Shown in pieces: positions 1-42,688 of a DNA stretch of 42,688 nucleotides (position 1 is the stretch's first letter; every line of letters starts with the position of its first letter). The stretch lies in the NCBI GenBank assembly GCA_031266515.1, contig JAISAW010000146.1, positions 1 to 42,688 on the forward strand. Reading direction: 5' to 3'. The stretch comes from Eubacteriales Family XIII. Incertae Sedis bacterium (lineage in GTDB: Bacteria; Bacillota; Clostridia; Peptostreptococcales; Anaerovoracaceae). Both the position numbers and the translations under genes were made by a program. The notes under the pieces are model-generated. The model ran no database searches, was not told the DNA's origin, and saw only the letters and a program-made list of their open reading frames with translations.

Positions 1-226
1 AGAGGACGCCACACAGTTTTTTTATATATCGTCTTCAAATATTATACCCCCGCCCCAGCAAAATTAACATATTAAATGGAAGTGTCAGAACTATATACTT
101 ACGGATTATATTGTTTCCACATTTTGGGATTTTATATGGTATAATGATGAACGATGAATAGCATATACGTTTCAGTAGAAATATTATAAAAGAGGATGGT
201 ACGGTCTGAAGGACTATAAAATTTGG
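1..226. other. leader region of the PemK-like gene
   Basis: No credible gene is visible here. The stretch is AT-rich, unlike most of the window. It carries an extended -10 promoter on the plus strand at 137-145. No antitoxin-like reading frame precedes the toxin gene; only very short frames occur. The antitoxin, if there is one, would have to lie outside the window. Confidence 0.5.
137..145 (+). promoter_or_regulatory. extended -10 promoter for the PemK-like gene
   Basis: TGGTATAAT combines a perfect TATAAT hexamer with the TGn extension. No good -35 lies at 16-18 bp; TTGTTT at 111-116 is too far away, so this would work as an extended -10 promoter. It would leave a leader of about 50-70 nt before the toxin-like gene. 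Confidence 0.5.
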
Positions 227-604
227 ATGCCGCTCAAAGCACAAATCAATAATTCAGGAACCCATTTTGCAAGCATAGGCGGATTTAAGGAACGTGATAT
301 TTGGTGGGTACACATTGGAGAGAATGTCGGATTTGAAGAAGACGGAAAAGGCTCTGATTTCCTGCGGCCTGTTCTTGTTATGAAGAAATTCAACAAAAGG
401 CTTTTTTGGGGCATTCCACTCTCGACAACAACAAAGCGTGGCAAATATTACTATGAATTTACCGCGAGTGGGAAGAACAAAGTAAGCGTTGCCTTGCTCA
501 GCCAATTTAAACTATTTGATGCGCTCAGGCTGGTAAGCAAGTATGCGATGATCAAAAAAAATGACTATGAAGAAATTCGCGATACGCTAAAAGATTTATT
601 ATAA
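227..604 (+). CDS. type II toxin-antitoxin PemK/MazF-family protein (endoribonuclease-like)
   Basis: The product (125 aa from the ATG) belongs to the PemK/MazF family, whose members are usually mRNA-cleaving toxins with a small beta-barrel fold. The family-like core is visible: 'RDIWWVHIGENVGFEEDGKG', then a RPVLVMKKFN stretch, WGIPLSTT, and a C-terminal VALLSQFKLFDALRL segment. Family members of this subtype normally have about ten more residues at the N-terminus. The reading frame is open back to a TAG at 176-178 with no ATG, GTG or TTG before 227. A CTG at 206 would add KDYKIW and sits 9 nt after AGAGGA, so translation may start there. No antitoxin gene is next to it, so it is either solitary or regulated from elsewhere. 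The family assignment is fairly sure; toxicity is inferred. Confidence 0.8.
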   Translation: MPLKAQINNSGTHFASIGGFKERDIWWVHIGENVGFEEDGKGSDFLRPVLVMKKFNKRLFWGIPLSTTTKRGKYYYEFTASGKNKVSVALLSQFKLFDALRLVSKYAMIKKNDYEEIRDTLKDLL

Positions 605-610
605 AAAGTT

Positions 611-628
611 GCTCCGCTGCAGCGGAGC
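611..628. repeat. perfect 18-bp palindrome after the PemK-like gene
   Basis: GCTCCGCTGCAGCGGAGC is a perfect dyad starting 7 nt after the toxin stop codon. It has no loop spacer and no following T-run, so it is weak as an intrinsic terminator. It may be a 3' mRNA stabiliser or a protein-binding site. Confidence 0.45.
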
Positions 629-764
629 GATCCCGAGGGAATTTGTGTCTTTAATATAGCAAACTCAAAACCACTTTGTCAAATAATGTTCGTTCAAGTT
701 TCTGCGATGCCATGGGAACATCTAACAAAAACTTTACACTTAGTCGTTATAATCGGAGTAGTCG

Positions 765-869
765 CCCTGCTTAAAGACAGGGACTGACGCACAGAAACCG
801 CCAGTTGCTGAACTGACGGTTTCAAACCATTCGCTGGGGCGAGCCGCCATTCCAAAAGCGGCTGTCCCT
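765..869. other. compact structured intergenic element (possible ncRNA or mobile-element end)
   Basis: By-eye folding gives a three-way junction. AGGGAC at 779-784 pairs with GTCCCT at 864-869 and encloses two hairpins: 795-806 with 811-822 (12-bp stem, one C/A opposition, loop GCTG) and AGCCGC 842-847 with GCGGCT 858-863. CCCTG at 765-769 can instead pair with CAGGG at 778-782, which would compete with the closing stem. The whole gap 605-895 has no gene. It could be a structured RNA, a switch-like leader, a remnant IS200/IS605 end, or the 3' end of the malQ transcript. No family was recognised. Confidence 0.35.
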
Positions 870-895
870 TTATGTTTTTATTATACCGCGATGTT

Positions 896-2461
896 TCAGG
901 ATCTCAAGCGGTTTGCGGCGGCGGTTTGGAGCCGTATTTTTTCGGTGAGAGCGTCCGCACCGCTTCCATTGATCTGTCTGGCTTCGAGACGCCAGCTCCA
1001 ATTCATGCGGCTTACCGTACCGGGGGTATTGATGCGGGCATAGGATCCCAGGCCGAGCCAATCCTGCAATGGTATCATCGTACAGAAACAGGGGCTTTCA
1101 AGGGCGGCCGCTATCATGGCTTCGGGGAGAGATTCTTTTGACCTGGCATTCAAATATGATTTGGCGAAATCAATTTCCCCGATCCCGGCCCGGCCGAGCC
1201 AGCCTCTCAGCGTATCGTTGTCATGGGTTCCCGTATACATCACTGCCGCCTCTTCGCTGCTCCGCGGCAAATACTCGTTTGTTGGATCCCCGTCAAAGGC
1301 GAACTGCAGCACTTTCATGCCTGGGAAACCGCTTCGCCTGCGAAAACGCTTCGCGCCTTCCGACAGAAGCCCGAGGTCTTCCGCCACTATCATAAGCCCG
1401 GGGACAGATGCGTGAGCCATTTCAACAAAGGCATCACCCGGCCCTCTGCGCCACTTGCCGCCGCCGCGAGCGTCTTCGTCAACAACATCGTCTTTCGCGC
1501 CGTATTCATGTTCGCTGTGTTCCGTCCTCTTGTGTTCGCTGCCTTGCTCGCTGCTTTTCGTCCCTCTGTGTTCGCTGCGTTCCGCCTCTCTGTGTTGGAT
1601 TCGGGCATTTGCCTCATCCGCAGGGACGCTCCAAAAATCCCACAGGCCCCGGAAATGGTCTATCCGCGCCGCGCCGTACATGCGGGCCGCCTGCATCAGC
1701 CTGGCTTCCCACCAATTGAGTGCATCTTCACCCGCGCCCTCCCAGTCGTATACCGGGACATTCCATATCTGTCCCGTAGCGGAATAGGCGTCTGGCGGCA
1801 CTCCGGCTATAAGCGATGGCCTCCCGGTGGGGTCCGTTGCAAATATCTTTCTGTTAAAATGATAGTCTGCCGACTCAACGGATACGTACAGGGGCAGGTC
1901 GCCTATGAAGTCTACACTGTGTCGGCGCGCGAACTTTCGGAGCCTGTCCCACTGGCTGAAAAAGAAGTATTGGATTATCTTGATTTCATCTGAAATGGGA
2001 ATCGCTTCACGCGCTGCCTCATGATCAGCATATCCGTCAAGCCAATAGGCGCTCTCCTTCAAAAACTTCCTGAAGCCGCGCGCAGACCCGCCATCAAACC
2101 TGCTTGCTGCCGCCAGCAGCAGAGGCAGCTTCTCATCGCGTTGATAGAGATAGTCAACTCTGTTCATCTCCAAGCTTCCCTTCTCATATTTCTGCAGCTC
2201 ACTTTTTGTGATAAGCCCGTCTTCATGAAGCGGCCGCAAATCGATCAGATAAGGGTTCCCTGCAAAAGCGGAAAGCCCCTGGTAAGGGCTGCCGGTGTCC
2301 GCCACGGGTCCGGCCGGAAGTATCTGCCACAGGCTTTGGCCCGCCGTTTCAAGAAAAAGGATGAAGTCCTCCGCCCCCTTCCCGAGCGTCCCTATGCCGC
2401 CATGAGATGGCAGAGAGACAAGAGGCAGGAGTATCCCTGCCTGCCTGCCAAAATCTTTCAT
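896..2461 (-). CDS. malQ: 4-alpha-glucanotransferase (amylomaltase), GH77
   Basis: MalQ moves glucan segments between maltodextrins and feeds glucose and longer dextrins to phosphorylase. Family hallmarks are present: ILLPLVSLPSHGGIGTLG near the N-terminus, 'GSPYQGLSAFAGNPYLID', the nucleophile Asp in ARIDHFRG, the acid/base Glu in VAEDLG and the third Asp in TGTHDNDT. I chose ATG 2461 because it has GGAG five bases upstream and gives the usual N-terminus; an in-frame ATG at 2485 would add 8 residues. A hydrophilic insertion of about 48 residues rich in S, E, H, K and R (DNA about 1462-1609) interrupts the protein just before the conserved KWRRGPGDAF segment. It is encoded by imperfect tandem repeats. 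It is the last gene of the glycogen operon. Confidence 0.93.
   Translation of the reverse strand: MKDFGRQAGILLPLVSLPSHGGIGTLGKGAEDFILFLETAGQSLWQILPAGPVADTGSPYQGLSAFAGNPYLIDLRPLHEDGLITKSELQKYEKGSLEMNRVDYLYQRDEKLPLLLAAASRFDGGSARGFRKFLKESAYWLDGYADHEAAREAIPISDEIKIIQYFFFSQWDRLRKFARRHSVDFIGDLPLYVSVESADYHFNRKIFATDPTGRPSLIAGVPPDAYSATGQIWNVPVYDWEGAGEDALNWWEARLMQAARMYGAARIDHFRGLWDFWSVPADEANARIQHREAERSEHRGTKSSEQGSEHKRTEHSEHEYGAKDDVVDEDARGGGKWRRGPGDAFVEMAHASVPGLMIVAEDLGLLSEGAKRFRRRSGFPGMKVLQFAFDGDPTNEYLPRSSEEAAVMYTGTHDNDTLRGWLGRAGIGEIDFAKSYLNARSKESLPEAMIAAALESPCFCTMIPLQDWLGLGSYARINTPGTVSRMNWSWRLEARQINGSGADALTEKIRLQTAAANRLRS
1509..1600 (-). repeat. imperfect tandem repeats inside malQ
   Basis: TGTTCGCTG (plus strand) begins at 1509, 1533 and 1569, with spacings of 24 and 36 bp, both multiples of 12. 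The flanking TTCCG and CCTCT words also recur. In frame this encodes SEH/TEH/SEQ-type units of a polar insertion in MalQ, probably grown by replication slippage. Confidence 0.6.
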
Positions 2462-2492
2462 TCCTTCTCCGTGGTAGATAGCCATGCGGATC

Positions 2493-4541
2493 TCACCTGC
2501 CTGTTTCCCACTTTATATCAAAGATGTCGCCTTCAAGCGGCCCCATCTCAATCTCAAACAATCCAGCTTCGGCTTTAAGCCGCTTACCGGTAAACACGCC
2601 GGCGGCCTGCGTCCATTCCCCGTCACGAAAGATCGCATTCGCCGTATCAGCCTTGCAATCGATGTCATGGCACAGATCGACGACTATGTGCTTTGATTCA
2701 GCCGATGGGTTTACCACTGTGAGCACGATGCTCTTTTCCGCAACGCCACCGAAAACATCCTCTCCGCAGGCAGTGCATCTCATTATCCCAAGTACCCCTC
2801 CGATCGTCGCATAGAAACGTACCCCTCCTGCGGCAAACGCCGGCCTTGACTTCCTGACCTCGCCGAGAGCCTTGTAGAAAGAAAGCATTTCCTCATCGCA
2901 AACCTTATAGGCCTTCCTGTTGAACGGGTCAAGCAGCCCGGTCATACCAACTTCGTCCCCATAGTAGATGGCCGGGATACCGGGAAGCGAGAACTGTATC
3001 ATGGCTGCGAGCCTCTGCCGCGCCGCGCCGCGCTCATAATCCCCGACGCTGATCTCCTCGTTTGCCTGTTCCTCCCTTGACATGTCCTTGCCTTCGTTCC
3101 CGGTGCTGAGCACACTCCTGGCCCGCGCCACGTCGTGGGAGGACAGCAGGTTCATAAGCGCATAGTACATCTCTTCCGGGTAGTTCAGCCGCTGGTTCAC
3201 GAGAAACCTCTTGTACTGCATGGCGTCAACGTCGCCGAGGATGTAGGCTATAGTCATGTCCCTGAACGGGTAGTTCATCACCGAGTCGAGGCCTTTTCCA
3301 AGCGCGTAGCTGCGCAGCTTGCCGTAGCTCTCCTTGGTGGTCGCATCCTCCCAGACTTCCCCTATGAGGAAAGTTTCGGGATTTTCGGCCTTCATGTTTT
3401 CCCTTATTTTTTCTATGACATGGTCAGGCAGCTCATCGGCTACGTCAAGGCGGTAGCCCGACGCCCCTCTCCTGATCCATGTCTTTACGACGCTGCCCTC
3501 TCCCTCAATCACAAAGTCTGACCAGCCAGGATTTTCCTTGTTTATGGCAGGCAGGCTGCCAAAGCCCCACCAACTGTTGTAACTCTCCGGCCAATCCGAA
3601 AAAACATACCATCCGAAATACGGGCTTTCCATGCTCTGAAAAGCGCCAAGGGTATCGTAGTGCCCAAACCTGTTGAAGTACACGCTGTCCTCCCCGGTAT
3701 GGGCGAACACCCCGTCGAGGACGACCTTCATCCCCGACTTTTCCGCATCGGCGATGAGCCGGCCGAAAGCGTCTTCGCCTCCGAGGATCGGATCGATTTT
3801 CAAATAGTCTCCGGTATTGTACCTGTGGTTTGAAGCGGATTCGAATATGGGGTTCAGGTAAATGATATCGACGCCAAGCTCTTTCAAGTAAGGCAATTTC
3901 TGCCTGACGCCTTCGAGGTCTCCGCCAAATATGTCGCAGGGCATATAGAACTCCTGCCCATGCGCCGCCTCGTACCGGGGCAATTCGTCCCAGCTTTCGT
4001 GCAGCGCAATCTCGCTTCGGCCTTTTTCCTGATGCCAGGCAAGCCCCTTTTTCATAGACTCCGGATCTCCCGAGGCAAACCTGTCAGGAAATATCTGATA
4101 CATTATCGCGTTCTTCGTCCAATCGGGGACGGTGAAATCCGGCTCGTACACGGTGATTTGGAAAGATGGCGGCGGATTGGGATAGAGCCTCCCCAGTCCA
4201 CTGTTCGGGCCTTGCTCAGCACCGTAGTACACGAGGCCGCCATTCTCGGTCTCCACTTCAAACCAATACCAGTAAACCCCTGCAGGCCACGGCAGGATAT
4301 ACCTGGTTTCATAAATCTCCGATTCCACTTTCAGCATCTCTGTGCGGTCGGTGCGGCCGCTGCCGCTTCGAAGCATCATGAGCGATACGCTGCCCGCTTT
4401 CACGCCCCGGACCGAAATGCGCAGACACACTTCGCTGCCGACCGGAACCGCGCCGACAGGCGAGCGGTAGCGCTTCTTCGTGCTGTCATGGACGACATTC
4501 TCATCCGAAACCGTGATATCGCCTACACTTATGTAATTCAT
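2493..4541 (-). CDS. GH13 alpha-glucan hydrolase (neopullulanase/cyclomaltodextrinase or pullulanase-like)
   Basis: The protein (682 aa) has an N-terminal beta-rich CBM34/CBM48-like region (about 1-135), then a GH13 TIM barrel starting at AIMYQIFPDRF (about 145). The catalytic set is complete: nucleophile D366 in GYRLDVADEL, acid/base E395 in FLIGEVWED, and D470 in LLSSHDVAR. The first conserved region is DGVFAHTG. No signal peptide is seen, so it should be cytoplasmic and act on stored glycogen or maltodextrins. It probably debranches or shortens phosphorylase limit dextrins, since no separate GlgX is in the cluster. It lies 31 bp before malQ. GH13 membership is certain; cleavage specificity (alpha-1,4 or alpha-1,6) is inferred. 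Confidence 0.88.
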   Translation of the reverse strand: MNYISVGDITVSDENVVHDSTKKRYRSPVGAVPVGSEVCLRISVRGVKAGSVSLMMLRSGSGRTDRTEMLKVESEIYETRYILPWPAGVYWYWFEVETENGGLVYYGAEQGPNSGLGRLYPNPPPSFQITVYEPDFTVPDWTKNAIMYQIFPDRFASGDPESMKKGLAWHQEKGRSEIALHESWDELPRYEAAHGQEFYMPCDIFGGDLEGVRQKLPYLKELGVDIIYLNPIFESASNHRYNTGDYLKIDPILGGEDAFGRLIADAEKSGMKVVLDGVFAHTGEDSVYFNRFGHYDTLGAFQSMESPYFGWYVFSDWPESYNSWWGFGSLPAINKENPGWSDFVIEGEGSVVKTWIRRGASGYRLDVADELPDHVIEKIRENMKAENPETFLIGEVWEDATTKESYGKLRSYALGKGLDSVMNYPFRDMTIAYILGDVDAMQYKRFLVNQRLNYPEEMYYALMNLLSSHDVARARSVLSTGNEGKDMSREEQANEEISVGDYERGAARQRLAAMIQFSLPGIPAIYYGDEVGMTGLLDPFNRKAYKVCDEEMLSFYKALGEVRKSRPAFAAGGVRFYATIGGVLGIMRCTACGEDVFGGVAEKSIVLTVVNPSAESKHIVVDLCHDIDCKADTANAIFRDGEWTQAAGVFTGKRLKAEAGLFEIEMGPLEGDIFDIKWETGR

Positions 4542-4681
4542 ATTGCTAAAGCCCCTGTTTCATCCAGCCCCGCCCGCCCTTGCGCAGCCCGGCCGGAAAA
4601 CCCCTCGATCCTTCACTTGCCCGTATTGCTCCACCAACCAAAAACCCGCGCTTACTGGCGGCTATTTTGCCTAAGCATCCT

Positions 4682-4719
4682 CACATCCCAGGCGCGCCAC
4701 TAAACACAAGGTTTAGTTG
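4682..4719 (-). repeat. 38-bp palindromic repeat, copy A (overlaps glgP 3' end)
   Basis: This stretch closely matches 31708-31745. Shared words are ACATCCCA, then CCACTAAACAC and GTTTAGTTG, with five or so substitutions between them. It holds the dyad ACTAAAC/GTTTAGT at 4699-4717. Read on the minus strand, it supplies the last codons and the TAG stop of glgP. No T-run follows, so it is not a classical terminator. Confidence 0.6.
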
Positions 4720-7156
4720 ACGGATCACTAATATGCCATATCTGCCCATCGTACTCCTCTATAGCGCGATCCGAAGAAAAGATGCCCGCGCTCAAAGCAT
4801 TTTTGACCGCTATCCTGTTCCACTTATCTCTGTCGGCATAGGTGTCGGTGAGGCCCCTGTATACTTTATCATACGATCTGAAATCGTAGAGCAAATAATA
4901 CTTATCCGGCTTCTCGCTACCGGCACCGCCGTAGATAAGCGCGTTCTTCGTATCGGTAAACTGTTTCGCCACCCGCAAGGTCCCATCGTCAAAGCTGTCG
5001 AGTATCCTCCGGATATCCCCGTCAAGCCCATATATCTCTTCCGGCCTGTAGCTCCCGTCCTTTTCAAGCCGGCTTATCTCTTCCACGCGTGCGCCAAATA
5101 TGAAAATATTGTCCTCGCCTACCGCCTCAGCGATCTCCACGTTTGCGCCATCCATTGTGCCGATGGTGACTGCGCCGTTCAGCATGAACTTCATATTGCC
5201 CGTGCCTGACGCTTCGAGCCCGGCAGTCGAGAGCTGTTCGCTGACCTCCGTCGCGGGGATCAGCAGCTCAGCTTCTGAGACACCGTAGTTCTCGATGAAC
5301 ACCACCTTCAAAACCCCGCTCACCTGCGGGTCGTTATTTACAAGGTCTGCAACGGCGAAGATGAGCCTGATGACCTCCTTCGCGCGGTAATACCCGGGGG
5401 CCGCCTTGGCACCGAAGATGAAAGTCGTGGGTGCTATGCCTTCGCCCCTTCCTTCCTTTATCATATGGTAGAGGTGCATTATGTGCATGACCTTCAACAG
5501 CTGACGTTTGTATTCGTGAAGCCTCTTTGCCTGTACGTCAAAGATGGTGTTTTCGTTTATTTCTATCCCCTGTGTCTTGAAGATGTGGTCGCGGTACCTG
5601 ATCTTGTTGTCGATCTTCATCTGCGCGAATTCTTCCAGGAAATCCTGATCTTCTGCAAACACAGCCATCTTCGAGTATTCCCTGTAGCGCTTCAAAAACC
5701 CGAGGCCTATCCTTTTTTCTATGAGCCTCGTAAATGGCTCGTTCGCCTTCGCCAGCCAGCGCCTCATCGTGATACCGTTAGTGATGCCGGTAAATTTGTC
5801 CGGGAAGATGACATAGAAATCGCGGAAGGTCGTAGTCTTCAGGATGTTTGCGTGGAGCTGCGAGACGCCATTCACCTTACCGCAAATCGCGATGCAGAGG
5901 TTTGCCATCCTGATCTCGCCTCCGTGAATGATGCGCATGTCCTCCATCTTTTCAAAGTCGCCCGGCCAATGCTGCCAGATGACGTCGCAGAACTTCGAAT
6001 CTATCACCGTTATGATCTTGTGTATCCTCGGAAGCATCTCACGAAACATCGGCTCGTTCCAACGCTCGAGCGCCTCACGCATGATGGTGTGGTTCGTATA
6101 GTTGAAAAGCCTGCCAACGATATCGATCGTCTCGTCCCATTCGAGCATTTCTTCATCCATGAGGATACGTATGAGTTCGGGGATGGCAAGCGTCGGGTGC
6201 GTGTCGTTGATCTGGACCGTGTAGTAGTCGGGGAGGGTTCGCACATCGCCGTGCGTCTCCTTGTGCCTGTTCACCATGAACTGGATGGAGGCTGCCGCAA
6301 AGAAATAGAACTGTTTCAACCTCAGCCTGCGTCCCTGCTCGTGGTTGTCTTCGGGGTAGAGCACCTGGCTGATTGCCTGCGCCAGCGCGCTTTCCTCTGC
6401 GGCTTTCGCGTAGTCGCCCCTGTTGAACCAGGAGAGGTCCAGCTCCGTCCGGGCTCTCGCTTCCCACAGCCTCAGGGTGGCCGGCGCTTTGCTGTCGTAG
6501 CCTATGACCGGCATATCGTACGGATAGGCCATGACGCTCGCGTAGTCTGTATGCTCTATCCTGAGTTTCCCGTCTTCCCAGTTTTCAGTGATTTTGCCGC
6601 CGTACCTGATTTCCGCCTTCTCGTCGGGCCTGGCTATCTCCCAGATGTTCCCGTCGTCAAGCCAGTTGTCGTCTATCTCTATTTGCTCTCCGTCGACGAT
6701 CTTTTGGCGAAACAGGCCGTGCTCATACCTGATGCAGCATCCGGTGACGGGCATGTCGAGAGTAGACAGCGAATCGAGGAAGCAAGCCGCCAGTCTCCCG
6801 AGCCCTCCATTGCCAAGGCCCGCGTCTGGCTCGTTTTCCTCCACTTCATCCAGGGAAAACCCCATCTCGCCGAGAGCTTCCTTAGCGTCGTCATAGATAC
6901 CCAGATTGATCAGGTTGTTTACGAGTGCCCTGCCCATGAGGAATTCGGCGGAGAGATAGTAGAGGCGTTTGCCGCCCTCTGCCTCAATCTTCTGTTCCGA
7001 GTCCGTCCAGCTGTCCATGATCCGGTCGCGCACGGCAAGCGAGAGCGCCTGGTACACTTCGTCGCTTTCGGCCTTGTCCGGCGTCAACCCAAAAGTGTGC
7101 CGTAGCTTTCCCGCGATTTCTTTTTTTATGGTATCTTTAACATTCGTTTCTGTCAT
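4700..7156 (-). CDS. glgP: glycogen phosphorylase, GT35
   Basis: GlgP releases glucose-1-phosphate from glycogen ends using pyridoxal phosphate. Family landmarks include YYLSAEFLMGR near the N-terminus, GNGGLGRLAACFLDSL, VQINDTHPTLAIPELIR, KRLHEYKRQLL, and the PLP-lysine block EASGTGNMKFMLNGA (Lys669 in numbering from the upstream ATG). I prefer ATG 7156 (818 aa), which has GGAG five bases upstream. The frame also contains an ATG at 7195 that overlaps the preceding gene by 4 bp but has no visible ribosome site. The last residues (about STKPCV) and the stop codon come from a dispersed repeat, so the natural C-terminus may have been replaced by repeat insertion. Confidence 0.95.
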   Translation of the reverse strand: MTETNVKDTIKKEIAGKLRHTFGLTPDKAESDEVYQALSLAVRDRIMDSWTDSEQKIEAEGGKRLYYLSAEFLMGRALVNNLINLGIYDDAKEALGEMGFSLDEVEENEPDAGLGNGGLGRLAACFLDSLSTLDMPVTGCCIRYEHGLFRQKIVDGEQIEIDDNWLDDGNIWEIARPDEKAEIRYGGKITENWEDGKLRIEHTDYASVMAYPYDMPVIGYDSKAPATLRLWEARARTELDLSWFNRGDYAKAAEESALAQAISQVLYPEDNHEQGRRLRLKQFYFFAAASIQFMVNRHKETHGDVRTLPDYYTVQINDTHPTLAIPELIRILMDEEMLEWDETIDIVGRLFNYTNHTIMREALERWNEPMFREMLPRIHKIITVIDSKFCDVIWQHWPGDFEKMEDMRIIHGGEIRMANLCIAICGKVNGVSQLHANILKTTTFRDFYVIFPDKFTGITNGITMRRWLAKANEPFTRLIEKRIGLGFLKRYREYSKMAVFAEDQDFLEEFAQMKIDNKIRYRDHIFKTQGIEINENTIFDVQAKRLHEYKRQLLKVMHIMHLYHMIKEGRGEGIAPTTFIFGAKAAPGYYRAKEVIRLIFAVADLVNNDPQVSGVLKVVFIENYGVSEAELLIPATEVSEQLSTAGLEASGTGNMKFMLNGAVTIGTMDGANVEIAEAVGEDNIFIFGARVEEISRLEKDGSYRPEEIYGLDGDIRRILDSFDDGTLRVAKQFTDTKNALIYGGAGSEKPDKYYLLYDFRSYDKVYRGLTDTYADRDKWNRIAVKNALSAGIFSSDRAIEEYDGQIWHISDPSTKPCV

Positions 7157-7191
7157 CGTTGCTCCATCTTCAGAATACATATACTCTATAC

Positions 7192-7893
7192 TCATCTGAG
7201 TATTTCAACCGCTGCATCCGCACCATACCTCAGCCGCACGAAAGAGCCGCTGTTCCATCCATCCCTCATCCAGTCTGTGAGATCCGCTTCGTATATCCTG
7301 TTGTTGTCGAGGATCTTCACCTTCAGGTCGCTTCTGTCGTCAAGCCCTATCACAGTCACCCAGTGCCAGAGCTCGATCTGTGAATCTATCTTCCTGTTGC
7401 TCAGGAAACCGAGCGGCGACAGGTTCAAAAACGCGAGCGGCGCATTCATCCCAATCGAGCTTTTGATAAAGCCCCTGGCGTCCGCTATCATGCTTTCAGC
7501 GGCCTGCCTGCCCATTGGGGCTTCAGCTATCCTGAAGCGGTCGGCCTTCGCATCAGAGCGCACCGGCAGCCCCAGGTATCCAGCAAGCTCGTTGCTTCCC
7601 TTTATGAATGAAGGCGGCTGAAGGCCGAACTCCTTTCTGCTCCAATGAATATATTTACGAACAAGCTCCATGAAATTCATGTAGCCGGCCTTCGTATCGA
7701 GCTCTATGCCTTTCACATCCTCCGCGCCAGGCCCTGACCTGGTTTTAAGAAAATAAGCAAATATGTTCGCAGCGGTCGTCGCCCCGCACTCCGCGCCTCC
7801 GTCGCGCTCAAACCAGTATTGGTTGCCACCGTAAAGCTCTCCCCCCTCTATCGCAAAAACATTCTCATCAAGTACCATGGCGCTGTCCATCAC
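7192..7893 (-). CDS. C39-like cysteine peptidase-fold protein in the glycogen operon
   Basis: A soluble protein of about 233 aa without signal peptide or membrane segment. The papain-like/C39 pattern is visible: Cys36 in GGAECGATTAANIF, His177 in LWHWVTVIGLDD, and D196/N197 in KILDNN. The spacing fits a Cys-His-Asp/Asn triad. It sits between glgA (41 bp upstream) and glgP and is almost surely co-transcribed with them. Proteolysis of a glycogen enzyme is one possibility; amidase, transglutaminase-like or non-catalytic roles are equally open. Similar proteins are generally annotated as hypothetical. The fold call is moderately confident; the function is unknown. The first codon is uncertain (GTG followed by ATG). 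Confidence 0.7.
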   Translation of the reverse strand: MMDSAMVLDENVFAIEGGELYGGNQYWFERDGGAECGATTAANIFAYFLKTRSGPGAEDVKGIELDTKAGYMNFMELVRKYIHWSRKEFGLQPPSFIKGSNELAGYLGLPVRSDAKADRFRIAEAPMGRQAAESMIADARGFIKSSIGMNAPLAFLNLSPLGFLSNRKIDSQIELWHWVTVIGLDDRSDLKVKILDNNRIYEADLTDWMRDGWNSGSFVRLRYGADAAVEILR

Positions 7894-7934
7894 CTTCCGT
7901 CAGTAAAACCCTTCGCCTGCAAAACTGCCGCGCG

Positions 7935-9383
7935 TCATCCGGAAATCATAGACCTGTATAAATCCCCGTACTCCACGGCAGGTTTGCCGAAACTGTTGTC
8001 CACAGACATCGCATTTCTGCGAAGCCCGCGAAAGACTATTTTATCACGATAGACGCCAAGCGCAGTCCTTATCGCAAACATCATATCATGTGCGTTGAGG
8101 CTTCCAAACGCAAATCCCGTGCTGCCATTGTCAAAGCCACCGTAGGGCCTTACAGTATCGACGAGTCCCCCTGTCTTTCGGACTATCGGCAGAGTGCCAT
8201 ACCTCTGGGCGATCATCTGCGAAAGCCCACAGGGTTCAAATTCCGACGGCATCAACAGGAAGTCCGACCCCGCATAGATACGGTGGGCGAGCGCTTCGTC
8301 ATAGCCGATCCACACTCCCGCCTTGCCCGGGTATTTGCCCGCGATATAGTTGAAAAAATCCTGGTATTCAGTGTCTCCGCTCCCCAACAGGACAAATCTC
8401 ATATCGAGGCTTTCGTCGCAGAGCAGCTCTTCGAGGGCGTACTTCACGAGGTCGAAGCCCTTCTGTGCGGTCAGACGGGAGACCATGCAGACGATGGGCG
8501 CATTTCTATCCCCTGTCAGCGAAAACTCCTTTCGCAGTGCATCCTTGCAAATCCGCTTGCCTCTCAAGTCAGTATCGGAAAAATTTGCCGCGAGGATTTC
8601 CTCGTGCTCCGGGTCAAAGTCGTCGGTGTCGATGCCGTTCAGTATCCCCCGCAAGTCACTTCTACGCGCCGACAATATGCGTTCCATCCCAAGGCCGTAC
8701 CAACCGTAAAGCAGCTCATTCGCGTAGTTCGGGCTTACTGTCGTGATCTTTTCGGAAAACGAAAGAGCTGCTTTCATCATATTCGCAGCGCCATCCTGCT
8801 CGATGTACAGCGGTGAATAATACCGGTCAGGGATCGACAGGAAATCGCGCATTAGAGCGAAGTCCATTTTTCCCTGAAAGGCGATATTGTGAATCGTGAA
8901 AAGCGTATGGGGGCCGCCCCCCTCGCGCCAGGCGTACTGCGTTTTCAGAAGCATGGGGACCATCCCCGTATGCCAGTCATTCAGATGCAGCACATCCGGC
9001 TCGAAACCGATCAGGGGCAGAGCCTCGCAAACGGCTTTGCAGAAATACATATACTGCTCGTTTTCCGCATCCCCTCCTTTGTAGACAGGCCCTCCGAAGT
9101 AGTCCTCGTTGTCGATAAAGTACGTCGGCACCCCATCGGATTCCATGTATTGGACGCCGAGGTAGGCTTCCCTCCAGTTCAGCCTGACGGAAGAGACGGC
9201 GAGCGTCTCGATCTCAGGCTGATACCGCGCCTTTATGGCCGAATGCTTGGGGATCATCACGCGCGCATCTATTCCGAGCGCGCGCAAAGCTTTGGGCAGA
9301 GCCCCGAGTACATCGGCAAGCCCGCCTGTCTTGACAAACGGATTTGCCTCCGCTCCAGCCAAAAGTATTTTCATTGATTTCAT
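7935..9383 (-). CDS. glgA: glycogen synthase (ADP-glucose), GT5
   Basis: GlgA elongates alpha-1,4-glucan from ADP-glucose. The N-terminal KTGGLADVLGALPKAL motif binds ADP-glucose. The GT-B C-terminal domain shows VSRLTAQKGFDLV and the catalytic-region block 'PSEFEPCGLSQMIAQRYG' followed by a second KTGGL. Length (482 aa) is typical for bacterial GlgA. It is preceded by a 232-bp gap that contains a 160-bp palindromic element, so expression relative to glgC/glgD could be set there. The ribosome site is modest (GAGAAAAATTT before ATG). Confidence 0.95.
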   Translation of the reverse strand: MKSMKILLAGAEANPFVKTGGLADVLGALPKALRALGIDARVMIPKHSAIKARYQPEIETLAVSSVRLNWREAYLGVQYMESDGVPTYFIDNEDYFGGPVYKGGDAENEQYMYFCKAVCEALPLIGFEPDVLHLNDWHTGMVPMLLKTQYAWREGGGPHTLFTIHNIAFQGKMDFALMRDFLSIPDRYYSPLYIEQDGAANMMKAALSFSEKITTVSPNYANELLYGWYGLGMERILSARRSDLRGILNGIDTDDFDPEHEEILAANFSDTDLRGKRICKDALRKEFSLTGDRNAPIVCMVSRLTAQKGFDLVKYALEELLCDESLDMRFVLLGSGDTEYQDFFNYIAGKYPGKAGVWIGYDEALAHRIYAGSDFLLMPSEFEPCGLSQMIAQRYGTLPIVRKTGGLVDTVRPYGGFDNGSTGFAFGSLNAHDMMFAIRTALGVYRDKIVFRGLRRNAMSVDNSFGKPAVEYGDLYRSMISG

Positions 9384-9427
9384 AAATTTTTCTCATCCGC
9401 CTTGCCGCGGATAGCACACCCTACCTG

Positions 9428-9587
9428 GTACTCCGTTAACTCTAAAACTTGAGTAATCGCCGGTCTTTTTTCCGTAATCCTGCGTTGTCGTCGGTCACCG
9501 AAGCTACGGCTTCGCCTCTCTCCTCCGCCTTGTCTTACGAAAAAAATCCTCGGTGATTACGGACAAGTTTTAGAGTTAACGGAGTAC
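9428..9587. repeat. 160-bp MITE-like palindromic element between glgD and glgA
   Basis: The ends are a perfect 24-bp inverted repeat (9428-9451 and 9564-9587, beginning GTACTCCGTTAAC). Inside, both arms continue with related sequence (GTAATC-CCG followed by a run of T, or A on the other side), so pairing extends to roughly 45 bp per arm with mismatches. The centre (about 9475-9537) has small dyads such as GAAGC/GCTTC. It contains no gene. The form fits a miniature inverted-repeat element; in the glg mRNA it would fold into a very long hairpin. Confidence 0.75.
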
Positions 9588-9615
9588 TGGCAGGTTTTCG
9601 AAATCACCAACGCGC

Positions 9616-10740
9616 CTACACCGTCCCCTGTTTTTTTATCACCATCGGGAACTCCGCATTGCCGATCAGCCTCGTCCCTTTGCGGACGCTCACATTCTTG
9701 TCGAGGATCACGTACTCAAGGTCGGAGCCTTCCCCTATTTCGGTCTCTTTGAACACTATACAGTTCTTCAGGACGACATTCGGCCCCACGTGCACATTAC
9801 GAAACAGCAGGGAATTTTTCACTTCACCCTCAATGATGCAGCCGTTGGCGATCAGGCTGTTTTTGACGACCGAATCTTTCATATACTTGGCGGGGACCGA
9901 ATCCATGACTCTCGTGTATATCCTGTTTTTCGACAAGAATATCTCACGCATGAGATCCTGGTCAAGCAGATCCATATTCACTTTGAAAAAAGAGGCTACG
10001 TCAAACAGAGTGCCTACATAGCCTTCGTGCTCGAAGCCGATGATCCTGAGCCGGTTCAAATTGTTTCTCAGCAAGTCCTTGGTGAATCCGAGTTCGCCTT
10101 TCGCGTAGCTCTCTTCCACCAGCAGGATCAGCAGATCCTTTCGTATGATGTAAGTCCGGAGGTCTCTGGCTTTCAGCCTCGTGTTCCTCGGATTGAATTC
10201 GATCACATTGATCCTGCCGTCCTCGCCGAAATCGAAAAATGTCTCTTCGTATCTGTCCGTATCCCCGTGCCTTCCTACGATATGGTAGAGCGCGGTGATG
10301 TCCGCGCCTGATTCGACATGTCGCCTCATCATATCGTCGAAGGCACCGGTAAACACATAGTCCACACTCGATATGATGCAGTATTCCTGTTTGGCGTGCA
10401 CGATGAAATCCATGCTGCTCTTCAGCGCTTCCACCTCGCCGCGGTAAGTGCCCGTGCTGCCCCTGACGGAGTACGGCGTTATGACTGTGACGCCATCGCT
10501 CTTGCGGGAGAGGTCCCACGACTTGCCACTCCCCAGATGGTTCATAAGCGAACTGTAATTCCTGCTTGCGATGACACCCACATTTCTTATCCCGGAGTTG
10601 ACCATATTTGAAAGCGGGAAATCTATCGCCCTGTATCTGCATCCTATAGGCAGCGCGCCGACAGCCCTCGAATCGACAAGCTCTCTCAAGTTGCGCCTTT
10701 CCACTCCACCGTTTATCAGCCCAAACGCATCACGAATCAT
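9616..10740 (-). CDS. glgD: glucose-1-phosphate adenylyltransferase-like subunit GlgD
   Basis: GlgD is the Firmicutes partner of GlgC. It is a nucleotidyltransferase homologue that activates the catalytic subunit. It keeps [20 protein letters not shown] and '[20 protein letters not shown]', but the N-terminal nucleotide-binding loop is [10 protein letters not shown] in place of the GGxGxRL of GlgC, typical of the regulatory subunit. The C-terminal part is a left-handed beta-helix-like repeat region (about 270-360). Length is 374 aa. Its start overlaps the end of glgC by 11 bp, consistent with coupled translation and a heteromeric complex. Confidence 0.94.
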
Positions 10741-11923
10741 GGCGCACCTCCTCTCCAGCTTCGACCCTGCGGCCTTTTTCGAGCGTCACCGATTTTCCGA
10801 TGGTGGTGATCCTTTTGTCTTCACCCGATTCGTGGTGGGCACCTATCACGCACTCTGCGCCGACGACCACTTCTTCGTCAATGATGCTCATGTTTACCGC
10901 CGCGCCTTCTTCTATCGTCGTATCTTTCATGATGATGCTGTCACGCACGACCGCGCCTTTGCCGACGATGACGCCCGACGACAGCACCGAATGCTCCACT
11001 GTGCCATAGATGCGGCAGCCCTCGCAAATGATGCTGTTGCTGATTTCCGCGCTTTCATCGATGAACTGTGGAGGATCGCTCCAGTTTCTCGAATATATTT
11101 TCCATGGGTCATCGTAAAGGTTCAGCGGCGGGAAGTCCGTGAGCAGCTCCATATTCGCTTCCCACAGGGACTCTACCGTCCCCACGTCTTTCCAGTATCC
11201 ACCGAAGTTGTATGCGTAGATCTTCTCGCCTGCCGCAAGCATCGCCGGGATAATATTTTTTCCGAAATCCCCTTCGCTGTCGGGGTCCTCCACATCTTTT
11301 ATCAAATACTTCCTTATGACATCCCAATTGAACGCGTATACGCCCATCGACGCGAGGGTGCTTTTCGGACGAAGGGGTTTTTCCTCGAACTCGACGATCC
11401 TCATGTCATCGTTGGCGTTCATGATGCCAAAACGCGAAGCCTCTTCCAGCGGGACGGAGATGACGGAAATGGTAGCATCCGCCTCTTTCTCTCTGTGGAA
11501 GTCTATCATCCATTTGTAGTTCATCTTGTATATGTGGTCACCCGACAGTATGACCAAGGTCTCGGGGTCATAGTGGTCAATGAAGTCGATGTTTTGGTAA
11601 ATGGCGTTTGCCGTCCCGCTGTACCATGCGCCGGACTTCTCCTTCACAAATGGCGGCAGCACGAACAGCCCGCCGTCCATAGTGTCCAAATCCCACGCGC
11701 TCCCTGTACTCAGGTAAGTGTTCAGTTCGAGAGGCCTGTATTGCGTGAGCACCCCCACCGTGTCGATATTCGAATGGGTACAATTTGACAACGGGAAATC
11801 AATGATGTGGTATTTCCCTCCGTAAGTCACGGCAGGCTTTGCCCTCGTAGCCGTCAGGACTCCGAGTCTGCTGCCTTGGCCGCCTGCGAGCAACATTGCA
11901 ACCGTGCGCTTCCTTCTCGCCAT
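10730..11923 (-). CDS. glgC: glucose-1-phosphate adenylyltransferase, catalytic subunit
   Basis: GlgC makes ADP-glucose from ATP and glucose-1-phosphate, the committed step of bacterial glycogen synthesis. Visible motifs are the nucleotide loop [34 protein letters not shown], the substrate-site GDHIYKMNY and [10 protein letters not shown], and a C-terminal hexapeptide beta-helix. I favour ATG 11923 ([12 protein letters not shown]), with GAGG six bases upstream; ATG 11935 would add four residues. It follows glgB by 73 bp and overlaps glgD, forming the usual glgBCDA order of clostridia. Confidence 0.95.
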
Positions 11924-11996
11924 ATTTTGCCTCATTTCTGCTAAATACCATTCCCGCTTCGGCCGCTTTCCCCCTGAGGATAGGCCGCAGGAATGC

Positions 11997-13907
11997 CTAC
12001 CGCCGTTTTCGCGGAGCCGGTAACACCGTGTAGTCGTAATACAGCGCCGAAAGCGGCGGTATATCCATCTCCGCCGAGTATTTCATGCCGTTTACTTCGT
12101 CGTCAGCCGAATCAATATTTTTGTGCGGGACCGTCTTGCCGCCGCCGCCATACTTTTCCTCATCGCTGCTAAGCAGCAATTTCAGACGTCCGCCCGCAGG
12201 CAGGGCGACTTTGTACCCCTTCGCTTCAAGCGGCAGGAAATTGAAAACACAGACGACCCGTTTTTCCCCGAAGCGGCGTTCGAACGCGAACACGCTGTTA
12301 CTGCTGTCATCTACGTTCAGCCAGCAAAACCCCTCCCATGAGAAATCGTCGCCGTACAGAGCAGGCCTCGACCTGTACAGCCAAAGCAAATCCCTGACAA
12401 AGAGCTTCAGTCCCGCATGCGAGTCGTACTCAAGAAGCTGCCAATCGAGCGGCTTTTCGTAGTCCCATTCGATGAACTGGGCAAATTCATCCCCCATGAA
12501 AAGCAGTTTTTTCCCAGGGTGCGCGTACATGAACGAATAGAGTGTGCGCAACGAAGCGAATTTTTCTTCATAGCTTCCGTACATCTTCTCGATCAGGGAA
12601 TGCTTCCCGTGCACCACCTCATCATGCGAGTAAGCGAGGATGAAATTTTCGCTGAAGGCATAGCTCATTGAGAAAGTCATCTTGTCGTGGGCACCTGCGC
12701 GGAAGTACGGGTCGATACCCATGTATTCCAGGGTGTCGTGCATAAACCCCAGGTTCCATTTGAAAGTGAAGCCGAGCCCTCCGTCGTAAGGCGGCCTTGT
12801 CACCAGCGGGAAAACAGTGGACTCCTCCGCTATCGTCATCATCCCGGGCCTCCCCGCGAGAAGCTCCGTATTCATGGCCTTCATGAAATCGATCGCTTCG
12901 TAGTCTATATTGCCGCCGTCCTTGTTTTTGACAAAATCCCCGGAGCGGCCGTAGTCGAGGTATATCACTGAACTGACCGCATCGACCCTGATCCCGTCCA
13001 CGTGGTAGACGTCGGTGAGCAGGCTCGCGGACGAAAGCAAGAAGCTCCTTACTTCCGGGCGGTTGTAGTTGAAAATATGGGTCCCCCATTGCGGGTGCTC
13101 CCTCCGGAGAGGGTTCTCGTGCTCATACAGCCAGCTTCCGTCAAACTTCGCCAACCCGTGGGCGTCTTTCGGAAAGTGCGCGGGCACCCAGTCCACTATG
13201 ACGCCGATCCCGTTCAGGTGCATGGTGTCGACGAAGTACATGAAGTCCTGTGGTACGCCATACCTCGACGTCACCGCATAGAACCCTGTCACCTGATAGC
13301 CCCACGACCCTCCGAAGGGGTGCTCGCTTATGGGCATCAGCTCCACGTGCGTGAAGCCCATCTCTTTCACATAAGCGGCAAGCTCATCCGCAAGCTCCCT
13401 GTATGTCAAAAATGTGTTTTCGCCTTTTCTCCGCCACGACCCTGTGTGCAGTTCGTATATGGAAACCGGCTCTTTCAGCACATTTTTCTTTTCCCTCGCC
13501 TGGAGGAACTCCCAGTCGCGCCATCTGTAGTCGCCCGTATCCCATACCTTCGAGGCGGTATCGGGCGGGATCTCCGCATAGTATGCGTAAGGGTCGGCTT
13601 TCATATGGGCGCACCCGTCTTCGCCGTGTATGAAGTATTTGTAATTGTCGCCCTTTTTCGCGCTGACGCCGTCCACCACCCACAGGCCACGGTATCGCCC
13701 CATCGGGCATGCGGTTTCTTCCCAATCGTTGAAATCACCCACGAGGCCCACAGCCCGGGCATTCGGCGCCCAAAGCACGAATCTCCATTTGCCGCTCTCA
13801 TCGGAGGAGTGGCAACCCAGCAGTTTGTAAGCATCAGCGGATGTCCCCGCATAGAATGCGTCTACGATCCCGTCATCAAGTTTGTATACGTCTGTTTTCC
13901 CAGGCAT
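11997..13907 (-). CDS. glgB: 1,4-alpha-glucan branching enzyme, GH13
   Basis: GlgB introduces alpha-1,6 branches into glycogen. A CBM48-like N-terminal domain ([21 protein letters not shown], about 43-63) is followed by the GH13 barrel starting near [10 protein letters not shown]. Catalytic residues are D309 in [18 protein letters not shown]361 in [11 protein letters not shown], and the Asp in [14 protein letters not shown]. The C-terminal beta domain ends near residue 630. The length of 636 aa is normal for the short-N-terminus type. It starts 8 bp after the antiporter stop codon, so the two are probably co-transcribed. Confidence 0.95.
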
Positions 13908-13915
13908 GGCTACTC

Positions 13916-16027
13916 TTAATCCTCTTCACTGCTATTCGGTTTTTTCATCAGCCCTTTTGTACGCATTTTGTTGTCCAGGTTTTTTATCAGCCTTCTCGTA
14001 CGCATCCTGTTGAACCTCGCCCTGTACGCGATCATCTTTATTGACGCATCGCTGTATATCTCTTCGATCGCAAAATTCTCAAGCGTATTTATCTCTTTTC
14101 GTATCTCATCGGCGTCGTTATCGTCGATAAGCCCTGCGGATTGGTACCTGCTCAAATATTTGCGCTCAAGCTCGAAGCTCTTGAGAAGCTCTCTTTCGTA
14201 CTCGCTTCTCAAATGGGCGACATGCTCGGTATCCCCGAATGCGCGCTCCATGATCCTGTTCGTATTGTCGAGCCGCTCTTCGAGCAGCCTTGAAAGGATC
14301 CTTTCATATTCTACTCCGTACCTCGCTTCCATGATGCCTATCACTGCGCTCGTATTTTCCCAGAACATGGTCTGCAGTTTCGACACATCCACTTTCTCTC
14401 CGTAGCTGCGCATTTTTTCGAGCGGGGTCGTCCTGAATTTTTTGACATTGAGCGTGAGTTTCCGCCTGATCCTGTGAAACGGCGACCCTCGCTGCATCTC
14501 ATTGATCATGACCGCCATCTCGCTGTATGCTATGTATTCGACGATGCTGACGTCGCCATTTTTCAATTGGCGGTCAGACATCTTTTTTTCCTCCTCGAAA
14601 AACTCCTCCCTCATCTTGATATAGCGGGTCTTTTCCTCGGCGCGTGTTTCCGCGTCCTCCATCGACCTGATGCGCTTCTTTATATTTATGATCACGGACT
14701 CCGCGCTTATATCTTCGCTCATCTCCATCTCTTCCACCACGTCGTGGAGAATGGACGAGTGTATCTGGACTTTTTCGTCCGTCTTCTGAGCCGGCTTCGC
14801 TATGAGCGGCAGCGCGATCGACGAGATGATGAGCGAATACAGGATCGAAAAGGCCGTAATCAAAAGAAGGATATCCCTTTGAATGAACACCTCGCCGTCC
14901 GCAAGGAACATCGGCAGCGCGAAAGCCGTCGCAAGGCTCACCGTGCCCTTGACTCCAGACAGGGTCAGGATCATCCAGCTCCTGAACTTCTCTATCCTGC
15001 TCGACTCTTCGTCGGAAAAATCCTGCACCGCGAAAAATGTCCCGACCAGCCTCACCCCGAACAGGACAAGGGTCGTTATCGCCCCGATCCTGGCGGCGTA
15101 GGGGACTGTGTACTGAGGATTGCCCGCTACGCTCATGTATATACTCGGAAGCTGCAGCCCGAGCAGCAGGAAGATGAAGGAATTGAAACTCACATTCACC
15201 ATTTCCCACATGGATTTTTTGAACTGGGCAAACTCAGCTTCAAAGATTTCCAGGTTTCTTACCGAGAATGCCTGTCTCGACCCTGCAGTGACTGCGGCTA
15301 TGATCCCGGAAAAGCCGAGTGCTTCCGCTGCGTAGAAGCAGACGAAGGGCATGAGGATCTCAAGGAGCATAAAGGCTGCGGTATTTCTGATGCCGTACCT
15401 GTTGAGGAATTTCAGGCTTTGGCTCTTCAGGAAGCCGAGGATGAGGCCGACGAGCACACCGCCAAGGCAAAGTGCGATGAACTCAAGGCTGGCGTTGAGA
15501 ACGGAGAAAGCCCCCGTGACCAAAGCGAGCGCGGCAAAGTTGAAGCTGATGACGCCCGTCGCGTCGTTTATCAGCCACTCGCCTTTCAGCGCTGTCATCA
15601 CATCTTTGGGGATGGCGACCCTTCCGGCTACGGCATTGACCGCTATCGCATCAGTGGGGCCGAGTATGGCGCCAAGCGCAAAGCAGGCCGCAAGAGGAAT
15701 GCTCGGATCGAACAGGTTAAGCGCGAAGCCTATCCCGAATACCGTCAGAAACACCAAACCAAACACCAGGAAGACTACGCTCTTCCTGAGCTTCCACAGC
15801 GCGAAGAGATCAGCTTCTTCCGCCTCGCGAAACAGTATGGGCGCTATCAAAATACCCATGAACACCTCTGGCTCCAGATGGATCTCGACGTTGATCGGCG
15901 TCAGTGCGATGGCAACGCCAAGTGCTATCTGGATGATAGGAAGTGGGAGCTTCGGCAACGCGGAGTCAAGCAGATTCGACAGGATGATGGCGCCCAGCAT
16001 GACTATCGTGAATGTCGTTAGTTCCAT
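13916..16027 (-). CDS. Na+/H+ antiporter, CPA1 family, with long cytoplasmic tail
   Basis: A membrane protein of 703 aa. The first 410 or so residues form about 12 hydrophobic segments, with the CPA1 ion-site motifs PTDAIAV (in ALGAILGPTDAIAV) and EWLINDATG. The remaining 290 residues are charged, mostly helical and cytoplasmic, with several R/E-rich stretches. This is a plausible regulatory tail like those of NhaP/YjcE-type exchangers. It exchanges Na+ or K+ for protons and affects pH and sodium balance. The gene is first in the glycogen transcription unit (8 bp before glgB), an unusual partnership. No ribosome-binding site is evident before the ATG. Confidence 0.85.
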   Translation of the reverse strand: MELTTFTIVMLGAIILSNLLDSALPKLPLPIIQIALGVAIALTPINVEIHLEPEVFMGILIAPILFREAEEADLFALWKLRKSVVFLVFGLVFLTVFGIGFALNLFDPSIPLAACFALGAILGPTDAIAVNAVAGRVAIPKDVMTALKGEWLINDATGVISFNFAALALVTGAFSVLNASLEFIALCLGGVLVGLILGFLKSQSLKFLNRYGIRNTAAFMLLEILMPFVCFYAAEALGFSGIIAAVTAGSRQAFSVRNLEIFEAEFAQFKKSMWEMVNVSFNSFIFLLLGLQLPSIYMSVAGNPQYTVPYAARIGAITTLVLFGVRLVGTFFAVQDFSDEESSRIEKFRSWMILTLSGVKGTVSLATAFALPMFLADGEVFIQRDILLLITAFSILYSLIISSIALPLIAKPAQKTDEKVQIHSSILHDVVEEMEMSEDISAESVIINIKKRIRSMEDAETRAEEKTRYIKMREEFFEEEKKMSDRQLKNGDVSIVEYIAYSEMAVMINEMQRGSPFHRIRRKLTLNVKKFRTTPLEKMRSYGEKVDVSKLQTMFWENTSAVIGIMEARYGVEYERILSRLLEERLDNTNRIMERAFGDTEHVAHLRSEYERELLKSFELERKYLSRYQSAGLIDDNDADEIRKEINTLENFAIEEIYSDASIKMIAYRARFNRMRTRRLIKNLDNKMRTKGLMKKPNSSEED

Positions 16028-16038
16028 TCATTTAATAT

Positions 16039-16068
16039 ATCATAATGCGGCGACAAAAACCTTGACAA
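16039..16068 (-). promoter_or_regulatory. candidate promoter for the antiporter-glg operon
   Basis: On the minus strand TTGTCA (16068-16063) and TATGAT (16044-16039) are separated by 18 bp. Transcription would start about five bases before the antiporter ATG, making the message nearly leaderless; this agrees with the lack of a Shine-Dalgarno there. The -35 box overlaps the TTGACA on the other strand that may serve argF. Confidence 0.4.
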
Positions 16069-16093
16069 TCCGATGATTCTTGCAGAATATAAT
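16062..16093 (+). promoter_or_regulatory. candidate argF promoter
   Basis: TTGACA at 16062-16067 is followed by TATAAT at 16088-16093. The 20-bp spacer is longer than ideal; GAATAT at 16085-16090 would give 17. It overlaps the -35 of the divergent antiporter promoter, so the two probably compete for RNA polymerase. A small GGGGC/GCCCC hairpin lies at about 16131-16147 in the leader. Confidence 0.4.
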
Positions 16094-16167
16094 TAGATTG
16101 CAAAGATATTTTTATAATTTTGTGCATCTTGGGGCTGAGGTACGCCCCGTTATGAAAGGTAAAGAAT

Positions 16168-17160
16168 ATGACAATCAATCTGAAGGGTCGGAGTTTTTTA
16201 TCACTGAAGGATTTTAGCGGTGAGGAAATACGCTATCTTCTTGATCTGTCAAAGGATCTCAAAGCCAAAAGGAAGAGAGGCGAGCCCGGGACCTCACTCA
16301 GGGGCAAAAGCATCCTCCTGCTTTTTGAAAAAACTTCGTCGAGGACGAGATGTTCGTTCGAAGTGGCCGCCATCGAAGAAGGGGGCTACGCCACATATAT
16401 AGCCCCGGGCTCTTCGCAGTTCGGGAAAAAGGAGAGCATAGCGGACAGCGCACAGATTTTTGCCAGATACTATCATGGTATCGAATACAGGGGCTACGCC
16501 CAGAAAGTGGTGGAGGATCTTGCAAAATACAGCGGCATCCCTGTGTGGAACGGGCTCACGGACGACGAGCACCCGACACAGATACTCGCCGACCTTCTCA
16601 CAATCGAAGAAAATATCTCCAAGCCTCTTTCGGAAGTAAAGGTGGTCTTTTGCGGGGACATCAGGAACAATATGTCGTATTCGTGGATGTACGGCTGCGC
16701 CAAACTGGGAATGCACTACGTAGCCTACGGGCCGCCGGAGCTTGCGCCGTCACAGCCAGTGCTGGATCAGGCCCGGGAGATCGCAGAGGGCACGGGCGCA
16801 GTCATCGAGTGGGGATCCGACCCCTCGCTGCTCGCCGGTGCCGATGTAGTCTACACAGACGTATGGGCTTCAATGGGCGAAGAGGATCAGATACCGGAGC
16901 GGGCACGTCTTCTGAAGCCGTACAAGGTCACCGAAGAGCTGATGGCGGCGACGGGAAACCCTGACGTGGTCTTCCTGCACTGCCTTCCCGCCTTCCACGA
17001 TTTCGATACGGCGCTTGCCGCCGAACAAAAAGAACTCGGCCACGATATCCGCGAGGTGGACGACAAAGTCTTCAAGAGCAAAGCTTCCAAGGTGTTTGAT
17101 GAAGCCGAAAACCGCCTCCACACGATCAAAGCCATACTGGTGGCGACGCTGGGAGATTAG
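16168..17160 (+). CDS. argF: ornithine carbamoyltransferase
   Basis: It joins carbamoyl phosphate and ornithine to citrulline, in arginine synthesis or, in reverse, in the arginine deiminase pathway. The carbamoyl-phosphate loop appears as SSRTRCSFE (residues 57-65; usually STRTR). HPTQ follows in 'DDEHPTQILADLLTI', and the ornithine-site HCLPAFHD is near residue 270. The length of 330 aa is typical. AAAGG lies eight bases before the ATG. No other arginine gene is in the window, so anabolic argF and catabolic arcB cannot be told apart. Arginine codons are about half AGG/AGA, in contrast with the next gene. Confidence 0.93.
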   Translation: MTINLKGRSFLSLKDFSGEEIRYLLDLSKDLKAKRKRGEPGTSLRGKSILLLFEKTSSRTRCSFEVAAIEEGGYATYIAPGSSQFGKKESIADSAQIFARYYHGIEYRGYAQKVVEDLAKYSGIPVWNGLTDDEHPTQILADLLTIEENISKPLSEVKVVFCGDIRNNMSYSWMYGCAKLGMHYVAYGPPELAPSQPVLDQAREIAEGTGAVIEWGSDPSLLAGADVVYTDVWASMGEEDQIPERARLLKPYKVTEELMAATGNPDVVFLHCLPAFHDFDTALAAEQKELGHDIREVDDKVFKSKASKVFDEAENRLHTIKAILVATLGD

Positions 17161-17177
17161 AGAATAAGGGCAGCTGG

Positions 17178-19040
17178 ATGACAATCAAGGACATTGCGGA
17201 GCTGGCAGGCGTTTCCGTCTCGACCGTATCCAAGATCATAAACGGGAAAGACCAGAATATTAAGAAACAGACGCGGGAACGGGTACTTGACATCGTCAAG
17301 CGTTATAACTACACACCTTACGCGTTCATTAAAAATATGGAACGCGGCAGAAGCTTTTTGCTGGGCTTGATATTAGACGCAGGCGACGCCGACGGCGCAT
17401 TCACGAACCGTTTCATCAAGACCGCGAACACGCACGGTTATCAGGTTGCCTTGTGCAGAAACGAAACACCGGAGGACGAACTTAAACATATAGCTTCGCT
17501 TTGCAAAAACGGGGTTGACGGCGTCGCGTGGCGGCCGTTTTCGGACGACAGCCGCGCACATGAAGCACATTTTCGGAAGAACCGGATTGTCTGCGCCACG
17601 CTGCCTGCCCCCGGCGAGGATGGCGGCATCGATTACGCAGATGCAGGATTTACGGCCGCGCAACTATTGGTCGAACAGAAGCACACAGGAATTGGTTATA
17701 TCGGGGATGAAAGCCGCTATTCGGAGCTTTATCTGCAAGGCATCCGGCGATACCTGTTCGAGAGCAATATCCCTTTCCGGGAAGATGAGCAGGTTTATCC
17801 GATGCAAGCAAACCTCTTCGGTTGGATCCAGCAGGCAAAACTGACAGCACTTATCTGCGCTTCGGAAGCGGCCGCATTGCGGATATACGATATGGCAAGG
17901 ATACAGCACTGTCAAATACCGGAGGAATTGTCCATCGTCTGCATAACCGGCAAAAACGCCGGAGAAACCCTCTATCCCGGCGTGACAAATCTGGCGGTTC
18001 CCTATGGCGCTTACGGACAGTATATTGCGGAAAAACTTATCGCACAAATCGAGGCAACCGGGGAACCGGCCTGTGCTTTCGTGTGCGAACCGCTCCGCCG
18101 CGACGGAAACTCCGTCGCCCCGCCAAAGTCCCCGGACAAAAATATCCTCGTCGTCGGCAGCATCAATATTGACGTTATGGTTCAAGTGACGTCTCCGCCG
18201 CAGATGGGTGCGGTTATCACTGCGGAGCATTGCGTATCGTTGCCTGGCGGCAAGGGGATGAACCAATCCGTCGCGGTCGCGAAATTGGGCGCAAGTTCGG
18301 CCTTGATCGGCAAGGTAGGACGGGATTATGACAGCATTCAAGTCTATGACTGCCTGCATGAGCACGGCGTAAACACACGCGGCGTTTCGGCCGACCGGAA
18401 ACGCGATACAGGGAAGGCGTATATATACGTTCAAAGAGATGGGGAGAGTTCCATCGTCATCTATCCCGGCGCGAACTATCTGCTGACCACGCATGATATT
18501 GAAGCACAAAAAGAATTGTTTGGGAACGCACGTTTTTGTCTGTTACAGACCGAAATCCCGATGGACGCCGTTTGCTTCGCGGCAGAACTGGCGAAGGCAG
18601 AGGGGGCGCTTACAATGCTGAAACCCTCAATGGCCGAGGCGTTGCCGGACGAATTATACCGCAAAATCGACTATTTCATGCCGAACGCACAGGAAGCCAG
18701 CCTGCTGTCGGGCGAGGCCGAACCCGAAAAACAGGCGGCATTCTTTCTGAAGAAAGGCGTTGGGGCCGTCGTCATAACGTTGGGGCACGTGGGCTGTTAT
18801 TGGCGGAGCTCCGGCAGCGACGGGCGGTACTTTCCTGCTTATGAGTTTAAGGCGGTGGATACGACAGGTGGCGCGGACGCTTTTATTGCGGCGTTCGCGG
18901 TAAAACTGGCAGACGGCGAGACGGCAGAACGCGCCATCGAGTACGCAATGTGCGCAGCAGGCTTTGCTGTTTCACGTCAGGGTACGGTGCCGGCAATGAT
19001 AGACAAAACCACGTTGGAACTGTATATGCGGAACGCCTGA
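17178..19040 (+). CDS. LacI-family regulator fused to a ribokinase-like (PfkB) domain
   Basis: A 620-aa fusion. Residues 1-50 are a LacI helix-turn-helix (IKDIAELAGVSVSTVSKIIN). Residues 60-305 are a periplasmic-binding-like ligand domain. Residues 321-618 are a ribokinase-type PfkB domain (VVGSINIDVMV, PGGKGMNQSVAVAKLGA). The PfkB signature reads DTTGGADAF where DTTGAGD or DTTAAGD is usual: the catalytic Asp567 stays but the Gly before it is Ala. The NPAPA-like loop is LKPSMA. The kinase domain may therefore bind ribose or a nucleoside more than phosphorylate it. The gene converges on an rbsK-nucleoside hydrolase-ECF operon that it probably controls. It starts 17 bp after argF but uses mostly CGN arginine codons, unlike argF. 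Confidence 0.88.
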   Translation: MTIKDIAELAGVSVSTVSKIINGKDQNIKKQTRERVLDIVKRYNYTPYAFIKNMERGRSFLLGLILDAGDADGAFTNRFIKTANTHGYQVALCRNETPEDELKHIASLCKNGVDGVAWRPFSDDSRAHEAHFRKNRIVCATLPAPGEDGGIDYADAGFTAAQLLVEQKHTGIGYIGDESRYSELYLQGIRRYLFESNIPFREDEQVYPMQANLFGWIQQAKLTALICASEAAALRIYDMARIQHCQIPEELSIVCITGKNAGETLYPGVTNLAVPYGAYGQYIAEKLIAQIEATGEPACAFVCEPLRRDGNSVAPPKSPDKNILVVGSINIDVMVQVTSPPQMGAVITAEHCVSLPGGKGMNQSVAVAKLGASSALIGKVGRDYDSIQVYDCLHEHGVNTRGVSADRKRDTGKAYIYVQRDGESSIVIYPGANYLLTTHDIEAQKELFGNARFCLLQTEIPMDAVCFAAELAKAEGALTMLKPSMAEALPDELYRKIDYFMPNAQEASLLSGEAEPEKQAAFFLKKGVGAVVITLGHVGCYWRSSGSDGRYFPAYEFKAVDTTGGADAFIAAFAVKLADGETAERAIEYAMCAAGFAVSRQGTVPAMIDKTTLELYMRNA

Positions 19041-19056
19041 TTATTATTCCCCTTTA

Positions 19057-19156
19057 AGATTTGTCGAATTCACACGTACACCGGAGATTTGCAACCTGAG
19101 CCGCGCTTGCTGCGACTCAGCTTCGTCTCGCAGCTACACAATTGCTGGACAAATCT
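19057..19156. repeat. 100-bp inverted-repeat element between convergent genes
   Basis: AGATTTGTC at 19057-19065 and GACAAATCT at 19148-19156 form the ends. Inside is a strong hairpin, GCTGCGA (19109-19115) with TCGCAGC (19128-19134), and a competing CTGAG/CTCAG pair. It fills the gap between the regulator and the last ECF gene. It may be a bidirectional terminator, although no T-run follows, or a small mobile-element remnant. Confidence 0.45.
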
Positions 19157-19166
19157 GAGCCAAATC

Positions 19167-19988
19167 CTAAGCCTCCATCATGCAACGGATGACATCCGCT
19201 TCCGTCAGGCAGACCTCGCCAAGTCCCATACTTATTGCCAATTGCAACGCGTACGGCGGTTCCAAATGCGCTTTTTTCAGCATCTCTGCGTCAGAAAAAA
19301 CCTCTTTTGCGCCGCCGTCAAGCAATTTTTCTCCTTCGTTGAACACAATTATCCGCTCGAAACATTCCGCCACAAAATCCATATCATGGATGATCGTCAT
19401 GACCGATTTCCCCTCGTCCCTCAGGAGCCGGATCACACGTTTCACCTTCTCCCTGCCGACATAATCCTGCGAGATCGTCGGTTCGTCCAAGATGATGATA
19501 TCCGTGTCCATCGCCATGACGGACGCAATACACAGCAACTTCTTGTCCGAAAGCGCAAGGTCATGCGGATTCGTGTCCAACTTGTCCGAAAGTTCCATGA
19601 TGTCAAGCGCACGCATTACGCTCTTTCGCGCCGCACCCTCGCCCATGCCTATATTCAGAGGGCCGAACATCGCCTCATCCATGACAGTCTTCTTAAACAA
19701 CTGGTCGTTCGGGTTTTGAAACACGAGGCCGATATTCCGGGCGAGCCTCGCGGCTGTCGTCCGGCTCACATCCTCCCCCATGACAGTAACCGCCCCACGA
19801 TTTGCCGTCAGCAACCCTTTGAGGATGCGGACGAATGTCGTTTTCCCCGCGCCGTTTTGCCCGATTATGGCCGTCGGGCGCTTGTCGATCTCAAGGCTGA
19901 TATCGCGCAGTGCGTACTTTTTGTCCGGATTCGGCCGTTTTCTGTCGTCCGGTTCATATGAAAACCACAGGTTTTGTACAGAAATCAT
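19167..19988 (-). CDS. ECF transporter ATPase subunit, second copy (degenerate signature)
   Basis: An ABC ATPase of 273 aa, the A' partner in an energy-coupling factor module. Walker A is GQNGAGKTT (43-51), the Q-loop is QNPND, Walker B is IIILDEPT (164-171), and the switch His is in IIHDMDF. The ABC signature, normally LSGGQ, reads LSDKK (146-150). The D-loop is TISQD in place of TSGLD. One of the two composite ATP sites is thus expected to be altered, a feature also known in some other ECF ATPases. I take ATG 19988, which forms an ATGA overlap with the upstream ATPase, over a longer open frame. It is the last gene of the salvage operon. Confidence 0.85.
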   Translation of the reverse strand: MISVQNLWFSYEPDDRKRPNPDKKYALRDISLEIDKRPTAIIGQNGAGKTTFVRILKGLLTANRGAVTVMGEDVSRTTAARLARNIGLVFQNPNDQLFKKTVMDEAMFGPLNIGMGEGAARKSVMRALDIMELSDKLDTNPHDLALSDKKLLCIASVMAMDTDIIILDEPTISQDYVGREKVKRVIRLLRDEGKSVMTIIHDMDFVAECFERIIVFNEGEKLLDGGAKEVFSDAEMLKKAHLEPPYALQLAISMGLGEVCLTEADVIRCMMEA

Positions 19989-20821
19989 CGTCTCGCCCCC
20001 AGTACGCGCGCCGCGCCCGCCAGCGTGACGGGATAGTACGCGCCTTCCTTTTTGCCCAGAGCCTTGCAGATATTTGTGTAAACCGGCGCGCATACGCCCA
20101 ATTCCGACAGGTCGTCCCGCGAGAAAACCTTTGCAGGCGTGTCGAACGCCGCCCGCTTTCCATCCTTCATCACGAGTATTTTGTCGCAATATTGGGCTAC
20201 CTTTTCCATCTTGTGTTCCACGATGACCACCGTCATGCCTTCGGCGCTCAATTCGTCCATGGCGGAAAACACTTCTTCGGTCCCCTGCGGGTCCAACTGC
20301 GAAGTCGGTTCGTCAAGCACGATAATGCTCGGGCGCATGGCGATAATGCCTGCGATGGCCATACGTTGCATCTGCCCGCCGGACAAGCTGAACGGGTTTT
20401 GATTACGGAAGGGATAAATATTCAACAGATGCAACGCGCGGTCAACTTTCTCGATCATTTCCGCGCGCGACAAGCCCATGTTCTCAAGCCCGAACGCCAC
20501 TTCCTCGTAAACGGTCAGTTTTGCACCCGTCACCTGCGTGAAGGGATTCTGAAACACGATGCCCACCTTCAACGCCGCTTCGCTGACGGTTGCGTGTTTG
20601 ATTTCCAAGCCGTCAACGATGACCCTGCCGCCGTATGTACCCTTGTAAAAATGTGGAGTCAAACCGACCAATGCCTGACAGAGCGTGGACTTCCCGGACG
20701 AGTTTCGCCCTATAACACCGATTTTCTCCCCTTCCTCGACCTCAAAGGAGATTTCGTCCAAGGCGAGCTGTTTCATCGCGGGATATCTATACTTGAGATT
20801 TTCCACAATCACCTTTTTCAC
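19985..20821 (-). CDS. ECF transporter ATPase subunit (canonical)
   Basis: An ABC ATPase with all motifs intact: Walker A GRNSSGKST (38-46), Q-loop QNPFTQVTG, signature LSGGQMQR, Walker B IIVLDEPTSQLDP, and the His switch VIVEHKM. I choose GTG 20821 (278 aa), which overlaps the EcfT stop as GTGA, the same coupling seen at the gene's other end. An ATG at 20845 would add 8 residues (MARRGCFA) that fit the family poorly. With the degenerate partner it powers uptake through the T and S subunits. Confidence 0.88.
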   Translation of the reverse strand: MKKVIVENLKYRYPAMKQLALDEISFEVEEGEKIGVIGRNSSGKSTLCQALVGLTPHFYKGTYGGRVIVDGLEIKHATVSEAALKVGIVFQNPFTQVTGAKLTVYEEVAFGLENMGLSRAEMIEKVDRALHLLNIYPFRNQNPFSLSGGQMQRMAIAGIIAMRPSIIVLDEPTSQLDPQGTEEVFSAMDELSAEGMTVVIVEHKMEKVAQYCDKILVMKDGKRAAFDTPAKVFSRDDLSELGVCAPVYTNICKALGKKEGAYYPVTLAGAARVLGARR

Positions 20822-21594
20822 AGCAAAACACCCCCTGCGCGCCAAGCCACCGCCGAAACGGCTAACAGGACAAACAGGACTCTGTAGGCCATGGCATGGC
20901 GAAAATTTACAGCTTCGTTCAAGAATGATTTCTTGTTCTTCGCATCAAATGCCCGCACTTCCAGAGCCATTGCGCGTTCTTTCGTATTCATAAACGAATT
21001 GAGCACAACCGGGCCCAGCAGCGGCAAAAAAGCCTTTATACGTACGGGCAACGAGCCTTTTGTTTCAACGCCCCGGGCACGTTGGGCATCGGTGATGACA
21101 TCGATGGCGCCGGCCATATGCGGCACAATCTGAAAGATCGACATGATCACATAGCCGATGCGCGGGGAGAACCCGGCGCGGATCAGATCCTCGACGAGAT
21201 CCGAGGGTTTCGTCGTCAGGATGAGAATCAGAAAAGCGGCAACCATATCTGTCATGCGCATGATGATTTTAACGCCATTTATCATTCCTTCCGCGTAAAA
21301 ATGTATGCCGGAAATGGAAAATACGACCGTGGCGTTGTTGATGTTCGCCAACGCCTGTATCAGAAAGATCGTAATCATAATCAGAAACAGGCAGGCAAAG
21401 ACTGTGATTGCGTTTCTCAGCACTTTCCCGACCGCGAGAAGGATAAGGCTTACGGCAGCACATACAATGCTCACAGTCAAATCCTTCATCACGAACGGGA
21501 CAATGATGGCCGCAAAGATATAAAACAGCTTCGTGATCGGGTCTACCCGATGGATGAACGAATCACGTTCTACGTACAGGCTCAGCGATTTCAT
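20818..21594 (-). CDS. ECF transporter transmembrane subunit EcfT
   Basis: A membrane protein of 258 aa with about five or six hydrophobic segments. The EcfT coupling motif is visible as DAQRARGVETKGS (ARG box), which docks onto the two ATPases. The N-terminus (YVERDSFIHRVDPITKLF) is the usual family start. It lies 46 bp after the S-component gene and overlaps the first ATPase by 4 bp. Since the four ECF genes are together, this is probably a dedicated (group I) transporter. Confidence 0.88.
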   Translation of the reverse strand: MKSLSLYVERDSFIHRVDPITKLFYIFAAIIVPFVMKDLTVSIVCAAVSLILLAVGKVLRNAITVFACLFLIMITIFLIQALANINNATVVFSISGIHFYAEGMINGVKIIMRMTDMVAAFLILILTTKPSDLVEDLIRAGFSPRIGYVIMSIFQIVPHMAGAIDVITDAQRARGVETKGSLPVRIKAFLPLLGPVVLNSFMNTKERAMALEVRAFDAKNKKSFLNEAVNFRHAMAYRVLFVLLAVSAVAWRAGGVLL

Positions 21595-21640
21595 GATAAC
21601 CTTCCTGCTTCACGGGCGATTTGCAGACATCATTATGCGG

Positions 21641-22246
21641 TTAGAATTCCTCAACATCCGTATTCGTCTTATACAGTTGCAACAGATTTTTTGGCAAAGC
21701 CTTAAACAGGCCCCAGGCGATAATCACCGAAGCGATACTGTCGGGTATGCCTATGATGAGCGAATCTATGGTAGAAGCAAGCAGTACGGAATGCGTTTTC
21801 GCCAGAATAATGCCGTATGCCGCGTCGCCCCAGACATTGCCTGTCATTCCTTCCCAGAAGATGATGTTGATTGGCACGGATACGATGGTCGAGATGACGC
21901 ACATCACAAGCGCCAACACTATCACCCGCCAAAAGCTTTTCGTCCAACCGTAGTGCGCCATGACGCCTACGGTAACGCCCATCGCGACACTTGTGAGCGC
22001 GTAGGGAATGGATATCGGATCCTGGAACCCATAGATGACGTTATTCACCGCGCCTGCGATCGCGCCGATCCACGGTCCTGCAAGCATACTCGCCAGGATC
22101 GTGCCGATGGAATCCATCCATAAAGGCAGCTTCAACAGGCTCACCACCAATTTCCCGACAAAGTTAATACCTATTGCGGCGGGAATCAGTGCCAGCGATG
22201 CGGTCGTAAACCGCGGGGAAAAGGGGCTTTTCTTTTTTTCATGCAT
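21641..22246 (-). CDS. ECF transporter substrate-binding S component (likely nucleoside/ribose)
   Basis: A 201-aa membrane protein with about six hydrophobic segments and a short basic N-terminus (MHEKKKSPFSPRF). The block 'LWMDSIGTILASMLAGPW' followed by IGAIAGAVNNVIYG is typical of S components that bind small organic ligands. The sequence alone does not fix the ligand. Between a nucleoside hydrolase with ribokinase and the EcfT/A/A' genes, a nucleoside (or free ribose) is the best inference. Confidence 0.8.
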   Translation of the reverse strand: MHEKKKSPFSPRFTTASLALIPAAIGINFVGKLVVSLLKLPLWMDSIGTILASMLAGPWIGAIAGAVNNVIYGFQDPISIPYALTSVAMGVTVGVMAHYGWTKSFWRVIVLALVMCVISTIVSVPINIIFWEGMTGNVWGDAAYGIILAKTHSVLLASTIDSLIIGIPDSIASVIIAWGLFKALPKNLLQLYKTNTDVEEF

Positions 22247-22271
22247 CGTTATACCTCCATATCAATCCAAA

Positions 22272-23168
22272 TCAATACAAACGCTCTTTCACCAATTCAT
22301 AAAACTGTTCCTTATTCAATCCTTCTGCATACGCATAGAAAAAATCCCGCTCGGATTCCGGTTCAATTTCATATATATCCGTTTTGGACACGATGCTCCC
22401 CCGCGTCAAGGCACCGGACAGCTCGATCGTGTAATCGCCGCGACGCAGCCGCGCGACAGAGGGGTCAATGAGGTACGCAATCGGCAGCGCATCATGAAGC
22501 ATCAGTTTCCAACCCGTCGTTTCGCAATAAATTTTCGCGCCGCTACGCCAGTACGCCATACATTCGTTATCCGGAGGGCAGAGTTGTTCCAAAAATTCCG
22601 GCGTTACAAGCAGATGCTTCGTGACATCCAAGCCAAACATTTCAAGCCGCCCTGCGCCGTCCATTACAAGCCTTGCTGCCTCCGGGTCGCATTGCATATT
22701 CCACTCTGTCCCACCGCCCGCAAAATCCCCGCCCATAGCGACGACTCGAACACTCTTCATGATGTCGGGTGCCCTATAGAACGCCATGCCGAGATTTGTC
22801 ATTGGCCCCATCTCCACGATCGTCACATCCTGATACTCCGCCGCCGTCCGTATTATGAAGCCCACTGCGTCGTTTTCATCGCCTTCCGGCACACCTCGGT
22901 CATCCGGCAAAATTGCATATTGCACCGGCGATTCCTCATAAGGCAACCTTTCAATCAGCGGCCGGCCATAACCGCAGTGTACAGGGATATCGTTCCTGCC
23001 ATACCTGCGCAGCAAATCCAGAACCATCGCAGCGCGCTTCCGCGTATTGTGAAGCACCGTCGTAATTCCCAAAATCTCCAGCTCCGGGGAATGCAAGGAC
23101 ATGATGAGCGCCGCGGCGTCGTCCGCATCATCGCCCAAATCCGTGTCGATCAGAATTTTCGTCTTCAT
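22272..23168 (-). CDS. nucleoside hydrolase, IUNH family
   Basis: It hydrolyses the N-glycosidic bond of ribonucleosides to free base and ribose. The calcium-binding N-terminal motif is 'DTDLGDDADDAAAL' (residues 8-21), a variant of the classical DTDPGxDD also seen in other clostridial members. The second metal/active-site region is 'MLHDALPIAYLIDP' near residue 230, with the His-Asp pair. Length is 298 aa and there is no signal peptide, so it acts on imported nucleosides. It follows rbsK by 9 bp; together they convert nucleoside to base plus ribose-5-phosphate. Base preference cannot be read from the sequence. Confidence 0.9.
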   Translation of the reverse strand: MKTKILIDTDLGDDADDAAALIMSLHSPELEILGITTVLHNTRKRAAMVLDLLRRYGRNDIPVHCGYGRPLIERLPYEESPVQYAILPDDRGVPEGDENDAVGFIIRTAAEYQDVTIVEMGPMTNLGMAFYRAPDIMKSVRVVAMGGDFAGGGTEWNMQCDPEAARLVMDGAGRLEMFGLDVTKHLLVTPEFLEQLCPPDNECMAYWRSGAKIYCETTGWKLMLHDALPIAYLIDPSVARLRRGDYTIELSGALTRGSIVSKTDIYEIEPESERDFFYAYAEGLNKEQFYELVKERLY

Positions 23169-23177
23169 GATTTTGCC

Positions 23178-24104
23178 TCATTTCTCATTCCATATCTCCG
23201 AAATTTCGTCGACTTCCTCCCGCGCAGGCATCGAGTTTTGGGTACCTGCACGCGTTACGGCTATCGACGCCGCGCGATTGGCAAAGGCGATTGCCCGCGC
23301 CTCGTCCATGCCCTCTGACAGTGCCACGGCAAAAGCGCCGTTGAAACAATCGCCCGCCGCCGTCGTATCGACCGCCCGCACTTCCCGAGCGGGGAAATAC
23401 GTGCAGGTACCGTCCGCCGACAGAAGTGCGCCCTTTCCCCCCAACGTGACAACGACCTTTCCTGCGCCTTTGCCGTTCAGGATGCAGGCGGCTTCTTCCG
23501 GCCGCATCGCCGCGTCGCCGCCGGCAAGGGTTACAGCTTCGTGCTCGTTCGGCGTCAAGTAGTCCACCAGTCGCAATATGTCTTCAGGAATGAATGTCGG
23601 CGCAGGCGCCGGGTTCAGAATGACCGTCTTCCCCATCGTCTTCGCCAATCGAATCGTGTTATAAACCGTGCTTTGTGGAATTTCCATTTGCAACAACACA
23701 TAATCGCAGTGCGCGATCATATCCTCATGTAACTGTATACGGGCGGTATCGCAGGTGTGATTGGCACCAGGCACAACGACGATACTGTTGCCGCCGCCAT
23801 CATCGACATAAATGACCGCAAGCCCCGTCGTCACGCCAATGACGCGGGAAATGCCGCTTTCGTCAACATTCATGGCTTTCAGCTCGTTTGAGAGTTTTGC
23901 TCCAAAAGCGTCGTCCCCGACGCAACCTATCATTGCTGTATCTCCACCCAGTTTCGCAACGGCGGCGGCTTGGTTGGCACCTTTCCCGCCCGGAAGATAC
24001 GTCAAGCCCCCGCCGTAAACCGTCTCCCCGGGAAGTGGCATGGATTTCACCCGAACCACCATGTCCATGTTCAAGCTGCCTACGACCAATATTTTTTTCC
24101 TCAT
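23178..24104 (-). CDS. rbsK: ribokinase
   Basis: It phosphorylates ribose to ribose-5-phosphate. PfkB landmarks are intact: VVGSLNMDMVVRV, PGGKGANQAAAVAKLGG, ILNPAPAPT, TLGGKGAL and DTTAAGDCFNGAFA with the catalytic Asp. It is 308 aa long, normal for RbsK. It is first in the nucleoside-salvage operon, downstream of a perfect promoter. It differs from the kinase domain of the neighbouring fusion regulator, which has lost the usual AAGD/GAGD motif. Arginine codons are nearly all CGN. Confidence 0.93.
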   Translation of the reverse strand: MRKKILVVGSLNMDMVVRVKSMPLPGETVYGGGLTYLPGGKGANQAAAVAKLGGDTAMIGCVGDDAFGAKLSNELKAMNVDESGISRVIGVTTGLAVIYVDDGGGNSIVVVPGANHTCDTARIQLHEDMIAHCDYVLLQMEIPQSTVYNTIRLAKTMGKTVILNPAPAPTFIPEDILRLVDYLTPNEHEAVTLAGGDAAMRPEEAACILNGKGAGKVVVTLGGKGALLSADGTCTYFPAREVRAVDTTAAGDCFNGAFAVALSEGMDEARAIAFANRAASIAVTRAGTQNSMPAREEVDEISEIWNEK

Positions 24105-24164
24105 GTATGCATTCCTTGCAACATTATGTACGAAACAATTTTCTTAAACTATTTTCCTAAAGAA

Positions 24165-24193
24165 ATTATAGCTATGGACTTTATCTCTGTCAA
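24165..24193 (-). promoter_or_regulatory. consensus sigma-A promoter of the salvage operon
   Basis: On the minus strand TTGACA (24193-24188) and TATAAT (24170-24165) are perfect hexamers with a 17-bp spacer. An imperfect dyad, TTTCTT ... AAGAAA (about 24140-24165 on the plus strand), lies just downstream of the -10 and could be a repressor operator. The rbsK start codon is about 55 bp downstream of the expected start point. Such a strong promoter would need repression, presumably by the LacI-ribokinase fusion. Confidence 0.7.
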
Positions 24194-24373
24194 GAATTAT
24201 TTGCAAAAATCCCCCATCCAGGCGGACGAGGGGTTGCTGGTCAACAGGTTCGAAGCACTGAGTGATATCGGTCTCTATCGCTTTACCCTATGACAACAAG
24301 AATTCCTCATGGTCATTGGGCTTCACCCTGTTTTTACGCCGCTTATCCGCTCGGCCATGCTTATACTTCTGAT

Positions 24374-24423
24374 TTATAAAATGCTGGAACATGGTATTTG
24401 AGACCAGGTTTCAGCACTTTATA
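24374..24423 (+). repeat. 50-bp hairpin repeat, copy 1
   Basis: It starts TTATAAAATGCTGGAAC and ends in a TTTCAGCA-containing arm. The outer stem TGCTGGAAC pairs with GTTTCAGCA (one G-U). The inner stem TGGT pairs with ACCA around a loop ATTTGAG. About 40 of 50 positions match copy 2, 106 bp downstream. Confidence 0.6.
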
Positions 24424-24479
24424 TTATTCAGTATTGGTTGTTAATGTTGATATTTCAATAAATATGATTTTTGACAAAT

Positions 24480-24529
24480 TTATAATATGCTGAAACGTGG
24501 TGTCTGAGGCCGGGTTTCAGCATATTAAA
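24480..24529 (+). repeat. 50-bp hairpin repeat, copy 2
   Basis: It starts TTATAATATGCTGAAAC. The outer stem is perfect (TATGCTGAAAC with GTTTCAGCATA). The inner stem TGGT faces GCCG through two G-C pairs and two G-U pairs around GTCTGAG. Differences from copy 1 preserve pairing if the plus strand is the RNA; on the minus strand they would be A-C mismatches. Confidence 0.6.
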
Positions 24530-24578
24530 CACAACAATCTCCGTCCCTTTTGTGTTGGGAAGCGGGGGGATGGATGGG

Positions 24579-25076
24579 TCACCCGCCCTTTTCGTCTTTG
24601 AGCAAATCCCTGATTTCGGCGAGCAGCTCTGTCTCTGTCGGAGGCGGTGGTTCGGGGTCTTCCTTTTCCTTGTTTAGGTTGAAGGCTTTGTTGGATATCT
24701 TGACTACCGTGAAAATGGCAAGTGCTATGATGAAGAAGTTGAGGATTGCCTGGATGAAGGTGCCGTAACGAAGCACGTCAGTCGCCTCGGGCCCGAATTT
24801 CCATCCGAGCGAAGAGAAATCCTTTCCGGACGTGATAGCGCCGATAAGCGGCATTATGATATCGTTCACAAATGAGTTCACGATTGTGCTGAATGCAGCG
24901 CCTATCACTATACCTATGGCCATGTCCACGACATTGCCCCTGAGCGCGAATTCCTTGAATTCGTGTATGAACCCTTTGTTTTTTTTCATAGCCTCCCCTA
25001 CTATGCTTCCTGCTTTGTCTATGTGCTCCGTCAGCACTTTCTTTTTCATGGCTTCCGTATCTAAATTCAAATCCAT
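24579..25076 (-). CDS. mscL: large-conductance mechanosensitive channel
   Basis: MscL is a pentameric pore that opens under membrane tension and releases solutes after hypo-osmotic shock. The family N-terminus FIHEFKEFALRGNVVDMAIGIVIG is followed by TM1 (AAFSTIVNSFVNDIIMPLIG), TM2 (IQAILNFFIIALAIFTVVKI), and the cytoplasmic helix ending in TELLAEIRDLLKDE. Residues 1-29 of the long frame (MDLNLDTEAMKKKV...) exceed the usual family start. An ATG at 24989 with GGGGAGG just upstream would give the ordinary 136-aa protein. The start is therefore unresolved. It follows the Big2-domain gene by 27 bp. Confidence 0.9.
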   Translation of the reverse strand: MDLNLDTEAMKKKVLTEHIDKAGSIVGEAMKKNKGFIHEFKEFALRGNVVDMAIGIVIGAAFSTIVNSFVNDIIMPLIGAITSGKDFSSLGWKFGPEATDVLRYGTFIQAILNFFIIALAIFTVVKISNKAFNLNKEKEDPEPPPPTETELLAEIRDLLKDEKGG

Positions 25077-25103
25077 ATATCGTTTTCTCTCAGCGACTTG
25101 GCG

Positions 25104-26261
25104 CTAATCCTCTATGTCGTCGATATCAAAAGGCCTTTCTTCACCTTCGACGTAACTTCCGTCAGGGCGGTCGGCACCCACTGTCTGGCCGTATATCTTG
25201 GTGCTTCGGCCCTCGTCTCCAGGGATGCCCATGGACTGGCCGTATATCTTCGTATTCGTGTCACCGCTCGAAGACGTATCCTTATAGCCTCTGATGTAGC
25301 CTTCCTGAGTACCTTCCGCGCGCCCCTCTTCCCTGATGCGCATCTCGCGTTGGCGTCTGGCTTCGGAGGCTTTTTTTCGCTGCAATTTTTCGTCTTCTTC
25401 CTTCTTTCGCCTGTAGGCAAACAGCATGATGACTCCGGCTACCGCCGCTATTATGGCTATGATGATGAGGATGAGCAGAGGCGTACTGATACCGCCTTCC
25501 TTCACTATGACGCCCAAGTTTCCTGTGAGGCCGCCGGCGGTGACCGTGATGGTCGCCTCGCCCTTATCCAAGCCCGTAAGCTCCAGGGTATCCGTCAGTG
25601 AAATCACATTTTCATCGCTTACGCTCCAATTAACTTTGGTATCGTCCGGGAGCTTCGACCCATCCGGCGACAGCGACATATCAAGATGGACCACATCATC
25701 GAGCTTTATTGAGATCTTCCCGTTTTTGACGGGATACCCCGACTCTTTGACGACGATGTTTATCGCGTCGGGCAGCCGGCTGTTTATCGTGATGACTACA
25801 GTATCCCTGACATCGCCGGCGGCTACGATGATCTCAGCAGCGCCGACACCTACCGCCTTGACGATCCCGTTCGTATCGATTGTCGCCACATTCGCGTCCG
25901 AAGTGGACCATATGACGCTCACTCCGTCGCCTGCGTTCCTGAGATCGTAGCTGAGGCTGATGGTGTCCCCCACGGTCATGCTCGACGGTGCCCCCTTTAT
26001 GGTGATCGACATCGCCGGCTCAGGTGTGGGCGTCGGGTCAGGGGTCGGAGTCGGATCAGGCGTGGGCTCAGGATCCGGTTCAGGGTCGGGATCAGGCTCC
26101 GGAGTCGGATCGGGGTCAGGCGTCGGGGTTTCACTTAAGATGATATTCCCGCCGGCTGTCTCCGCGAAAGTCGTAAAGGGCAATACGTATGCCGCAAGCA
26201 GGCTCAATACGAGCAATACCGCGAATACTATGAGCACTTTTCTGTTTGTTTTTCTGCTCAT
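25104..26261 (-). CDS. membrane-anchored Big2-domain protein with cytoplasmic TKIYGQ repeats
   Basis: A 385-aa protein. Residues 1-33 form a signal or anchor segment. A PDPTPEP-type proline/acid-rich linker covers 45-83. Two bacterial Ig-like (Big2) domains lie at about 84-159 and 166-254, followed by a transmembrane helix at 259-283. The charged C-terminal tail (RRKKEEDEKLQRKK...) ends with two near-identical motifs, NTKIYGQSMG (336-345) and STKIYGQTVG (353-362), and an acidic end. The Ig-like part should be extracellular and the tail cytoplasmic. Its start overlaps murE by 4 bp (ATGA), which hints at a cell-envelope role. The function is unknown; a scaffold or kinase-substrate tail is speculation. 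Confidence 0.8.
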   Translation of the reverse strand: MSRKTNRKVLIVFAVLLVLSLLAAYVLPFTTFAETAGGNIILSETPTPDPDPTPEPDPDPEPDPEPTPDPTPTPDPTPTPEPAMSITIKGAPSSMTVGDTISLSYDLRNAGDGVSVIWSTSDANVATIDTNGIVKAVGVGAAEIIVAAGDVRDTVVITINSRLPDAINIVVKESGYPVKNGKISIKLDDVVHLDMSLSPDGSKLPDDTKVNWSVSDENVISLTDTLELTGLDKGEATITVTAGGLTGNLGVIVKEGGISTPLLILIIIAIIAAVAGVIMLFAYRRKKEEDEKLQRKKASEARRQREMRIREEGRAEGTQEGYIRGYKDTSSSGDTNTKIYGQSMGIPGDEGRSTKIYGQTVGADRPDGSYVEGEERPFDIDDIED

Positions 26262-27775
26262 TCCTTCCTCCCTTCAAAAATCTCCGATACTGTTTTTTTG
26301 TCGTCGAACTCTATGGTTCTGTTTTTCAATATCTGGTAAGGCTCATGGCCTTTCCCTGCTATCACGACCACGTCCCCGGGACGCGCTGCCGCGATGGCTT
26401 TTGTAATAGCTTTTTTCCTGTCGGGCTCGACCCGATACTTACCTCCGGTCTTTTTGATCCCTTTCTCTATCATGCTTATGATAGCTTCCGGCTCTTCCGA
26501 CCGCGGGTTGTCCGAGGTTATGAAAGTGACGTCCGCTATACCTCCGGAAATCTCACCCATCGGCGCGCGCTTCGAAGGGTCGCGGTCCCCTCCGCAGCCA
26601 AATACGGATATGATCTTGCCATACGACGAATTTTGCCTTACGGTCCTGAGAAGGTTTTCCAGCGCACCCGCCGTATGTGCGTAGTCAACGATGGCTGTCA
26701 CGCCATCGCCCGACATCACGATCTCGTAGCGCCCCGGCACTTCGAGGTTTATCTGCCCGCCGGCGATGACATTCGCCACTTCATCTATATCTATCCCGAG
26801 CTGCAGGCAAATGCCTGTCACCGCAAGGATATTGTATACCGCAAACTGCCCCGGGATATCAAGTGACAATTCTCTCCGATATTCCTCCGCGCCGCTTCGG
26901 CCATCCCTCAGTACGAGATCAAAGATGACCTTGTCGTTCGAAAAAAGAAGGTTTTCCGCAGTGAGATCCGCCGAGACGTCAAGGATAGCAAAACGTATCG
27001 CTTTCTTTCCGATTGCTGCCGAAAGCATTTCAGTGGCGAAAGGGTCGTCTGCATTCACGACTACGCTCCGCGATAGAGGGAACAGCATTTTTTTTGAATC
27101 CCCATAGTCCTCCATCGTGCCGTGGTCGTCCATGTGCTCGGGGCTGATGTTTGTAAAGACCCCCACAGCGTACTCCATCGCCGACACCCTCTTCATCTTA
27201 AGCCCCATTGACGAGACTTCCATGACTACGTCTTTCGCCCCTTTTCTTCTCATGATATCGAGTATTTCGCCAAGCTCGATGGCTTCCGGTGTCGTCGGCG
27301 TCGTCCTGTTGACATCAAGCTCTTCACCTTCGAAGACGGTCCCGATGGTGCTGATAAGCCCGGTCTTGCGGCCGAGGGCAGACAGTACGCTGCTCAGCAT
27401 GGTAGCGACCGACGTCTTGCCGTTTGTGCCGGTGACGCCGATCAGGTTTGTATCCCTGTACGGATGCCCGTAAAAGTTATTCGCAAGGAGGGACAGGATA
27501 TTCTTCGTATTTCGCGTCTCTATCACAGTAGCCTGCCCAGGTGCCCCGCATCTGAAGACCTCATGCCCCTTTCGCATGATGGCCACAGCAGCGGCACCGA
27601 GTGCCACAGCTTCCTCAGCATAGTCATGCCCGTCCGAATTTCTGCCGGGCAGCGCGACGAACAGGTATCCCCGGTCGACCTTTCGGCTGTCGGATGCGAT
27701 GCCCGCTATATCAATATCAAGCGAGCCCGCTGTGATATTGCAATCTATCCCTTTAAGTACATCAGCTAATTTCAT
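26258..27775 (-). CDS. murE: UDP-MurNAc-tripeptide ligase (meso-diaminopimelate-adding)
   Basis: MurE adds the third residue to the peptidoglycan stem peptide in the cytoplasm. The ATP loop is GVTGTNGKTS (113-122). The lysine expected to be carbamylated is in YGDSKKMLF (about 228). The specificity motif is DNPRSEEP (422-429), the form associated with meso-DAP rather than lysine. Length (505 aa) is usual. It follows purD by 85 bp and overlaps the Big2-domain gene. The short leader contains a TTGACA (about 27808) but no clear -10 at the right spacing. Confidence 0.94.
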   Translation of the reverse strand: MKLADVLKGIDCNITAGSLDIDIAGIASDSRKVDRGYLFVALPGRNSDGHDYAEEAVALGAAAVAIMRKGHEVFRCGAPGQATVIETRNTKNILSLLANNFYGHPYRDTNLIGVTGTNGKTSVATMLSSVLSALGRKTGLISTIGTVFEGEELDVNRTTPTTPEAIELGEILDIMRRKGAKDVVMEVSSMGLKMKRVSAMEYAVGVFTNISPEHMDDHGTMEDYGDSKKMLFPLSRSVVVNADDPFATEMLSAAIGKKAIRFAILDVSADLTAENLLFSNDKVIFDLVLRDGRSGAEEYRRELSLDIPGQFAVYNILAVTGICLQLGIDIDEVANVIAGGQINLEVPGRYEIVMSGDGVTAIVDYAHTAGALENLLRTVRQNSSYGKIISVFGCGGDRDPSKRAPMGEISGGIADVTFITSDNPRSEEPEAIISMIEKGIKKTGGKYRVEPDRKKAITKAIAAARPGDVVVIAGKGHEPYQILKNRTIEFDDKKTVSEIFEGRKE

Positions 27776-27859
27776 CTCTTTATTTTATCAAATTCCATAC
27801 GTTTAAAGCCTGTCAAATAGCAATATACTGTTTTTAGCCTGTTATTGTCTGACAAGCCC

Positions 27860-29134
27860 TTACTCACCGGAGTCGTATATCGCGCCTATATCATTTCTGT
27901 AACAGGCCCCTTCGAACGAAATACGTCCCACGCCTTCATAAGCCTTTGCGACAGCCTCCTCGTGCGATCCTCCACGTCCGACCACGCCTAGTACGCGGCC
28001 ACCGTCGGTCAACAGATCCCCGATTTCGCTTGCCCTCGTCCCCGCATGGAAAACAAGTGCGTCTTCCGGCAGGCTTCCGAGCCCCGAAATGATTTTGCCT
28101 TTTTCATAAGAGCCGGGATAGCCTCCTGACGCCATCACCACGCACACTGTGCGCAAGTCGTAGTCCCAGTCGATTTCCGTATCCGCAAGCCGGCCGTCTG
28201 CGACTGCAAGCATTATCTCCGCAAGGTCGGTTTTCAGCCGGGGCAGGACAGCCTGGGTCTCCGGGTCTCCAAAGCGATTATTGAATTCTATCACTTTTGG
28301 GCCGTCTTTCGTGAGCATAAGCCCCACGAAAAGTACACCGCGGAAGTCAAGGCCGTCTTTTTTGAACCCTTCGAATGTCGGGAGGAGTATCTCTTCGGCG
28401 ACCTTCAAATCCAGCTCATCCGAAAAAAGCAGGCTCGGCGAATAGTTTCCCATGCCTCCTGTATTCGGCCCTTCATCGCGGTCGAAAATCCGCTTGTAGT
28501 CCTGGGCTGATTCCATGGGTATGATCGAGCTCTCGTCGACAAAGCAGAGCACCGACGCTTCCGTGCCCCGCAGCAGCTCTTCGACCACCACGCGGTCGCC
28601 CGCGGCGCCAAACTCGCGGACGCCCATGATCTGCTTGATCCCCGCTTCGGCTTCCGCCCTGTCTTTGGCTATGATGACGCCTTTGCCAGCGGCAAGGCCA
28701 TCCGCCTTCAGCACCATCGGAAACCCGAATATACCGATATCCGCCATGAGCGAGTCCTTGTCCGTATACTCCCTGTAACGCGCGGTGGGTATGCCGTGCC
28801 TCTCAAGGAAACGCTTTGTGAAAGACTTGCTCGCTTCGAGCTGCGCGCATTTTTTATTCGGCCCGAATACTTTGACTCCAAGAGCTTCGAGCCTGTCAGT
28901 GATGCCCAGGGCAAGCGGCGTCTCGGGACCAATCACCGCGAGGTCCGGCAGCTCTTTCTCGGCCAGGGCCACGATCCCGTCCAGATCTTCGGCCTGCACC
29001 GGTATACAGCGGGCGATTTCCGCGATCCCTCCGTTGCCCGGCGCGCAGACTATCTCCGTCACGAGCGGGCTTTGTTTCAGTTTCCAGGCTATGGCGTGTT
29101 CACGCCCTCCGCCTCCGACTATCAATACTTTCAT
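27860..29134 (-). CDS. purD: phosphoribosylamine-glycine ligase (GAR synthetase)
   Basis: PurD joins phosphoribosylamine and glycine with ATP in purine synthesis. It shows the N-terminal MKVLIVGGGGREHAIAWKL and the ATP-grasp core (KADGLAAGKGVIIA, NTGGMGNYSPS, EFNNRFGDPETQ). I use ATG 29134 (424 aa), the family start. The frame stays open for 33 codons upstream, but that part is basic and unlike the family. It follows purH by 125 bp. Confidence 0.95.
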   Translation of the reverse strand: MKVLIVGGGGREHAIAWKLKQSPLVTEIVCAPGNGGIAEIARCIPVQAEDLDGIVALAEKELPDLAVIGPETPLALGITDRLEALGVKVFGPNKKCAQLEASKSFTKRFLERHGIPTARYREYTDKDSLMADIGIFGFPMVLKADGLAAGKGVIIAKDRAEAEAGIKQIMGVREFGAAGDRVVVEELLRGTEASVLCFVDESSIIPMESAQDYKRIFDRDEGPNTGGMGNYSPSLLFSDELDLKVAEEILLPTFEGFKKDGLDFRGVLFVGLMLTKDGPKVIEFNNRFGDPETQAVLPRLKTDLAEIMLAVADGRLADTEIDWDYDLRTVCVVMASGGYPGSYEKGKIISGLGSLPEDALVFHAGTRASEIGDLLTDGGRVLGVVGRGGSHEEAVAKAYEGVGRISFEGACYRNDIGAIYDSGE

Positions 29135-29259
29135 CGTTATCGTTTGCCTCTTTTCCTTTGTCGCTTTGGATGTGCGCTTTTGTTGTGATGTTGCTTCGTA
29201 ACCCAGCTGCCGTTTCACTCCCAGAAATATCAACTTGCTTTGCCGTCGCTCAGCTCGAC

Positions 29260-30822
29260 TTAATGCTTGAAGTGCCTTATCCCCGAAAACACCATCGCTA
29301 TGCCGAGCTCGTTGCAGCGCCTGATCGATTCCTCGTCTTTAAGCGAGCCGCCCGGCTGAATGATAGCAGCGATTCCGGCCGCAGCCGCGGCTTCCACGCA
29401 ATCAGGGAAGGGGAAGAATGCATCCGACGCCATGACCGCGCCACTGAGGTCTGGAGCCTCTCCTTCGCGGTCGGGCCCTGCCAGGGCTATCCTCGCGGCG
29501 CCTATCCTGTTTGTCTGGCCCGGGCCTACGCCGAGGGTCATCCCGTCTTTCGCTATCACTATGGCATTGCTCTTGGCGTGCTTTACCACTTTCATCCCAA
29601 ACTTCATGTCTTCGAGCTGTTCTGCTGTCGGCTGCTTTTCCGTTACGGTTTCCAGTTCGGATTCTTCGAATATTTCGTTGTCTATATCCTGGATGAGAAT
29701 GCCTCCGTCGACTTTTTTGATATCGATACTGCCTGCCGGCGCTTTTTCCGCGATGGAAGCAAGTTCGAGCAGGCGTATATTTTTCTTCTGTGAGAGGAAG
29801 GCCAGTGCGTCTTCATCGAACGCAGGAGCTATCACTATTTCGACGAATATCTTTCCTATCTCCTCCGCAGTGGCGAGGTCGACAGGCCTGTTCGCCGCTA
29901 TTATCCCGCCAAAGATGGAAACGGGATCAGCCTCATAAGCCTTCATGTAGGCCTCATATATGCCAGGTGCCGTACCAACCCCGCAGGGGTTTGCGTGCTT
30001 CACCGCCACCACGGTGGGGGCGTCAAACTCCCGAAGACAGGCAATGGCGCCGTTTGTGTCGTTAATATTGTTGAATGAAAGCTCTTTGCCGTGCAACTGC
30101 TTTGCGTTCACTAGCGCCCCTGCCGGAGTCTGTACCTCCCGGTAGTACGCCGCCTTTTGGTGAGGGTTTTCACCGTAACGCAGATCCTGGATTTTTTCGT
30201 ACGTGAAAGTCGGAGCATCAGGAAGCGGCAGATCTTTTTCTTTTCTCAACCAGGACGCTATGAGCGCGTCGTAGGCGGCGGTATGCTCGAACACCTTGAG
30301 CGCAAGCCTGTATTTTTCATCATAGCCCAGCCCTTCGCCGCTTTTCAGACCCTCTATGACGGAAGCATAGTCGGCGGGATCGCACACGACGACCACGTCT
30401 TTGTGGTTTTTTGCCGCGCTCCTCAGCATGGTCGGGCCGCCTATGTCTATATTTTCTATCGCAACGGGAAGGGTCGTATCTTCCTTCAGTATCGTCTCTT
30501 TGAATGGATACAGGTTGATCGCTACGACATCTATCGGATCTATCCCGAGTTCCGATATCTGCTTCATGTGTTCGGGCCTGCCCCTCATGGCGAGTATCCC
30601 TCCGTGCACCGTAGGGTGCAGGGTCTTGACGCGGCCGTCGAGGCACTCGGGGAAGCCGGTGATCTCTGACACTCCGGTCACAGGTATCCCTGCGTCCGCT
30701 ATCGCCCTGCGCGTACCACCGGTGGATACGACTTCAAAACCCAGCGCTGCGAGGCTTCTCGCAAATTCGACGACTCCCGTCTTGTCGGACACACTGATAA
30801 GCGCTCTCTTCTTACTGACCAT
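29260..30822 (-). CDS. purH: bifunctional AICAR formyltransferase/IMP cyclohydrolase
   Basis: PurH performs the last two steps to IMP. The N-terminal MGS-like cyclohydrolase domain (about 1-150) begins RALISVSDKTGVVEFARSLA and includes TGGTRRAI and GRVKTLHPTVHGGIL. The transformylase domain follows, with LRYGENPHQKAAYY, VAVKHANPCGVG and SDAFFPFPDCVEAAA. The length of 520 aa is normal. It starts 23 bp after the sirtuin stop codon. No purine riboswitch is visible upstream in that short gap. Confidence 0.95.
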   Translation of the reverse strand: MVSKKRALISVSDKTGVVEFARSLAALGFEVVSTGGTRRAIADAGIPVTGVSEITGFPECLDGRVKTLHPTVHGGILAMRGRPEHMKQISELGIDPIDVVAINLYPFKETILKEDTTLPVAIENIDIGGPTMLRSAAKNHKDVVVVCDPADYASVIEGLKSGEGLGYDEKYRLALKVFEHTAAYDALIASWLRKEKDLPLPDAPTFTYEKIQDLRYGENPHQKAAYYREVQTPAGALVNAKQLHGKELSFNNINDTNGAIACLREFDAPTVVAVKHANPCGVGTAPGIYEAYMKAYEADPVSIFGGIIAANRPVDLATAEEIGKIFVEIVIAPAFDEDALAFLSQKKNIRLLELASIAEKAPAGSIDIKKVDGGILIQDIDNEIFEESELETVTEKQPTAEQLEDMKFGMKVVKHAKSNAIVIAKDGMTLGVGPGQTNRIGAARIALAGPDREGEAPDLSGAVMASDAFFPFPDCVEAAAAAGIAAIIQPGGSLKDEESIRRCNELGIAMVFSGIRHFKH

Positions 30823-30845
30823 TGTTCACCTCTTTCTCTCAACCA

Positions 30846-31625
30846 TCATTTATAGACCGAGCCTCCTGAACATCCAAGCCTTTCAAAGACTTTGCCGATA
30901 GGCTCCCTTATGACCAGGCTTGCCCTGCCGTCATAGTCTGTGGGGCTCATGTTTATCAAGACAAGATCTTTTCCGCTGAAGTAATTCAGAAAGCCCGCCG
31001 CCGGGTAGACTACGAGCGACGTGCCGCCGACTATCATCAAGTCTGCCTTCTCTATCGCCGAAACAGCGCCCGCTATGACGGAGGAGTCCAATCCTTCCTC
31101 GTACAGCACCACGTCAGGCCGCACGATGCCGCCGCAGCTTTCGCAATAAGGCACGTACTTCGTATTTTTCCCGGGTGCACTGCAATGCTTTTCATCGAGT
31201 ATGTAACCGAGATCGTACGCTGCACCGCAAGACAGGCAGTAGTACCTCTGCCCCGACCCGTGTAGCTCATATATTTTTTTTGAGCCGGCTTTCTGGTGCA
31301 GGCCGTCAATGTTTTGGGTGACGATGGCGATGTCTTTGCCGGCTTTCTCAAGCGCGGCAAGGGCAAGGTGCGCGGGATTTGGCTTCGCTTCATCAAAAAC
31401 CAGGCTTTCCCTGTAGTAGCGATAAAACGTATCGGTATCGCCTGCAAAAAACGAATGTGACACCATCTCTTCAGGGCTGCGCCCATAATCAAGCCTGGCA
31501 TGGTACAGCCCTTTCTCGGAACGGAAATCCGGTATCCCGCTTTCGGTCGACACCCCGGCCCCGCCGAAAAAAACTATATGCCCGGCCTCGTCTATAAGCT
31601 TCCTAAGATCTTTTGCAGCGTCCAT
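30846..31625 (-). CDS. NAD-dependent protein deacylase, sirtuin
   Basis: A Sir2-family enzyme that removes acyl groups from lysines using NAD+. The Rossmann motif is 'GGAGVSTESGIPDFRSEKG', the NAD-site block is TQNIDGLHQKAGS, and the catalytic His is in YELHGSG. Four zinc cysteines appear as CLSC and CESC. ATG 31625 (259 aa) has GAGG six bases upstream; an ATG at 31649 would add eight residues. It lies between hypA and purH. CobB-like is a fair label, but the acyl preference is not visible. Confidence 0.92.
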   Translation of the reverse strand: MDAAKDLRKLIDEAGHIVFFGGAGVSTESGIPDFRSEKGLYHARLDYGRSPEEMVSHSFFAGDTDTFYRYYRESLVFDEAKPNPAHLALAALEKAGKDIAIVTQNIDGLHQKAGSKKIYELHGSGQRYYCLSCGAAYDLGYILDEKHCSAPGKNTKYVPYCESCGGIVRPDVVLYEEGLDSSVIAGAVSAIEKADLMIVGGTSLVVYPAAGFLNYFSGKDLVLINMSPTDYDGRASLVIREPIGKVFERLGCSGGSVYK

Positions 31626-31707
31626 ATCCGCCTCTTTTCTCATCCGCATTATTGTGCCGCCAAACTATCAGCCGGGATGCCTTAGGAACTGTTTGGAAAT
31701 AACCTTT

Positions 31708-31745
31708 ACATCCCAAGTGCACCACTAAACACGGGTGTTTAGTTG
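31708..31745 (-). repeat. 38-bp palindromic repeat, copy B (between hypA and sirtuin)
   Basis: It matches 4682-4719 in orientation and sequence. It contains the dyad ACTAAACAC-GG-GTGTTTAGT at 31724-31743, longer than that in copy A. It lies 18 bp beyond the hypA stop codon, so both copies sit at the 3' end of a minus-strand gene. Confidence 0.6.
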
Positions 31746-31762
31746 GCGACACAGTAAGATTA

Positions 31763-32104
31763 TTACATCAAAGTGATGCTGTCGATATAAAATTCTCTCC
31801 CGATGTCTGTCGGGCTGCCTTCGCCGCCGCATTCGGGGCACGAAAATTCAAAGGGCTTACGTACAAAAAGTGCGCCGCAGGAGGCGCACTTCAATTTGCT
31901 TTGCACTGTCTCTATTTCTATATTCGCGTCTTCGCACACAGTGCCACGACCCGCGATTTCGAAATACATCATGATGGATTCGCCTATGAACCCCGACCTG
32001 TCGCCGGCCACAAGCTTGATGTTCACTACTTTCGAAGCCGCTTCAGCAGCCGCTTTTTCGCAGGCAATTTTGATTATCTGCTGTACGGCCGGAAGTTCAT
32101 GCAT
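31763..32104 (-). CDS. hypA: hydrogenase nickel-insertion accessory protein
   Basis: HypA delivers nickel to [NiFe] hydrogenase large subunits. The conserved start MHELPAVQQII carries the nickel-binding His2. The zinc site is CASC ... CPEC. At 113 aa the length is standard. ATG 32104 overlaps the echF end by 8 bp, so translation is coupled to the hydrogenase genes. No hypB-F genes are in the window, so the rest of the maturation set must be elsewhere. Confidence 0.92.
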   Translation of the reverse strand: MHELPAVQQIIKIACEKAAAEAASKVVNIKLVAGDRSGFIGESIMMYFEIAGRGTVCEDANIEIETVQSKLKCASCGALFVRKPFEFSCPECGGEGSPTDIGREFYIDSITLM

Positions 32105-32576
32105 CCGCCGGTTCGCCCTCCTGGGGTTCAGGGGTTTCAGCCTGCCCGGCCGATTCGGAATCGGTTTGCCCGAGAGAGGCTTCCGTGCTTGCTGGAGTTT
32201 CAAGCTGTTCCTCCGCGGCTTCCTCTTCGGCCTCCGGGGGCTCTTGCTTGTATGTATCCACCTGTTTGACCGTATCAGGGACGACATGGGTGTGTTCCGT
32301 CCAGAGGCAGTTCTTCATGCAGGTATCCACGCAGTACGAGCAGTAGACGCACTGCATGCGCTTTATAGTCCAGCTCTTTTCCTGGCGGTTCACTTCGATG
32401 GCGTCCGTCGGGCACTTGCGCGCGCAGAGGCCGCAAAAGATACAGGCGTCTATATCTATGCCTATCGCGCCTCTCAACGTATCCGGATATTCGCGGGGTG
32501 TGAACGGGTAGCCGTAGGTGCTCGGCTTGCCAAAAAGGCTTCTCAGTACGACTTTCCCCATGCTCAGAAATTTCAT
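32097..32576 (-). CDS. echF: Ech hydrogenase subunit F, 2[4Fe-4S] ferredoxin-like
   Basis: The electron-entry subunit (159 aa). Two [4Fe-4S] motifs are visible: C45-x2-C48-x2-C51-x3-C55 and C76-x2-C79-x2-C82-x3-C86. The segment from about 106 to the end is a Glu/Pro/Ala/Thr-rich acidic tail not needed for the ferredoxin fold. EchF homologues (NuoI family) pass electrons from ferredoxin toward the [NiFe] site. It lies 4 bp after echE. Confidence 0.9.
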   Translation of the reverse strand: MKFLSMGKVVLRSLFGKPSTYGYPFTPREYPDTLRGAIGIDIDACIFCGLCARKCPTDAIEVNRQEKSWTIKRMQCVYCSYCVDTCMKNCLWTEHTHVVPDTVKQVDTYKQEPPEAEEEAAEEQLETPASTEASLGQTDSESAGQAETPEPQEGEPADA

Positions 32577-32580
32577 GCGC

Positions 32581-33663
32581 CTACCTCTCCGTGCAACTTA
32601 TACAGGGATCTATCGTAAGAATAAGGATGGGGACATCCGCCAACTGCGCTCCGGCAAGTGTCTTCACCATGGCCGGGATATTGGCATTGGTAGGAGTCCT
32701 GACCCTGATCCTCTTCAGGAACTTCTCGCCTGCGCCTTTGCTGTAATAATATGCTTCGCCTCGCGGCTGTTCGACTCTGGCAATATACTCACGCTCCGGG
32801 TTCCCTTTCACCGGGACGGATACCTCTCCGTCCGGGATGCGCTGTATCGCAGCTTTGATGAGTTCGATCGACTGAAACAGTTCCCTTATCCTGACCACGC
32901 ATCTGGCATGGGAATCCCCTGCAGTTTCGACACAAGGCTCGAAGCCAAGATCCACATAAAGCCGGTCTTTTTCTTCAAGCCTGACATCCATCCTCAGCCC
33001 GGAGCCTCTTGCCACAGGGCCTACTGCCCCGAGCGCGGCAGCTTCTTCCGCCGTGAGTACGCCGACTCCCTTGAGGCGGCTCCCCACACTGCTGTCTTCA
33101 ATGAAAACTTTCGCCAGCTCTTCGATCTCGGGGACGAGTTCGGTCAGCTTCCTCTCCATCAATGCAAGCGTATCCGCATCAACGTCACGCCGAAGCCCTC
33201 CCACTTTGCATACCGAAAAGATGACGCGCCCGCCGGTCGTCCTCTCAAACAGGTCAAGCACCGTTTCCCTGAGTTTCCAAGTATGCATATACAGGCTTTC
33301 AAAGCCAAAGCTGTCGGCGAGCAGGCCGAGCCACAGCAGGTGTGAGTGCACTCTGCCGAGCTCATGCCATATGAGGCGCAGGTACTCCGCGCGCTCCGGA
33401 ATCTGTATCCCCATATTCCCTTCAATCGAAAGGCAATAACCCATCCCGTGTCCGAAGCTGCAGATACCGCATATACGCTCAATGACGGAAACCATCTCCG
33501 GCCACTCGCGTTTCTCAACTAATTTCTCAAGTCCTCTGTGGATATAGCCTATCGACGGAATCGCCTCGACGACAGTTTCGTCTTCGAGAACAAGATCCAG
33601 ATGCACAGGCTCAGGAAGAACCGGATGCTGCGGCCCGAACGGTATGACGGTCCTCTTTGCCAT
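32581..33663 (-). CDS. echE: Ech-type [NiFe] hydrogenase large subunit
   Basis: The catalytic subunit (360 aa from ATG 33663). The nickel ligands are both present: R-I-C65-G-I-C68 near the N-terminus, and C354/C357 in DPCISCTER at the extreme C-terminus. This marks it as a hydrogenase and not an energy-converting NuoD. The protein ends at the second CxxC motif, so no C-terminal peptide needs to be cleaved by a maturation protease. A 41-codon basic extension of the open frame upstream overlaps echD and is not used. echD and echE meet at TGATG. Confidence 0.92.
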   Translation of the reverse strand: MAKRTVIPFGPQHPVLPEPVHLDLVLEDETVVEAIPSIGYIHRGLEKLVEKREWPEMVSVIERICGICSFGHGMGYCLSIEGNMGIQIPERAEYLRLIWHELGRVHSHLLWLGLLADSFGFESLYMHTWKLRETVLDLFERTTGGRVIFSVCKVGGLRRDVDADTLALMERKLTELVPEIEELAKVFIEDSSVGSRLKGVGVLTAEEAAALGAVGPVARGSGLRMDVRLEEKDRLYVDLGFEPCVETAGDSHARCVVRIRELFQSIELIKAAIQRIPDGEVSVPVKGNPEREYIARVEQPRGEAYYYSKGAGEKFLKRIRVRTPTNANIPAMVKTLAGAQLADVPILILTIDPCISCTER

Positions 33664-34130
33664 CAGCCTTCTCCTCCTTCCTCTGCCTTTTCGCTCACTT
33701 GCCCTGTATCTGAGCCGGTTTCGTCCCCCATCTCGTCGTCCGACTGCAGGGCTTCGGGCGAGACGCGGGCTAAAAGGGGGTTCCACGGTGTTTTTTCGGC
33801 TGTGACGAAGTAGTTGCCGCCGAAGTCAAGCTGCAGGCCTTCAAAGACCACCCCGAATAGGTCGTGTATCTCGTTTTCATATACAAATGCGTACCCGTAC
33901 AGAAAGGTGATGCTCGGTATGCCGGGATCCTCCGCAGGGAGGACCACACGCACGTTACTCAAGTTGTTGCCCTTTTCGAAAACGTAAATGACTTCCACGT
34001 TCTCATCGGCCAGGTTCGCTATCATCACGCCGAGGCGCCAGCCTTCTATTTTGCGCTCCTGTACGAAGCCGAGAAGCCCGTCGGCCCCCAACGTCGTTAT
34101 ATTTTGGTTTTTCTCCGTTTGGCCGGTCAT
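33663..34130 (-). CDS. echD: Ech hydrogenase subunit D (NuoC-like 30-kDa family)
   Basis: A 155-aa soluble subunit related to complex I NuoC. The family motif is visible as YENEIHDLFGVVFEG (84-98). After residue 128 comes an acidic low-complexity tail (SDDEMGDETGSDTGQVSEK...). It overlaps echC by 4 bp (ATGA) and meets echE at TGATG. It presumably stabilises the EchC-EchE contact. Confidence 0.88.
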   Translation of the reverse strand: MTGQTEKNQNITTLGADGLLGFVQERKIEGWRLGVMIANLADENVEVIYVFEKGNNLSNVRVVLPAEDPGIPSITFLYGYAFVYENEIHDLFGVVFEGLQLDFGGNYFVTAEKTPWNPLLARVSPEALQSDDEMGDETGSDTGQVSEKAEEGGEG

Positions 34131-34588
34131 TCCGCCTGCTCTCCCTCTGTCACTGTCTCTCCCTTTGCCACTTTTTCTCTCTTTTCAGCCAACACAGCGA
34201 GCCCCTTGACGACGCCATCGATTATCGATTCCGGCCTTGCCGCGCATCCGGGGACATAGACGTCGACAGGTATGGCCTGGTCCGCGCCGCCGATGATATT
34301 GTAGCATTCCCTGAACACCCCGCCGGTACACGCACAGGCACCTATGGCGACCACCACTTTTGGCTGCAGCATCTCATCGTATATCTGCTGAACCACCGGC
34401 TTGTTTTGCTCATTCACCGAACCGGTGATGAGAAGCACATCCGCATGCTTGGGGTTCCCGCTGTTGATAATGCCAAAACGCTCAACATCGTACATCGGAG
34501 TGAGGCAGGCAAGCACTTCGATATCGCAGCCATTGCAGCTCGATCCGTCATAATGGATCACCCACGGTGATTTGGTAACGTACGCCAT
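34127..34588 (-). CDS. echC: Ech hydrogenase small subunit (NuoB-like)
   Basis: A 153-aa subunit holding the proximal [4Fe-4S] cluster. Ligands are visible as C18-x2-C21 in SSCNGCDIEVL, a Cys in GACACTGG (85 or 87), and C115 in YVPGCAARPE. The short length fits group 4 hydrogenases. It ends in a charged tail after about residue 132. It is in the echABCDEF order, 12 bp after echB. Confidence 0.92.
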   Translation of the reverse strand: MAYVTKSPWVIHYDGSSCNGCDIEVLACLTPMYDVERFGIINSGNPKHADVLLITGSVNEQNKPVVQQIYDEMLQPKVVVAIGACACTGGVFRECYNIIGGADQAIPVDVYVPGCAARPESIIDGVVKGLAVLAEKREKVAKGETVTEGEQAE

Positions 34589-34600
34589 GCTCCCTCCTTT

Positions 34601-35515
34601 CTAACTGAGCAGCTGGGAGGCATGCAGGTAGTAAAGCACCAGCAGGTTTGCGCCTCCGAAAATAATTGTGACCGCCCACGCGGATTTGAGGGTGAACTGC
34701 CACCTCATGCGCGCGTAGGTATTGTCTATGAGTATTTCCACGAAATACAGGAACAGGCAGACCACAATACCGAGCACCCACCAAAGCGGTGTGCCGTTCG
34801 CGAAGAACAGGAAGATGAACCCGAGGAAAATCACGTTTTCATACCAGTGCATCATCTCGATAGCCGCAAGCGTCCTGCCTGAAAACTCCGTAGTCAGCCC
34901 CTTCACAAGCTCCTGATGCATATGGTGGCTCATCGAAAGGTCGAACGGCGATTTTCTGAGTTTGATAGTAAATATGTACAGCACTCCGATGAACAGCCCC
35001 GCCAGATACGGGAATGCGACCGGCCCGCCCGATATGATCTCCGCCACACCAAAGCTGCCCTTTGCAAGGAAAAGCCCTATCGTCAGGAGGATGATCATCG
35101 GCTCGGTGCTCATGAGCTGCACGAGCTCCCTTTCCGCGCCTATCTGCGAATACGAAGAATTCGACGCGAAGCCTCCGAGGACCAACAGGATATCGGCCGT
35201 CGTCAGCGTGAAGATCACCATGAGCAGGTTGCCGCCTCCGAAGAAGAACACACCCGTTATGACACAGAAGATAAGCGATGTCATGATATAGAAATCCTGG
35301 CTGCCTCTCACGGTCGCCGGCTCCTTCTCCATCAGCTTGAGCACGTCATAGAAAGGCTGAAGGACAGGGGGCCCCTGCCGGCCTTGCATCCTCGCCGTGA
35401 TCTTGCGGTCGAATCCGGCGATCAGCCCGCCCACCAAGGGACCGCAGACGACGAAAACTGCGGCGGTGATCACCTGAAAATAGCTTATCTCGCTCCCATA
35501 AAACGATATCATCAA
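34601..35515 (-). CDS. echB: Ech hydrogenase membrane subunit B (NuoH-like)
   Basis: A 304-aa membrane protein with about eight hydrophobic segments. Family features include GGLIAGFDRKITARMQGRQGP (family block linking to the hydrogenase arm) and ELVQLMSTEPMI. It anchors the peripheral hydrogenase subunits and takes part in the proton or sodium pathway. It overlaps echA by 4 bp (ATGA). Confidence 0.92.
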   Translation of the reverse strand: MMISFYGSEISYFQVITAAVFVVCGPLVGGLIAGFDRKITARMQGRQGPPVLQPFYDVLKLMEKEPATVRGSQDFYIMTSLIFCVITGVFFFGGGNLLMVIFTLTTADILLVLGGFASNSSYSQIGAERELVQLMSTEPMIILLTIGLFLAKGSFGVAEIISGGPVAFPYLAGLFIGVLYIFTIKLRKSPFDLSMSHHMHQELVKGLTTEFSGRTLAAIEMMHWYENVIFLGFIFLFFANGTPLWWVLGIVVCLFLYFVEILIDNTYARMRWQFTLKSAWAVTIIFGGANLLVLYYLHASQLLS

Positions 35516-37593
35516 GAAAACCCTCCGCTTGCCAGCATCGTATAAAGAGCAAGTCCTATATACACGTAATAGGCGGCCACTGCCGCGAGGACCGCAGCGC
35601 TTGTGATAGTCCCCAGCCTCACCATACGGTCTTCCGGGAAAATATCATTCAAGTAGTAATTCCGGTTTTGGATATGGACTGTCTTTTGCATCGAACCCGT
35701 GTATGTGAGGTCGTCGCCTTTGCCGGCGCCAGCCATGTACAGGTGGGTATTCTTCTTCCTGCCCTTGCCGTAAAACAGCAGAGTCAGGATGATAAGCAGC
35801 AACACCATGACAACCATGATGATCATATTCCCTTTTGACAGAGCCGAGAGATCCCCGGTCGGGATCAAAGCGAAAGCAGAGTTCAGGTATGGGATAACGC
35901 TTCCATCGGATATCCACGGGAACGACACAGCCGTTATGATGGTGAGCAGCGCGAGGAAAGCATTGACAAAGGATTCTTCGAAGCTGACTGATTTTTCGAG
36001 GTTTTCCCTGTCCGGCATGACAGCGGTGAGCTTGCCCACCCATTTCGTCCACGCGAACAGAAATACTGCGGAGCCAAACGCGAGGAACATCACTATCCAG
36101 AAGTTGCCCGCTTCGACAAAGGCTTTCAAAGCCGCCCATTTTGACACGAGCATCCCAAACGGGGCAAGGAACATCGCTGCGCAGCCTATGATCATATAGC
36201 TCGTTATCTTCGGCAATTTTCCAAGCAGCCCGTCCATTTCCTCTATATCCTTGCTGCCAATCCGGTGCTCCACCGTACCTACGCAGAGGAAGAGGAGGCA
36301 CTTAGTGACTGCGTGGAAGATTATGAGCATGATGCCTGCCCAGACCGAAGCTTCTGTCCCGACCCCCGCGCAGGCGACGATCAAGCCGAGGTTGGCTATC
36401 GTCGAGTAAGCGAGCGCCCTCTTCGCGTTTGTCTGGGATATCATCGCAAGCGAAGCGAACAGGAAGGTGACGCCTCCGAGCATCACTGTCAGTAGCCCCG
36501 GGGTGAGGTTGATGGTCACAAGCTCAGACACTCCCAGAAGAGGTGCCAGCCTGATGATCAGGAATACGCCCGCCTTCACCATAGTCGATGAATGGAGCAG
36601 CGCCGATGTCGGGGCCGGGGCGACCATCGTGCCGAGCAGCCACGTGGAGAACGGCATCTGCGCCGCCTTTGTAGCGCCCGTCACCACGAGGAGGCCGACC
36701 ACCAGGTTGACGACGGGGTCCTGCCCGCCCATCGCTTTGTTGCCTACACCGTAGTCAAGCAGGCCCGACAGCGACAATGTGCCGATGCTTTCGTAAGAGG
36801 CCATCACGATGAGCGCAGTGATGAATGCTATCCCGCCTATCATATTGTAGGCAAGGGCTTTGAACGAATTCTTTATAGCGACTTCGTCCTTCGTGTATCC
36901 GATCAGGAAGAACGAGCAGATCGTAGTGCATTCCCAGAAAAAGAGCATCCATGAGAGGTTGTCCGATACCACCACCCCGAACATAGCCGAGAGGAATGCG
37001 AACATGACGAAGAAGAAAAACCTCCGTCTGTCGGGACGGCCCTCGTGGTCCGCATGCTCCTGGTCGTCCTTCATATAGCCAGCGGCGTGCACACAGACAA
37101 GCGAGCCTATGACGCCGATTATGAGGATCATGATGATTGAGAAAGAGTCGATCTTCACGAAAGAAAGAGTCGCCTCATGGGCGGCCTTTGACTTTGTGAA
37201 CTCAAACCACACGACGAGAGGGACCTGGATAAGCGTCAGTACCAAGGGGACTATCTTCCTGTACCTGACGCACAGGAAAATGATGATCGCCGAAAGCGCC
37301 ATCTCGAGGATGAACATCCCAAAGCTTACGTGCTCGCCGAGCTCCGATCCAGGGATGCCCGCGAAAAGCGAAAATCCGGAATCCGACGCTTCCCACAGCA
37401 CTATTGGCCCGCCTCCAAGGTAAATGACGGCAAAGACAATGGACAGAAGCGCGATGGCAGCCCCAAAGGTGAAGACCACGCCCCTTCTTATCGAATTATT
37501 CTTTACTATCAGGAGTATTATCGCCGCAACGAGCGGCATAGCTATCAGTAATGTTAGTAGCTCCAAATCTGTCTCCGGGTTCTCCTCAAACAA
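35512..37593 (-). CDS. echA: Ech hydrogenase membrane subunit A (NuoL/MrpA-like ion pump)
   Basis: A 693-aa protein with about 15 or more hydrophobic segments. It carries the antiporter-like core (FFFVMFAFLSAMFGVVVSDN, LLHSSTMVKAGVFLIIRLAP, FHAVTKCLLFLCVGTVEH). It should translocate protons or sodium ions during hydrogen evolution from ferredoxin. No ATG starts the frame. TTG 37593 opens it; TTG 37566, with GGAG six bases upstream, is an alternative that starts MELLTLLIAMPL, directly at the first membrane segment. It is the first gene of echABCDEF-hypA. Confidence 0.9.
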   Translation of the reverse strand: MFEENPETDLELLTLLIAMPLVAAIILLIVKNNSIRRGVVFTFGAAIALLSIVFAVIYLGGGPIVLWEASDSGFSLFAGIPGSELGEHVSFGMFILEMALSAIIIFLCVRYRKIVPLVLTLIQVPLVVWFEFTKSKAAHEATLSFVKIDSFSIIMILIIGVIGSLVCVHAAGYMKDDQEHADHEGRPDRRRFFFFVMFAFLSAMFGVVVSDNLSWMLFFWECTTICSFFLIGYTKDEVAIKNSFKALAYNMIGGIAFITALIVMASYESIGTLSLSGLLDYGVGNKAMGGQDPVVNLVVGLLVVTGATKAAQMPFSTWLLGTMVAPAPTSALLHSSTMVKAGVFLIIRLAPLLGVSELVTINLTPGLLTVMLGGVTFLFASLAMISQTNAKRALAYSTIANLGLIVACAGVGTEASVWAGIMLIIFHAVTKCLLFLCVGTVEHRIGSKDIEEMDGLLGKLPKITSYMIIGCAAMFLAPFGMLVSKWAALKAFVEAGNFWIVMFLAFGSAVFLFAWTKWVGKLTAVMPDRENLEKSVSFEESFVNAFLALLTIITAVSFPWISDGSVIPYLNSAFALIPTGDLSALSKGNMIIMVVMVLLLIILTLLFYGKGRKKNTHLYMAGAGKGDDLTYTGSMQKTVHIQNRNYYLNDIFPEDRMVRLGTITSAAVLAAVAAYYVYIGLALYTMLASGGFS

Positions 37594-37602
37594 TGTCCGC
37601 GC
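37592..37602 (-). repeat. 11-bp direct repeat upstream of ech, proximal copy
   Basis: AATGTCCGCGC (plus strand) recurs at 37656-37666. On the minus strand both read GCGCGGACATT followed by related RTYKRG-type sequence. This copy touches the putative TTG start of echA. Confidence 0.4.
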
Positions 37603-37655
37603 AGGAATCCGTGCAAAACAACATAGCGATTTGCTTAAATCCTGTCTTACTCGAT

Positions 37656-37666
37656 AATGTCCGCGC
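37656..37666 (-). repeat. 11-bp direct repeat upstream of ech, distal copy
   Basis: Second copy of GCGCGGACATT, 64 bp upstream of the first, in the echA leader. Two equal sites spaced by about six helical turns could be operators. No clear promoter hexamer pair is visible nearby. Confidence 0.4.
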
Positions 37667-37774
37667 GATAATTCTTCTCTCTGCTCGTAATGTTATAGCA
37701 TAAAATGGTCGCAATGAAACCTCTTTTTTCGCCATCGTCTAATTTTCGCAATATTTAGATTTCGGGGAAGAGCG

Positions 37775-38680
37775 TCAGCCAGCCTTCTTCCCGGCGTCCT
37801 TGCCGGTACCGATCCTGAGCTGTGAGATGATGACCCCTGCGAAAATAAACGCACAGCCGACATAGCCGCGAAGGGTCATGGTCTCGCCAATCAGCACAGC
37901 CGCGCCGACAACGCCGAACAGGGCTTCAAGCGAAAACAGTATGGCGGCCCGGGTGGGCGGCACGTACTTTTGCCCCACCACCTGCAAGGTATAAGCGACC
38001 CCCGCAGACATTATCCCTCCGTACAGAAGGGCCACTATCCCGCCCTTTAATCCGGCGAAAGTGATCTCCTCGCCGAATGCCGCTATCGCCGTAGTCAGAG
38101 CCCCGCAGATGAAAAACTGCATGAACGACAGCTTCACAGGGCTTGAGACCTTTGCCACGGAGATATCGACGACGATGATATGAAGCGAAAAGAAAACTGC
38201 GCCTGTGAGCAGCAGTCCGTCGCCGAGGGAGAAGCTGCCAAAACCTTCTTTCATGCTTATGAGGTATATCCCCACCATCGACAGAGCCGCGCCGACCCAA
38301 AGCAAGGCCCCCGGGCGTTTGCCCCCGAATGCGCTGAAGATGGGGACCATGATGATATACAGGGCGGTGATAAACCCGGCCTTGCCTGCCGAATTGGTCA
38401 TGAGCAGCCCTACCTGTTGTATATTGCTCCCAGCGAAGAGCACACCTCCGCACAGCAGCCCGTATTTCAGCAGAGCCCTGGATTCCTGCCTGTCGGGCAG
38501 CTTCCTGTCCAGGACGAGTATGACGGGTATGAGCGATGCGGTCCCTATCAGAAATCTGACGCCGTTGTAGGTGAAAGGCCCCATGGTGTCCATACCGACG
38601 AGCTGGAACGTGAAAGCCACGCCCCATATCAGGGCCGTCAGGAAAATGCATATAGTGGCGCCAAACTCTTTTTTGTTCAC
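37775..38680 (-). CDS. EamA/DMT-family exporter
   Basis: A 301-aa protein with about ten hydrophobic segments arranged as two EamA repeats. The first half begins FLTALIWGVAFTFQ and the second 'GDGLLLTGAVFFSLHIIVV'. Conserved small-residue and PxxRAAILFSLE segments fit the drug/metabolite transporter superfamily. Its place 31 bp after an amino-acid ABC ATPase suggests amino-acid or metabolite export, but the substrate is unknown. Confidence 0.88.
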   Translation of the reverse strand: MNKKEFGATICIFLTALIWGVAFTFQLVGMDTMGPFTYNGVRFLIGTASLIPVILVLDRKLPDRQESRALLKYGLLCGGVLFAGSNIQQVGLLMTNSAGKAGFITALYIIMVPIFSAFGGKRPGALLWVGAALSMVGIYLISMKEGFGSFSLGDGLLLTGAVFFSLHIIVVDISVAKVSSPVKLSFMQFFICGALTTAIAAFGEEITFAGLKGGIVALLYGGIMSAGVAYTLQVVGQKYVPPTRAAILFSLEALFGVVGAAVLIGETMTLRGYVGCAFIFAGVIISQLRIGTGKDAGKKAG

Positions 38681-38711
38681 CTGGCAAGTACCTCCCGAAA
38701 AAGTCGCGCCG

Positions 38712-39470
38712 TCAGAGTATGCTTCTCAGGAATTGCCGCGCCCTCGGATTTTTTGGGTTGCTGAAAAATTCCGACGGGGGCGCTTCTTCGGCGAGCTCTC
38801 CGTCGCACATGAAAATGACCTTGTTTGCAGCCTCGCGCGCGAAACCCATCTCGTGGGTGACCACTATCATTGAAGTCCCGCTTTTGGCAAGATCGCTCAT
38901 CACGGTCAGGACTTCTCCGACAAGCTCGGGGTCAAGAGCGCTCGTCGGCTCATCAAACAGCATGACTTCCGGCTCCATGGCCAACGCCCTGGCGATCGCC
39001 ACCCTCTGCTGCTGCCCACCAGAAAGCCTCGAAGGGTATTCGTCTGCCTTGTCCGAAAGCCCTACCCTGTCGAGCAGGGCATTTGCTTTTGCCTCGGCCT
39101 CTTTTGTGCTCATTTTTTTGACATTGATCGGCGCGAGCATGATGTTTTCCCGGGCGGTCTTGTGCGGGAAAAGGTTGAACCTCTGAAAGACCATGCCGAG
39201 CCTGAGCAGCATTTCCTTTCGCCTTTCGGAATTGATCTTTTCGACTTCCCGGCCTTCGCTTCGCTTCTCAAGAAGCTCGTCGTCAATATATATCTCTCCG
39301 TCAGTGATGGTCTCAAGGCCGCATAGCGCCCTGAGCAGCGTCGACTTGCCGGCACCCGACGGGCCGATCACCGCGATCACTTCCCCCTGCTCGGCGGTCA
39401 TCGACACTTTCCTCATGACTTCATTCGCGCCAAATGTCTTGCTTATTTCCACAGTGCGTATCAGCGACAA
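38712..39470 (-). CDS. amino-acid ABC transporter ATPase
   Basis: A 252-aa ATPase of the polar amino-acid uptake family (GlnQ-like). Walker A is GPSGAGKST (36-44), the Q-loop is FQRFNLFPHKT, the signature is LSGGQQQR, Walker B is VMLFDEPTSALDP, and the switch His is in VVTHEMGFA. It follows the permease across an 84-bp gap filled by a long hairpin. Specificity cannot be read from it. Confidence 0.93.
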   Translation of the reverse strand: MSLIRTVEISKTFGANEVMRKVSMTAEQGEVIAVIGPSGAGKSTLLRALCGLETITDGEIYIDDELLEKRSEGREVEKINSERRKEMLLRLGMVFQRFNLFPHKTARENIMLAPINVKKMSTKEAEAKANALLDRVGLSDKADEYPSRLSGGQQQRVAIARALAMEPEVMLFDEPTSALDPELVGEVLTVMSDLAKSGTSMIVVTHEMGFAREAANKVIFMCDGELAEEAPPSEFFSNPKNPRARQFLRSIL

Positions 39471-39500
39471 CTTTCCATTTCTCCTTTACAGATCCGTTTA

Positions 39501-39554
39501 GGGTTTATCGAACAATAACATGTGAAAAATTGCATGTTATTGTTCGATAAGCCC
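39501..39554 (-). promoter_or_regulatory. 22-bp stem-loop between permease and ATPase genes
   Basis: Arms 39501-39522 and 39533-39554 pair over 22 positions with one mismatch, around a 10-nt loop. The hairpin starts directly after the permease TAA. There is no T-run on the transcribed strand, so it should act as an mRNA stabiliser or processing signal, or be a partial attenuator, rather than a full terminator. Confidence 0.65.
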
Positions 39555-40214
39555 TTAGTCATAAATAGCGAATTTCTTCTCAAGTTTGTTGAAGATGATG
39601 GTGAAAAATCCAGTCATTATCAAATATATTATCATGGAAGGTATGTATACAAGCTGGCTCGCCTTGTTCGACGCTATCATCTTCGTCTGGAAAGTCAGGT
39701 CCGTCACGGCGATGATGGACACCAATGAGGTATCTTTCAACACCATGATGAATTCGTTGCAGATCGGCGGTATCATCCGCCGGTAGGCCTGCGGGATGAT
39801 GACCAGGCGCATGGCCTGGACGTATGACAGCCCGAGTGTGCGGCTGGCTTCCATCTGGCCTTTGTCTATCGACTCTATCGCGGCCCTGATGATCTCCGCC
39901 AGATACGCGGCCACATTCAGCGAAAACGCGATGAACGCCGCCATGAACCTGCTTTTGATCGTGAAAGCGGGGACGAGGTTTGGCAAGGCGTAATATATGA
40001 AAAACAATTGCATCAACAGCGGGGTCCCCCTGAAAAAGAATACATACGCTGAAGAAGGGTACTTCAAATACGGTTTGTGCGATATCTTTCCGAGCGCTAA
40101 AAATATGCTTATGGCAAGCGCGGCAAACACTGACGTCACAGTCAGCGCAAGCGTCCAGCCCGACGCCCTGACGAGCGCAGGCATCCAGTTTATTATTTGT
40201 TCTATGGCATTCAT
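39555..40214 (-). CDS. amino-acid ABC transporter permease
   Basis: A 219-aa membrane protein of the HisM/GlnP family with about five hydrophobic segments. The family block at the N-side is FFRGTPLLMQLFFIYY, and the EAA loop appears as EASRTLGLSYVQAMRLVIIPQAYR. It forms the pore, probably as a homodimer. The ribosome site is weak, and a strong hairpin lies a few bases upstream. Confidence 0.93.
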   Translation of the reverse strand: MNAIEQIINWMPALVRASGWTLALTVTSVFAALAISIFLALGKISHKPYLKYPSSAYVFFFRGTPLLMQLFFIYYALPNLVPAFTIKSRFMAAFIAFSLNVAAYLAEIIRAAIESIDKGQMEASRTLGLSYVQAMRLVIIPQAYRRMIPPICNEFIMVLKDTSLVSIIAVTDLTFQTKMIASNKASQLVYIPSMIIYLIMTGFFTIIFNKLEKKFAIYD

Positions 40215-40225
40215 GCTGTCTCACG

Positions 40226-40258
40226 CGCAGGGAAACCCGACGGGGCGGGTTCCCTGCG
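40226..40258 (-). promoter_or_regulatory. GC-rich stem-loop between binding protein and permease genes
   Basis: CGCAGGGAA(A)CCCG at 40226-40239 pairs with CGGGTTCCCTGCG at 40246-40258; a single A is bulged. It is a very stable hairpin in the operon leader of the permease. Such structures after binding-protein genes often protect the upstream message and lower downstream expression. Confidence 0.65.
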
Positions 40259-40357
40259 TTCTATTTATATTCCTGTTTGTGTTCTTTTATATTGTAGTAT
40301 CTTGCAGCTTGCAGTGCGAACAGGCTCTTTCATACTGCGGTGCAATATGGGCCGTCT

Positions 40358-41215
40358 CTACGCTTCCGAGCCAATCGCGCTTTTCGTGACGATGCAAAGC
40401 GCGTTGCTGACGTATGGCTTGGTCAGGATATATTTCTCCTGGCGCTCGGGAGTGATCGAGACGGACGAGGCTATGATGTCATACTGGCCTCTTTCAAGGC
40501 CGGCGAAAATGCCGTCCCACGCAGTGTTTACGAACTCGACCTCAAGCCCGAACAGTTCGCCGAGCTTCTTCGCGAACTCTATATCAAACCCTATGTAAGT
40601 CTGCCCGTCGTCAGTCGTGTATTCCATCGGGGGATATCCGACTTCCGAGCCTACTGTCAATTTGCCGGGGGTGACCGTGGCGAAACCCGTCGGGATTTCA
40701 GGCAGCTCTTTCACATCCCTCACGCCTTCAGTGAGGTTTGTCCCAAACTCCTTGTTCGCAAGTGCTTCCATTTCGCCTGTGAAGTAGAGGGTGTCGATAC
40801 CTGCCTCTACCGCAGCAGCGAGCTCTGTGTTGCCTTTCGCGATGCAGATCCCCATGGGCTCCCCTTCTTCGTTGGTCCATGTGACCTCGTATTCGTCGCT
40901 GTCCCTTGTGTAGTAAGACGCTACCACATTGTCAACATAGACAGCTTCGACGCGGTCAAGCAGCAGGTCGTCAAAGCACTGTATCACCTTTTCGTACTCG
41001 TGCACTTCGATGCTGCCGTCGCCTTCCTCATTCATCTCGTTGATCGCATCGGCGGCGGTTGTGGCAGTCTGGACAGCGACGCTGCGGCCCGCAAAATCAG
41101 CAGGCGATGTGATCTGGGCTTTTTCCTCCCCGCCTCCGCCTCCTCCGCTGCACGACGCAAGGGTAAGCGTCGCGACCATCAAGACTGCGATAAGTATTGC
41201 TATTTTCCTCTTCAT
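40358..41215 (-). CDS. amino-acid ABC transporter binding lipoprotein, apparently circularly permuted SBP_bac_3
   Basis: A 285-aa lipoprotein with signal and lipobox LASC (Cys22), then a GGGGGG linker. The family (SBP_bac_3) is clear but the order is rotated. Residues 34-163 hold what is normally the middle and end ('SPADFAGRSVAVQTATTAAD', VEAVYVDNVVASYY, GICIAKGNTELAAAVEAGID). Residues 164-183 are a linker. Residues 184-281 hold the normal mature start (GKLTVGSEVGYPPMEY, YIGFDIEFAKKLGE, 'WDGIFAGLERGQYDIIAS', TKPYVSNALCIVTKS). The new ends fall at the strand that crosses between lobes. The total length equals an ordinary binding protein, and the frame is unbroken. It is the first gene of the uptake operon, with GGAGGAG before ATG. 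Confidence 0.9.
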   Translation of the reverse strand: MKRKIAILIAVLMVATLTLASCSGGGGGGEEKAQITSPADFAGRSVAVQTATTAADAINEMNEEGDGSIEVHEYEKVIQCFDDLLLDRVEAVYVDNVVASYYTRDSDEYEVTWTNEEGEPMGICIAKGNTELAAAVEAGIDTLYFTGEMEALANKEFGTNLTEGVRDVKELPEIPTGFATVTPGKLTVGSEVGYPPMEYTTDDGQTYIGFDIEFAKKLGELFGLEVEFVNTAWDGIFAGLERGQYDIIASSVSITPERQEKYILTKPYVSNALCIVTKSAIGSEA

Positions 41216-41298
41216 CAGTTGGCTCCTCCAATCACGCTCAAACAGATAAATTAGTAGTTCCTGCTTTTCGGGTAGTTGACCTGAAAATTAGATTCTTA

Positions 41299-41327
41299 AT
41301 TATATGCGATAAATGTACGCCGTGCAA
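41299..41327 (-). promoter_or_regulatory. promoter of the amino-acid uptake operon
   Basis: On the minus strand TTGCAC (41327-41322) and a perfect TATAAT (41304-41299) have a 17-bp spacer. It leaves a leader of about 75 nt before the binding-protein ATG. Confidence 0.6.
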
Positions 41328-41395
41328 TGACGTTCGACACGAAAACGACGCGGAAATACCATAAAAATGTCATGGATGCCCGTAAATCACGTAAA

Positions 41396-41431
41396 AACGG
41401 CCGCACGCATGTCGCACGAGGCCGTTTTTTT
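41396..41431 (-). terminator. bidirectional intrinsic terminator after the lipoprotein gene
   Basis: ACGGCC (41397-41402) and GGCCGT (41420-41425) close a stem over a GC-rich loop. The stem is flanked by A-tracts and T-tracts on both sides, so a T-run follows in either direction. It lies 48 bp beyond the lipoprotein stop codon and separates that gene from the uptake-operon promoter. Confidence 0.8.
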
Positions 41432-41478
41432 GTAGTTCGCCCGAAACTATCGCCGGGCTGCCAGCCCTGTCAATCCCG

Positions 41479-42231
41479 TCAGGCTGTCATCTCCTGATAG
41501 CTGCTCAGGTCGGCAGGGAAGTCTATCGTGATCCCTCCAATCTTGATATTGCCCATTTTGGTCTTCATCACCGTCTTTACATTTGTGCCTCCGATGGCCA
41601 TGTCAAATGTCATGTCCACCGAGTACTCCTGGATATTGCCGTCAGCATCGACAACCACAACGACGGTCGCATCGCCGAAATTCATATCAGGGCTTCTGCT
41701 TTCGCCTTCCTGGGCGAGGGCTTTGTTTACCTGGTCTTTGAAGGCGTCGCCCTTCACAACAAGCGTGGCTTTTTTGCCGCCGCTGGCGTCCTCCACCTTG
41801 GATGACTTCACGCTGCTTTTTGCAAAACTCTCGATCTTTGCTGACGCTCCTGACATAGCCTGTTCCGCGCTGAGCGCCTGCTTGAATTTACTGCCCATCA
41901 TTTCCATATACGCAAAACCGTCTTTGTAATACATGGTCAAATTGTTCTTCTGTCCTAATGAGTCCATCGCCGCCTGCATGTGCACTTGAATCTTGCCGCC
42001 ACTGCCTACCACCGATATGGGCCCTTCCATCGAGATGTTCATGTCACCGTCATTGAGGGCTTCTCTGGTCATCTTCATATCCAGAGTGAAGTCCATGCTG
42101 ACCGATTCGGCACCGTTGATCTTGTTTGCGGCTTCCTCATAAATCTTGTAAGCCCCTCCATCACTGCCGCCGCAAGCCGTAAAGGCAAGCACCATCGCAA
42201 ATAAAAGGATTACAGCCAATACCTTTTTCAT
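41479..42231 (-). CDS. secreted lipoprotein, LppX/DUF6612-like
   Basis: A 250-aa protein from ATG 42231, with GGAGAGG just upstream. The signal is MKKVLAVILLFAMVLAFTACGG with lipobox FTAC. The mature part alternates beta-strand-like stretches (ESVSMDFTLDMKMT, MNISMEGPISVVG, NNLTMYYKDGFAYMEM, ATVVVVVDADGNIQEYSVDM), like lipoproteins that form a half-barrel for a hydrophobic ligand (LppX/LprG or DUF6612 types). The open frame runs on to 42543 but that part lacks family features. The ligand and role are unknown. Confidence 0.85.
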   Translation of the reverse strand: MKKVLAVILLFAMVLAFTACGGSDGGAYKIYEEAANKINGAESVSMDFTLDMKMTREALNDGDMNISMEGPISVVGSGGKIQVHMQAAMDSLGQKNNLTMYYKDGFAYMEMMGSKFKQALSAEQAMSGASAKIESFAKSSVKSSKVEDASGGKKATLVVKGDAFKDQVNKALAQEGESRSPDMNFGDATVVVVVDADGNIQEYSVDMTFDMAIGGTNVKTVMKTKMGNIKIGGITIDFPADLSSYQEMTA

Positions 42232-42364
42232 TTCCTCTCCTTCCCTTGTGAGATGCCTTCCCGGCGGAATGCCGCTGTAAATAATGCCAATGCTCACTTG
42301 ACTGGTCCCGAACGCCGAACCGCCGTCCGATACACGGGCCCGCCGCAGTATAGCCCCACAAAAC

Positions 42365-42405
42365 ATACTGCCGATGAAAATACCGTTTATTTTCATCGGC
42401 AGTAT
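42365..42405 (-). terminator. perfect 18-bp stem-loop upstream of the lipoprotein gene
   Basis: Arms 42365-42382 and 42388-42405 are exact reverse complements around a 5-nt loop. On the minus strand the stem is followed by GTTTTGTG, a short T-tract. It may end transcription coming from beyond the window or attenuate the lipoprotein message. Confidence 0.45.
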
Positions 42406-42592
42406 ATCACGCGCAAACCCTGTTTGCCCATGAAGGGTTAATCGAAAATTATCTATACTTAACCCATGGTCGATTGCCATAGTAAATGCGCCCCTGCGGA
42501 GAGCGAAGGGTTGTGTTAAGTCAGGCAAGCGCCTGTGTGCCATTTAATTGTGCAACCGGGGCTTCATCGCGGGGGGGGGTATCCCTGCCATA

Positions 42593-42608
42593 CTCCCCCA
42601 TGGGGGAG
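42593..42608. repeat. perfect 16-bp GC palindrome
   Basis: CTCCCCCATGGGGGAG is an exact dyad shortly after a run of nine G. It has no spacer and no T-run. It may be a protein-binding site or part of a structured element that continues past the window. Confidence 0.35.
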
Positions 42609-42688
42609 CCGGCCGCATTTAGTCGTACAAGCCTTCGTTTTGGTGCAAAATATAAAAAGCGCCCTGCGCCCGTGCCATGCGCATAAAG

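Follow-up and report, generated by a model that had tools for sequence, protein, structure and literature searches.

A putative LacI-family repressor of ribose salvage with a fused ribokinase-like domain as its probable sensor

The 620-aa product of a gene at 17178–19040 (plus strand) of the window, the whole 42,688-base stretch of DNA analysed, is best described, as far as its sequence indicates, as a LacI-family repressor variant with a kinase-derived ribose sensor. With a probability of about 0.68, it would repress ribonucleoside and ribose salvage, sensing having moved from the sugar pocket of the LacI domain to a fused, catalytically impaired ribokinase domain. Sequence comparison supports a kinase domain in which the ribose pocket is kept and the phosphoryl-transfer loop is apparently not intact, an association of the fusion family with a composite operator of overlapping palindromes, and a putative operator in the window covering the predicted start site of an rbsK–nucleoside hydrolase–ECF operon.

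Domain architecture, family spread and origin

The fusion gene is an uninterrupted ATG-to-stop frame. Its product comprises a helix-turn-helix (HTH) region (aa 1–47), an altered hinge (48–60), a LacI effector-core fold (about 61–310) and a ribokinase-like domain (318–620). Pfam assigns residues 2–47 to the LacI HTH (PF00356, E 1.4e-16, 60.4 bits against a cutoff of 27), residues 162–298 to Peripla_BP_3 (PF13377, E 7e-16, 59.2 bits against 26.5) and residues 321–605 to PfkB (E 3.5e-54); a ROK match is absent from its Pfam families, and the kinase domain is a PfkB domain with the ribokinase fold. The AlphaFold2 model, built with 57 relatives, has a mean pLDDT of 90.2, with hinge residues 50–54 below 50; its pTM is only 0.60, which leaves the arrangement of the domains uncertain. 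Against the ribose- and ADP-bound E. coli ribokinase (1rkd), residues 320–620 of the model give Z 45.8 and rmsd 1.2 Å over 300 residues. The fold-match lists contain ribokinase-fold chains only, filled by the kinase domain, and the lack of LacI chains in them is uninformative. An earlier note on this DNA had proposed an HTH, a ligand domain and a full-length ribokinase-like domain in one 620-aa frame, and the reading frame, Pfam, the model and the fold match all confirm it. The protein scores 260.3 bits with the ribokinase equivalog TIGR02152, under its cutoff of 299.65, and falls below both RbsR models (94 of 382 bits for NF047341; 54 of 531 for NF007743).

The LacI-PfkB architecture is a genuine family of about 100 homologues, far beyond chance. 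Most occur in Lachnospiraceae, others in Enterococcus, Treponema, Collinsella and Synergistaceae. The source genome, an 82%-complete assembly of 1.79 Mb, carries one such fusion, and the architecture is rare, with two besides that of the window among 391 class-sample genomes. A full-length search found the fusions G239, G533 and G541; G533 (39% identity) is apparently the same gene as L107 of Ruminiclostridium papyrosolvens C7. A scan of genome contigs for close relatives with the window protein itself gave no match; a C-terminal profile succeeded, yielding 170 relatives in 84,980 species genomes, and 77 of the best 80 of these 170 are complete fusions. One large family, which the named relatives indicate is probably Lachnospiraceae, has the fusion in 30 of 397 genomes, with 29 readable; this survey set and the profile-scan set share species. 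Relatives in the profile scan were chosen by active-site patterns, and residue frequencies are therefore quoted below from another sample of 33 fusions, found in a full-length search that used a four-fusion profile, and likewise sharing species with the profile-scan set. Several other candidates (G008, G401, G612, G850 and others) were rejected as fusions, being tandem rbsR-rbsK pairs joined through stop codons.

In a quick tree, all 79 of 79 fusion kinase domains form one clade nested among unfused ribokinases (SH-aLRT 94, just below the tool's own mark of 95). The nearest unfused kinases include the rbsK of G612, which lies about 12 bp after an rbsR gene as a tandem pair. This tree makes a single origin from neighbouring rbsR and rbsK genes most likely; the simplest route would be loss of the stop in a tandem pair, while another rbsK copy retained the enzymatic function. 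RbsR, including the Bacillota tandem rbsR-rbsK pairs, resembles the fusion in its LacI HTH, its effector-core fold, a role as ribose-gene repressor, presumed for the fusion, and the gene order rbsR-rbsK, that of the likely ancestor.

Hungatella hathewayi WAL-18680 has two fusion-type genes about 11 kb apart (L098 and L116), the L098 copy being N-terminally truncated to a 466-residue frame without the HTH. Plasmids of 1.1–1.2 Mb in Enterococcus raffinosus (NZ_CP072889, NZ_CP104765) carry a fusion that shares 75% identity with the L090 fusion, so the regulator can be plasmid-borne.

The salvage operon and its putative composite operator

The operon next to the fusion gene runs from 19167 to 24104 on the minus strand and consists of rbsK, a nucleoside hydrolase gene and four ECF transporter genes. 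RbsK (23178–24104) has the canonical motifs NPAPA and DTTAAGD and scores 346.3 bits with TIGR02152 (cutoff 299.65). It is followed by a nucleoside hydrolase of the inosine-uridine-preferring type (22272–23168; PF01156, E 1.8e-51), a CD3073-like ECF S component (21641–22246; NF045596, E 4e-26, below its cutoff), a T component (20818–21594; PF02361, E 1.7e-28) and two ATPases (19985–20845, PF00005 and TIGR04520 at 249 bits; 19167–19988, PF00005 and TIGR04521 at 207 bits), all on the minus strand. The start of the second ATPase was set at an internal ATG (MISVQNLWF); the mechanical reading frame extends to 20189. The earlier note had the fusion facing an operon with its own rbsK: the ribokinase is a true one, and the facing is convergent, not divergent. 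Most relatives are divergent from the operon promoter, but the fusion gene of the window sits downstream of the operon's last gene. An ornithine carbamoyltransferase gene (16168–17160, same strand) ends 17 bp ahead of it; co-transcription of the two is possible and would be unusual among LacI-PfkB fusions.

The operator motif was obtained by a symmetric expectation-maximisation search upstream of fusion genes and then retrained without the window. It is a palindrome, TTTAGGAAAATATTTTCCTAAA, of 22 bp, usually doubled at exactly 13 bp, and the retrained motif has an LL of 414 against 44–56 in four Markov controls. Across the 42,688 bases of the window, its two best sites are 24140–24161 (19.7) and 24127–24148 (15.4), and the next best scores 8.1. 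Together they form a composite operator at 24127–24161 (no strand assigned), two palindromes offset by 13 bp, which is the only zero-mismatch site in the source genome. Near-matches on two other contigs of that genome were discounted, one lying between rho and another gene (C45) and one inside an isomerase-like gene (C63).

The same arrangement recurs in the family. Exact 13-bp pairs occur in 53 of 71 site-bearing related loci (62 pairs), the next most frequent offset being 86 bp with 8. The aligned consensus, TTAgGAAAAtATTTTCcTAAAat.TTTTCtTa, consists of three half-sites, the middle one common to the two palindromes. In a second, partly overlapping survey, the 400 bp ahead of the fusion gene contain a site in 21 of 29 loci, against 4 of 1450 shuffles, and 139 kb of fusion coding sequence contain only one site scoring above 10. 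Sites are also about 85–87 and 98–100 bp apart in several loci, a spacing that looping of the DNA by a tetramer might explain. A basal subclade (e.g. L093, L105, L115, L120) is without a clear operator copy. The fusion gene of the window has no operator of its own; given also the carbamoyltransferase gene 17 bp upstream, it is probably not autoregulated there.

The composite operator starts 3 bp past the −10 box of a consensus sigma-70 promoter (TTGACA-17-TATAAT, 12/12 match; 24165–24193, minus strand) that reads into rbsK, which would place the expected start site beneath a bound protein. The region 24140–24165 had been named beforehand as the target, and the two best motif sites beside a perfect promoter support that choice well: regulation of the salvage operon by the fusion at this place is very likely, as the operator evidence suggests.

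The genomic context of the relatives points in a similar direction. Typically, the fusion gene diverges from an operon that encodes RbsK, a nucleoside hydrolase and a transporter, the transporter type varying among ECF, Bmp-type nucleoside ABC, sugar ABC and Rbs ABC. Neighbours within about 8 kb, with families checked with Pfam, were counted in the 52 loci that had been read for 6 kb or more on each side. RbsK is present in 41 of these 52 loci, nucleoside hydrolase in 32 and an ADP-ribosylglycohydrolase-family gene in 15; 38 have RbsK together with one hydrolase type, and 47 have at least one of the three. From these families, the common theme of the loci would be the release and use of ribose. 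Homologues lying away from nucleoside genes had been named as grounds for refutation, and the 47 loci leave the proposal standing. That the architecture is a chance or recently broken fusion without specific function has a negligible probability: its rarity is all that speaks for it, and a single clade of about 100 members with conserved context and operator refutes it.

Two further features of the context were observed. Proteins of the ADP-ribosylglycohydrolase family (PF03747) replace or join the nucleoside hydrolase in 22 of 77 loci (e.g. L059, L061, L063, L070, L078), and their substrate may be a ribosylated nutrient. ECF S components accompany a nucleoside hydrolase and/or ribokinase and the fusion in the window and in L090, L092, L096, L097, L102, L112, L114 and L121; this co-location across several genera suggests a ribonucleoside or ribose substrate for the orphan S-component family.

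Ligand sites of the LacI core and the kinase-like domain

The LacI core has lost the residues that would be expected to contact an effector. Arg195, Asn246, Asp247, Asp274 and the Pro72-Phe73 loop of RbsR are present in 11 of the 11 unfused RbsR proteins used for comparison and lost in most fusions. The kinase domain has 52 strongly conserved columns (< 0.5 bit) among 292, and the core 9 among 250. The earlier note had proposed two ligands, one for each domain. A two-input regulator of this kind, in which the LacI core reads a nucleoside, a nucleobase or ribose and the kinase domain reads ribose or ATP, could draw on the facts that the core is retained and confidently modelled and that residues such as H169, D114 and S252 are still conserved in it; the lost contacts and the far greater variability of the core make it very unlikely. 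The two-ligand proposal is therefore not supported, and it is simpler to assume one sensing site, located in the kinase domain. The LacI core could bind some different ligand.

The hinge is altered as well. The motif P-N/S-x-x-A-R-x-L is lost: Tyr48 occupies 109 of 109 fusions where 11 of 11 RbsR proteins have Asn or Ser, and A51, R52 and L54 are gone in most fusions. In LacI and PurR, the hinge contacts the central CG of the operator. The loss of the motif matches the fusion operator, an even palindrome whose central pair is not CG; among even LacI operators, most have a central CG and a minority have another or a degenerate centre (PMC4052901). Because the hinge motif is lost, the fusion is filed as a variant with LacI/GalR domains and not as a typical member. 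Unlike RbsR, it thus has a ribokinase domain, has lost effector contacts and hinge motif, and is associated with an overlapping-palindrome operator without the central CG.

The kinase-like domain, on the other hand, keeps its sugar pocket. Ribose contacts in E. coli RbsK are N14, D16, G42, K43, N46, E143 and D255 (PMC9604405). All seven are intact in the window fusion and in 27 of the 33 fusions in the sample not picked by active-site pattern; Asn14 is replaced by His in some. The window fusion and most others also retain A98, I100 and I110 of the lid. Ribose had been among the ligands suggested for this domain, and that part of the suggestion fits the kept pocket.

The catalytic loop is different. 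A GAGD-type anion-hole loop has been described in adenosine kinases (PMC3101181). The anion-hole Gly254, invariant in the 85 stand-alone enzymes, is lost in 31 of 33 fusions (Ala 22, Ser 5, Cys 3, Asp 1); GAGD is retained in two fusions, and the window protein reads GGAD. A near-universal loss of Gly254 in the profile scan was dropped, since the scan pattern had selected for it, and the frequency was re-measured in these 33. In all 33 fusions, Lys replaces Asn166 of the NPAPA motif, a position held by Asn or Asp in the 85 enzymes. Other fusion-specific changes are N108S, A252G and A291V/T. Compared with RbsK, which it resembles in fold and in ribose contacts, the window fusion differs by Gly254 to Ala, Asn166 to Lys, Ala252 to Gly and Ala291 to Thr, by the attached repressor and by its score below the equivalog cutoff.

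Catalysis may not be abolished throughout. Catalytic Asp255 is kept in 31 of 33 fusions, NxxE in 32 of 33 and GGKGxN in nearly all; with Asp255 and NxxE in most members, residual or slow catalysis is possible. For ATP sensing, the altered anion hole and the kept NxxE point in opposite directions. These residues and the intact ribokinase fold would suit a bifunctional trigger enzyme, in which the fused domain still phosphorylates a pentose or nucleoside, perhaps slowly, and its catalytic state controls DNA binding. This is quite unlikely in view of the replaced Gly254 and Asn166, changes found in none of the 85 enzymes, of the Asn at position 255 in two members, and of the separate RbsK near most fusions. 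The best candidates for complete loss of kinase activity are the two Asn-bearing proteins (L155 and L157, GAAN).

Instead of free ribose, the effector of the kinase domain might be a ribosylated compound able to occupy the ribose pocket, such as a nucleoside, ADP-ribose or ribose 1-phosphate. The ADP-ribosylglycohydrolase-family genes in the 22 loci, the changing transporter types and the fusion-specific N108S, A291V and N166K would agree with such an effector. It is nevertheless unlikely: the window protein, like most fusions, retains the ribose contacts and lid residues, and free ribose is the one intermediate common to the hydrolase and ribokinase pathways. Taken together, the kept ribose pocket, the altered catalytic loop and the decayed, variable LacI core suggest that sensing lies with the kinase domain and that the LacI core would act as a scaffold.

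A proposed switch and its relation to known regulators

According to the preferred reading, a dimer or tetramer of the fusion would occupy the operator in the absence of ribose and block initiation. Imported nucleosides would be hydrolysed, and the free ribose would bind the kinase-like domain. The lid would then close, the change would be relayed through the LacI core, and the repressor would leave the operator. The separate, active RbsK would clear the ribose and reset the switch.

The same principle of a kinase fold as sensor is known from ROK repressors (NagC, Mlc), in which a kinase gained a DNA-binding domain and the sugar-kinase fold became the sensor (PMC12696579). The kinase of the fusion is PfkB, not ROK, and ROK repressors have no LacI effector core in between.

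YeiI of E. coli (model NF007416, 362 aa) has an N-terminal HTH and a PfkB domain. It would differ from the fusion in having no LacI effector core and in belonging to another subfamily. No description of a LacI-PfkB regulator was found in the open full-text literature; subscription papers and preprints lay outside this scope.

Chances are about even that the fusions represent a widespread, undescribed LacI-family class in which a ribokinase pseudoenzyme is the sole sensor, the ancestral LacI sugar pocket has degenerated into a scaffold for relay and dimerisation, and a new hinge accompanies a new overlapping-palindrome operator code. If true, it would be an independent PfkB-fold counterpart of the use of a kinase fold by ROK repressors. 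RbsK and its apparent switch relative, about 4 kb apart with a common ribose pocket, would offer a cheap and specific test of the change from enzyme to switch. The fusion-associated ECF S component is predicted to transport ribonucleosides or ribose, and the nucleoside and ribose salvage clusters of common gut bacteria (Blautia, Hungatella, Anaerostipes, Enterococcus) would be assigned a regulator and an operator.
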